IMG/VR virus record: IMGVR_UViG_3300048836_000117
Span: 1-39,210 of that record
DNA: 39,210 bases
DNA from: a virus
Strand: one strand, 5' to 3'
Below the pieces are notes generated by a model. The model did not search any database. It was given only the letters and a program-made list of their open reading frames with translations, and was not told where the DNA came from. The position numbers and the translations under genes are program-made. Shown in pieces: positions 1 to 39,210 of the stretch; positions within the stretch are counted from its first letter, which is position 1, and each line of letters starts with the position of its first letter.

Positions 1-680
1 CGCCTTGGGTGTGTCAGTCGATGGATTTGATGAAAAAGTGAAGATGCTTAAAGCTAGCGGAATGGATGCAAACGCCGCTTTTACAGAAGCGTTTTTACAA
101 CAGGCAGAACAACAAATTGCAACAGTTGGAAGTGTTACAGAACAGACAATATCCAGCTTCAAAAGGTTTGAGGCGAGTTTGCAGAATTTCGGCAATGTTG
201 CCAAAACAACGGCAAGCGGTCCAATTGCTGGAATAGTTGAAAGTTTGGCAGATGGCCTTGATGTGCTATCCGGTAACGATGGATTGACATATCAATTTTA
301 CAATTTGCAACGCGGGCTTGAGTCAAGCAACGGAACTTATGCAGATTATATTGTGGCTCTGAATGAGTCACTTGAAGGAACCGGTCTACTTGTAAGCGCA
401 ACAGGAGAACTTGAAGCGGCTAACGCTAGCGGTTGGGTAAAGCTAAAGAACGTCAGCGACGCAACGGTTATCTTGACAGAATCGGAATATAACGCGGCTA
501 GAGCAACAAGCGGGTGGACTGATGAAATGTACAAGGCTTACCGTGGACTTGGCGAAGTTGAGGATGCGGTTGGCGACTTTACAGAAGCCGTAGGCGTATC
601 AAAAGAAGCAATGACAGAATTGTCTATCTTCATGGCTGGTGAATACGGAAAAGAGATTGACAATTTCAAAGCAGATCATG
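1..680. repeat. Left copy of an imperfect 680-bp terminal overlap
   Basis: Bases 1-680 align without gaps to 38531-39210. I count about 58 mismatches by eye. Bases 217-306 and 554-680 are identical, and the mismatches cluster in 50-216 and 307-553. The alignment stops exactly at the window end, as expected for a circular or circularly permuted genome read past its start. Confidence 0.9.
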
Positions 681-1411
681 CAGACCTGGTGCAAACAGCG
701 CAAGATTATCTTGACAAGATTGATGAACTCGAAGGCAAGAAATATCTTACAGTTGAACAGAAAGACGAACTAGAAGAAACAAAACAGAAGTATGATGAAA
801 CAATTGCGAAGGTTGACGAACTGGCAGCGGCACATGAAGAAGCAACAAAGAGAATACTATACGGTTTGTTAGAGCAACAACTCGCCATGGATGGCGTGAT
901 TACACAAAAAGATTTTGACGTGTTGACAGAACTTGCAAACCGCTGGGGTTTGATTGACGACAAAACAATTGACCTATGGAATGACATGAAAGAAGTCACA
1001 GGCGAGATGGATAACGCCGCGCTTTCCGCTGGCGATATTGCAGATCAACTTGATAGAGTGACAGACAAGTGGGTTGAAGTAACAATTGAGACTCATTATG
1101 TTGGCGACGCTCCTGCGTGGCAAGGAGAACTAAACCCAGGAGCAACTCAAACACAACGTGCTGCTGGCGGTCCTGTCAATGGCGCGTTTGGTTATGGAGA
1201 ATACGGACAGCCAGAAGCATACATGCCGAATGTAGGCGGTGGAAGCGGGCAGGTGGTCAACCCACAGCAACTAATCCAGATGATGCGCGACGCAATGCAA
1301 ACCAGCGGATCAGGTCGAGGTGTTACAATTGAGAATATGAACATATATCCCAATGATGGCACAGGCGCGGTATTATACGGCGCTGAGCGAGCAAAGGCGA
1401 TGGTGTTATGA
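1..1411 (+). CDS. Tape measure protein, C-terminal part (partial at the window edge)
   Basis: The frame is already open at position 2 and continues the gene that starts at 38046 and runs off the other end of the window; joined across the circle the protein would be 631 residues. It sets tail length and lies inside the tail tube. The visible part is alpha-helical, with a charged helical stretch at about residues 215-275 of this part (repeated E, K, D and A) and a Gly-rich C-terminus. A TTG at position 5 is an internal Leu codon, not a start. The stop overlaps the next gene by ATGA. At 631 residues it would be short for a tape measure, which fits a short siphovirus tail. Function is inferred from position between tail chaperones and Dit and from the helical composition. 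Confidence 0.8.
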   Translation, partial: ALGVSVDGFDEKVKMLKASGMDANAAFTEAFLQQAEQQIATVGSVTEQTISSFKRFEASLQNFGNVAKTTASGPIAGIVESLADGLDVLSGNDGLTYQFYNLQRGLESSNGTYADYIVALNESLEGTGLLVSATGELEAANASGWVKLKNVSDATVILTESEYNAARATSGWTDEMYKAYRGLGEVEDAVGDFTEAVGVSKEAMTELSIFMAGEYGKEIDNFKADHADLVQTAQDYLDKIDELEGKKYLTVEQKDELEETKQKYDETIAKVDELAAAHEEATKRILYGLLEQQLAMDGVITQKDFDVLTELANRWGLIDDKTIDLWNDMKEVTGEMDNAALSAGDIADQLDRVTDKWVEVTIETHYVGDAPAWQGELNPGATQTQRAAGGPVNGAFGYGEYGQPEAYMPNVGGGSGQVVNPQQLIQMMRDAMQTSGSGRGVTIENMNIYPNDGTGAVLYGAERAKAMVL

Positions 1412-3858
1412 CAGTAAGCACACAGAAGTATTTTATAGTATCACCTCAAGCGGCAAGCAATATCAACATCAACCCGTCTTTTGAACTTGGTACTACCGGC
1501 TACACAACCGGAGGGACAAACACAATTGCGCGATCTTCTGCCGTCCAGCGACATGGCGTTTATAGCTGCCTTGTAACCTATCAGGACAATGACACGCTTT
1601 TGTCTTATGCTGTAACAATAACAAACGCGGATCATGTTGGATCAGTGTATGTATATATCCCTACTGATTATGACGGAACAGATTTGAAGGTAGGATTCAG
1701 CAATTTTCTTCCGTCATCTGTTGTTTTGGGCGATGTAAATATGACGATCCGCGACAAGTGGCAACGTGTTTTTTCTACAATTGATCCTAGTGCAATGGAC
1801 TTAGGCGGTAGTTTTACTGTTTTTGAAAACGGAACTGCACCAACGGCGGGGAAGTTTATCTATATTGACGCTGTACAGATCGAACTTGGAACAGTACCGA
1901 CAACTTTCATTGATCCAAACAACACCGAAAAGATAAACAAAATCAAGCAGTACGGCTGGAACGGATCACCAAACGCAAGCACGTCATACAGACTAGGAAC
2001 AACCAGATCAGGCGGTGGGCTGGTAGATATTGAAACGTATGCAAAGGTTTTGAACGTTGACGGGTTGGGTATTGGGCCTGTTGAAAACACGAGTACGCAA
2101 CTCACAGATGGAACAGAACGACATCAATCGTCTTACGTAAAATCGAGATACTTCACCATGAGCCTTGTTTTTGAAGGTGCAAGTATTGGAGCAATTGCGG
2201 CTAAACGGTTAGCTTTGACAAATCTCATGAAACCAGATTTAGTACCAGGCAATCAGCTTATAACACTCATGTACGAGGGTTACGATTCATCAGGCTTGAT
2301 TGACAGCGAAACGCTAGAGATAAAATGTGAATATGTTGACGGTTTCTCTCGTGCATCACAACGCATGTACAAAGAGTTTACCGATCTTGTATTCAGGATG
2401 CCGGATGCCTATATCCAAAGCGCGGCTGATACAGGAGCTGTGTTGGGTTATCAATTGGCTGTTGCTGATGCAAACAACATAATAAAGAGATCATCAAGCG
2501 GTGTTTATTCAAAGTTGGGTGCTGCTGGACTTAGCGCGTATGTCTACAAAATAATTGAAGGGCCAGACGGTAGGATTTATATTTGTGGAAACTTTACGAA
2601 CGCCGGTGGTTCTGGTGCTGATTATATTACAGCTTACGATCCAGTTGCAGACACGTTTGATGATCTTGGCACAAGTCCAGACGCAATAGTGAACGATATA
2701 ATTTTTGATGCAAAAGGCAATCTTTGGGCTTGCGGTAACTTTGCAAACATAGGCGGGTCTGCTATTGCAAAAATAGCGTATATGACCGTTGGAACGACAA
2801 CATGGAACGCCTTAGGTACTGGACTGAACAACAACGGCAAGGCTATGGCCTTTGATATGTACGGAAATTTGTTTGTAACCGGTGAGTTTACCGCAGCTGG
2901 TGGAGTTGCAAATACAGTGTATATAGCTTATTGGGACGGTTCTGCATGGAAAGCAATAGGCACAGGATTACAGGCTCGCGGGCTTGGAATTGCGATAAAC
3001 AAAGGAAATTTAGGGATCGTTGTTGGAGAATTTACAGATGCGGGAGGTGTATCAAATACCAGCAAGATAGCATTGTTTACAAGAATTGGCTTTTTTTCTG
3101 CTGGTAGCGCAAATGCTACCGCAACCAGAGTAGCGGTAGATAATCAAGACAATTTTTACGTTGTTGGGTCATTTACTACAATTGGCGGAGTTTCGTATCA
3201 GTTTTTTGCTAAATACATTACCAATTCCGGTTGGCAAAATTCTGGATTTGTGTTCGACGGCACTGGCATTCTGTATGTTTCGTACGACAAGGAAACAGAT
3301 AAAGTATATTTTATGGGTGACTATACAACCATAAACGGCATAACCGTACTTGATAAAACGATTGAGTATGTTTCACCTGGAATTTTTATACCGCTTGATG
3401 TTGATCTTCCTGGTGCTGGAATTGCAGCATCTTTGTTGACCTCAAAAAACGGTACTTTGTACGTTGGTCATTCTGCGACAGGTGACGCATATACCGCAAG
3501 CGTTACTGTGCCAAGTATAATAAGCGCAAAAAGCTACCCGATAATTACCGCAACCGGGCCGGGTACAATCTGGCAGATAAAAAACTATCTGACAGGCAAA
3601 GCGATCTATTTCAAGGGGCTGACATTGGCGAATGGTGAGGTTGTCACGTTTGATTTTAGACCTGGCAAGATAACAATGGAGTCAAGTTTTAGAGGATCTG
3701 TTCTGTCCTATGTTCTACCTGGGTCGGACTACGATTTTGAACTATTGCCAGGAAACAACAACGTATCAGCGTTTATGTACGGCTCAACAACGGCCGCAAG
3801 CGGTATCGTTGCAACTTGGAAGCAAAACTACCACAGCATAGACGGGGCGCAACTATGA
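1408..3858 (+). CDS. Distal tail (Dit-type) protein with inserted carbohydrate-binding-like module and beta-propeller
   Basis: An 816-residue protein directly after the tape measure gene, the usual Dit position. Residues about 17-170 resemble a CBM_4_9-like jelly roll (NPSFELGT, a Trp-Gln-Arg strand, IYIDAVQIELG). About 205-335 and the last 110 residues look like the two halves of a siphovirus tail-component/Dit fold. Between them, about 345-700, are seven units of roughly 45-50 residues. Most carry a G-(N/E/S)-F-T-x-x-GG turn (CGNFTNAGG, TGEFTAAGG, VGEFTDAGG); the last two are more diverged. This predicts a seven-bladed propeller. Dit proteins form the hub ring at the tail tip, and 'evolved' Dits with carbohydrate-binding inserts are known; the propeller insert is inferred. 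It probably contributes to host surface binding. Start and stop overlap the neighbours by ATGA. Confidence 0.75.
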   Translation: MTVSTQKYFIVSPQAASNININPSFELGTTGYTTGGTNTIARSSAVQRHGVYSCLVTYQDNDTLLSYAVTITNADHVGSVYVYIPTDYDGTDLKVGFSNFLPSSVVLGDVNMTIRDKWQRVFSTIDPSAMDLGGSFTVFENGTAPTAGKFIYIDAVQIELGTVPTTFIDPNNTEKINKIKQYGWNGSPNASTSYRLGTTRSGGGLVDIETYAKVLNVDGLGIGPVENTSTQLTDGTERHQSSYVKSRYFTMSLVFEGASIGAIAAKRLALTNLMKPDLVPGNQLITLMYEGYDSSGLIDSETLEIKCEYVDGFSRASQRMYKEFTDLVFRMPDAYIQSAADTGAVLGYQLAVADANNIIKRSSSGVYSKLGAAGLSAYVYKIIEGPDGRIYICGNFTNAGGSGADYITAYDPVADTFDDLGTSPDAIVNDIIFDAKGNLWACGNFANIGGSAIAKIAYMTVGTTTWNALGTGLNNNGKAMAFDMYGNLFVTGEFTAAGGVANTVYIAYWDGSAWKAIGTGLQARGLGIAINKGNLGIVVGEFTDAGGVSNTSKIALFTRIGFFSAGSANATATRVAVDNQDNFYVVGSFTTIGGVSYQFFAKYITNSGWQNSGFVFDGTGILYVSYDKETDKVYFMGDYTTINGITVLDKTIEYVSPGIFIPLDVDLPGAGIAASLLTSKNGTLYVGHSATGDAYTASVTVPSIISAKSYPIITATGPGTIWQIKNYLTGKAIYFKGLTLANGEVVTFDFRPGKITMESSFRGSVLSYVLPGSDYDFELLPGNNNVSAFMYGSTTAASGIVATWKQNYHSIDGAQL

Positions 3859-4949
3859 GTTATCAAGTGATTGTAAAGACACCGACAGGAATACCGATCA
3901 AGGTATTGACACAATTTGTCAGCTTGAAAGGTGGGCGGTTTGACAGGTCTTATCAGGCGCTTGAGATTGTCATACCACAATCGGAAGAGTTACCGGTTGG
4001 GACTTTTTACGATGACATGATACTTGAGTTATGGCGCTCACAAGATGGTTCGATGGTGCTGGATGGTGAAACGGCTTACTTGTTGCGCAAAGTAAATTAT
4101 AAGCGTGAAGGTAAACAGGACGTTATCTATCTAAGAGCCTATGACCTGATTTATCTTTTGGACGGTCGGGAAGTAGAATACGCGGCTGGATCAAGTCAAG
4201 CAGTGAAATCAGACGTAGCCTGTGATTTTATAAAGGAAGTTATTAGAGAGAATTTTACAACCGCCACAGACACAACGCGCCGTATATCGTCAAGCTATTT
4301 TACCGTTGCGGCTGATGATGGATTTGGAGCAACGATAACAAAGGCTTTCAGCCGTCAATACGTTTACCCGCTGCTACAAAATCTTTGCGAACAAAGCAGG
4401 GACGCTGGCACTTGGGTTACTTTTGACGTTGTTTACGGCGGCACTTTACCGGCACAATTTAGAACGTTTGTCGGACAACGCGGGAACGATCTTAGAACAA
4501 GCCTGCTTATCAGCGACAAAGCTGGTAACCTTGCTAATCCGTCTATTGATTGGGATTACACAGATGAGCGCAATGCGGCTTATATGGCTGGTAAGGGAGA
4601 AGGCGCAGACAGGGCGATTGGTTCGGCGGTCGGTGATAGAGCAACGCGCTCCCCGTGGTCACGTCGTGAAGTTATCAGTGAGAATTTCCAAACGGAAACA
4701 ACCGCGTTATTAGACAACGAAGCACGCGCATTACTTGAGAAATACAAACCGCGTGTACTGTTTACTGGTGAAATCGTGCAGACAGAAGGTACGCGCTACG
4801 GCGTAAACTGGAATTATGGCGACTACGTACGCGCTCAATATCTCGGCTTTGCATTTGATTGTCGTGTTATTGGATACAATATTGAGTACAGCAATTCTGG
4901 CGGCACGATAACCGACAAAGTGACAGCCTACCTACGGAGTGACACATGA
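3855..4949 (+). CDS. Tail hub/baseplate protein, Gp37-like
   Basis: The start at 3855 is chosen over an upstream in-frame start at 3816 because it gives an ATGA overlap with the Dit gene. The 364-residue product resembles siphovirus 'ReqiPepy6 Gp37-like' tail proteins: a beta-rich N-terminus (YQVIVKTPTGIPI), a middle with ISSSYFTVAADDGFG, and a C-terminal beta domain ending in VTAYLRSDT. These proteins occupy the Tal/hub position at the tail tip. The order tape measure, Dit, hub supports the call. No peptidase or lysozyme motif is visible. The gene runs into 4946 with an ATGA overlap. Confidence 0.65.
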   Translation: MSYQVIVKTPTGIPIKVLTQFVSLKGGRFDRSYQALEIVIPQSEELPVGTFYDDMILELWRSQDGSMVLDGETAYLLRKVNYKREGKQDVIYLRAYDLIYLLDGREVEYAAGSSQAVKSDVACDFIKEVIRENFTTATDTTRRISSSYFTVAADDGFGATITKAFSRQYVYPLLQNLCEQSRDAGTWVTFDVVYGGTLPAQFRTFVGQRGNDLRTSLLISDKAGNLANPSIDWDYTDERNAAYMAGKGEGADRAIGSAVGDRATRSPWSRREVISENFQTETTALLDNEARALLEKYKPRVLFTGEIVQTEGTRYGVNWNYGDYVRAQYLGFAFDCRVIGYNIEYSNSGGTITDKVTAYLRSDT

Positions 4950-5374
4950 TAGAGATGATGCGAGAAATACGCAAATTACAAGATCAGATTGACGCGCTTA
5001 GGACTATCGAGGTAGGCGGTATTTGGAAAACATGGACGCCTACGCTCGGCGGGTTTTCTGCCAATCCAACAAACTCAACTTACGTATACACAACAATAGG
5101 CAATACCGCGATTGTATCGGTAAATCAGGGAACATCCGGGACTAGCAATGACACTATTTTTACAATTACATCTCCGGTTATTCCTTCACTAATTAACGGC
5201 GCTGGTGTTTGGTCTTATGCTGTTGATAACGGAACAGCTCTTACAACTCCAGGCAGAATAAGCGTAGCAAAAACAACAGGTATAATAAGTTTATTCAAGG
5301 ATTCAGCAAGTGGCGCATGGACTAATAGCGGAAACAAACGCGCTATTTTTACGGTAGTTTTTGAGATAGGATAA
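4946..5374 (+). CDS. Small tail fibre/tip protein
   Basis: A 142-residue product. The first 20 residues (EMMREIRKLQDQIDALRTIE) form a short heptad-like coiled coil typical of trimeric fibres. A WTPTLGGFSANP motif follows and then a Ser/Thr/Gly-rich beta region, a pattern common in receptor-binding tip domains of Gram-positive phages. It overlaps the hub gene by ATGA and precedes the lysis module. The role in adsorption is inferred from architecture and position. Confidence 0.55.
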   Translation: MIEMMREIRKLQDQIDALRTIEVGGIWKTWTPTLGGFSANPTNSTYVYTTIGNTAIVSVNQGTSGTSNDTIFTITSPVIPSLINGAGVWSYAVDNGTALTTPGRISVAKTTGIISLFKDSASGAWTNSGNKRAIFTVVFEIG

Positions 5375-5381
5375 GGATAAA

Positions 5382-6131
5382 ATGACGACTAAAAAAGGGT
5401 ATGTTGAAAATAAAGTAAGCACAGGTAATCCAAACACAGTGGACTACGTTTGGATTGAATGTATCAAGGGGGATCAGTACATCAATGGTCATCGTGACAA
5501 GTGGAACGCTTTACCTGCTGACAAACGCGGTATTGTGCATAAGGTTTATCTGGATGCTGAACCTAAAGCAGGTGACAGGAACGGATCAAAACTGCATGAA
5601 CTTATCAGTGATTTGCAACTGTCAAGTGTAAATCTTGGCGCTCCGCTGATTGTAGATATATTTGATTTCAAAGGCGGCGCTCAATTCGCTTTGGCAGACA
5701 TCAATTATTATTTCAAATATCTGGTTGACCACAACATCAATTTTTCAAAGAAACCATTGATCCGCATCCAGATTGGCAATTGGGAAACATGGTATAGAGA
5801 CCACCAGCCGGAAGCAGAAAAGCTACTGACTTATGCTGATGTTCTTTTGGTTCAATGGAGCAACGTACCGGATACGCTCACAAAGATAGGCAAACCGAAA
5901 TGGCAGGAATACGCTAATGGTCTTATACGCTATGACAGCACAGCGCAATGGCTTGTTGATCCTGTCATCCCGCCAGTCGATCCCGACCCAGACCCAGAGC
6001 CGGAACCAGACCAAGAGCCAACAGACATTGTAATCAATCTACCCGGAGAATACGAAGTAGACCTGACCATGACTGTGTTTGGCATACCGTTCAAGATCAC
6101 CGGAAAGGTGAAGGCGGTCGAAAATGAGTAA
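5382..6131 (+). CDS. GH25-like barrel protein, possibly degenerate, with acidic linker and C-terminal domain
   Basis: A 249-residue protein next to a clear GH25 lysozyme. About residues 20-195 read like a lysozyme-type TIM barrel (PLIVDIFDFKGG, KKPLIRIQIGNWETWY, ADVLLVQWSNV, PKWQEYANGLIRYD), but the GH25 Asp-x-Glu pair is not obvious. A linker of alternating Pro and acidic residues follows (PDPDPEPEPDQEP), then a 40-residue beta-like domain. It could be a tail-associated cell-wall binding protein or a second lysin using different residues. The ribosome site before 5382 is weak (AAGGAT). Its end overlaps the endolysin start by 8 bases. Confidence 0.45.
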   Translation: MTTKKGYVENKVSTGNPNTVDYVWIECIKGDQYINGHRDKWNALPADKRGIVHKVYLDAEPKAGDRNGSKLHELISDLQLSSVNLGAPLIVDIFDFKGGAQFALADINYYFKYLVDHNINFSKKPLIRIQIGNWETWYRDHQPEAEKLLTYADVLLVQWSNVPDTLTKIGKPKWQEYANGLIRYDSTAQWLVDPVIPPVDPDPDPEPEPDQEPTDIVINLPGEYEVDLTMTVFGIPFKITGKVKAVENE

Positions 6132-6879
6132 CAGAGTATTTGGCGCAGACGTTTCAACTTATCAGCGTAGCGATAACGTACCCGGAGAACCAAAGCCGGA
6201 ATTGCTGATTGACGATGAAAGCTATGTGTTCGTAAAATCAAGCCAGGATAACTATATCGATCCTGATTTCACCTGGTGGTATGTGCGCATGATCGGCAAG
6301 AAGCCGCTGAGTGCTTACCATTTTGGAAACTACATGAAAGCGGCACAGCCGCAAGCGCAATACTTTGGCAATATTATCAGACAATATCCGCTCGATTTTC
6401 AAGGCGTGCTTGACTTTGAGAAAACAGCCAGATACGGCGAACTACCAGCGGCTTACAATTGCGTGCAGTGGTGCCTTGATTTTGGTGATGAATATAAGCA
6501 CCAGTTTGGAAACTGGCCTATCTTTTACGGTAACGGATCCACTGTTTTATACTTCATGAAATCAGGACACAAGCGGTTATCTGATTTGTTTGAGTGGCCT
6601 TTATGGATTGCTTACCCGGGACCGGAAGAACATATCTACAAGTACAAGTATCTCGGCGGTTGGGATCGGTTTACTTTCTGGCAGTTCACTTGGAACGCTC
6701 CCGGGTACGCTAACGGCGTTGAAACTGCAAGCCTTGATTACAATTATTTCAACGGCGATCAAGCTGCATTTGACAAGTTTATCGGTAAGGATGTTGTCGA
6801 ACCACCGGTTACACCAAACTTTGACGCTTATCACATGATGGCGCTCGAAGCCATTGAAGGCATGAGAAACACGCGGTAA
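6124..6879 (+). CDS. Endolysin, glycoside hydrolase family 25 (N-acetylmuramidase)
   Basis: A 251-residue protein with GH25 hallmarks: FGADVSTYQ near the start (Asp9), GVLDFEK with Asp97 and Glu99 as the expected catalytic pair, FWQFTW, and a late Asp-Tyr-Asn-Tyr-Phe-Asn-Gly close to the family's usual C-terminal strand. GH25 enzymes cleave the MurNAc-GlcNAc bond of peptidoglycan. The catalytic domain fills nearly the whole protein, with about 40 residues left at the C-terminus, so there is no large wall-binding module. There is no signal peptide, consistent with holin-dependent release. Membrane-protein genes follow directly. Confidence 0.85.
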   Translation: MSNRVFGADVSTYQRSDNVPGEPKPELLIDDESYVFVKSSQDNYIDPDFTWWYVRMIGKKPLSAYHFGNYMKAAQPQAQYFGNIIRQYPLDFQGVLDFEKTARYGELPAAYNCVQWCLDFGDEYKHQFGNWPIFYGNGSTVLYFMKSGHKRLSDLFEWPLWIAYPGPEEHIYKYKYLGGWDRFTFWQFTWNAPGYANGVETASLDYNYFNGDQAAFDKFIGKDVVEPPVTPNFDAYHMMALEAIEGMRNTR

Positions 6880-6904
6880 CTTTTCAAACTTACAGTTAAT
6901 CGTA

Positions 6905-6913
6905 TGTTACAAT
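6905..6913 (+). promoter_or_regulatory. Extended -10 promoter before the holin genes
   Basis: TGTTACAAT is an extended -10 box with no convincing -35. The predicted start near 6920 gives a leader of about 50 bases containing the 6924-6944 hairpin and a GGAG site before 6970. Confidence 0.5.
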
Positions 6914-6923
6914 GATATAAACA

Positions 6924-6944
6924 AATAGACATTTATTGTCTATT
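6924..6944 (+). promoter_or_regulatory. Perfect 8-bp inverted repeat in the holin leader
   Basis: AATAGACA and TGTCTATT flank a 5-base loop just downstream of the predicted transcription start. It could be an operator or an RNA hairpin. There is no U-run, so it is not a terminator. Confidence 0.5.
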
Positions 6945-6969
6945 ACAGGATACAGAAACAGGAGTAAAA

Positions 6970-7314
6970 ATGTTTGAACAAACCTTACTTTTAGTAGCAA
7001 CACTCGTTGGCTTCGCCGCGTTGTTTGCCGTACTTATCAACATCGGTAAGACCGTAGGATTTATCAAAGACGGTGATGCGCCCATGTGGAGTACCGGGCT
7101 GAACTTGGCGCTGGTCCTTGTCGTATATGCTTTCCGTATCTTCCGGCCTGAATTTGACTTTGCAACCGTTGACCCTATCGCCCAGGAAGTGGCAACTGTT
7201 GGCGCCTATATTTTGACTTTCGTTTCACAACTGCTTGTTTCCAAACTGACAAATTATGCAGTCAAGGGTACGCCGGTTGTTGGCAAGAGCTTTAGCAACG
7301 AAAAGAAGGGATAA
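6970..7314 (+). CDS. Holin-like membrane protein
   Basis: A 114-residue protein with hydrophobic segments at about 5-27 (LLLVATLVGFAALFAVL), 44-60 (LNLALVLVVYAF) and 75-92 (VGAYILTFVSQLLV), and a charged tail (NEKKG). It lies directly after the endolysin gene, the normal place for a holin that permeabilises the membrane and times lysis. A good GGAG site lies 6 bases upstream. Function rests on topology and position; no family motif was recognised. Confidence 0.6.
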   Translation: MFEQTLLLVATLVGFAALFAVLINIGKTVGFIKDGDAPMWSTGLNLALVLVVYAFRIFRPEFDFATVDPIAQEVATVGAYILTFVSQLLVSKLTNYAVKGTPVVGKSFSNEKKG

Positions 7315-7326
7315 TTCGGGGGGATC

Positions 7327-7593
7327 ATGGATGCAAGCATAGTAAGCGCATTAGTGCAAGCCGGTTCTGCTGGACTGGTGTTGATAACAGTAATCTATTT
7401 TCTAAAATTCATTGAGGCGAGAGACAAACAATGGCAGGAGTTTTTTACGAAAATGAATAGCCAGGATAACGAAGTTTTACGAGAGTTACGCCAAACCATG
7501 ACAGCTGTCAGGGACGAACTGATTTGCTTGCGTAACGACTTCGAGCGCCACGATGATCGGGAGCGTGGAAATGAACGGCGAAAATCTACATAA
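7327..7593 (+). CDS. XhlA-like small membrane protein (lysis accessory)
   Basis: An 88-residue protein with one N-terminal hydrophobic segment (SALVQAGSAGLVLITVIYFL) followed by a long charged helix (EVLRELRQTMTAVRDELICLRNDFERH) likely to coil. The architecture resembles XhlA/haemolysin-type partners of holins, although those usually carry the membrane helix at the C-terminus. It lies 12 bases after the holin candidate and is preceded by a G-rich ribosome site. A membrane role in lysis is inferred. Confidence 0.5.
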   Translation: MDASIVSALVQAGSAGLVLITVIYFLKFIEARDKQWQEFFTKMNSQDNEVLRELRQTMTAVRDELICLRNDFERHDDRERGNERRKST

Positions 7594-7690
7594 CGAACGT
7601 CCGAAGGAATTGGTAAAAGCTCGTCTTTTTGGTTGGGGTACTGTTGTACTAATGGCATTGATAATCGCTTATAATTTGCTTACTCTGTGA
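7571..7690 (+). CDS. 39-residue single-pass membrane protein in the lysis cassette
   Basis: The ORF begins at an ATG inside the end of the preceding gene (23-base overlap) with a GGGAG site about 9 bases upstream. It encodes a short polar N-terminus with several basic residues (RPKELVKARLF) and one hydrophobic helix (GWGTVVLMALIIAYNLL). Spacing, overlap and hydrophobicity suggest a third small lysis protein or holin partner. Confidence 0.5.
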   Translation: MNGENLHNERPKELVKARLFGWGTVVLMALIIAYNLLTL

Positions 7691-7702
7691 TATAATAAAT
7701 CA

Positions 7703-7795
7703 TCACATGGAAATTAGTTAGCTGCTTTAGAAATACCGCGCTAACTTTCATTTCACCTCCCGCAAGCGGCGTCCTGAGAAATCCGACGCCGTTTT
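7703..7795 (+). ncRNA. Candidate small RNA 1 (promoter to terminator)
   Basis: An extended -10 (TGATATAAT, 7688-7696) predicts a start near 7703. The unit ends at a hairpin with a 7-bp stem (CGGCGTC 7767-7773, GACGCCG 7785-7791) and a T-run. Inside is another 7-bp inverted repeat (AGTTAGC 7716-7722, GCTAACT 7740-7746). No ORF is evident. It may instead be only the terminated leader of downstream genes. Confidence 0.35.
7767..7795 (+). terminator. Rho-independent terminator after the lysis genes
   Basis: A 7-bp GC-rich stem with an 11-base loop is followed by TTTT, ending late-gene transcription downstream of the small lysis ORF. Confidence 0.75.
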
Positions 7796-7816
7796 GCTAT
7801 GTGGTACAATGTGATT

Positions 7817-7899
7817 GCTCAGTCAAAACGTTTTGTCTTTTCCGATCTGCCATGTGTAGACACGGACTCAGTCAGGCCTTACAATGGCCTGATTTGTTT
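7817..7899 (+). ncRNA. Candidate small RNA 2 (promoter to terminator)
   Basis: An extended -10 (TGGTACAAT, 7802-7810) predicts a start near 7817. A terminator with a 7-bp stem (TCAGGCC 7872-7878, GGCCTGA 7886-7892) and TTTGTTTT follows about 80 bases later. The interval holds two copies of CTCAGTCA and the palindrome AAAACGTTTT and has no credible ORF. Confidence 0.35.
7872..7899 (+). terminator. Rho-independent terminator
   Basis: A 7-bp stem with a 7-base loop is followed by a T-rich tail, located between two extended -10 boxes. Confidence 0.65.
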
Positions 7900-7927
7900 T
7901 GTGTATCACTTTAGGGTGACATGCCTA

Positions 7928-7936
7928 TGTTACAAT
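7928..7936 (+). promoter_or_regulatory. Extended -10 promoter six bases before an ATG
   Basis: TGTTACAAT ends at 7936 and the ATG of a 19-codon leader ORF is at 7943. The predicted transcript starts at or next to that ATG, the same spacing as at the homing endonuclease genes. Confidence 0.55.
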
Positions 7937-7942
7937 AAGCGT

Positions 7943-8002
7943 ATGGTGAAATCAAACAAAACAGACAGACATAAGAGGGATTATGAAGCTACAAGAAACT
8001 AA
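7943..8002 (+). CDS. Leaderless 19-residue leader peptide
   Basis: A basic, hydrophilic peptide (MVKSNKTDRHKRDYEATRN) that would be read from a transcript beginning at or near its own ATG. It overlaps the metallophosphoesterase start at 7983 by 20 bases and contains that gene's AGAGGG ribosome site, so it could couple translation. It may have no function of its own. Confidence 0.4.
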   Translation: MVKSNKTDRHKRDYEATRN

Positions 8003-8873
8003 GACCGTCAAAGATGGAACGGTTATCAGTGTTTACATGCCGGGTGCAAACCTGGCAGATTTTGAACAGCCTATACTGGCGACGTCTGATATACATGCAG
8101 ATAGCATCTATTGCGATACACAAATGTTTGTGCGCGATATGAAACGGGCTGATACCAAAGGTGCCTGGGTAACAATTGCCGGTGATCTTTTTGATGCAAT
8201 GCAAGCACGCAAAGACCCGCGTGGGCGACCAGAAGAAATGCGCTCGGAATTTGTCGGCAAGTCAAACTATTTTGATGTAATCGTGGACTATGTTTATGAG
8301 CTGCTAAAGCCTTACCAACACATGATTTTACTGATCGGCAAGGGCAACCACGAGTACAGCGTGATGAGGCATAACGAAACCGATCTTGTGCAGCGCCTTA
8401 TTGGGATACTCAACAGCGGTCAAAATCACAAGATTGTGGCAGGCGGGTATGTCGGCTGGGTGCGCTTTATGTACCAGTCAAACAAACGCACGCCGCAAGG
8501 ATCGGTAAACTACGTTTATAACCATGGCTTTGGGGGTGATGCTCCGGTAACCAAAGGCACGATACAGACCAACAGACAGGCTGCAAGCCTTGAGGGTGTT
8601 GACGTGGTACACAACGGGCACAACCACAACGAATACTATTTACCGATCCCAAAAGAGCGGCTGAACAACAAGGGCAAAGTGGAGGTGGTCCCACAGATAT
8701 TTATTCGGACACCAGGCTACAAAAACACGTTTGAAAACGATCTGGATGGATCTTCATGGGAGCGACAGGGCGGCAACCCTAAACCGTTGGGGTCGATCTA
8801 TTTTACCATCGGCAACCTTGAAAGCAGGAACGACAGGCACCCTGGTATTTTGTCGGTAGAGAAACTGTTCTAA
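7983..8873 (+). CDS. Calcineurin-like metallophosphoesterase
   Basis: A 296-residue protein with the full metallophosphoesterase motif set: Asp36-Ile-His38, GDLFD at 67-71, GNHE at 121-124, His181 in NHGFGG, and GHNH at 212-215. These residues bind two metal ions and hydrolyse phosphoesters in nucleotides, nucleic acids or proteins. Phage members are found among DNA metabolism genes and some act as nucleases or phosphatases; the substrate here is unknown. It is isolated, with two possible small RNAs upstream and a convergent terminator downstream, so it is probably its own transcription unit. AGAGGG five bases upstream supports the start. Confidence 0.85.
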   Translation: MKLQETKTVKDGTVISVYMPGANLADFEQPILATSDIHADSIYCDTQMFVRDMKRADTKGAWVTIAGDLFDAMQARKDPRGRPEEMRSEFVGKSNYFDVIVDYVYELLKPYQHMILLIGKGNHEYSVMRHNETDLVQRLIGILNSGQNHKIVAGGYVGWVRFMYQSNKRTPQGSVNYVYNHGFGGDAPVTKGTIQTNRQAASLEGVDVVHNGHNHNEYYLPIPKERLNNKGKVEVVPQIFIRTPGYKNTFENDLDGSSWERQGGNPKPLGSIYFTIGNLESRNDRHPGILSVEKLF

Positions 8874-8953
8874 ACTGTTCGCCTAACTCGTGTTAGTTTT
8901 GCAATTCTGGCATTTACTACGCAAACAGGACACAGACTACACAGCGACAACAA

Positions 8954-8994
8954 AAAACCCGCACAGTTGCGCAAATTGGCTTCTGGCGGGTTTT
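8954..8994. terminator. Bidirectional terminator between convergent genes
   Basis: AAAACCCGC (8954-8962) pairs with GCGGGTTTT (8986-8994) around a 23-base loop containing TTGCGCAA. A-tract and T-tract flank the stem, so it can end both the plus-strand gene at 8873 and the minus-strand block at 9011. Confidence 0.75.
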
Positions 8995-9010
8995 CGCTTG
9001 ATTGGTGGTA

Positions 9011-9187
9011 TTAGTTTGCCAGGATAACGATTTCCTCTGCAAATTCCATGTCATCGCCATCGGTTCCAAACATTTGGACCAGGATTGCATTTACTTCTTC
9101 GGAAGTCTTGCCGCTGAAAGCATCCTTGAACATTTCTTCGTTTACTGCGCCTGTTGCTTCGATTGCTGTTTGTAAGTTGTATTTCAT
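9011..9187 (-). CDS. Small acidic hypothetical protein, 58 residues
   Basis: The start at 9187 is chosen because GGAGG sits 6 bases upstream; a longer in-frame start at 9262 lies within the promoter. The product is acidic and helical (EEVNAILVQMFGTDGDDMEFAEEIV) with no recognised family. It is the last gene of the minus-strand block but has its own promoter at 9239-9267. Small acidic early proteins of phages are sometimes inhibitors or DNA mimics, but nothing here proves that. Confidence 0.6.
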   Translation of the reverse strand: MKYNLQTAIEATGAVNEEMFKDAFSGKTSEEVNAILVQMFGTDGDDMEFAEEIVILAN

Positions 9188-9238
9188 TTCATCCTCCAGA
9201 TTTTTTGTCACACTTGCGTGTGTTTGTTTGATGTATAT

Positions 9239-9267
9239 ATAATACCACTTTGTGTGCAACAATGCAA
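9239..9267 (-). promoter_or_regulatory. Sigma-70-type promoter with ACAAAGT spacer motif
   Basis: On the minus strand, TTGCAT, a 17-base spacer and TATTAT, with an extended TGG before the -10. The spacer ends in ACAAAGTGG, a motif shared with the promoters at 12095, 13654 and 13729. Confidence 0.65.
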
Positions 9268-9279
9268 TAGACAGATGTT

Positions 9280-9531
9280 CTATTTTTCGGGATTTCCTTC
9301 TGTAAGCTGGTGGATTTTTGCCAGTGCTGCGTCAAGCTGTTCGCGGAGATATTGTTCAGCTGGTCTGGTGGTCAATGCCTTTTCTAACTCGGCGCGTTTT
9401 TCATAAACGATTCCGTTTTCTCCATCCGCAAACATCACACAGTCAAAGTCGTGCTTCATCATGTATCCGGGCCAATCATTCTCTTTGACAATCTTTATCA
9501 GGCGACCGCAAAACGGGCAGTAGATTTTCAT
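9280..9531 (-). CDS. Small zinc-ribbon-type protein
   Basis: An 83-residue product starting with one Cys pair (YCPFCGRLIKIV); His and Cys further on (KHDFDC) could complete a metal site. The second half is a charged helix with a RPAEQYLREQLDAALAKI stretch. The start overlaps the upstream stop by ATGA and is preceded by GGTGAGG, so it is translationally coupled to the gene ending at 9528. A nucleic-acid or protein adaptor role is possible; no family recognised. Confidence 0.6.
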   Translation of the reverse strand: MKIYCPFCGRLIKIVKENDWPGYMMKHDFDCVMFADGENGIVYEKRAELEKALTTRPAEQYLREQLDAALAKIHQLTEGNPEK

Positions 9532-9956
9532 GCCTCACCGCCTGGGGCGGATACGACGCGGAAGTTTTTCTTACGTCCCCACATAAAGTTAGGCTCTCCG
9601 TTATCGCCAATAAACCACGGTTCGCCACCATCATCAATTCCGGTTACCTTATAACGCTTTCCAATGGCAATGTATTTGTAATCTGATGCGCTCTCTAGCT
9701 TCGTTATCTCAATCCAACACCCCACGACCAAAGGCAGCTCTGCTTCCGCTTGCGGTTTGGTTTTCAACGCCGTGATTTCCTGTTTCAATGCGGCGTTTTC
9801 GTTTTCAAGCCGTGCCAATTCGCCGTCAAGGTATGCAACCTGCGCTTGTAGGTCTGCGTTTTGTGATTCAATGAGCGATATTTCGTATTTCATTTTGCTT
9901 GCCCAGAATGATAAGTTTTTATAAAAATCATCAACAACATCATTCGCCGCCATCAT
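9528..9956 (-). CDS. Coiled-coil protein with a C-terminal small beta module
   Basis: A 142-residue protein. Residues about 25-65 form a heptad-rich coiled coil (LQAQVAYLDGELARLENENAALK). The C-terminal half contains VGCWIEITKLES, then IGKRYKVTGIDD and KNFRVVS. The same IEIT...IGKxYKV...FRVVS pattern occurs in the product of 11201-11743, so the two share a module, possibly SH3-like. Function unknown. The start overlaps the micro membrane gene at 9953 by ATGA. Confidence 0.6.
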   Translation of the reverse strand: MMAANDVVDDFYKNLSFWASKMKYEISLIESQNADLQAQVAYLDGELARLENENAALKQEITALKTKPQAEAELPLVVGCWIEITKLESASDYKYIAIGKRYKVTGIDDGGEPWFIGDNGEPNFMWGRKKNFRVVSAPGGEA

Positions 9957-10096
9957 TCACCATCCTTCTTTTCCTGCTCCAAAAATTCGAGGAACGCACG
10001 CTCTGCCAGTTGATCAGCTGAGCCGGACACCGAACACATTGCAAAAATGACAACCAGCGTTATCAGCAAAAATACACCGCCACAAATCCACCACAT
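9953..10096 (-). CDS. 47-residue membrane micro-protein
   Basis: The ATG at 10096 follows a GGAGGG site. The product has one hydrophobic segment (WWICGGVFLLITLVVIFAM) and a charged cytoplasmic-type tail (ADQLAERAFLEFLEQEKK). The stop overlaps the downstream start by ATGA, which strongly suggests a real, co-translated gene. No function can be assigned. Confidence 0.6.
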   Translation of the reverse strand: MWWICGGVFLLITLVVIFAMCSVSGSADQLAERAFLEFLEQEKKDGE

Positions 10097-10097
10097 C

Positions 10098-10451
10098 CTA
10101 CCCTCCAGCTTGCGAATCAAATCGTCTTTCAATCATACCCAAAAGACGCTTTGAAAAATCCTGCATATCTTTCAGGTGGGTTTCGGTTGCCTTCAATGAT
10201 CCAGCGCTTCCGGTTCCTTCCGATGGGCGCAACCCGCATTGCCAAAGAGCATCCATTAACTGTTGAGCTGTTTCTCTTGGTAGTTGTATTGCTTCTTGCG
10301 GTTCTACGACTTCTGCATTTTTATGTGTTGTAAATTGCAAACCAGACAATAACGATATGTCACCGTTCTGAAAACGCTCATAAATATGGATTGCAATTGC
10401 ATCAGCATAAAACCTATTTTCGGCGTGAACCTTGAAGTTTTTCATAAACAT
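10098..10451 (-). CDS. Hypothetical early protein, 117 residues
   Basis: The start is either 10451 or the second Met at 10445; an AGAGGTG site is 4 or 10 bases upstream respectively. The protein is soluble, with a C-terminal helix (LKDMQDFSKRLLGMIERRF). I recognise no family. It is the first coding region downstream of the 345-base intergenic stretch at 10452-10796, which holds a hairpin and a tRNA-like structure and no credible gene. Confidence 0.55.
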   Translation of the reverse strand: MFMKNFKVHAENRFYADAIAIHIYERFQNGDISLLSGLQFTTHKNAEVVEPQEAIQLPRETAQQLMDALWQCGLRPSEGTGSAGSLKATETHLKDMQDFSKRLLGMIERRFDSQAGG

Positions 10452-10486
10452 AAAACACCTCTTCTAATTCTCCAGCTTGCGAATCT

Positions 10487-10512
10487 CCGGCGTGGTTAGC
10501 CGCCGGTTTTTT
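10487..10512 (+). terminator. Plus-strand terminator-like hairpin in a minus-strand block
   Basis: CCGGCG (10487-10492) pairs with CGCCGG (10501-10506) and six T residues follow on the plus strand. It faces the opposite way to the surrounding genes and may stop antisense transcription. Confidence 0.55.
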
Positions 10513-10684
10513 GTAACATCACATCAACGTCAATCATTTTTCGGTACTCCGCCAACCCGGCTGACACCTGTTCAAACTTCGGCTACGCCTTGACAGCAGT
10601 AAACTGCCAAATTCAAAATATTATATTCATAAAAGGAGTTTTCTTTCTGCTTTTTATGATTTTTCCCTGACAGGCTACAGGTAA

Positions 10685-10784
10685 TTAGGCGGTCAGGATT
10701 ACGAACCTGATACAACTGGATAACAGTTCCGGATTATCCGGTTTGCCAGCTCACTGTGAGTGTCCCCACCACTCCGCCGCCTAA
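10685..10784 (-). ncRNA. tRNA-like structured RNA, probably degenerate
   Basis: On the minus strand an 8-bp closing stem (TTAGGCGG/CCGCCTAA) encloses a D-arm-like hairpin (GAGTG/CACTC with G-rich loop), a CCGGA/TCCGG hairpin, an AACTG/CAGTT hairpin and a T-arm-like hairpin TCAGG-TTCGTAAT-CCTGA next to the 3' closing strand. The T loop has 8 bases instead of 7 and no canonical 7-base anticodon loop forms, though GGAACTGTTATCC resembles the Asn (GTT) arm with one base moved. It may be a decayed tRNA or another folded RNA. Confidence 0.35.
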
Positions 10785-10796
10785 ATTGTAAAGGTA

Positions 10797-11036
10797 CTAA
10801 CAAAACACTATGATCGCTGCCAACACACCCAAGCCGATGATTATCATTGTTTTGATAAGCTTCCGTTTCATACCGGTTCCCAAATCTTTGCTGTGATTCG
10901 GGATGACAATCATTCCTTTTTCGGTGTGAGCTATTACATGGCTTCCGCACTGTCGAATTGACTTCGTGTTTTCGTTGTGTTCGACATACTTCACAAATTC
11001 TTTACCAGATGTGAGGTTTTCAAGACTTTTCGCCAT
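10797..11036 (-). CDS. HicA-like protein with a C-terminal membrane helix
   Basis: The start at 11036 has GGGTGG just upstream; an in-frame start at 11129 lies in another gene. Residues 1-60 follow the HicA pattern: GKEFVKYVEHN, RQCGSH with the expected catalytic His, then VIPNHSKDLGTGMKRKLIK. HicA toxins are small double-stranded-RNA-binding-fold mRNA interferases. Unusually, the protein ends in a hydrophobic segment (TMIIIGLGVLAAIIVFC) that would anchor it in the membrane. No HicB antitoxin is adjacent; the upstream 58-residue protein does not look like HicB. It may be a domesticated RNA-binding protein. Confidence 0.55.
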   Translation of the reverse strand: MAKSLENLTSGKEFVKYVEHNENTKSIRQCGSHVIAHTEKGMIVIPNHSKDLGTGMKRKLIKTMIIIGLGVLAAIIVFC

Positions 11037-11196
11037 CTTCCACCCCGTCGGTATCAACTTCTGATTTTTCGCGATAAACGTGACCAGCTGTTTCAGCGCC
11101 AAAGGCCTCAACAACCCGAACAAACACATCGTTCAACGCCTCTGCTTGTTCTGGAGTCAATTCAGACACAACATAGCTGAAATAGTAATTTTCCAT
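11020..11196 (-). CDS. Small acidic protein upstream of the HicA-like gene
   Basis: A 58-residue ORF (MENYYFSYVVSELTPEQAEALN...) that overlaps the HicA-like start by 17 bases and begins 4 bases after the stop of the gene at 11201. It has an acidic C-terminus (VDTDGVEDGEKS). The tight packing supports expression. No family recognised; a partner role for the HicA-like protein is only a guess from position. Confidence 0.55.
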   Translation of the reverse strand: MENYYFSYVVSELTPEQAEALNDVFVRVVEAFGAETAGHVYREKSEVDTDGVEDGEKS

Positions 11197-11200
11197 CACA

Positions 11201-11743
11201 TCACACTTTCTTGACCGTGGCGGTCATGGTTGTTTTGGCAACCTTTTTGTAAAGATTGTGCGGAGTCTGATCGCCGTTTGACCAGTCAATCATTTCTTTG
11301 ATAGCGTCGCCTTCGGTTTGGTTGTTGATAAACAGCACGGCGTCGTCGTCATTGTCAACGACAACCCAATCGTGTTTCTCTTCCACCGGTTCGGCTTCGG
11401 ATTTGCGGGACACTACGCGGAAGTTGTCGTGATCTAAAACTTTATAGCATTTACCGATTGTGACTCGTCCTTTATCAGACTGCATGTCATATCCCGTGAT
11501 CTCGATCACATCCCCGACCTGCACACCATCAAACTGTGGCGCTGGTTCTTTCGCCTCGCCGGTGATTTGCAGGATGTACTCGGCCATGCGGCGGGCTTCC
11601 TGTTTTGTCATTGCGATTCCTGCGCTCAGTTTATTTTCGGAATAGGTGTAAACAGACACCATGTCATGACCGACAAATGTATCAATAATGCCGATATTGA
11701 CATAGTACAATTTTCCATCTCCCGCGCTTCTAAACGTTTCCAT
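11201..11743 (-). CDS. Hypothetical protein with IEIT/FRVVS module
   Basis: A 180-residue protein. The N-terminal part (KLYYVNIGIIDTFVGHDMVSVYTY, then a helix with EARRMAEYILQITGE) leads to VGDVIEITGYDMQSDKGRVTIGKCYKV and FRVVSRKSEAE, matching the C-terminal module of the 9528-9956 product. A WVVVDNDDDAVLF segment and a basic C-terminus follow. It overlaps the upstream gene by 14 bases. Function unknown; the shared module suggests duplication within this block. Confidence 0.6.
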   Translation of the reverse strand: METFRSAGDGKLYYVNIGIIDTFVGHDMVSVYTYSENKLSAGIAMTKQEARRMAEYILQITGEAKEPAPQFDGVQVGDVIEITGYDMQSDKGRVTIGKCYKVLDHDNFRVVSRKSEAEPVEEKHDWVVVDNDDDAVLFINNQTEGDAIKEMIDWSNGDQTPHNLYKKVAKTTMTATVKKV

Positions 11744-12071
11744 CTTCTACCCCGATCTTCGCCAGTTCCAATAATCTCATTTGCATTTTCAGGCAGTCAA
11801 CTTCAATTTGCTTGACTTCCATTTCAAGGCGGGCAGCCTTTTCCATTTCTTCGTAGTTTTCTAATTTCGCGCGGTCGCCTGGAAACATCAGCAACAGTGA
11901 GGCTTTACGTTCCTCTGCGTTCTTGCCAACAACGGAACCGTCAAGAATTGCGCGCGCTTCCAGCAGGTCAACAATGCGCTTTTGTTCAGCGGCTCTTTTT
12001 GATGCAGATGCAAAGTCATACTTTGCCAAAACAAGATTGTCATAATCTGATCGTATTTCATTTTCGTTCAT
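11730..12071 (-). CDS. Helical early protein, first gene after an early promoter
   Basis: The start at 12071 is preceded by GGAGG at 8 bases; the apparent start at 12086 is the ATG inside the ATGGAGG ribosome site. The 113-residue product is almost wholly helical and charged (SASKRAAEQKRIVDLLEARAIL, LEMEVKQIEVDCLKMQMRLLELAK). In composition and size it resembles the 13330-13629 product. No family was recognised. Confidence 0.6.
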   Translation of the reverse strand: MNENEIRSDYDNLVLAKYDFASASKRAAEQKRIVDLLEARAILDGSVVGKNAEERKASLLLMFPGDRAKLENYEEMEKAARLEMEVKQIEVDCLKMQMRLLELAKIGVEDGNV

Positions 12072-12094
12072 TTTTCGTACCTCCATCTACTACT

Positions 12095-12123
12095 ATCATA
12101 CCACAAAGTATTATGAGTTGCAA
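12095..12123 (-). promoter_or_regulatory. Strong sigma-70-type promoter
   Basis: On the minus strand TTGCAA, 17 bases, TATGAT, with extended TGG. The spacer carries ACTTTGT just before TGG. The predicted start is at or next to the ATGGAGG ribosome site, so the leader is very short. Confidence 0.75.
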
Positions 12124-12158
12124 TAGGCAGTTTTCGACATGCCCAGGTCGTTGGTGTG

Positions 12159-13202
12159 CTATTTCTTCCGCTTTTCTTCCAGCGCTAACTTCGCGTTATC
12201 GCGTTCGCTCAAAAGCCGCTCGTTTTTCGGATCAGCTTTCAGCTGCTTGTTCAGTTCATTGATACGTGCTGCCAATTCTGACAGTGACAATTCAGCAGCA
12301 TGATTTTCTTCGGATTGCTCCACAACTTTACCGCCTAAATTTTCGGCTTCTGTGACAAGGCTTGTAAATTCGCCTTCGCTGATTTCGCCGGTTTCTTCGT
12401 CGATAACGTGAGGCTGTTCCGGTTCTTCCTCTTTCGATTTCGGAGTGTCAAAGCCTAATTCTGACAACGCCTGGTTAGTTGACATGTTCAGCCGTTCGCG
12501 TACCGGTTCCGGTTCTGATATGCTCAACGTGGCGGTTTCCGGGTCATCCATCATTGGCATATTTAATTCAAAGTGCTTTTTCAGCGCTCCCTTCTCGGCG
12601 CGTTTTTTTGCACGTTCGTGGCGATCCATTTTCTCGGGCTTGGTGTTGTCGTAGGTAAATTTCTCCCCGGCAAACACTACGCCTACATAGCGGGTTTCAG
12701 GACAAGGACCAACCAACAAAACCGCTTGATTGTGAGCTTCCGGATAATCCATGCTAAATGATTCCTGCATTTGTCTGATTATCGGCATGAGCCTGTCAAT
12801 CCATGCGGCTCGGTCCATGTCAGATACCAAAACGGCTTCATAGGCAATATCGCCGCGCGCTGGGTCGTAGTCTGCTTCCAGCTTCACATCAGAGCCAGAT
12901 ACAAATTTGATCTGATAACCCTTTCCAACCATGCGATAATTGGCAAACTTGGCTTGACGTTCTGCTGCTTCGCGTGCCTTGCGGCGAAATCCCTGAATAC
13001 CTGGGATAGGGCCGGTTCCGGGCAGGTAGTAGCATTCCTGCGAAAACACGTCTAATCCGGTCTGATTTGAAAACACCGCTAATGCTCTGGCTTCATCGTC
13101 AGACAATTTTTTGCCGTTTACAATCATTGCCTTATAAAGTTGCACAGTTGCCTTGATCTGTTCGTTACGATCATCAAGCGCTAATCCAGTTTCATTACTC
13201 AT
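12159..13202 (-). CDS. recT: RecT-type single-strand annealing protein
   Basis: A 347-residue protein. Residues about 40-80 (DDEARALAVFSNQTGLDVFSQECYYLPG, then GIQGFRRKARE) match the RecT/Bet-type signature in which a 'Tgl-d-f-q' turn is followed by an Ile-Gln-Gly segment. A basic KKRAEKGALKKHF stretch at about 205 and an acidic, low-complexity C-terminus with a final coiled coil follow. RecT proteins anneal homologous single strands for recombination or replication. The usual exonuclease partner is not visible. The start has GGAGG upstream and overlaps the micro-gene at 13199 by ATGA. Confidence 0.7.
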   Translation of the reverse strand: MSNETGLALDDRNEQIKATVQLYKAMIVNGKKLSDDEARALAVFSNQTGLDVFSQECYYLPGTGPIPGIQGFRRKAREAAERQAKFANYRMVGKGYQIKFVSGSDVKLEADYDPARGDIAYEAVLVSDMDRAAWIDRLMPIIRQMQESFSMDYPEAHNQAVLLVGPCPETRYVGVVFAGEKFTYDNTKPEKMDRHERAKKRAEKGALKKHFELNMPMMDDPETATLSISEPEPVRERLNMSTNQALSELGFDTPKSKEEEPEQPHVIDEETGEISEGEFTSLVTEAENLGGKVVEQSEENHAAELSLSELAARINELNKQLKADPKNERLLSERDNAKLALEEKRKK

Positions 13203-13339
13203 TTCAACCTCCGAGTGTTTCTAGTGTATATCCATTCCGCAAGTCTGCAGAACAGATTGAATCCCAACCACGGCACGAAAATGAACGCGCCGCCAATCAA
13301 TGATAATTCAATAATCTCCAGGGTGGTGGTTATAGACAT
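13199..13339 (-). CDS. 46-residue membrane micro-protein upstream of recT
   Basis: The ATG at 13339 overlaps the stop of the preceding gene by 10 bases, and the TGA overlaps the recT start by ATGA. It contains one hydrophobic segment (LSLIGGAFIFVPWLGFNLF) and a basic tail (YTRNTRRLK). The recT GGAGG site lies inside it. Double overlap argues that it is translated, perhaps mainly to couple recT. Function unknown. Confidence 0.55.
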   Translation of the reverse strand: MSITTTLEIIELSLIGGAFIFVPWLGFNLFCRLAEWIYTRNTRRLK

Positions 13340-13629
13340 CGTAGACCAGCCATAAGCGAAGCGATTGTATCGGCTTCGTCATCTGCAAGCGCTGCCTGGT
13401 CCCGCTCAAATGCAACCTGAGCCACGACTAACTCAAGCGTATCTTCTGCCAGTGTAACCTCACTGACATAATGTGCCAATAGTCTCATGTGAGATTCGCG
13501 CGATTCGATTTCTTCCTGCGTGCGTGGGTTACGCATGTCGGCCAGTTCGCTTGTGGTCTGGTCACGCGCTGCCCTGAATTTGTAAATAGCCACTGCAAGA
13601 TCAACGATTCTTTGTTCAATAGTTTTCAT
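13330..13629 (-). CDS. Helical early protein, first gene of the leftward operon
   Basis: The start at 13629 lies behind GGAGG; the Met codon at 13644 is part of the ribosome site. The 99-residue product is helical and charged (EQRIVDLAVAIYKFRAARDQTTSELADM). In size and composition it resembles the 11730-12071 product. It is the first gene read leftward from the divergent promoter and so among the earliest expressed. No family recognised. Confidence 0.6.
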   Translation of the reverse strand: MKTIEQRIVDLAVAIYKFRAARDQTTSELADMRNPRTQEEIESRESHMRLLAHYVSEVTLAEDTLELVVAQVAFERDQAALADDEADTIASLMAGLRCL

Positions 13630-13653
13630 TTTATCTGCCTCCATCTACCTATT

Positions 13654-13681
13654 AGTATAACACTTTGTAGCCAATTGTCAA
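13654..13681 (-). promoter_or_regulatory. Leftward early promoter of the divergent control region
   Basis: On the minus strand a consensus TTGACA, 16 bases, TATACT. The spacer contains CTACAAAGTG directly before the -10. Confidence 0.85.
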
Positions 13682-13706
13682 GCACTAATATTTTACAAGT
13701 TGCTTG

Positions 13707-13734
13707 TTGACACCCTGCTACTTTGTGGTATACT
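13707..13734 (+). promoter_or_regulatory. Rightward early promoter of the divergent control region
   Basis: TTGACA, 16 bases, TATACT with extended TGG. The spacer contains CTACTTTGTGG, the reverse-complement core of the leftward site. The predicted start (about 13741) is next to a 5-codon ORF, ATGGAGGTACGATTATGA, that contains the ribosome site. The two -35 boxes are 25 bp apart. Confidence 0.85.
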
Positions 13735-13755
13735 GGTGTAAATGGAGGTACGATT

Positions 13756-14061
13756 ATGAATGACAAAATTGACCAAACTAGAAAAGAGCAAATGACCAAA
13801 CTGTACCAGCAGCACATCGTCGCTGCTGGAATATCTAACAACATTGTTATGGATGCTATCAATGAGATAGCACCGGCGGGAGCGCGGGTATCGCTGTCAT
13901 CTGTGCGCAAATGGCGGACGGGCGAGAGGCAGCCGGATGCCTGGATGTTGGATAAGGTCGTAAGTCGTTTTGACGGCTATTACGAATCGCCACAGCAGGA
14001 ACTTTTTGAATGGGCTTGTGGTTTATTGCACACATATCAGGATTGGGCTGGTGAGAAATGA
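13756..14061 (+). CDS. Candidate DNA-binding regulator at the divergent promoter
   Basis: A 101-residue protein, first gene rightward of the divergent promoters. Residues about 45-75 (ARVSLSSVRKWRTGERQPDAWMLDKVV) look like a helix-turn-helix: a serine-rich turn then a basic recognition helix, with a C-terminal WACGLLHTYQDW segment. A gene of this size at a divergent early region is typically a Cro-like or other early regulator. The actual fold is not certain. GGAGG lies 7 bases upstream. Confidence 0.55.
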   Translation: MNDKIDQTRKEQMTKLYQQHIVAAGISNNIVMDAINEIAPAGARVSLSSVRKWRTGERQPDAWMLDKVVSRFDGYYESPQQELFEWACGLLHTYQDWAGEK

Positions 14062-14453
14062 GCGAACCAAAATCATGCCCGTTTTGTGGAAGTGATTCTC
14101 GTATACGCATTTCTCGTTTTGATGGTGATTATGCTGGATGTCAAGCAAGTCATTGCATTGGACGCAGTTTGTGTATACGCGTGGATGCATGGAACCAGCG
14201 CCCAATCGAGGACAAACTACAAGCCGAAATCGACCGGCTGACCGCTGAGGTTGCGGAGCTGAAAACTGGGTCAAAAAAACTTGAAGAGTTTATAAAATCA
14301 ATCTCTGGATGTGTTTCTGAAAATCACGGCGACAATGGATTGTATATGTTCCCGGTCGATGAGGATTTGGACTCACAAGAGGTAGTCACCATCAAAGAAA
14401 TATTTGAGATACTGGAAAATTACGACGATTATTTGAGCAAAGTCGTAAAATAA
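14058..14453 (+). CDS. Lar-like restriction alleviation family protein
   Basis: A 131-residue protein with CPFCGSDSRIRIS at the start, a second Cys pair (GCQASHCIGRSLC) and AWNQRP, the arrangement of Lar-type zinc ribbons (CPFCG ... C ... AW-N-R). A coiled coil (LQAEIDRLTAEVAELK) and an acidic C-terminus follow. Lar proteins of lambdoid phages modify host restriction-modification activity; most phage homologues are assigned only by the zinc ribbon. It overlaps the regulator gene by ATGA. Confidence 0.55.
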   Translation: MSEPKSCPFCGSDSRIRISRFDGDYAGCQASHCIGRSLCIRVDAWNQRPIEDKLQAEIDRLTAEVAELKTGSKKLEEFIKSISGCVSENHGDNGLYMFPVDEDLDSQEVVTIKEIFEILENYDDYLSKVVK

Positions 14454-14473
14454 CCCCCACCACTTGACAAGTA

Positions 14474-14482
14474 TGGTATAAT
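14474..14482 (+). promoter_or_regulatory. Extended -10 promoter upstream of the replication genes
   Basis: TGGTATAAT, with transcription predicted near 14489, at the 5' arm of the 14487-14556 hairpin. A TTGACA at 14464 is too close (7 bases) to serve as its -35. Confidence 0.6.
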
Positions 14483-14488
14483 GATCTT

Positions 14489-14583
14489 GTCGAGGAAGTA
14501 AGATTACAACCAAATATTCGTAGATTTGCCCCTACCCAATCTTGCAACCTCGACAATTGTATAAACCGGTAGGGGCTTTCTTT
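14489..14583 (+). ncRNA. Interleaved hairpins: attenuator-like leader or small RNA
   Basis: Hairpin 1: TTGTCGAGG (14487-14495) with CCTCGACAA (14548-14556), plus an inner AAGATT/AATCTT stem. Hairpin 2: GCCCCTACC (14528-14536) with GGTAGGGGC (14568-14576), followed by TTTCTTT. The 5' arm of hairpin 2 lies in the loop of hairpin 1, so the two must form a pseudoknot or exclude each other. That is the logic of a terminator/antiterminator switch ahead of the replication genes. The inner and outer stems are perfect. A self-contained small RNA is the alternative. Confidence 0.5.
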
Positions 14584-14601
14584 ATCATGGAGAGGTGTAA
14601 G

Positions 14602-15384
14602 ATGGCAAGTCGAAGAATGATAACTAGTGAAACATGGAGAGATGACTTCTTCACCTCTCTTTCCGTTTTTGGTAGGCTTTTGTGGCTTGGGCTAATAACG
14701 GCGTGTGCTGATGACCAGGGGCGTTTGCAAGATAACGCGGCGCTGATTCGCTCTATGGCTTTTCCTTTGGATGATATAAAGCTGAGCGACATCGAAAAAG
14801 AATTGTCAATAATGCAAAACATGGGGAAAATAATAAGATACACAGCCAACGGCAAAAACAATATTCAGATTGCGAATTGGTGGAAACATCAATCTGGTCA
14901 ATGGGCTGGTGCGTCTATTTATCCACCGCCTGAGAATTGGGTAGACCGGGAAAGATACCAAAAAGGAAAGCAAATAATAACCCTAAATTGGAACTTGCAG
15001 GGTGGCTATTTAGATACCTGTTTAGGTAGCTATATAGATAATAAGATAGATGGTCTGCCAGCTCTTAATGATAATGATAATGATAATGATAATGATAATG
15101 ATAATGAGTCATCCAAAGAAGCCGGTGAAATTTACAAATTATACGAGGGAAACATCGGTATGCTTACAGGTATAATATCCGAACGGATTGACGACGACAT
15201 CAAAGAGTTTAGCGGTGAATGGGTGCGGCTTGCAATAAAAGAATCAGCTGTGCGCGAAAAAAGATCACTTGCGTATATTGAAGCGGTTTTGAGGGGATGG
15301 AAGCATGATGGCATGGGGCCGCAAACAAAATCAAAAGCAGAACAAAAGTCAGAAGGTCCAAAATATGCGGAGGTATTCGAATGA
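14602..15384 (+). CDS. DnaD-type replication initiator / replisome organiser
   Basis: The start at 14602 has GGAGAGG upstream. The N-terminal 110 residues (ETWRDDFFTSLSVFGRLLWLGLITACADDQGR) look like the winged-helix domain of phage replisome organisers. A linker of six Asn-Asp repeats follows. The C-terminal region (YEGNIGMLTGIISERIDDDIKEF, then YIEAVLRGWKHDGM) is a clear DnaD/DnaB_2 domain. These proteins bind the origin and help load the helicase; the next gene is a DnaB helicase (ATGA overlap). The product is 260 residues, normal for the family. Confidence 0.75.
   Translation: MASRRMITSETWRDDFFTSLSVFGRLLWLGLITACADDQGRLQDNAALIRSMAFPLDDIKLSDIEKELSIMQNMGKIIRYTANGKNNIQIANWWKHQSGQWAGASIYPPPENWVDRERYQKGKQIITLNWNLQGGYLDTCLGSYIDNKIDGLPALNDNDNDNDNDNDNESSKEAGEIYKLYEGNIGMLTGIISERIDDDIKEFSGEWVRLAIKESAVREKRSLAYIEAVLRGWKHDGMGPQTKSKAEQKSEGPKYAEVFE
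15067..15107 (+). repeat. Hexanucleotide repeat (AATGAT)6 plus AATGAG
   Basis: Six perfect AATGAT units and one variant encode the Asn-Asp linker between the two domains of the initiator. The repeat may vary in length by slippage without a frame change. Phage origins often lie within initiator genes, so it could also be an AT-rich origin element. Confidence 0.85.
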
Positions 15385-16667
15385 GTAATTTATCCGATAC
15401 GGTTCTCAAAGATAAGCGGGACGCCGAGCGTATGTTCTGCGCGTGTGTCATGGTGCAACATGAAATGGTAAGGCATGACTGCGGATGGCTATCACCTGAT
15501 TTGTTTTCGGATGACCGCTATAAAAAGTTTTGGTCGAACGTGATTGATGGTGTGGACTCATCCACAGCGGCAATGGACGCGGGAGTATTTACCGAGCTTA
15601 TCGGCGCACAGATGGAAATAGTATCATCTATGGCTTACCCTGCTTTCGCCAGGTCAATCAGTGAGGGCGCTTACATGGTAGACATATCCGAGCGGTTGCC
15701 GCGTATTGCTGCATTGATCGGGCGGCGGGACAAAGAAAAGCTGTACCATGAGATCGAGTCACTTACCACCATCAAACTAACCAGCGGGATTGTCATCGAA
15801 AACGCAATTGAGATTGCAATGAAGTTTGCGGAGTTGGTCGGTAAAGACGATGTGACCATAAAGACCGGCATAGGATCGTACGATAAAAATATAGGCGGGT
15901 ATGCGCGCAAAACGCTGAACATAATCGCGGCGCGTCCGTCCATGGGTAAAACAGCGCTTGCATGGCAGATAGTCAGGAACTTTGTGGCAGGTGGTAAGCG
16001 GGTAATCTTTTTTAGCCTGGAGATGCCATCGACCACGCTATGGGCGCGGGCTGTGTGTGGGGCGCTGAGAATAAACTTACAGGACTTTTTCTCGAACCGG
16101 ATCGGCGAAACCCAGAAAACATTGATTATAAACAAGTCTGCAGATTTGATGAACCTATACGGCAATATGCTTATGATAGACGACAGTAGCGGGATAGACT
16201 CGCCTCACATCTGGCAAGGTATTGCAGAGTATAGACCGGATGCCATTGTCGTTGATCATTCCAGCCTTGTTTGTGATAAAAACAATGACGAGATACTTCG
16301 CCTTGGTGAGATAACGCGATCCGGTAAAGATATGGCGCGTGAATTTGATATACCTGTAATCTATTTGCAACAGTTGAGCCGGGCAACCGAAAACTACACC
16401 AGGAAAGACAAACGGCCAACTATGTCAGATTTACGCGGATCAGGGAAAATCGAAGAAAACGCCGATACGGTGACATTTATTTATCGGAATGATTATTACG
16501 AGATGAACGACAACCCGGACGAGTGGTCAGAAACCGAGTTGATCGTAGCCAAAAACAGGGACGGCAAACGCAACACGGCAAGCAAGGTACACTACAATTT
16601 GATTGACCAATGGTTTTATGGCAAGGAAGAAAAAGACAGCATAATCAGCGAAAGAAGGAAACCATGA
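15381..16667 (+). CDS. dnaB: DnaB-family replicative DNA helicase
   Basis: A 428-residue protein. Residues about 8-110 are the helical DnaB N-domain. The ATPase core has Walker A ARPSMGKTAL (RPSMGKTA at 185-192), FFSLEMP, a Walker B-type region PDAIVVDHSSLV, an ILRLGEITRSGKDMAREFDIPVIYLQQLSR segment and LRGSGKIEENADTV. This is the complete hexameric helicase core. It unwinds DNA at the fork and is probably loaded by the DnaD-type protein encoded just upstream. The stop overlaps the next start by ATGA. Confidence 0.9.
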   Translation: MSNLSDTVLKDKRDAERMFCACVMVQHEMVRHDCGWLSPDLFSDDRYKKFWSNVIDGVDSSTAAMDAGVFTELIGAQMEIVSSMAYPAFARSISEGAYMVDISERLPRIAALIGRRDKEKLYHEIESLTTIKLTSGIVIENAIEIAMKFAELVGKDDVTIKTGIGSYDKNIGGYARKTLNIIAARPSMGKTALAWQIVRNFVAGGKRVIFFSLEMPSTTLWARAVCGALRINLQDFFSNRIGETQKTLIINKSADLMNLYGNMLMIDDSSGIDSPHIWQGIAEYRPDAIVVDHSSLVCDKNNDEILRLGEITRSGKDMAREFDIPVIYLQQLSRATENYTRKDKRPTMSDLRGSGKIEENADTVTFIYRNDYYEMNDNPDEWSETELIVAKNRDGKRNTASKVHYNLIDQWFYGKEEKDSIISERRKP

Positions 16668-16837
16668 ACTACACCGCCGACGAGCAAACCATAAAAAAGC
16701 ACATCCGCAATGCCGAACTGACCTACACCAGCGGACCAACGAAGCGCAACGAAAACAAGGTCAAGGTGCTGCGAAAGCTGGCGAAGCTGTTCGAGAAAAA
16801 CATGAAACCGAAAGAGGCACAGAATGAGCAAAGTTGA
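16664..16837 (+). CDS. Small basic protein, 57 residues
   Basis: The start overlaps the helicase stop by ATGA, with AAGGAA upstream. The product is highly basic and helical (EQTIKKHIRNAELTYTSG, then NKVKVLRKLAKLFEKN). It overlaps the interrupted methyltransferase by 14 bases. The charge suggests nucleic-acid contact; no family recognised. Confidence 0.6.
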   Translation: MNYTADEQTIKKHIRNAELTYTSGPTKRNENKVKVLRKLAKLFEKNMKPKEAQNEQS

Positions 16838-16913
16838 ACTTTTCCAAGGCGACTGCATGGAGTACATGCGGGGGATGGATGCGGGGAGTGTGGATGCCGT
16901 GATTACAGATCCG

Positions 16914-17630
16914 CTAACTAGAATGTTCTATTTTCATGTGACAGGATTGACAAAGGCATACGAGGTTATCAAGGGAATTTGCTTCTTGTGCCGAATTGTA
17001 ATTTCTAAATGGGTTGATGTGATGAACAGGAATACTTTTACCAACAATTTTTCCACATTCTTGACAGGTTCCATTGTCTCTTTTTACCGCTGCATTACGA
17101 GCGGCTATCCAGCCTTTACCTCGATATGTAGTAATTCCACCAACCCAAAGTGGAGAATTTTCTCCAGAAAGATATTTAGAACGATAAGCCATGTTACATT
17201 TTTTGGAGCAAAACCTCATACCAGATTTACTTTTGTTCTGTCTCTCAACCCATGGTTTTATTTCAAACTGATTTCCGCAATACGAGCATTCATAAATGTT
17301 TCCCTGAATTGTGTTAAAAGCAATAGCTTGCTCAGAAGTAAATGCGTTCGTTGGGCGAAGTCCAACCCTCCATTTATTTCCAAATTTATGTTCGTTAGGC
17401 ATTTTTCTAACAGACATGTGCCATTTACCTGCACATTCCATACTACAAAAACGCGCTGTTTCCGAACGATATCCCCTAACCTCAAAATCCTTACCACAAA
17501 CTTCACACTTTTTAGTAACGTGGTTGGCGTGTTGAACAAGATAGCAATTACGGCTACAAAACTTTGTTCTAGCGCGGCTATCTGGTACGGTGAATTTAAT
17601 ATTACAGATTGGGCATGTTTTGATAATCAT
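16914..17630 (-). CDS. HEG-A: zinc-finger HNH homing endonuclease
   Basis: The start at 17630 (MIIKTCPICN) is chosen over 17648 because the -10 box ends six bases before it. The 238-residue protein has Cys-pair fingers at about 6-29, 42-66 and 115-145. An HNH domain lies at about 189-232 (CQECGKIVGKSIPVHHINPF, then NLVCLCQSCH), with paired cysteines, the His-His-Ile-Asn core and the terminal His. The N-terminus matches that of HEG-C, although HEG-C has a different nuclease domain. The stop codon abuts the DPP codons of the methyltransferase. The gene is codon-aligned with the sense frame and contains no TTA, CTA or TCA codon, because any of these would close that frame. Confidence 0.8.
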   Translation of the reverse strand: MIIKTCPICNIKFTVPDSRARTKFCSRNCYLVQHANHVTKKCEVCGKDFEVRGYRSETARFCSMECAGKWHMSVRKMPNEHKFGNKWRVGLRPTNAFTSEQAIAFNTIQGNIYECSYCGNQFEIKPWVERQNKSKSGMRFCSKKCNMAYRSKYLSGENSPLWVGGITTYRGKGWIAARNAAVKRDNGTCQECGKIVGKSIPVHHINPFRNYNSAQEANSLDNLVCLCQSCHMKIEHSS

Positions 17631-17636
17631 GATTAT

Positions 17637-17645
17637 ATTATACCA
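17637..17645 (-). promoter_or_regulatory. Leaderless promoter of HEG-A
   Basis: On the minus strand TGGTATAAT, then six bases (ATAATC) and the ATG at 17630. The expected start of transcription coincides with the ATG. No Shine-Dalgarno site can fit. Confidence 0.7.
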
Positions 17646-17791
17646 CAATTATGTATTTCAGGCACAACCGGTGTGGCTTGCGTTCAAACCGGTCGCAACT
17701 TCATAGGATGCGAACTCGACCCTGGTTACTTCGCCATTGCATCCAAACGTATTCACGATGCACAACAGCACGTACTACTGCCAGGTATACT

Positions 17792-17929
17792 ATGACACAA
17801 CCAACAATCACATTCATTCCTGGCGACAATCCGCAAATCCTTGTCACAATCGGATCATGGTTCGAGGTCAAGTTTAGCTTGCCGATTGAGGTTGTCAGAC
17901 AGATTGCGGAGTGGTGGGGTAGTCGGTAA
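17792..17929 (+). CDS. Small hypothetical protein, 45 residues
   Basis: The start overlaps the methyltransferase stop by ATGA. The product is MTQPTITFIPGDNPQIL... with a WFEVKFSLPIEVVRQIAEWW stretch, suggesting two strands and a helix. No family recognised. Survival of this coupled start suggests the upstream frame is still translated through. Confidence 0.5.
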   Translation: MTQPTITFIPGDNPQILVTIGSWFEVKFSLPIEVVRQIAEWWGSR

Positions 17930-17937
17930 ATTGCCTA

Positions 17938-17966
17938 TTGCTTTTTGATGCGCAATTTGCTACAAT
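17938..17966 (+). promoter_or_regulatory. Promoter with duplicated -10/RBS cassette (copy 1)
   Basis: TTGCTT, 17 bases, TACAAT, then a GGAGG site. The 21 bases at 17964-17984 (end of -10 through the ribosome site) are identical to 28855-28875, and GCCTATTG precedes both. Confidence 0.7.
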
Positions 17967-17985
17967 GATATTGGAGGTATGAAAC

Positions 17986-18312
17986 ATGGGTAAACATAAA
18001 ACATACAAAACAGAAATGAGGCGAATGCATTGTTTCATCTGTGGCGGTCCGTTGCAACTTGACGTTAGCACGATCTTTCCCGCTTGTCGAGTTTGTCGTG
18101 GAATTAGAAACAAGTTTGAAATCATCGGGACCAACGATCAGGCTTGCGATCATTTGATTGACGAAGTGGACGAATTCTTCCACGGCAAAAAGTACAGCCT
18201 GAAAGAATTGCTGGAGTACGCACCGGATGGTGGGCTTCATGGGGCGATTATCAGACATAACAAGATCGTGTACCATGTGCACGGTCAAAGATTGATGAGA
18301 GGTGAAAAATGA
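17986..18312 (+). CDS. Zinc-ribbon protein of unknown function
   Basis: A 108-residue protein with two Cys pairs (CFICGGPLQL and CRVCRGI), a probable zinc ribbon, followed by a helical acidic region (LIDEVDEFFHGKKYSLKELLEY) and a His-rich end. It is the first gene of an operon of small genes running to about 21120. GGAGG upstream fits this ATG; an earlier ATG in the ribosome site stops after four codons. Confidence 0.6.
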   Translation: MGKHKTYKTEMRRMHCFICGGPLQLDVSTIFPACRVCRGIRNKFEIIGTNDQACDHLIDEVDEFFHGKKYSLKELLEYAPDGGLHGAIIRHNKIVYHVHGQRLMRGEK

Positions 18313-18581
18313 AAACTTTATACGTTTGCAAGGCACAAACAACGCATAACGGCGCTCATCCGATTGAGGACGAGTGCATATCAATGCGAATTGAAACGCC
18401 GGAATTTAGCGACTTGAAAAAACAGCGAAAGTATTTTGAGAACTACGCAAAAGACATTGTTGATGTTTTCGATAGAACATTACCAGGCGGTTTGTTTGAT
18501 CATGTTGCGGCTGAGTTTATGTTACGGGTTGCTTCTCATTTTCGGGTATCGCATAAACAAGCGAATGGCGGTGAACAATGA
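18309..18581 (+). CDS. Hypothetical protein, 90 residues
   Basis: Overlaps its neighbours by ATGA on both sides, which supports expression. The product begins MKTLYVCKAQTTHNGAH and has a helical middle (LKKQRKYFENYAKDIVDVFDRTLPGG, then VAAEFMLRVASHF). No recognised domain. Confidence 0.55.
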   Translation: MKTLYVCKAQTTHNGAHPIEDECISMRIETPEFSDLKKQRKYFENYAKDIVDVFDRTLPGGLFDHVAAEFMLRVASHFRVSHKQANGGEQ

Positions 18582-18763
18582 TCACCCTATCACCGCCAAA
18601 ACTAACACAGTCTGAAATCGCATCACGATTGCAGGAAGAAACGGTATGCGACTTGCCATATTGGTACATCATGCTGTATATGAGCGAGGACGTGGCAATA
18701 ATCAATGCCATGTTTTACGCAATGCACACGAGGACTTACCCAGAGAAAGGCGGGCTGAATTGA
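18578..18763 (+). CDS. Hypothetical protein, 61 residues
   Basis: The start overlaps the upstream stop by ATGA and the end overlaps a TTG start of the next gene (TTGA). The sequence (LTQSEIASRLQEETVCDLPYWYIMLYM) contains a possible short helix-turn-helix-like segment, but this is weak. Confidence 0.5.
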   Translation: MITLSPPKLTQSEIASRLQEETVCDLPYWYIMLYMSEDVAIINAMFYAMHTRTYPEKGGLN

Positions 18764-19116
18764 CAGAGCGCAAATCAAAGTACAACGCGAAGCCGACAAC
18801 GACTGACGGCATCCGGTTTGACAGTAAATCCGAAGAACGGCGATACAACGAACTGTTACTTTTAGAGCGTTCCGGTGTAATATCGGATCTGAAATTACAG
18901 CCATCGTTTGAGCTACAACCAGCGTTTGATTACAACGGCGAAAAGATACGGTCCATCAAGTACGTGGCTGATTTTAGTTACAAAAACTCTGACGGTACAA
19001 CGACAATCGAGGACGTCAAGGGCATGAAAACCGAGGTATACAAACTAAAGCGTAAACTGTTCTTGAACGCGATCAAGGCGATTGACTGGATTGATTTTGT
19101 GGAGGTGAGTATATGA
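18760..19116 (+). CDS. DUF1064-type nuclease-like protein
   Basis: The start is the TTG at 18760 (TTGA overlap, AAAGGCGGG upstream) and not the upstream in-frame ATG at 18646, which lies wholly inside the previous gene. The 118-residue product has KYNAKPTTTDGIRFDSKSEERRYNEL, YVADFSYKN and EDVKGMKTEVYKLKRKLF. This gives a Glu at the end of helix 1 and an Asp-x-Lys-like strand, as in DUF1064 and related PD-(D/E)XK-type nucleases. Such phage proteins may resolve or trim recombination or replication intermediates. Confidence 0.65.
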   Translation: MTERKSKYNAKPTTTDGIRFDSKSEERRYNELLLLERSGVISDLKLQPSFELQPAFDYNGEKIRSIKYVADFSYKNSDGTTTIEDVKGMKTEVYKLKRKLFLNAIKAIDWIDFVEVSI

Positions 19117-19442
19117 AAGATAAAATCATTGAAATTTTGGAATCTATACTAACAGCCGAGCACAGCTATGACGAAAACGGACGACTTGACTTTGTTGATG
19201 GAATTGAAGAAGCCGCTCAAGCCATTGTCGATCAGCTTGGATTAGGTTGGATAAACGCCGAGGAAAGATTGCCGGAAGAAAAAACACCAGTATTGGTAGA
19301 TAACGGTAGCATTTTCACAGCATTTTATTATAAGGGTAGCTGGTATTGGTATCCAATTAAAAATAAAGCATGGTCTTTTATTCGTGGTGTAAAAAACTGG
19401 ATGCCATTACCAAACCCGCCAAAAGATTGTGAGGCGAAATGA
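19113..19442 (+). CDS. DUF551-type protein
   Basis: A 109-residue protein. The N-terminal half is helical (IIEILESILTAEHSYDEN, EEAAQAIVDQL). The C-terminal half is a typical DUF551 domain: GWINAEERLPEEKTPVLV, FYYKGSWYWY and VKNWMPLPNPP. The domain is common in phages and prophages; no biochemical role is established. ATGA overlaps at both ends. Confidence 0.65.
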   Translation: MKDKIIEILESILTAEHSYDENGRLDFVDGIEEAAQAIVDQLGLGWINAEERLPEEKTPVLVDNGSIFTAFYYKGSWYWYPIKNKAWSFIRGVKNWMPLPNPPKDCEAK

Positions 19443-20071
19443 AAGAAACGGGTATTTTATTTACAGGCGAAGAGGTCCGCGCAATTCTTGACGGTCGAAA
19501 GACGCAGACGCGGCGGGTTGTGAAATCGCCTGTATCGGCAAGTCAAGGTAAACTACCACATAATCCGATGGTGAAACAAAATGGAAGTTGGTATCTTCCT
19601 ACAGAATATAGCCCGTATGGAAAAATCGGAGACACTCTGTGGGTGCGCGAAACGTGGGGATATGACCCAAACGATACAGTTATGGAAACGCGCGACAAAA
19701 GTTATATTTTTTATCGCGCCGATGAAGATGCTTTTGCACATCCGTGGCCGTGGGGATGGCGTCCATCAACCAACATGCCCCGATGGGCAAGCAGGATCGC
19801 GCTTGAGATTGTCAGCGTGAGAGTTGAGCGGGTGCAAAGTATCACGCGCGATGATGCTATATCAGAAGGTTTGTATTCATTTGTTTCAAATCTTGGGGCG
19901 CGAAACTCCAGCCCAGTTCGTTTTTATGCGCCAAACTCGCACGATGATGGCGGCTACATGAACCCCATAGAAGCTGTTGAAAGCCTTTGGGACTCTATCA
20001 ACTCCAAACGCGGCTACGGATGGGACGTCAACCCATGGGTTTGGGTAATCGAATTTGAGGTGGTGAAATGA
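19439..20071 (+). CDS. ASCH-domain-type phage protein
   Basis: A 210-residue protein beginning ILFTGEEVRAILDGRKTQTRRVVK, the hallmark of phage ASCH/YqfB-like proteins. IGDTLWVRETWG, MPRWASRIALEIVSVRVERVQSIT and a C-terminal VNPWVWVIEFEVV follow. The ASCH fold resembles PUA domains and is thought to bind RNA or modified nucleosides. It lies two genes upstream of the cytosine methyltransferase-like gene. ATGA overlaps both neighbours. Confidence 0.7.
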   Translation: MKETGILFTGEEVRAILDGRKTQTRRVVKSPVSASQGKLPHNPMVKQNGSWYLPTEYSPYGKIGDTLWVRETWGYDPNDTVMETRDKSYIFYRADEDAFAHPWPWGWRPSTNMPRWASRIALEIVSVRVERVQSITRDDAISEGLYSFVSNLGARNSSPVRFYAPNSHDDGGYMNPIEAVESLWDSINSKRGYGWDVNPWVWVIEFEVVK

Positions 20072-20169
20072 AAAATCTATTCTACAAAATCTGTCTTGTT
20101 TCGCTGGTAGTCATCGTTGCCTTTGCAATGGCCCTGCTTGGTTGGGTAGCGTTCGGGGGTGCAATGTGA
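20068..20169 (+). CDS. 33-residue membrane micro-protein
   Basis: An ATGA overlap with the ASCH-type gene, and its end overlaps the GTG start at 20166. Nearly all of it is one hydrophobic helix (ICLVSLVVIVAFAMALLGWVAF). It carries the ribosome site (GGGGGTG) of the following gene. No function assigned. Confidence 0.5.
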   Translation: MKNLFYKICLVSLVVIVAFAMALLGWVAFGGAM

Positions 20170-20756
20170 GAGTCTTGATTGCATGTGAATTTTCTGGAAC
20201 CGTGCGCGACGCTTTTGCAAGACGCGGGAATGACGCCTGGAGTTGTGATCTACTGCCAACCGAAAAACCTGGTAATCATTATCAAGGATACCTTGAGGAT
20301 TTTATAGGTGCTGGCAGTGAATGGGATATGATAATCGCTTATTCACCGTGTACGCATCTCGCGGTTTCTGGTGCGCGTTACTTTGCAGAAAAAAGAGCCG
20401 ATGGCAGACAACAACAGGCAATAAGTTTTTTTATGATGATTGCAAATAGAGATTGTAAAAAAATAGTTATCGAAAATCCAGTCGGGATAATGTCTACAGA
20501 ATGGCGAAAACCAGATCAAATAATACAGCCTTACGAATACGGTCATCCAGAAAGTAAAAAGACATGCCTGTGGCTGAAAGGTGTAGAAAAAATAAAGCCA
20601 ACAAATATATTGTCATTGCCAGATTGCGGGTATTGGAATAATCAGACGCCAAGCCATCAAAACAAATTGGCTCCTTCTCCGACAAGAGCAAAAGAGCGCA
20701 GCACAACATATTCCGGAATCGCGGAAGCCATGGCCTCCCAGTGGTCAATCCTATGA
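20166..20756 (+). CDS. Cytosine methyltransferase-like phage protein
   Basis: The start is the GTG at 20166, with GGGGGTG upstream. The 196-residue product opens VLIACEFSGTVRDAFARRG with AWSCDLLPTE (SAM-site-like). It then has IIAYSPCTHLAVSGARYF with the Pro-Cys of C5-cytosine methyltransferases, VIENPVGIMS, and TCLWLKGVEKIKPTN. This set matches a phage family usually annotated as DNA cytosine methyltransferase, shorter than classic Dcm enzymes and without an obvious separate target-recognition domain. It might protect the genome against restriction. Confidence 0.65.
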   Translation: MRVLIACEFSGTVRDAFARRGNDAWSCDLLPTEKPGNHYQGYLEDFIGAGSEWDMIIAYSPCTHLAVSGARYFAEKRADGRQQQAISFFMMIANRDCKKIVIENPVGIMSTEWRKPDQIIQPYEYGHPESKKTCLWLKGVEKIKPTNILSLPDCGYWNNQTPSHQNKLAPSPTRAKERSTTYSGIAEAMASQWSIL

Positions 20757-21004
20757 CAACCGACCCTGCGCTATTCCTTGACGATGGCGATCTTCTCGAC
20801 TGTGTTGATCTGTGCGCGGATATTTGCCCGTCGTTGCCTGATCCAAAGACGTTGACAATTTTGCATCTAATCTGGATGATGGCAACCGTACCGCGTTATC
20901 CTTGCACGATGCAGCCGGATTGTAAATGTGGAACCTTGCGGATGTTCCCAACGAGAAAACAGAAACAGGACTTTGAGGGCTTACAACCATGCTTGCAACC
21001 ATAG
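20753..21004 (+). CDS. Small Cys-containing protein, 83 residues
   Basis: Starts with an ATGA overlap at 20753. The N-terminus is acidic (LFLDDGDLLDCVDLCADICP), then LILHL-type hydrophobic residues, CTMQPDCKCG and a basic end. Six or more Cys suggest metal binding. No family recognised. Overlaps the next micro-gene by 16 bases. Confidence 0.5.
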   Translation: MTTDPALFLDDGDLLDCVDLCADICPSLPDPKTLTILHLIWMMATVPRYPCTMQPDCKCGTLRMFPTRKQKQDFEGLQPCLQP

Positions 21005-21120
21005 CTAAAAGTAGCATAGTCGTGATTATCATAATCGCGATTTGCATAATAGCCGGTTTCGTCCGGCTGTTCGTTTCGTTTCTCAATCCAAAAGAATTAA
21101 ATATAAAGAGAGGTAAATAA
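20989..21120 (+). CDS. 43-residue membrane micro-protein
   Basis: A single hydrophobic segment (SIVVIIIIAICIIAGFVRLFV) and a short basic tail (KELNIKRGK). It ends two bases before the RNA ligase start and contains that gene's AGAGAGG ribosome site. Expression is likely by coupling; function unknown. Confidence 0.5.
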   Translation: MLATIAKSSIVVIIIIAICIIAGFVRLFVSFLNPKELNIKRGK

Positions 21121-21122
21121 TA

Positions 21123-21662
21123 ATGGAATTTGTAAAATTTGGAAAAATCGCAAGGCTTAGCAGAGATGTAATAATCACAGAAAAAATTGACGGTACAAAT
21201 GGCGTTATCTGCATTGATGAAATCGGTAATTTTTTAGTTGGTTCTAGGACAAGGTTTATAACTCCAGAAAACGACAATGCCGGTTTTGCAAAGTGGGCTT
21301 ATGCAAACAAAGAAGAATTGATGAAGCTTGGACCTGGATTACATTATGGCGAGTGGTGGGGACAAGGCATACAACGTGGGTACGAGTTGAAAGAAAAACG
21401 GTTCAGTCTGTTCAACGTTTCCAGATGGTCAGATGCAGAAACAAGACCTGCCTGCTGTGGAGTTGTACCAACTCTTTATGTAGGCATGTTTGATACCGCA
21501 AGGATTGATGGCGTTCTAAAATCATTATCTGTCATTGGGAGTTCTGCGGCTCCTGGATTTATGCGGCCAGAGGGAATCGTCGTGTTTCATACCGCGTCTC
21601 AAACCATGTTCAAAAAAACGATAGAACGCGACGAATACCACAAGGGAGAATCGCAAACATAG
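21123..21662 (+). CDS. RNA ligase family protein
   Basis: A 179-residue protein with nucleotidyltransferase motifs: ITEKIDGTNG (motif I, Lys21 as AMP acceptor), LHYGEWWGQGIQRGY (motif III-like), PEGIVVF (motif IV) and MFKKTI (motif V Lys). This is the minimal catalytic core of the RNA-ligase/Rnl2-type family, without an extra C-terminal domain. Such enzymes seal nicks in RNA, for example tRNA breaks made by host defence nucleases. No polynucleotide kinase is nearby. Confidence 0.75.
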   Translation: MEFVKFGKIARLSRDVIITEKIDGTNGVICIDEIGNFLVGSRTRFITPENDNAGFAKWAYANKEELMKLGPGLHYGEWWGQGIQRGYELKEKRFSLFNVSRWSDAETRPACCGVVPTLYVGMFDTARIDGVLKSLSVIGSSAAPGFMRPEGIVVFHTASQTMFKKTIERDEYHKGESQT

Positions 21663-21722
21663 CGTGATGTATAATCATGTTAGCTTGTCTACCATTGTAG
21701 ACGTAGTACCCGACGCCGTCCG

Positions 21723-22001
21723 ATGTGGGCGGCGTTTGATGATTTGCAAGCGGGGGATATTATCGGCGTGACTTATGCGGATGGTGAGCGGGTTGAATTT
21801 GCTGTACAGGAAGCCTGGACATATCAGGCGGTTGACCCGTATGATCCTTACAGCGATTTCATTGGACCGGACGGCGAAGTCATTAGAGCAAGTGACCTGT
21901 TTTGGCTTATGTACGGCGGTGATTATCCGCTGGTATTGCAAACATGCGTAGAGCGGGATGGTATCAGCGCATGGGGTAGGCTGTTCGTTATGTGTAGGTA
22001 G
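21723..22001 (+). CDS. Truncated sortase-like protein
   Basis: A 92-residue ORF. FDDLQAGDIIGVTYADGERVEFAV resembles the sortase 'L-x-x-GD-x-I' strand. PLVLQTC with Cys75 and GRLFV with Arg86 match the sortase catalytic Cys and Arg. The N-terminal third with the catalytic His is absent, and no frameshifted piece lies upstream. Sortases attach proteins to Gram-positive cell walls. Without His it may be inactive, or a fragment captured from a host. The start codon lies in the loop of a 6-bp hairpin (ACGCCG/CGGCGT, 21713-21735) and lacks a clear ribosome site. Confidence 0.4.
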   Translation: MWAAFDDLQAGDIIGVTYADGERVEFAVQEAWTYQAVDPYDPYSDFIGPDGEVIRASDLFWLMYGGDYPLVLQTCVERDGISAWGRLFVMCR

Positions 22002-22005
22002 GTAA

Positions 22006-22014
22006 TGGTATAAT
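22006..22014 (+). promoter_or_regulatory. Extended -10 six bases before the terS-like fragment
   Basis: TGGTATAAT, then GATTGT, then ATG at 22021: the same leaderless geometry as at the homing endonuclease genes. Confidence 0.6.
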
Positions 22015-22020
22015 GATTGT

Positions 22021-22197
22021 ATGGCACTAAGCAACAAACAGCGGCTTTTTATATATGAGTATTATGGGGTTGAAAATGATTTTTCAACTGACCATTTAGA
22101 CCTACATATTCGCGCGCTAAGAACACCTCTTGGTATTCCTAGCTTTTCAGCCCATTGCGTCAATGTCATTGTTTCTCCATTGTGGGTGATTATATGA
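22021..22197 (+). pseudogene. N-terminal fragment resembling a terminase small subunit, cut by HEG-B
   Basis: The first 15 residues (MALSNKQRLFIYEYY) resemble the typical opening of terminase small subunits and also LTNKREAWIREYL of the intact TerS downstream. From about 22062 on, the frame is only the antisense of HEG-B and stops at 22197. It looks like the remnant of another terS allele left when HEG-B entered. Confidence 0.5.
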
Positions 22198-22688
22198 GCA
22201 TTTCGTCTATTGGAGTTTTGAACTTTAGACAATGCCCACCGGCAATTATCAGGAGAGTAGTTCTTAGAATTATCTATTCTATCAAGACTATATTCTTTCC
22301 CTGGCTTTTTTCCCATATCGCAAATAAAAGCATAGAAGTCATTCCTCCACTTTTCGCAAACCTCTATTCCTATATCGCTATAATCTTTGTGTCCTATAAA
22401 ACCAGAGTAATAACATCTTGCTTTCATAGAGAGCCATGTTTGATATTCAGGAGTTTTACTCATGCCATGAGTTTTTTCTCTTGCACTAAAAAGTTCCTTT
22501 TGGAGACATCTACAGGACTTTGTTTTTCCACTTGTAAGATCTCCTTGTCTGATTATTTTTGTGTTTCCGCAATCGCACAAGCATTTCCACTGGCGATGCT
22601 TTCCGGAATGGTCGGCTTCTTCTGTTACAACAAGCCTACCAAACCTTTGGCCGATAAGGTTTTTTCTGTTTTCGGGTTGTGTTCTCAT
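22062..22688 (-). CDS. HEG-B: HNH-type homing endonuclease beside terS
   Basis: A 208-residue protein. LIGQRFGRLVVTEEADHSGK plus CLCDCGNTKIIRQGDLTSGKTKSCRC is the N-terminal module typical of phage HNH/AP2-type endonucleases. KKPGKEYSLDRIDNSKNYSPDNCRW is the HNH-like catalytic segment. A C-terminal helix-turn-helix-like repeat (MTLTQWAEKLGIPRGVLSARI) probably binds DNA. The gene opposes terS and separates it from the terS-like fragment. Its ATG is six bases from an extended -10. Confidence 0.8.
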   Translation of the reverse strand: MRTQPENRKNLIGQRFGRLVVTEEADHSGKHRQWKCLCDCGNTKIIRQGDLTSGKTKSCRCLQKELFSAREKTHGMSKTPEYQTWLSMKARCYYSGFIGHKDYSDIGIEVCEKWRNDFYAFICDMGKKPGKEYSLDRIDNSKNYSPDNCRWALSKVQNSNRRNAHIITHNGETMTLTQWAEKLGIPRGVLSARICRSKWSVEKSFSTP

Positions 22689-22705
22689 GGGATAATTGTA
22701 TCATG
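22686..22705. promoter_or_regulatory. Overlapping divergent leaderless promoters of HEG-B and terS
   Basis: Only 14 bases separate the two start codons. Leftward: TGATACAAT, six bases, ATG at 22688. Rightward: TGGGATAAT, six bases, ATG at 22703. The -10 boxes share two bases, so the promoters should compete for polymerase. Confidence 0.55.
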
Positions 22706-23260
22706 AAAAACAATAATAGTCTACCACGAAAGCTAACCAATAAAAGGGAGGCGTGGATAAGAGAATATTTAGTTTGTTGGAACGCAACTGAAGCGGCGCG
22801 GCGCGTTGGTTTTGGTTCTCCTAATACACAGGGTCCTCGATTGTTATTAGATGTTAGTATTCGCGAAGAAATAAAGCGAATTTTATCCGAAAAGCTTATG
22901 AGTTCAGACGAAGTTCTCACTAGACTGGCCGACATAGCAAGGGGTGACTTAGCCGACCTGATGGACGTTGCGCCGTCTGGGTTTACTTTACAGCTGATGA
23001 CAAAAGACGAAAACGGTAATCTGATTGTCAATCCTAAAACAAAGCTGATAAAGAAGATCAAACAAAAGGTTACTACCAGGCTTGCAAAGAACGAAGATCA
23101 AGAAGATAGCGAAACTATCGAAACAGAAATAGAACTGTATAGCGCACATGATGCGCTTAGGGATTTAGGGCGCTATCATGCGTTGTTTACTGATAAGACT
23201 GACCTAACAAGCGGCGGTGATAAAATCACGGTTAGGATAATAGAGGATGACACAAATTGA
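22703..23260 (+). CDS. terS: Terminase small subunit
   Basis: The start at 22703 gives 185 residues. LTNKREAWIREYLVCWNATEAARRVGFG is the N-terminal helix-turn-helix of TerS proteins. VSIREEIKRILSEKLMSSDEVLTRLADIARGDLADLMDV is the conserved central region. The C-terminal part (SAHDALRDLGRYHALFTDK) is the oligomerisation end. TerS recognises packaging sites and regulates TerL. The start has no ribosome site but sits six bases after a -10 box. It overlaps terL by 14 bases. Confidence 0.85.
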   Translation: MKNNNSLPRKLTNKREAWIREYLVCWNATEAARRVGFGSPNTQGPRLLLDVSIREEIKRILSEKLMSSDEVLTRLADIARGDLADLMDVAPSGFTLQLMTKDENGNLIVNPKTKLIKKIKQKVTTRLAKNEDQEDSETIETEIELYSAHDALRDLGRYHALFTDKTDLTSGGDKITVRIIEDDTN

Positions 23261-24509
23261 AATATCTAAAAAGGTTTTCAATGACTTCTATTATCCTGAT
23301 CTAAAAAACTACGCAAGAGAACAGATATACTTTGGCGGTTCTTCGTCTGGTAAGTCTTGGTTCTTAGCACAACGAACAGTTATAGACGTTTTGGGTGGTG
23401 ATAGAAATTATCTTATCTGTCGTAAGGTCCAGAAGTACGTCAAAAAATCTGTTTGGAAAGACGTAGTAGGGGTAATAAATCAGTGGGGATTATCTCATTT
23501 GTTCAAGATCAACGTAGCTGATTTTGAGATAACTTGCAAATCGAATAACAAACAGATCCTTTTTATCGGGCTTGATGATGTCGAGAAAGTAAAATCAATC
23601 CGGGCAGTTGATGGCGCTATAACTGATGTGTGGATTGAAGAGGCTACCGAAGTAGACAAGAATGATATAAAGCAACTAAAGAAACGACAGCGCGGAGGTG
23701 ACAATAAAATACTAAAGCGGATTACATTCTCTTTCAATCCTATCTACAAAACGCATTGGATTTATAACGACTATTTCAAGCACATTGGTTGGACTGAATT
23801 ACAGACTGAGTTTGTATCCGACAGATTGACAATCAAGAAATCAACTTACAAAGATAATCGCTTCCTTACGCCTGGAGATATAGAGGACTTAGAAACAGAG
23901 GAAGATAGTTATTTCTATCAGGTGTACACGTTGGGTAATTGGGGCGTGTTGGGTAATGTCATATTCAAAAACTGGAAAGTACAGGATCTGTCAAAAATGG
24001 TTGACCAGTTTACCAATAGACGCGCTGGGCTTGACTTTGGGTTTGCTGATGATCCGGCGGCAAGCACCAAGACGCATTACGACAAGACGCGCAAGATAAT
24101 CTATATCTATGATGAATTATACGAAACAGGATTAGTAAATACCGAATTGTACGATAAGCTATTACCGATGCACGGCAAGGATCGTATAACCGCTGATAGT
24201 GCGGACCCGAAGAGCATTGAAGAACTTAGGCGCTTAGGGCTGAATATCCGGGGAGCAAAGAAGGGGAAAGATAGCGTAGTTTTTGGTATACAATGGATAC
24301 AACAACAGAATGTTATAATAGATAGTAAGTGTATCAATGCGCAGAATGAGTTTAGCATGTACAAATGGAAAGAAGATGCTGGTGGTAATGCGCTCCCTGT
24401 ACCGGTAGACAAGAACAACCACATCATTGACCAACTGCGATACGCTTACGAAGATGATATGGAACAGCGCGAAACAAAAACAATTAAAAATCCTTTCGGA
24501 AGTTTATAG
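23247..24509 (+). CDS. terL: Terminase large subunit (PBSX type)
   Basis: A 420-residue motor and nuclease for DNA packaging. Walker A is GGSSSGKS (30-37), Walker B is VWIEEATE, and a coupling-type FSFNP follows. The C-terminal RNase H-like nuclease has GLDFGFADDPAA, ADSADPKSIEEL and DQLRYAYED with the expected acidic residues. Length and motifs fit the PBSX/SPP1 group, which often package by headful; this agrees with a circularly permuted map. Confidence 0.9.
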   Translation: MTQIEISKKVFNDFYYPDLKNYAREQIYFGGSSSGKSWFLAQRTVIDVLGGDRNYLICRKVQKYVKKSVWKDVVGVINQWGLSHLFKINVADFEITCKSNNKQILFIGLDDVEKVKSIRAVDGAITDVWIEEATEVDKNDIKQLKKRQRGGDNKILKRITFSFNPIYKTHWIYNDYFKHIGWTELQTEFVSDRLTIKKSTYKDNRFLTPGDIEDLETEEDSYFYQVYTLGNWGVLGNVIFKNWKVQDLSKMVDQFTNRRAGLDFGFADDPAASTKTHYDKTRKIIYIYDELYETGLVNTELYDKLLPMHGKDRITADSADPKSIEELRRLGLNIRGAKKGKDSVVFGIQWIQQQNVIIDSKCINAQNEFSMYKWKEDAGGNALPVPVDKNNHIIDQLRYAYEDDMEQRETKTIKNPFGSL

Positions 24510-24518
24510 GCGGTAATC

Positions 24519-25937
24519 ATGGGAATGTTTGATAATTTACTGAGCTACTTGGCAGATGCGATCACAAAAAAGATGCTTGAGCAAAAAAAAGTGGTTGACA
24601 GGTCCGTGAACTATCGGGATGGATTGCAGAAACGGCAACTAAAGGTTGACCATGGGCAGCATGATGACAATATCGTTATCAACTTTGCAAACCTGATTGT
24701 CGAGCGGTCAATCAGCATGGTTTTGGGATATGGCATTGAGTTTGATTTACCAGTGGATAGCGGAGCGCCAGAGCAATTATTTATTGACGCGCTGTTTGCG
24801 GCCAACAAGAAAGAGATACTACTCCACAAGGCGTTGTTGTTTGCAGCTGATGGTGGTACTGGTTATTTCAAGATACTACCTGGCGGGGTTATTGGTGAAG
24901 ATAACGAAGTTTACAATCGGATAGTTGTTCTCAATCCGGCTAACGTGATGGTAGATCACGAACCAGGCGACATGGAAGTAGTCACGAAGTACACCATTGA
25001 GTACTGGATAGGTGATGAAAACAAAAAAACAGGATACCGCGAAGTTACCGAATGGATGCCGCTTGTCAGTGGAAATGAAGAGGACGAGCAGACTATACTT
25101 GACGGTATTTGGCGGGTTACAAACTACGTCAATACGAACAGCAAGACTTGGGATGAAACAGGCTCTTACAAATGGGAGCATGACTTCGCTCCAATAGTCC
25201 ACTGGCAGAACTTACCCGACCCTTACCGCGTAGAAGGTAAACCTGACCTTCCACAAAACCTTATTGACGTAATGGATGACTACAATTACACCATGAGCAA
25301 CAAGAACAAGATCATTCGTTTCTACGCTCACCCTCGCGTGTATGGCGTGAACATTGAAGCGAAAGATAGCACAACCTGGGGACCGGATGACATGCCGATT
25401 TTCAACGGTTCAGGTAGCGACAGACCAGAAATAAACCAGCTTGAGCAGCTTGGCGATTTAGCGGCCGCCAATACTCATGCGCGTGATTTACGTCAGGCTA
25501 TGTTTGACATTTCGCGTACCGTTGACATTGATAGCATACAGGACAAACTTGGAAGCCTGACAAACTTTGGCTTACGTGTTCTTTACACTGATGCGCTCGC
25601 AAAGGCAAACGATAAGCGGCTGTTGTTTGGTGAAGCATTGCTTGAACTTGTTCGGCGTCTGCTTATCATAAACGGATTTACCAACACGGCGCCAGGTAAG
25701 ATTATTTGGACTGACACACTGCCAAAGAACGAAAAAGAAGAAGTTGATTTGATTACCGCTGAGGTTGGATTAGGGATCATAAGCAAGGAAACAGCCGCAA
25801 CAATTCGCGGGCATGACTTTGAAGCTGAGAAAGAAAAGATAGCGGACGAGCGAGCCAGCGACGCGCTGAATAACGATAATATCGGCGGTCTGCTGCTGAA
25901 TAACTTCATAGCTGGCAGGAATAACAATGCCGGATAA
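24519..25937 (+). CDS. Portal protein (SPP1 gp6-like)
   Basis: A 472-residue protein directly after TerL. It has YRDGLQKRQLKVDHGQHDDNIVINFANLIVERSISMVLG, PIVHWQNLPDPYRVEGKPDL and a helical DDYNYTMSNKNKIIRFYAHPRVYG region, all typical of SPP1 gp6-type portals. Portals form the dodecameric DNA channel at one capsid vertex. The end overlaps the head morphogenesis gene by 11 bases. Confidence 0.85.
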   Translation: MGMFDNLLSYLADAITKKMLEQKKVVDRSVNYRDGLQKRQLKVDHGQHDDNIVINFANLIVERSISMVLGYGIEFDLPVDSGAPEQLFIDALFAANKKEILLHKALLFAADGGTGYFKILPGGVIGEDNEVYNRIVVLNPANVMVDHEPGDMEVVTKYTIEYWIGDENKKTGYREVTEWMPLVSGNEEDEQTILDGIWRVTNYVNTNSKTWDETGSYKWEHDFAPIVHWQNLPDPYRVEGKPDLPQNLIDVMDDYNYTMSNKNKIIRFYAHPRVYGVNIEAKDSTTWGPDDMPIFNGSGSDRPEINQLEQLGDLAAANTHARDLRQAMFDISRTVDIDSIQDKLGSLTNFGLRVLYTDALAKANDKRLLFGEALLELVRRLLIINGFTNTAPGKIIWTDTLPKNEKEEVDLITAEVGLGIISKETAATIRGHDFEAEKEKIADERASDALNNDNIGGLLLNNFIAGRNNNAG

Positions 25938-28104
25938 TACCGAGTTATTGCGCACGATTGAGCGCATACAGAAAGAACTAAAAGACTTGCAAGATAAGAA
26001 GATGGTCGATCTTGCAACAACTTTCAGGGCGGGTACAGAACGCTTTGACTCGGATATACAGCTAATCAGCGAAAAGATAGCTGGTGGCATAAGCAAAGCA
26101 GAGTTGCGCAAACTACCGGAGTATAAGCGCCTGGTGCTTGAAACAAACAGAGCATTGAACGATTACGCAGGTTATCTGTCGTATGACATCCGCAAAGAAG
26201 CAAGCCAGTTTGTACAGTATGGCAACCGTGACGCCGAAACGCTTATGCGGTTATCGTCTGGTGATGTTGCGGCTATGTTCAGGCAGTTATCGCCTGAACA
26301 GCTTGCGGCGCTTGGAAATTATATCAACCCAGGGCGGCCGCTTTATAATCGCTTGCAGATGCTATCAGAAACAACCGTAAACGGTATCACTCAAACAATG
26401 TTTGACATGATAGCGGGCGGGTACAATCCAAAGCAGATTGCAAGAAACATTACCAATGCTTACGGTGTTGGATTGACTGACAGTATGCGAATGATGCGAA
26501 CGGCGCAAATATACTCTTACCGTGATGCAACAGCGGCAAACTATCAGGCTAATTCAGATGTAGTCAAAGGTTGGATCTGGACGGCAAAATTAGATAGCGC
26601 TACTTGCTTTCCAATGGGTACTTTAGTAAGAACACAAAATGGATATAAGCCAATAGAAGAAATAAAAACTGGCGATTTGGTTGTAACGCACACAGGAAAA
26701 TTGAAGCATGTAACGCAAACTATGAAAAAAGAATATTCTAGTGGCTTTGTTGAATTAGAAATACTTGGAAACAAAATAACTTCAACCTATGACCATCCGT
26801 ATTTAGTTGGGCGTAACGGATTATTTGATTGGATTTACGCTAAAGAAATCACTACTAATGACACAGTCGTGATCGATAAAGATTTTTTCTTTCAAAAAAG
26901 AAACCATATCTTTGGTAAATTCTCCATAAAAATTTGTATCTTCAATTCTATATACCGTATGTCCTTTAGACGTCATCCATCTATCTTTTCTGGCGTCACG
27001 TTCTTTGACGGATTTGCTACTGTGCCAGTAAACTCCGTCAACCTCTATAATGGCGCTTATAGAAGGCAAGAAAAAATCAACAGAGTATCTCCATCCTGGA
27101 AAACTATGTTCTTGAATGTGTTCAATACCAATGCTTTCGAGACACATCCTAACATTTTTTTCAGGCTCTGTCTCTCCAACGTATCTTCTGTAGCATCTTG
27201 GGCAACAAAATTTTTGTCTAGACAAAGCCGGAACTACTCTAAAATCTTTCCCGCACGTAAGACACTTGTTTATAACTGGCGGTCTTCTACATGTTTCAGA
27301 ACAGTAGCTTCTGTTTTCGGATCCATTAAAAACAATTCCGCATCTTTTGCAAGTTTTGTAAATGGAGTTTTTCGTCTTACAAGATTTACTACAAACATTG
27401 TACCTGTCTGCGTTGGACTTTGGAACAGTAAACGACTTGTTGCAAACAGGGCATATCTTAGAAACCTGTCTACTTTTAGCAGAACAATCTCTAGAACAAA
27501 AATCAGTAGGCCTTTTCCTTGGATAAAAAAATTCTTTTCCGCATGTTTTACAAACAGCAAAAATACGCTTGCTCTTTGTGGAGTTGTAACACTCTATAGA
27601 ACAAAATTTTCCATTTCCTCTTCTACTCCATGCTTCTGGAATTTCAAAGGATTTTCCACACTTGGAACACGTTTTTATAATCATAATAGTATTATATCAT
27701 CTTTCGCTAACCACGTCCAGAAAGAAGAAGTTTACAACATTGAGGTTGAGGACGATCATTCTTATATTGCAAACGGCGTTGTTGTTCATAACTGCATGAG
27801 TTGTGTTGCACAGCATGGAACGCTTTACAAGGTAGACGAACGGCTAAAGGATCATTTCAATGGGCGATGTGTACCCGTACCTCTAACAATCCTCAACCCA
27901 GAGCCTTTCATAAAAGAGGGAGCCGGTCAAGAATGGTTTGAGAAGCAACCCGAAAGCGTACAGCGTCAGATGATGGGCGAGGGACGGTATCAGGCTTGGA
28001 AAGACGGCAAATTCAAGTTTGGCCAGTTGTCTGCTGGAAGAGAAGACCCAGTGTATGGAATCATGCAACAAGAGAGGTCACTAAAAGATTTACTAAACAA
28101 GTAA
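25927..28104 (+). CDS. Head morphogenesis protein (SPP1 gp7 / Mu F type) interrupted by an intein
   Basis: A 725-codon ORF. Extein residues 1-226 and 623-725 join to a 329-residue protein. The conserved MuF-type segment reads WIWTAKLDSAT joined to CMSCVAQHGTLYKVDERL and HFNGRCVPVP, so the intein lies directly before the first Cys of the CxxC motif. MuF proteins are minor capsid components ejected or placed near the portal. Splicing uses Cys+1 (27793-27795) of the C-extein. Without splicing the CxxC motif would be split, so splicing is probably required for capsid assembly. HEG-D overlaps the 3' end by 12 bases. Confidence 0.85.
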   Translation: MPDNTELLRTIERIQKELKDLQDKKMVDLATTFRAGTERFDSDIQLISEKIAGGISKAELRKLPEYKRLVLETNRALNDYAGYLSYDIRKEASQFVQYGNRDAETLMRLSSGDVAAMFRQLSPEQLAALGNYINPGRPLYNRLQMLSETTVNGITQTMFDMIAGGYNPKQIARNITNAYGVGLTDSMRMMRTAQIYSYRDATAANYQANSDVVKGWIWTAKLDSATCFPMGTLVRTQNGYKPIEEIKTGDLVVTHTGKLKHVTQTMKKEYSSGFVELEILGNKITSTYDHPYLVGRNGLFDWIYAKEITTNDTVVIDKDFFFQKRNHIFGKFSIKICIFNSIYRMSFRRHPSIFSGVTFFDGFATVPVNSVNLYNGAYRRQEKINRVSPSWKTMFLNVFNTNAFETHPNIFFRLCLSNVSSVASWATKFLSRQSRNYSKIFPARKTLVYNWRSSTCFRTVASVFGSIKNNSASFASFVNGVFRLTRFTTNIVPVCVGLWNSKRLVANRAYLRNLSTFSRTISRTKISRPFPWIKKFFSACFTNSKNTLALCGVVTLYRTKFSISSSTPCFWNFKGFSTLGTRFYNHNSIISSFANHVQKEEVYNIEVEDDHSYIANGVVVHNCMSCVAQHGTLYKVDERLKDHFNGRCVPVPLTILNPEPFIKEGAGQEWFEKQPESVQRQMMGEGRYQAWKDGKFKFGQLSAGREDPVYGIMQQERSLKDLLNK
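26821..27684 (-). CDS. HEG-C: Vsr-like (EDxHD-type) homing endonuclease with zinc fingers
   Basis: A 287-residue protein encoded antisense within the intein. Five Cys-pair fingers begin at about residues 6, 45, 78, 112 and 141. A nuclease domain of about 173-250 follows: EPEKNVRMCLESIGIEHI, YSVDFFLP (Asp203), IIEVDGVYWHSS (Glu214, Asp216, His221) and ERDARKD. This matches the EDxHD Vsr-like homing endonucleases first noticed in genes fractured by split inteins. It has its own extended -10 six bases before its ATG. Its reading frame avoids TTA, CTA and TCA, which keeps the intein open. Confidence 0.8.
   Translation of the reverse strand: MIIKTCSKCGKSFEIPEAWSRRGNGKFCSIECYNSTKSKRIFAVCKTCGKEFFYPRKRPTDFCSRDCSAKSRQVSKICPVCNKSFTVPKSNADRYNVCSKSCKTKNSIYKTCKRCGIVFNGSENRSYCSETCRRPPVINKCLTCGKDFRVVPALSRQKFCCPRCYRRYVGETEPEKNVRMCLESIGIEHIQEHSFPGWRYSVDFFLPSISAIIEVDGVYWHSSKSVKERDARKDRWMTSKGHTVYRIEDTNFYGEFTKDMVSFLKEKIFIDHDCVISSDFFSVNPIK
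27691..27699 (-). promoter_or_regulatory. Leaderless promoter of HEG-C, inside the intein
   Basis: On the minus strand TGATATAAT, then ACTATT, then ATG at 27684. It lies in intein coding sequence just upstream of the block F codons. Confidence 0.7.
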
Positions 28105-28764
28105 ATTTGTTCTATTCCACTCTACTAATAATTTTGATCCCTTTGAACCATTGCAAAAAGAACAAGACAAAACCAAATTATATTTATCGTTCGCTCCTCC
28201 TCTTGAAATAGGAATAATATGGTCTACGTCATACACATTGTTTAGTTTCTTTTTGCAATAAAAGCATTTACCTTTTTGCGCTTTATATAAGTAAGATATA
28301 TCTTGTACGGTATGTGATCCATGTGATTCTTTTAGTAATGCGCGCCTATTTCTTCCCCATGTATTTATCATATCCTTATGTGTTTTCCTGAATTTTTTAC
28401 CATACTCTCGTCTTGATGCTTTCGCTTGATCTGCGTGTTCATAATACCACTTAGATGCCCTATCCTTATATGATTGAGTATGCGTATCGTAGTCTTTCTT
28501 TTTATAAATCTTTACTTTTTCTTTGTTTCTTTCTTTCCAGTTTTTATTATAACCATTTACTCGTTCTTTATTATTTTTTGCCCATTCTTTTTGATGTTCT
28601 GCGTGCATTTTTTTTACTTCTTCTCTTTGTCTGTATTCTTTATTGTATAAAGATATACAATGCAAGCACGTAGCAGACAATCCGCACGTAACCCTTTTTT
28701 CTGGTCTGAAATATTCAGAAGTAGCAGGAAAATCTTTTTTACAAGTTTTACATGTTTTATTCAT
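28093..28764 (-). CDS. HEG-D: HNH endonuclease after the intein gene
   Basis: A 223-residue protein. The N-terminal Cys pair (CKTCKKDF...FRPEKR, CGLSATCLHC) is followed by a very basic helical region (KEWAKNNKERVNGYNKNWKERN). A canonical HNH domain ends the protein: CFYCKKKLNNVYDVDHIIPISRGG, NLVLSCSFCNGSKGSK. Cys pairs, the Asp-His-Ile-Ile-Pro core and the final Asn/Cys/Lys set are intact. It converges on the head morphogenesis gene, overlapping by 12 bases. Its own codon-aligned sense frame is not open throughout, unlike HEG-A and HEG-C. The Leu/Val C-terminus is intact. Confidence 0.85.
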   Translation of the reverse strand: MNKTCKTCKKDFPATSEYFRPEKRVTCGLSATCLHCISLYNKEYRQREEVKKMHAEHQKEWAKNNKERVNGYNKNWKERNKEKVKIYKKKDYDTHTQSYKDRASKWYYEHADQAKASRREYGKKFRKTHKDMINTWGRNRRALLKESHGSHTVQDISYLYKAQKGKCFYCKKKLNNVYDVDHIIPISRGGANDKYNLVLSCSFCNGSKGSKLLVEWNRTNLLV

Positions 28765-28770
28765 AAGGCA

Positions 28771-28779
28771 ATTATATCA
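28771..28779 (-). promoter_or_regulatory. Leaderless promoter of HEG-D
   Basis: On the minus strand TGATATAAT, then TGCCTT, then ATG at 28764. Confidence 0.7.
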
Positions 28780-28828
28780 CAATACGGAATTATGAGAGGT
28801 GAATATATAGTCAACCCTAAAAAGCCTA

Positions 28829-28857
28829 TTGTAATTTTGTTTCATTCGTGCTAAAAT
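28829..28857 (+). promoter_or_regulatory. Promoter with duplicated -10/RBS cassette (copy 2)
   Basis: TTGTAA, 17 bases, TAAAAT, then GGAGG. Same layout and partly the same sequence as 17938-17984. Confidence 0.7.
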
Positions 28858-28874
28858 GATATTGGAGGTATGAA

Positions 28875-29081
28875 ATGGCGAAGAATAAAATAATTACATT
28901 TAACGAAAATGATCACTTTGTTGGTGATAAAAACTGCGAACAGTGCTATGAACAAGGCTATCCCAAAAAGTGCAAGTGCGGCGGATTGGTTCATACAGAG
29001 TTCGGCGGTCAGTATTATGGAGAAGGGTATTATCTTCTTTACAAGTGTGACAAATGCGGCGAAGATTACAAAGAGGTGTGA
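28875..29081 (+). CDS. Small zinc-ribbon protein, 68 residues
   Basis: Cys pairs CEQCYEQGYPKKCKCGG and YKCDKCGEDYKEV indicate one or two small zinc ribbons. It sits with the next membrane micro-protein between head morphogenesis and scaffold genes, an unusual place for an early-type promoter. GGAGG lies 6-9 bases upstream. Function unknown. Confidence 0.65.
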   Translation: MAKNKIITFNENDHFVGDKNCEQCYEQGYPKKCKCGGLVHTEFGGQYYGEGYYLLYKCDKCGEDYKEV

Positions 29082-29082
29082 A

Positions 29083-29232
29083 ATGAACGCATTGATATTG
29101 ATAATATTTGTAGTGTTGTTCTTTGTTGTCATGATTTTGTGGAGAAAAGAACGAAAAGAAAACAAAGAAGCGTATGACGAGGTTTACAAACTTTATGTTG
29201 ATCTAAAAGAGAAGTGCGAAAAAACAAAATAA
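29083..29232 (+). CDS. 49-residue single-pass membrane protein
   Basis: An N-terminal hydrophobic helix (ALILIIFVVLFFVVMILW) then a charged helix (RKERKENKEAYDEVYKLYVDLKEKCEK), with AAGAGG upstream. It begins one base after the stop of the zinc-ribbon gene and ends before a terminator. Function unknown; the layout resembles small membrane spanins or exclusion proteins, but there is no proof. Confidence 0.6.
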   Translation: MNALILIIFVVLFFVVMILWRKERKENKEAYDEVYKLYVDLKEKCEKTK

Positions 29233-29253
29233 AGAATAAATAACCAATCAATC

Positions 29254-29280
29254 AGGCCGCAGAAATGCGGTCTTTTTTTT
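29254..29280 (+). terminator. Rho-independent terminator
   Basis: AGGCCGC and GCGGTCT (one G-U pair) form a 7-bp stem around a 6-base loop, followed by an uninterrupted T-run. Confidence 0.8.
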
Positions 29281-29281
29281 G

Positions 29282-29313
29282 TGCTATAATATCTCTATAC
29301 CGTTTGGTATAAT
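29282..29313 (+). promoter_or_regulatory. Tandem extended -10 boxes for the capsid genes
   Basis: TGCTATAAT (29282-29290) and TGGTATAAT (29305-29313). A TATACC-GTTT-GGTATA inverted repeat (29296-29311) overlaps the second. They lie right after a terminator and before scaffold and capsid, consistent with high late expression. Confidence 0.6.
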
Positions 29314-29354
29314 AAACTTACGTCTACTATGACGGCAAAAAATAGGGAGCAATA

Positions 29355-29882
29355 ATGAGTACAGAACCTTTACAGAGCGATAACGTTCAACCAGTGACAG
29401 AAGCGGCAACCACGGTTACAGCACCGGTACAAGAAGCTGAAAAGCCAACCCTGACACAAGCACAGTTTGAAGCGGCATTGAAAGATCGTTTGGAACAAGA
29501 AAAACGACAACGGCAAAAAGCTGCTGACGAAGCGGCAAGCAAAGCGCGATCCGAAGAACTGGCCGCAAAAGAAGAGTGGAAAGTTTTAGCAGAGCAGCGA
29601 GAAAAAGAACTTGCTGAACTGAAAGACACACTCAACAAGCAAACTGTGAAAGAGTTGAAACGTGACATCGCTGCAAGCATCGGACTTCCGGATTATTTAG
29701 CGGAACGGCTGCAAGGCTCGACCAAGGAAGAACTGGAAGCGGACGCCAAAGCCATCTATGAAAAGTTGCCGAAGGAAGCGCAGAAACAGCGCACGCCTGG
29801 GGTACATCCGACAAACCCGGCTGGCAATGGCGAGTTAGCCAATGAAACCAAAGCCGAACGAATGAAGCGGCTCGGTTTTTAG
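29355..29882 (+). CDS. Scaffolding protein
   Basis: A 175-residue protein just upstream of the major capsid gene. After a Thr/Ala/Glu-rich N-terminus it forms a long charged coiled coil (ALKDRLEQEKRQRQKAADEAASKARSEELAAKEEWK) and ends in a basic tail (ETKAERMKRLGF). This is the usual composition of scaffolding proteins that guide procapsid assembly and then leave. GGGAG is 6 bases upstream. Confidence 0.75.
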   Translation: MSTEPLQSDNVQPVTEAATTVTAPVQEAEKPTLTQAQFEAALKDRLEQEKRQRQKAADEAASKARSEELAAKEEWKVLAEQREKELAELKDTLNKQTVKELKRDIAASIGLPDYLAERLQGSTKEELEADAKAIYEKLPKEAQKQRTPGVHPTNPAGNGELANETKAERMKRLGF

Positions 29883-29892
29883 GAGATAAACA

Positions 29893-30765
29893 ATGACAAT
29901 GAATACTTATGCAGCCGTATCGGCGATAGCACAAGATGTCCAAGATGATGCGATCTTTATCGTTCGCGAACTTGGATTGATGCAAAGGCTGGTAACTGTA
30001 CTGACCGACTTACGCGGAATGAATCCCCGCGTTGGTTATAAGTACAATTCTGGAACCGCAAAAGACATCGGTGAGTCTGATGACCTGACTAGTGATGCCT
30101 TCACTCCATCGGCAGATCAAACCCTGACGCCTTCAGAAATCGGAGAACAGTTTCTGGTTTTGGATAGCCGCGTTGAGTCTGAACTTCCTGAGAGCTGGAT
30201 GAATGATGCCTCACAGGAATTAGGGCTTGCTGCTCTTGACAAAGTAGAATCTGACTTAGTCAGTGAAATGGCAAACCTGACTGGTGGAACTATCGGAACC
30301 GCTGGCTCGGCGATTACCTGGGGATACTTAGCGGCTGCAATCGCTGTTGCTCGTGGTGTCAACAAAAACGCCGCAAAACCGCTGAACGCTGTTATCCACG
30401 GTTATCAATGGGCAGTATTAGCAAAAAGCGCTTCAATCGCTGGTGCTACTGTTGCCGCAACCGCTCCAGGTTTTCAGGAACAAATCACCCGAACCGGTGG
30501 ATCTGGTGTTTTGGTTGCTACTTTCATGGGCGTGCCGATCTACCAGACGTTTGCTGCTGTTGATAGCGGTATTGACTTTACTGGTGGCGTTTTCCCGCGT
30601 GAATCAATCGCGATTGACTGGCGGCGCATGATCCGCATTGAAGCTGAACGGGATGCTTCTCGGCGTGGTACTGAACTGAACATGAGCGGCGTTTATGCTC
30701 ATGGTGTGTGGCGGCCTGATCGTGGCGTGAAAATGATTTTTGACGCTGCAACCCCAACAAACTAG
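29893..30765 (+). CDS. Major capsid protein
   Basis: A 290-residue protein after the scaffold gene. IAQDVQDDAIFIVREL..., ALDKVESDLVSEM and the C-terminal FTGGVFPRESIAIDWRRMIRIEAERDASRRGTELNMSGVYAHGVWRPDRG fit HK97-fold capsid proteins (P domain and A domain strands), of usual length without a delta domain since scaffold is separate. GGAG is 7 bases upstream. It would form the icosahedral shell. Confidence 0.8.
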   Translation: MTMNTYAAVSAIAQDVQDDAIFIVRELGLMQRLVTVLTDLRGMNPRVGYKYNSGTAKDIGESDDLTSDAFTPSADQTLTPSEIGEQFLVLDSRVESELPESWMNDASQELGLAALDKVESDLVSEMANLTGGTIGTAGSAITWGYLAAAIAVARGVNKNAAKPLNAVIHGYQWAVLAKSASIAGATVAATAPGFQEQITRTGGSGVLVATFMGVPIYQTFAAVDSGIDFTGGVFPRESIAIDWRRMIRIEAERDASRRGTELNMSGVYAHGVWRPDRGVKMIFDAATPTN

Positions 30766-30775
30766 GAGGCTTATA

Positions 30776-31180
30776 ATGTCACAAGATACCCGTATTTTGA
30801 CCGTGTTGATCCCCGATCCCGGTGCTGATAACAAGCAGATTTTCTTGATGAAAGCGCCGTCTGATTTGAATGGTGGTGGGTGCCGTATCGTTGCCGCGTC
30901 TGCTATCAATGGCGCCGCAACTGGCGCAGGTACTTCTTTCAGCTTTGGGCTATTGAAGTATTCAGGCGCTGGCACTCCTGCCGTAAACGGGACTATTGCT
31001 CCCGCTATCGGTGGAACCGCTGCAACCATTTGGGCGGCTGGCGTTCCTCAAGCGTTTGTTTTGGACGATGACTATACCTTCCTTGATGCCGGTGAATATC
31101 TGGTGTTGGACTACCAGGAAGATAATGCAAGCGCTCCGACAAACTGCACAGTTACCATCCATTACCTGCTCGGCAAGTAA
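30776..31180 (+). CDS. Capsid decoration-type protein
   Basis: The start at 30776 has AGGAGG upstream. The 134-residue product is beta-rich and Gly/Ala-rich (VIPDPGADNKQIFLMKAP..., GAATGAGTSFSFGLLKYSG, EYLVLDYQEDNASAPTNCTVTIHYLLG). Location directly after the major capsid gene and predicted small beta fold suggest a head decoration or cement protein; not proven. Confidence 0.5.
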   Translation: MSQDTRILTVLIPDPGADNKQIFLMKAPSDLNGGGCRIVAASAINGAATGAGTSFSFGLLKYSGAGTPAVNGTIAPAIGGTAATIWAAGVPQAFVLDDDYTFLDAGEYLVLDYQEDNASAPTNCTVTIHYLLGK

Positions 31181-31204
31181 TCTAAAGTAGCGCGTAGTAA
31201 TATG

Positions 31205-31242
31205 ATATACTTGGTATGTAAAGTACCAAGTATATTTTATTT
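31205..31242 (+). terminator. 12-bp hairpin terminator after the capsid genes
   Basis: ATATACTTGGTA and TACCAAGTATAT form a perfect 12-bp stem with a 7-base loop, then TTTATTT. A TGATATACT extended -10 overlaps the first arm, so reading may end and restart here. Confidence 0.7.
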
Positions 31243-31253
31243 ATGGAGGTAAA

Positions 31254-33191
31254 ATGAAAATTCAATGGATGTCAAACAGCCCTTGGGCTTGTACTGGTTA
31301 CGGTGTGCAAACAAAAATATTCACTCCGCGTATCAAAGCGTTAGGGCATGACGTGAACATATTCGCTTTTTATGGACTTGAGGGCGGCGTGCTGAAATGG
31401 CACGGCATGAACGTTTTCCCGCGTCATGCTCATATTTATGGGCAGGACATTGTAAGCAGTCATGCAGAAAGCACGAACAGACAGGTTATTATCAGTCTGA
31501 TGGATGCCTGGGTGTTCCAATCGTCACAGATCAAGAACAAAAATATCAAGTGGATACCTTGGTTTCCAATTGACAGCGAACCAATACCTGGACCGGTAGG
31601 CGATTCGGTACGCACGGCATACAAGCGGATTGTGTTCAGCAAGTTTGGCGAACGAATGACGAATGATGCCGGTATGGATTGCTATTATGTACCGCATGGC
31701 GTTGAAACAAATATCTACAAACCGCTTGACATGGCAGAATGCAGGGAAAAACAGAAGCTACCCAAAGACGCCTTTATTATCGGCATGGTTGCGGCTAACA
31801 AAGGCAACCCACCGCGTAAGGCGTTTTATGCTCATTTACAGGCGTTCGCAGAGTTCAAGCGGCGTCACCCGGATGCTTTTCTTTATCTGCATACTAACAG
31901 CGGGGAACATGGAGAATACCAATCAGTAAACCTTCCGGCGTTCGCTGCTTTCCTTGGGTTGGAACGTGACAAGGATTACGCAATTGCAAACAATTACCGC
32001 ATGGCAGTAGGCGGTTACAATGATCAGGACATGGTCGAGTTGTACAATTCGTTTGACGTGCATCTTCTGGTAAGTATGGGCGAGGGATTTGGAGTACCGA
32101 TCCTTGAGGCTCAATCGTGCGGCTGTCCTGTTATCGTTGGGGATTGGACGGCAATGAGCGAGTTGTGCTTTAGCGGTTATATGGTAGACAAGAAAGATGC
32201 TGACCCGTGGTTTACTGATTTGGGAGCGTACCAATGGAACCCACGCGCTTATGCGATTGTAGACAAACTCGAAGCAATGTACAAGCGCAAAGGAAATCAG
32301 AATTGGCGCAGGCGTGCGCGTGAAGGCGCATTGGCTTATGACGCTGACCTTGTCACAGAGAAATACTGGAAACCTGTACTGGAAGAAATCGAAGCCAACC
32401 TTCCGGAAGCAACAAAAAACATGGTTGCAAAATTCCACACTCATTCATGGTCAAAAACAGGGCTATGGAATAAAGACGGTACGATCAGCGTGCCTTGCGA
32501 AGATCCAAAGTGCATGGATGAATTGATTTTCAATCTGACAACCAACGCGCAGAATATCGTAGTAAAAGGGTTCAATCTTTCACCAAACGGAATTGATCTT
32601 GACATTGAAGATGACCCGACCGGATCGGTTGCTAAAATAGTTTGTCGTGAGATTGAGAGAGATTACGATCTTGATCTTGACTTCAAAGATGGTGACATAG
32701 TGATTGACATCGGCGCGCAGGTTGGGATTGTGTCATGCTATCTTGGCAAGAAATATCCCAACATAAAAATACTGGCATTTGAGCCGGTCAAGGGAAACTA
32801 CGACAGACTTATGCGCAACATAAAGGAAAACGCAATAAACAATGTTGCTACTTTTGACATGGCGATAACTGGTGACGGTCGAGATATTTGTATGAGTGGC
32901 AATGTTCACGAAAACAGCGGATCGTGTAATATCTACGGAGATACCGGAGAAAATGTAAAGAGTCTTACTCTAAAAAATATATTTGATACATTAGATATTG
33001 ACCGCGTAAAACTTCTCAAGATAGATTGTGAAGGCGCTGAATATGAAATCCTTGAAGCCTTCCCTGAACTGCTCGACCGAATTGACGCTATCCGTGGTGA
33101 AATTCACCCAATGGAAGGCAAAAGCCAATCTGACCTGATGCTGTATATCAAAGACCATATCAAAGACGTAAAGATGACGGTGCTGACATGA
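31254..33191 (+). CDS. Glycosyltransferase (GT4-like) fused to an FkbM-type methyltransferase
   Basis: A 645-residue two-domain enzyme. Residues 1-390 form a GT-B glycosyltransferase: N-terminal WMSNSPWACTGYG, YYVPHGVETNIYKP, then MGEGFGVPILEAQSCGCPVI, the GT4 donor-binding signature. About 435-645 form an FkbM-family methyltransferase: DGDIVIDIGAQVGIVSCYLG (SAM site), FEPVKGNYDRL and LLKIDCEGAEYEILE. A sugar transfer followed by O-methylation is the likely chemistry. It opens a four-gene cassette inside the head genes. GGAGG is 5 bases upstream. Confidence 0.8.
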   Translation: MKIQWMSNSPWACTGYGVQTKIFTPRIKALGHDVNIFAFYGLEGGVLKWHGMNVFPRHAHIYGQDIVSSHAESTNRQVIISLMDAWVFQSSQIKNKNIKWIPWFPIDSEPIPGPVGDSVRTAYKRIVFSKFGERMTNDAGMDCYYVPHGVETNIYKPLDMAECREKQKLPKDAFIIGMVAANKGNPPRKAFYAHLQAFAEFKRRHPDAFLYLHTNSGEHGEYQSVNLPAFAAFLGLERDKDYAIANNYRMAVGGYNDQDMVELYNSFDVHLLVSMGEGFGVPILEAQSCGCPVIVGDWTAMSELCFSGYMVDKKDADPWFTDLGAYQWNPRAYAIVDKLEAMYKRKGNQNWRRRAREGALAYDADLVTEKYWKPVLEEIEANLPEATKNMVAKFHTHSWSKTGLWNKDGTISVPCEDPKCMDELIFNLTTNAQNIVVKGFNLSPNGIDLDIEDDPTGSVAKIVCREIERDYDLDLDFKDGDIVIDIGAQVGIVSCYLGKKYPNIKILAFEPVKGNYDRLMRNIKENAINNVATFDMAITGDGRDICMSGNVHENSGSCNIYGDTGENVKSLTLKNIFDTLDIDRVKLLKIDCEGAEYEILEAFPELLDRIDAIRGEIHPMEGKSQSDLMLYIKDHIKDVKMTVLT

Positions 33192-33808
33192 TTAGTATTA
33201 TCACACCTTGGCACAACTGTTCGGAGTTATGCGATATGTATGAGCGCTCTCACGGGGGCGCTCAAATCATCACGATTGACAATGCAAGCGAACCAGAACA
33301 CGCAAAGAAAATCCGTGAAATGACTGAACGAATGGGCGGCGTGTATATTCGCAACCGTAAAAATAACCTGTTTGCGAAGGCTAACAATCAAGGGTATAGG
33401 CTGGCATCCAATAACGTTGTTATGTTTCTCAACAGCGATACAATGGGCGTCGCTGGTTGGGTTTACAGCGTAGAGGATGATGTACATGATGGAGCATTGT
33501 ACGGCGTGAGTGCCGGTACTCGCTATGTGGCAGGTAAGTCTATCCCATATCTTGAGGGCTGGTGCATGGCCGCTACTCGCAACACATGGGATAAGGTCGG
33601 GCTGTGGAATGAAAAACTACCAGGCATGTACTACGAAGATAATATCTTGTGCATTGAAGCGCTGAAAAAGAAGGTCAATCTTTTGGTTTGTCAATGGCAA
33701 GTAGAACACATGAACAACTACACAACCAACAGGACAAAAGGAACGCTAGACAAGGTAAGCGAGAACAAAGCAGAGTTTGAAAGGATGGTGAAAGAATGGA
33801 AAAAGTAA
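33188..33808 (+). CDS. GT2-type glycosyltransferase
   Basis: A 206-residue GT-A enzyme: SIITPWHNCSEL, ITIDNASEPE, NNLFAKANNQGYRLASNNVVMFLNSDT (donor-binding loop with an Asn-Ser-Asp metal motif in place of DxD) and GMYYEDNILCIEALKK (catalytic base region). It has the minimal GT2 core without a membrane segment. ATGA overlap with the upstream enzyme points to a shared pathway. Confidence 0.75.
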   Translation: MISIITPWHNCSELCDMYERSHGGAQIITIDNASEPEHAKKIREMTERMGGVYIRNRKNNLFAKANNQGYRLASNNVVMFLNSDTMGVAGWVYSVEDDVHDGALYGVSAGTRYVAGKSIPYLEGWCMAATRNTWDKVGLWNEKLPGMYYEDNILCIEALKKKVNLLVCQWQVEHMNNYTTNRTKGTLDKVSENKAEFERMVKEWKK

Positions 33809-34350
33809 ATCCGTTTTTGACGATCTACACACCGACATACAAACGACCAAAGGCGCTTGAGGTGTGCAAACAGTCTATTGAAGCGCAAACCTACGATGAA
33901 CAAATTGAATGGATACTTATTGCAGACACGGTAGGCATTGGAATACCAGGCGTTTATGCTGATGTAGTCAACCATGTTGACAAGGTACACGGCGATTACG
34001 TTCTATTCCTGTCTGACGATGATTACATTTCAGATGCAAAATTTGTGCAAAAATTGCATGATTTTGTCAAAAACAACGATAATCCTGCTGTCGTAGTGTA
34101 CAGCATTGAAAAATCAGGACGTATCCTGCCGACATGGATGAATAGTGAACCACAACTAGGACACATTGATTTATCCAATTTCGTTGTACGATCTGACGTG
34201 TGGAAAGAACACGCCGACAAATGGGGTAGGCGTTACGAAGGCGATTATGATTTTATCCGCGCTCTCTGGGATATGCGTTATCGTTTCACATGGATGCATG
34301 GTGATGTCTGTATAAAAGCACAACGAATAAGTAGAGGATTACCGGAATGA
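33796..34350 (+). CDS. Short GT2-like glycosyltransferase
   Basis: A 184-residue protein: FLTIYTPTYKRPKALEVCKQSIEAQTY, then DYVLFLSDDDYISDAKFVQKL with a DDD metal motif, and GRRYEGDYDFIRALW. Fits a compact GT-A enzyme. The central strand (EWILIADTVG) retains the nucleotide-site pattern. It overlaps its neighbours by 13 and 4 bases in the same operon. Confidence 0.7.
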   Translation: MEKVNPFLTIYTPTYKRPKALEVCKQSIEAQTYDEQIEWILIADTVGIGIPGVYADVVNHVDKVHGDYVLFLSDDDYISDAKFVQKLHDFVKNNDNPAVVVYSIEKSGRILPTWMNSEPQLGHIDLSNFVVRSDVWKEHADKWGRRYEGDYDFIRALWDMRYRFTWMHGDVCIKAQRISRGLPE

Positions 34351-35402
34351 ACTATATTGACCCTACAAACAAACTACTGAAACACATTGACAGAATAGCG
34401 GAAATACAGGCTGGCGGTCATCCGGCACCTGTCAATGTAGAGATTGACTTATCAAACCGCTGTAATCTTGGTTGCGCTGGTTGCCACTTTTCACACACGC
34501 ACACGCGCGGGCATTTTGGTAATGTTGCCAACGTGAGCACGGTTGGCGATCTGATGGATATATCATTGATCAGAAAAATAATTGTTGATCTTTGGCACAA
34601 CGGCGTACGTTCTATCACATGGACAGGCGGCGGGGAGCCAACACTTCATCCGCGGTTTGATGAAGTGATTGAATCGACACACGCAATTGGATTGGCTCAA
34701 GGCATTTATACCAACGGGACACAGATTACACCTAAACGCGCTGAACTGATGAAGAAAAGCATGGATTGGGTTTATGTTTCTTTGGATCGTGCAGACCGTG
34801 AAACATACAAAGAGTACAAAAAAGCTGACGCGTTTGAAAAGGCACTCGCAGGAATTGAAAACCTTGTCAATGCTGACGGTAACGCTACAATCGGAGTAGG
34901 ATTTTTGTTATCGCGTCAATCGTTACCGTATGCGCGGGATATGCTCGATTTAGGTCAGGATTTAGGCGTAGATTATATCCAATTCAGGCCAGAGATCAGC
35001 TTTGACTTTGACAATCAGTCAAGCGGTCCAGAAGATAACGCATGGATAAAAGCGGCTATCATGTGGCTTGACGGTGTGAAAGGTGAGCGCAAAGTAAACG
35101 TTGACGTTAGCCGGTTTGAAATGTACCGCAATTGGAAAGGACATGGATATAAAACATGTCACTGGTCACAGATGCAAACCGTAATTACGCCGAACGGTAA
35201 AGTTTGGACGTGCGTCAATCGGCGCGGATTTGAAGGCGATTGTATCGGGGATCTGACACAAGAAACATTTGCCGAAGTCTGGCAGAAAAGTTGTGCTAAA
35301 ATAGTAGATAGTAAGTGCCGTGTGATGTGCAGGGGACACATACCAAACCTTACATTGGATCACATGATGAAAGAACGAACAGGACATGATAATTTTGTAT
35401 AA
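34347..35402 (+). CDS. Radical SAM enzyme with SPASM-like C-terminus
   Basis: A 351-residue protein. LSNRCNLGCAGCHF gives the CxxxCxxC iron-sulphur motif (Cys39, 43, 46). TWTGGGEPTLHPRF is the GGE SAM-binding motif, and IYTNGTQI and VSLDRADRETY are typical strands. The C-terminal part (CHWSQMQTVITPNGKVWTC, GDCIGDL, CRVMCRG) has extra Cys as in SPASM or twitch domains binding additional clusters. Such enzymes modify peptides, proteins or sugars. With the upstream glycosyltransferases it forms a cassette likely to modify a virion or host surface component; the substrate is unknown. Confidence 0.85.
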   Translation: MNYIDPTNKLLKHIDRIAEIQAGGHPAPVNVEIDLSNRCNLGCAGCHFSHTHTRGHFGNVANVSTVGDLMDISLIRKIIVDLWHNGVRSITWTGGGEPTLHPRFDEVIESTHAIGLAQGIYTNGTQITPKRAELMKKSMDWVYVSLDRADRETYKEYKKADAFEKALAGIENLVNADGNATIGVGFLLSRQSLPYARDMLDLGQDLGVDYIQFRPEISFDFDNQSSGPEDNAWIKAAIMWLDGVKGERKVNVDVSRFEMYRNWKGHGYKTCHWSQMQTVITPNGKVWTCVNRRGFEGDCIGDLTQETFAEVWQKSCAKIVDSKCRVMCRGHIPNLTLDHMMKERTGHDNFV

Positions 35403-35411
35403 GGCGGTAAT

Positions 35412-36011
35412 ATGACAGCAAGAGTGACAATGGCTGATTTGATAACAAAAGTGCGAAGCATGACCAGCGCCGGGACTGCTGATTATACGATTGCTGGTAC
35501 GTTATACTGGACGGATGACCAGATTGAAGATCACCTGGACGTTACTCAAAAAAATGTAAACTACCAGCCGATGCACGCAGTTCCAACTTACGGAATAGGC
35601 GGAGCTGTTACTTACACAGAATATCAAACAGGTATGAGAAATTGGGAGAAGTCGCCAATTGTGCAGGACGAAGGCGGTACAACGCTTACAGCAGGGACTT
35701 CAACAGGCAATTATGCGTTTGACGATGTAACCGGCGTAGTAGATTTTGTGGGTGACACAGAAGGAAAGACGCGCTACATTACGGGTTATGTTTACAATCC
35801 TGAACAGGCGGCAAGCGCAATCTGGGCTGAGAAGGCGTCACAGACGGCGGCATTATTTGACTTCTCAACGGATAACCACTCTATCAAACGCTCACAGATG
35901 CGGGAAAGCTATCTTGAGATGGCACGCTTTTACAAGAACAAGGCAGGTGTTGGCATGGTAAGACTGGTCAGATCAGACGATGTTAGCGAGCGCAATGGAG
36001 CGGAACGATGA
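35412..36011 (+). CDS. Head-tail connector (adaptor-type) protein
   Basis: A 199-residue protein, first after the modification cassette. An N-terminal helix (MADLITKVRSMTSAGTADYTI) with WTDDQIEDHLDVTQKNV is typical of connector proteins of the gp6/gp15 type. A beta insertion and a C-terminal helical tail (KRSQMRESYLEMARFYKNKAG) follow. Position before stopper and tail completion genes supports the role. Confidence 0.6.
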   Translation: MTARVTMADLITKVRSMTSAGTADYTIAGTLYWTDDQIEDHLDVTQKNVNYQPMHAVPTYGIGGAVTYTEYQTGMRNWEKSPIVQDEGGTTLTAGTSTGNYAFDDVTGVVDFVGDTEGKTRYITGYVYNPEQAASAIWAEKASQTAALFDFSTDNHSIKRSQMRESYLEMARFYKNKAGVGMVRLVRSDDVSERNGAER

Positions 36012-36355
36012 CATTATCCAACGCTGAACTTGAGATCATGCGGGCTGATATCGAAGCGCTGTTGCCTGATACGTGTAGTATTATATCTGTTACGCTGACA
36101 AGTAACGGAGCCGGAGGGTTTACCGAGTCGTTTGGTACGGCGTCAGCATCATGCAGAAAAGACACAAAGACGGTTCTCGCAGTTGATAGCGGCGGTGTAG
36201 TCAATACGACTTACGCTGAGATGATAACGCTCCCATGGGATACAACGATTGCGAACACGTCAAGAATTGTACACGGCGGAAACACTTATAAGGTTATCGG
36301 TGTAACGGATGGCTCTTGGTTGTGCATTAAGCGGGTAGAGGTACGCAAGATATGA
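36008..36355 (+). CDS. Head closure / stopper-type protein
   Basis: A 115-residue protein with MRADIEALLPDTCSIISVTLTSNGAGG, AEMITLPWDTTI and VHGGNTYKVIGVTDGSWLCIKRVEV. A small beta barrel of this pattern between connector and gp10-like proteins is typical of the head-closure (gp16/stopper) class. ATGA overlaps both neighbours. Confidence 0.6.
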   Translation: MTLSNAELEIMRADIEALLPDTCSIISVTLTSNGAGGFTESFGTASASCRKDTKTVLAVDSGGVVNTTYAEMITLPWDTTIANTSRIVHGGNTYKVIGVTDGSWLCIKRVEVRKI

Positions 36356-36768
36356 CCGATGGAATGGTGTTAGACACCAAAGAAGTTGACCGAATAATGC
36401 GAGTGCTAAAGATCAACGAAAAGCAACTCGGCAAGGTTATTGCGTTTGAAGCCGAAGCAGAAATGAAGAAACGCGCAGCGGTTGACACATCGGCAATGAG
36501 AAATTCTATCTATGTCGTGACGCAGGATGAGGACGGTTATGGAATGGCAAGCGGCGAAGCAAGAGGCAACAACGACAAAGTAGAAACGTCACCACATCCA
36601 AAGCCTACCGGTGACACGCTGGCTAATGTTGGACCGTCAGTGAACTATGCAGAGTTTGTCGAGTTTGGAACGTCAAAGATGGCTGCGCAACCTTTTGTAG
36701 TTCCTGGTGCTGAAACAGTGTTCAACAAATTCAATAATGGCGAGTTCTGGAATGGGTTGGTAAAATGA
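36352..36768 (+). CDS. HK97 gp10-like tail completion protein
   Basis: A 138-residue protein with FEAEAEMKKRAAVDTSAMRNSIYVVTQD and NVGPSVNYAEFVEFGTSKMAAQPFVVPG. The 'VxTGxLRxSI ... YxxxxEFGT ... QPFxxPA' pattern is that of the HK97 gp10 family that joins tail to head. ATGA overlaps on both sides. Confidence 0.8.
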   Translation: MTDGMVLDTKEVDRIMRVLKINEKQLGKVIAFEAEAEMKKRAAVDTSAMRNSIYVVTQDEDGYGMASGEARGNNDKVETSPHPKPTGDTLANVGPSVNYAEFVEFGTSKMAAQPFVVPGAETVFNKFNNGEFWNGLVK

Positions 36769-37190
36769 GCAGCGCAAAAGAATTGACTGTTACGGCGATA
36801 TACTCGAAGTTGTCCACTGATAGCACATTGGCAAACATGTTGGCTGATGGAGTAAATTCGGTTTTCCACCTGTCTGGTCCAAAAGATAGCACTTTTCCGT
36901 ATGTGGTTTATAGCTGGCATGATGGCGGTGACGAAAACGAAACGCAATCAGATAGTTATAACTGGCTTTGGTTTATTCGCGCTTATGCCAACACGCCAGC
37001 GGGAGCCGCAACAGCCGGGACAATACACGACAGGATCAAGGCACTTTTACATAACGGAACGCTCACAGTGACAGGTTACACTACTGTTACAATAGAGTTG
37101 TATAATGATTATGAGGCTAGCTACATGGAAGATGACGGTAGTCAATCATTTGTAGTCGGTGGATTATATCGAATAATTTTGGATAACTAG
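36765..37190 (+). CDS. Tail terminator protein (DUF3168-type)
   Basis: A 141-residue protein: VTAIYSKLSTDSTLANMLADGVNSVFHLSGPKDSTFPYVVYSWHDGGDEN, then a TAGTIHDRIKALLHNGTLTV helix and a beta end. This is the usual DUF3168 tail terminator, which caps the tail tube before joining the head. It follows the gp10-like gene with an ATGA overlap. Confidence 0.75.
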   Translation: MSSAKELTVTAIYSKLSTDSTLANMLADGVNSVFHLSGPKDSTFPYVVYSWHDGGDENETQSDSYNWLWFIRAYANTPAGAATAGTIHDRIKALLHNGTLTVTGYTTVTIELYNDYEASYMEDDGSQSFVVGGLYRIILDN

Positions 37191-37200
37191 GAGAAATAAG

Positions 37201-37605
37201 ATGGCAAAATTCAATGGCAAGGGTCTAATTGTGAACTGGATTTACTCTGGCGGTACGGTTGTTTTGAGTGGCAACTCTACTCAATTCACCTTCAATCAGT
37301 CAGGCGCTTTGTACGAAGCGACCGCCGGTGCTGATGCTGCAAAGAACTTTGTAACCGGTGAGCTTGACAGCTCGGCAAGTTTAGCGGCTAGGCATGAAGC
37401 CGGTGGCACTGCGCTTTATAATGCGCTGTTGGCAAATACAGCCGGAACGCTTATTATCGCCCCGGAAGGTACAGCCGCAACAAAACAGAAAATCACCATG
37501 CCCGCAATCAGTCAAGGCGCTGGTCTGAATATCCCCTACAACAACGTAGTGGATTTGTCTTGCTCATGGCAGGGTAACGGGACTGTGACCTATGGTGCAT
37601 ACTAA
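37201..37605 (+). CDS. Major tail tube protein
   Basis: A 134-residue beta-rich protein (FNGKGLIVNWIYSGGTVVLSG, SSASLAARHEAGGTALYNALLANTAGTLIIAPEGTAATKQKITMPAI, PYNNVVDLSCSWQGNGTVTYGAY) directly before the tail chaperones. Size and the terminal VDLSCSWQGNGT strand fit small tail tube proteins. GGAG is about 6 bases upstream. It would form the stacked tube around the tape measure. Confidence 0.75.
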   Translation: MAKFNGKGLIVNWIYSGGTVVLSGNSTQFTFNQSGALYEATAGADAAKNFVTGELDSSASLAARHEAGGTALYNALLANTAGTLIIAPEGTAATKQKITMPAISQGAGLNIPYNNVVDLSCSWQGNGTVTYGAY

Positions 37606-37858
37606 AACGATCACGCTGCCAACGCTCGGAACGCAAGTCACCATTGACTTGTCTAAGATCACGATGCGCGAATGGCGTTCGTTGTTTGACAAAGAGCAAG
37701 CGCAGGAAGTTGACGATGCAATCATGTCTAAAATCTTAGGAATTGAAAGCATCCTTGATTTGTCTTTTGCTGATTCGCGCTTTGCAACAGACAGCGCAAT
37801 GCAATTCGCTCTTGAGTATGCACAACACGCAACGGACACCGCAGACCCAAAAGCCTAA
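37592..37858 (+). CDS. Tail assembly chaperone, short form (G-like)
   Basis: An 88-residue acidic helical protein (ITMREWRSLFDKEQAQEVDDAIMSKILGIESILDL) overlapping the tube gene by 14 bases. Near its end the frame reads CCA-AAA preceded by C, a perfect -1 slip heptamer. Such G proteins, with their frameshifted GT form, bind the tape measure and tube subunits during assembly. Confidence 0.75.
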   Translation: MVHTKTITLPTLGTQVTIDLSKITMREWRSLFDKEQAQEVDDAIMSKILGIESILDLSFADSRFATDSAMQFALEYAQHATDTADPKA

Positions 37859-38061
37859 GCGCCCGCGTGAGCGCGTCAATATTATTTGGTGATAACGCCC
37901 CGGTAGAACTTTCCGAGTGGAACTTGGCAGAAAGGTTCGGCTGGGGTGTTGAATATGTAAGACAGTTACCGATAATTGACGTTTGGGAATTGATGCAAGT
38001 AGACGACGGGCGCAAGAAAGCACGTAGCGAAGGAAAGCAGGAACCATGGGAAAACAGATAG
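37592..38061 (+). CDS. Tail assembly chaperone, frameshifted long form (GT-like)
   Basis: A -1 frameshift at 37846-37852 joins 87 codons of the G-like frame to the frame ending at 38061, giving about 156 residues. The T part (SASILFGDNAPVELSEWNLAERFGWGVEYVRQLPIIDVWELM) is open only in the -1 frame. It has no ATG, and its first possible start (GTG at 37867) lies after the slip. A WELMQVDDGRKKARSEG end resembles T domains just upstream of tape measure genes. Confidence 0.75.
37846..37852 (+). promoter_or_regulatory. Slippery heptamer CCCAAAA for -1 frameshifting
   Basis: C-CCA-AAA in the zero frame is the X-XXY-YYZ pattern. Six bases later a GCGC...GCGC hairpin (about 37859-37874) could stimulate the shift. 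The zero-frame stop TAA is at 37856-37858. Confidence 0.75.
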
Positions 38062-39210
38062 GGTCACTTTATTACAGCATCGGGGCAGATACAAGCAAAC
38101 TTACAACCGGCTTGAGAGGGTCAAAGGGTGATGTAAGCGAATTTGCAAAGTCGTCTAAGATGTCATTCACTGAGATGTACTCGGCAATGAGCCTTGTACA
38201 GTCCAGTGCTATGGCAATGTATCAAGGACTGAAAAAAGTATACGACTTCGGCAAAGAGGGCGCGTCACTGGATTACACTGCATCAAAGTTTGACAATCTG
38301 GCAAAGTCAATCGGCACCACATCAGAAGCGCTGATGAAGGATCTGAAAGGCGCAACCGGTGGGCTTGTCAGTGATATGGAGCTGATGGCGAGCGCTACTG
38401 ATTTTCTTGGTTTGGGACTTGCCAAAACGCATGACGAAGCGGTACGATTGACTTCCGTAGCCGGTGCGCTCGGTATGAACATGAACCAGCTTGTTTTGAC
38501 GCTTACCAATCAAACTACAATGCGCTTTGACGCCTTGGGTGTGTCAGTCGATGGATTTGATGAAAAAGTGAAGATGCTTAAAGCCAGTGGCATGGATGCA
38601 AACGCCGCATTTACAGAAGCATTCTTGCAACAGGCTGAGCAACAAATAGCAACCGTTGGTAGTGTTACAGATCAAACCATATCCAGCTTCAAACGATTTG
38701 AAGCCAGTTTGCAGAACTTTGGAAACACAGCCAAAACAACTGCATCCGGTCCAATTGCTGGAATAGTTGAAAGTTTGGCAGATGGCCTTGATGTGCTATC
38801 CGGTAACGATGGATTGACATATCAATTTTACAATTTACAGCGCGGGCTTGAGTCAAGTAACGGAACTTATGCAGATTACATACTTTCGCTGAATGAATCG
38901 CTTGATGGAACCGGTCTACTTGTAAGCGCAACCGGTGAGCTTGAAGCGGCCAACATGAGCGGATGGGTCAAGCTAAAGAACGTCAGCGACGCAACGGTTA
39001 TCTTGACAGAATCGGAATACAATGCGGCCAGAGCTACAAGCGGATGGACTGATGAAATGTACAAGGCTTATCGTGGCCTTGGTGAAGTTGAGGATGCGGT
39101 TGGCGACTTTACAGAAGCCGTAGGCGTATCAAAAGAAGCAATGACAGAATTGTCTATCTTCATGGCTGGTGAATACGGAAAAGAGATTGACAATTTCAAA
39201 GCAGATCATG
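38046..39210 (+). CDS. Tape measure protein, N-terminal part (partial at the window end)
   Basis: The frame opens at ATG 38046, overlapping the GT end by 16 bases, and is open to the last base. The N-terminus (GSLYYSIGADTSKLTTGLRGSKGDVSEFAKSSK) is a common tape measure start. Hydrophobic helices follow (YSAMSLVQSSAMAMYQGLKKVYD). Codon 164 at 38535 corresponds to position 5 of the window, giving continuity with the first feature. The second 680 bases are the diverged copy of the start of the window; the predicted protein differs there by only about six residues. Confidence 0.85.
   Translation, partial: MGKQIGSLYYSIGADTSKLTTGLRGSKGDVSEFAKSSKMSFTEMYSAMSLVQSSAMAMYQGLKKVYDFGKEGASLDYTASKFDNLAKSIGTTSEALMKDLKGATGGLVSDMELMASATDFLGLGLAKTHDEAVRLTSVAGALGMNMNQLVLTLTNQTTMRFDALGVSVDGFDEKVKMLKASGMDANAAFTEAFLQQAEQQIATVGSVTDQTISSFKRFEASLQNFGNTAKTTASGPIAGIVESLADGLDVLSGNDGLTYQFYNLQRGLESSNGTYADYILSLNESLDGTGLLVSATGELEAANMSGWVKLKNVSDATVILTESEYNAARATSGWTDEMYKAYRGLGEVEDAVGDFTEAVGVSKEAMTELSIFMAGEYGKEIDNFKADH
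38531..39210. repeat. Right copy of the imperfect 680-bp terminal overlap
   Basis: Gap-free match to 1-680 with about 58 substitutions, mostly synonymous within the tape measure frame. Confidence 0.9.

Follow-up and report, generated by a model that had tools for sequence, protein, structure and literature searches.

The window analysed here, the whole 39,210-nucleotide stretch of the IMG/VR virus record IMGVR_UViG_3300048836_000117, carries a four-gene cassette within its head genes which, judged by sequence comparison, probably represents a virion-glycosylation module of modular composition with a radical SAM tailoring step; with it, this virus of bacteria would fit its own shell with an unusual sugar. 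The original prediction described four overlapping genes (a GT4-FkbM fusion, two GT2 glycosyltransferases, a radical SAM enzyme) lying between the presumed capsid decoration gene and those for the head-tail connectors, and this arrangement was confirmed by open reading frames and domain scores. Placement among late structural genes had been read as modification of the virion itself, a reading strongly, though indirectly, supported by comparison with related loci: GT4 consistently lies beside the capsid gene or its small companion, and close viral relatives of the radical SAM enzyme are located at virion genes in all but one case. The features of the locus are as follows:

29893..30765, plus strand: major capsid protein (MCP), HK97 fold, best candidate acceptor (Pfam/PHROG; AlphaFold2 model)
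30745-30762, plus strand: C-terminal tail of the MCP, residues 285-290 (AATPTN; from the sequence)
30776..31180, plus strand: small conserved capsid-side protein, 134 aa, putative decoration protein and rival acceptor (position, conservation)
31204..31236, plus strand: 14-pair hairpin ahead of a T-rich stretch, separating the cassette from the capsid-side genes (hairpin search, stability versus shuffles)
31254..32423, plus strand: GT4 glycosyltransferase domain, N-terminal part of the 645-aa GT4-FkbM protein (gene 31254-33191; PF13692, phrog_2170, EX7E)
32700..33107, plus strand: FkbM-type methyltransferase domain forming the C-terminal portion of the GT4-FkbM protein (PF05050, 47.9 bits; TIGR01444, 90.8 bits)
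33188..33808, plus strand: GT2 glycosyltransferase a (GT2a), 206 aa (PF00535, 30.1 bits; cut-off 23.3)
33796..34350, plus strand: GT2 glycosyltransferase b (GT2b), 184 aa (PF00535, 27.1 bits; cut-off 23.3)
34347..35402, plus strand: radical SAM enzyme, 351 aa, with a truncated SPASM (twitch-like) C-terminus (Radical_SAM and SPASM domains; AlphaFold2 model)
34461-34484, plus strand: CX3CX2C motif (C39/C43/C46) of the radical SAM enzyme (conserved in the alignment)
within 35157-35330, plus strand: auxiliary-cluster cysteines C271, C289, C324 and C328 of the radical SAM enzyme (alignment)
35412..36011, plus strand: head-tail connector, first gene past the cassette (homolog at the equivalent place in relatives)
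36008..36768, plus strand: head completion (36008-36355) and HK97 gp10-like tail completion (36352-36768) (PF05521, just under cut-off; PF04883; phrog_5)

The four cassette genes share the plus strand with successive overlaps of 4, 13 and 4 nt, and all their domain assignments (GT4, FkbM, two GT2, Radical_SAM and SPASM) exceeded the curated cut-offs. Genes for a scaffold protein and the MCP precede the cassette (Pfam/PHROG domain scan), and head-completion and tail-completion genes, together with that for the major tail protein, were found downstream of it by domain scan.

Related loci were collected by scanning IMG/VR with a profile of the capsid protein and not of a glycosyltransferase, which yielded 73 loci. 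In 70 of the 70 loci extending far enough, representing 52 lineages at 95% MCP identity, the gene directly after that for the capsid protein, or after its small companion, encodes a GT4 of the same family. The domain (PF13692, 41.9 bits; phrog_2170, E 4e-39) carries the EX7E motif characteristic of GT4 enzymes within its Glycos_transf_1 domain, and the catalytic pair E277 and E285 was invariant in 101/101 GT4 copies. Moreover, pairwise distances correlated with those of the MCP for GT4 (r 0.64), portal (0.63) and the major tail protein (0.67). By this measure, GT4 mirrors the divergence of the capsid protein no less closely than the portal, and the lineage keeps it as faithfully as the shell protein. 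The cassette occupies two slots of the head-neck cluster, either from the capsid side to the connector or from head completion to gp10, and was never found outside that cluster. A GT4 with 45% identity is encoded at the equivalent place in Microcystis phage Mae-JY09. Matches in IMG/VR scans were obtained only with profiles of three proteins (MCP, radical SAM enzyme and GT4); the profile of the small capsid-side protein and single-protein scans with the radical SAM enzyme and GT4-FkbM gave none, and a DNA-level search of cultured phages returned no match to the window.

As indicated by the comparison of loci, GT4 is the fixed core of the cassette and the remaining genes are exchangeable tailoring cargo. 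The FkbM assignment is well above its curated cut-off (37.7 bits for TIGR01444), and single-protein fusions of the type GT4-GT2-FkbM occur in three loci (L172/L176/L178). Relatives of GT2a are present at the equivalent place in many loci of the lineage, and a PDB sequence search identified none. GT2b travels with the radical SAM enzyme and has a 59% identical partner in locus L083. Across the lineage, cargo genes encode second glycosyltransferases, SDR epimerase, UDP-galactopyranose mutase, PglD/hexapeptide and formyl transferases, methyltransferases, radical SAM and B12 radical SAM enzymes. This cargo, which according to its domain content comprises glycan-tailoring functions, turns over rapidly among related loci.

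The radical SAM enzyme (PF04055, 76.5 bits versus a cut-off of 29.5) shows the features of its superfamily, namely the CX3CX2C motif and a GGE motif (as GGGEP), both conserved in the alignment, and a fitting fold. A full SPASM domain is defined by CX9-15GX4C plus further cysteines for two auxiliary clusters. In the window enzyme, C271-x12-G-x4-C289 is present and, beyond that, only C324-x3-C328 is conserved; although PF13186 reaches its cut-off (24.6 versus 21.5 bits), this pattern fits a truncated, twitch-like domain with one cluster. The AlphaFold2 model (pLDDT 91.8) matched the sugar-acting enzymes DesII (Z 24.9) and BlsE (Z 24.0) best in the PDB, followed by the RiPP maturases SkfB (Z 23.5) and SuiB (22.3) as well as anSME and ChlB. 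Of the two targets originally envisaged, this resemblance to sugar-acting enzymes favours a sugar used for the virion protein, with the protein itself the less likely substrate of the radical chemistry. A fold shared with DesII is no proof of a sugar substrate, and RiPP maturases score nearly as high. Of 22 close viral relatives, 21 reside alongside genes for head, neck or tail, and the opposite pattern considered beforehand, with the cassette commonly lying away from structural genes, did not appear. Among 84,980 prokaryote genomes, the sole close match adjoins a phage head gene; by these searches, the family is almost restricted to phages.

Concerning the acceptor, the AlphaFold2 model of the MCP (pLDDT 84) matched HK97-fold capsids, including that of Che8 (8e16, Z 16.6). 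In this lineage, the capsid proteins terminate in P-[T/S]-S, with P-[ST] within the last four residues in 59/70. Ser/Thr accounts for 50% of these last four positions versus a background of 15%, and six other virion proteins showed no such terminal enrichment. The P-[T/S]-S tail is missing from five homologous MCPs of loci without GT4; these represent two lineages, four of the five are close kin, the small capsid-side gene is also absent, and their ends still contain Ser (DSSIQ). In Mae-JY09, GT4 is present, yet the MCP ends in DASLPA. Moreover, the PTS end was absent from unrelated MCPs beside related cassettes (MW202801 and L101), and the motif is thus not universal.

The region between MCP and cassette was only partly as predicted. 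The gene taken for a capsid decoration gene is indeed a conserved capsid-side gene, whereas its product has no Pfam or PHROG match and the decoration role is suggested because of position and conservation. Likewise, the proposed strong terminator corresponds to an unusually stable hairpin (z about -5 versus mononucleotide shuffles) with a T-rich tail, but terminator-like matches across the region were no commoner than in shuffled sequences (10 found versus 9.1 expected). At the hairpin position, between the small gene and GT4, many relatives carry a covarying structured RNA resembling int-alpA. The gathering threshold of this family (RF02996, 35.8 bits) was reached in loci L026 (40.6) and L036 (38.6) and not in the window.

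Gene content, intact catalytic motifs, synteny, co-divergence and cargo turnover are observed and the radical SAM fold is predicted; we infer that virions are glycosylated, which protein accepts the glycan, in what order the steps proceed and what reaction the radical SAM enzyme performs. Late in infection, GT4 and the short GT2 enzymes would use host nucleotide sugars to assemble a short glycan on a surface protein of the capsid, the acceptor most likely being the C-terminal Ser/Thr tail of the MCP in O-linkage. The FkbM domain would add O-methyl groups to this glycan; the radical SAM enzyme may remodel a sugar of the donor or glycan, e.g., by deamination/dehydration, oxidation, epimerisation or decarboxylation. 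Exchange of cargo around the fixed GT4 would alter capsid display.

Among other explanations, the one with an appreciable, if minor, chance of being correct concerns the acceptor, which could be the small 134-aa protein (or the tail tube) instead of the MCP. Its gene is the immediate upstream neighbour of GT4 in nearly all loci and is missing from the outgroup without GT4, and the protein is 58% identical at the equivalent place in Mae-JY09 and features conserved Gly-Thr turns. However, three loci (L029/L030 and L055) keep GT4 directly after the MCP gene with no small gene between them, and the terminus of the protein is not enriched in Ser/Thr. A direct, RiPP maturase-like modification of a virion protein by the radical SAM enzyme (thioether, epimerisation, C-C bond), with the glycosyltransferases acting separately, is improbable. 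SPASM-like enzymes frequently act on peptides, maturases and related enzymes are close in fold, and TigE is the best PDB sequence match, but the two top folds belong to sugar-acting enzymes, the cassette yielded no recognisable precursor-like peptide, and the enzyme accompanies GT2b as well as, in 45-72% identical relatives, GT4/GT2 genes.

It is similarly improbable that the cassette remodels host surface polysaccharide for superinfection exclusion or receptor change and resides in the head cluster merely for late expression. This is the usual reading of phage glycosyltransferases and was proposed for pelagimyophages with glycosyltransferase and radical SAM cassettes (PMC7029224); moreover, distant radical SAM relatives (26-31%) are found in sugar-gene clusters of large phages. 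On the other hand, late expression would leave little time for exclusion, the place of GT4 is fixed and co-diverges with virion genes, and close radical SAM relatives were not found away from such genes. The four proteins have no clear transmembrane segment (maximum KD19 1.60), and domain scans identified neither a lipid-carrier priming enzyme, flippase or polymerase nor, in the cassette, a GtrA/GtrC-like family, so that the membrane-embedded flippase and transferase of Gtr-type serotype conversion were not recognised. Glycosylation of a hypermodified DNA base is very unlikely: in the window proteins scanned, no functions for hydroxymethylated or otherwise primed bases came to light and the enzymes for DNA are ordinary (methyltransferases, DnaB, exonuclease), and neither FkbM nor SPASM-like radical SAM enzymes are known to have a role in DNA-base glycosylation pathways. 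DNA-modifying phage glycosyltransferases do exist (cited in PMC12619734). Unlinked moron genes that landed in the head cluster by chance would fit the rapid cargo turnover, but the same GT4 with intact catalytic residues throughout the loci, the overlapping genes, the glycan-related cargo and the fusions leave this explanation with a negligible chance, and chance insertion is contradicted by synteny.

Phage capsid glycosylation has so far been documented mainly in a few mycobacteriophages. Virion glycosylation by the cassette would add a broad lineage in which GT4 belongs to the core of the virion module, with exchangeable tailoring enzymes including radical SAM. We tentatively extend this to a broader picture, whose chance of being right we put somewhat below even: a large uncultured siphophage lineage might possess a dedicated capsid-glycan locus fixed like the capsid gene, display a glycan on the Pro-Thr/Ser C-terminus of every subunit, make sugars not known from cells by means of a phage-confined radical SAM family (often together with B12 radical SAM), and diversify its surface chemistry by cargo exchange much like bacterial O-antigen loci. 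If the cassette does glycosylate virions, phages would run their own surface-sugar chemistry, which matters for virion stability, adsorption, predation and immune recognition, and a new set of radical SAM enzymes, probably sugar-modifying, would be available for characterisation. The cultured relative Mae-JY09 makes the glycosylation idea testable.

Known systems resemble the cassette in parts. DesII acts on a nucleotide sugar and BlsE on a sugar nucleoside; their identity to the window radical SAM enzyme is 14-16%, and the likeness is one of fold to a predicted model. The Undecim Cluster of Wolbachia prophage WO (with the glycosyltransferase-radical SAM fusion WD0613) likewise combines genes for glycosyl transfer, radical SAM chemistry and methylation in a phage setting, but lies in the eukaryotic association module instead of head genes and is thought to affect host-symbiont interaction. 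Podovirus MW202801 (Manatee Spring) encodes a radical SAM enzyme (30% identical), a glycosyltransferase, PhyH, a methyltransferase, a NodB-like protein and a further glycosyltransferase downstream of the MCP gene and ahead of a later virion gene; however, it is an unrelated phage with other cargo and gene order, in which GT4 does not lead. In Pontimonas phage phiPsal1 and Synechococcus phage S-CBS4, a relative of GT4 is encoded close to capsid or portal genes together with a methyltransferase; phiPsal1 additionally has a GT2 in a cluster ending at the neck, and both clusters are without radical SAM.

The mycobacteriophages Che8 (gp108-110), Corndog (gp35-38) and Myrna encode glycosyltransferases and a methyltransferase, and the window likewise links such phage-encoded enzymes to virion genes. 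For mycobacteriophages, PMC12619734, PMC11256854 and PMC12363180 report that the C-termini of capsid and tail-tube proteins bear glycans; the modification has been measured in these phages and is predicted for the window. The Che8 and Corndog clusters are without radical SAM, unlike the window (Corndog by annotation in PMC4351075), and the Che8 glycosyltransferases are located at the right genome end. When Che8 gp108-110 were compared with the GT4/GT2 profiles of the cassette by HMM and hhalign, only GT2a and gp109 aligned well (hhalign 93%, as generic GT2), and no homolog of the essential glycosyltransferase of Che8, gp110 (gp38 in Corndog), was found. Because Che8 gp110 is not homologous, the window cassette is considered to work like the mycobacteriophage system instead of being a homologous member of it. 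Corndog carries its glycosyltransferase genes inside the structural operon, like the window (PMC4351075), and Che8 shares the HK97-fold capsid, its MCP 8e16 matching that of the window and ending in a short Ser-containing C-terminus (NKTGS).

The four genes originally predicted between the capsid decoration gene and the head-tail connectors were recovered as one overlapping run, and the assigned classes (GT4-FkbM, two GT2, radical SAM) were upheld at curated cut-offs:

31254-33191, glycosyltransferase (GT) 4 and FkbM in a single 645-aa protein, domains above curated cut-offs
33188-33808, GT2a, a short GT2 enzyme, domain above curated cut-off
33796-34350, GT2b, a short GT2 enzyme, domain above curated cut-off
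34347-35402, radical SAM protein with SPASM-like end, domains above curated cut-offs

The cassette is preceded by terminase, portal, head morphogenesis, scaffold and major capsid protein (MCP) genes, and followed by those for head completion, tail completion and the major tail protein. The small gene directly ahead of the cassette (30776-31180), for which a decoration protein had been proposed, matched no family, and that role was assigned from position. Within the same head cluster, the 725-aa head-morphogenesis protein (25927-28104) carries inserted regions (about 224-315 and 593-626) that, in the manner of an intein, match profiles common to ribonucleotide reductase, helicase and terminase proteins, and an HNH/endonuclease VII-like gene lies antisense (28093-28764, minus strand).

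The closest cultured relative, Microcystis phage Mae-JY09, shows the same gene order, with identities of 47% (MCP), 58% (small capsid-side protein) and 45% (GT4). Its GT4 is followed by genes for a GT2-like and a sugar-nucleotide epimerase-like protein, then the connector; this pair occupies the place of the GT2/GT2/radical SAM cargo. In the neighbourhood search, IMG/VR was scanned with a profile built from the MCPs of the window and Mae-JY09, so that loci were not selected for GT presence. Among the 73 loci obtained, 70 feature a same-family GT4 directly past the MCP or small gene; in the remaining three the contig ends less than 600 nt from the MCP. GT4-bearing loci represented 52 lineages at 95% MCP identity, and two of these (L029/L030 and L055) keep the GT4 while the small gene is absent. 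The GT4-to-connector interval was complete in 29 lineages, spanning 0.6-6.7 kb with at least one further gene every time. Furthermore, GT4 distances correlated with MCP distances (r 0.64; 0 of 500 permutations as high), as did those of portal (0.63), connector (0.74) and major tail protein (0.67), and the EX7E glutamates were invariant (101/101). With its fixed synteny, MCP-tracking distances and invariant EX7E motif, the GT4 thus behaves like a core gene of the virion module.

Cargo genes of relatives, located between GT4 and connector, encode second GTs (GT2, GT34, Anp1-like, CAP59-like), sugar-acting enzymes (SDR epimerase, UDP-galactopyranose mutase), group-transfer enzymes (PglD/hexapeptide acyltransferase, formyltransferases, several methyltransferases), and radical SAM proteins, some of them B12-binding; GT4-GT2-FkbM fusions occur in L172, L176 and L178. 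Such cargo is what a glycan pathway with variable last steps would contain. Moreover, head-cluster cassettes of five relatives (L011:9605-13370; also L010, L014, L034, L074) contain a sugar-type ABC importer (permease and binding protein; in L034 also its ATPase), together with proteins resembling GH42 and, at 246 aa, a class I tRNA synthetase.

A two-sequence radical SAM profile retrieved 37 viral loci, 22 of which (L083-L104) encode enzymes 45-72% identical to that of the window. As regards possible placement far from structural genes, 21 of these 22 lie among virion genes, since only L091 lacks a recognised one. The slot used in the window is reproduced in L083 and L084 (MCP, GT4, another GT, GT2b, radical SAM, connector), with 59% identity to the window for GT2b, 72% for the radical SAM enzyme and a different other GT. 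In other loci these genes are placed elsewhere: from head completion to gp10 in L090, L093, L095, L096, L104 and truncated L117, ahead of portal, protease and MCP genes in L098, L099 and L101, and near tape-measure genes in L102 and L103. Within 84,980 prokaryote genomes, the sole match exceeding 30% identity across the greater part of the enzyme was on a 3.9-kb Chloroflexi MAG contig that encodes a phage head protein past it; the family is therefore close to phage-confined. Remoter relatives (26-31%) were met both in large phages, within clusters of sugar genes, and in bacteria and archaea. In an alignment of 29 sequences, the CX3CX2C and GGGEP motifs were conserved, as were four other cysteines (C271-x12-G-x4-C289, C324-x3-C328) that fit one auxiliary cluster and not a full SPASM domain. 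The nearest folds to the AlphaFold2 model (pLDDT 91.8) were DesII (Z 24.9) and BlsE (Z 24.0), followed by the RiPP maturases SkfB (23.5) and SuiB (22.3). Because DesII and BlsE act on sugars, the model favours a sugar substrate. About half of the close relatives have, along with the radical SAM cassette, a B12-binding radical SAM protein or a relative of one (L038:3159-4427, with PF02310 and PF04055; L070:8308-9570; L078:12544-13794; many radical SAM loci), which suggests C-methylation chemistry.

The spacer between small gene and GT4 is unusually structured in relatives, and in L026 and L036 matches int-alpA RNA (Rfam RF02996). A related RNA with strong covariation and a pseudoknot lies just ahead of the GT4 in many relatives:

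L038:1296-1387, L026:1506-1597, L003:7905-8004 and about 35 other loci, structured RNA between small gene (or MCP) and GT4

The 24-sequence alignment supports 19 pairs, some of which form a loop-to-3' pseudoknot; 93% of its cells are paired, 18 of the pairs have both sides changed in some sequence, and the covariation score is 0.65 versus 0.175 in shuffles. The derived model matched 40 of 100 sources, 39 at the pre-GT4 position, Mae-JY09 included. The window lacks this RNA and has a simple 14-pair hairpin (31204-31236). Possibly, the RNA helps to set enzyme levels relative to capsid.

Regarding the acceptor, the lineage has MCPs with C-termini such as DATAPTS. P-[ST] was found within the last four residues of 59 of 70 non-redundant MCPs and Ser/Thr in all 70 (50% of these residues versus 15% background), an enrichment absent from six other virion proteins compared; Mae-JY09 is an exception to the tail pattern. 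Five homologous MCPs from GT4-less phages (Pelagibacter phages HTVC026P, 111P, 112P and 202P, and phage DSL-LC06) end short of this tail, a contrast confounded by descent. Mycobacteriophage glycans are located on capsid and tail-tube C-termini (PMC12619734), and the Che8 MCP (8e16), which ends NKTGS, ranks with the top structural hits for the MCP of the window (Z 16.6; 19% identity, the highest among the matches listed). Given the tail pattern, this parallel and the structural match, O-glycosylation of the MCP C-terminus is the leading candidate, modification of the small capsid-side protein instead being the main alternative. In three Pelagibacter phages (L198:14864-15271, L199:15217-15630, L200:15060-15446) an annotated toxin-activating lysine acyltransferase directly precedes a large tail protein, suggesting tail-protein acylation. 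DSL-LC06, despite lacking the GT4 locus, has an annotated sialyltransferase and an annotated glucosamine-phosphate N-acetyltransferase within its tail genes or close to them (L197:1-454, L197:16416-16901).

Phage GTs are usually interpreted as remodelling the host surface, a reading also applied to pelagimyophage clusters with radical SAM genes (PMC7029224). Against this role stand the fixed place of the cassette in the virion operon and the co-divergence of GT4 with capsid genes; moreover, neither a clear membrane segment nor lipid-carrier machinery was found among the cassette proteins. Glycosylation of phage DNA by the same GTs is countered by the lack of base-priming genes among the window proteins scanned.

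Virion glycosylation is known for mycobacteriophages Che8, Corndog and Myrna (PMC12363180, PMC11256854). In Corndog, genes for an O-methyltransferase, two GTs and a GlcNAc transferase are found between those for portal and protease, and capsid modification was already proposed for them by its authors (PMC4351075); the window system would work in a similar way. The essential Che8 GT gp110 has no homolog in the window system, and GT2a is the only window GT resembling Che8 gp109. In the literature searched, which covered few subscription papers, no description of this GT4-led locus, or of a radical SAM within it, was found. In the unrelated podovirus MW202801 (L002:11980-16643), a cluster of radical SAM, GT, PhyH, methyltransferase, NodB-like and GT genes lies past the MCP, apparently an independent case of the same idea.
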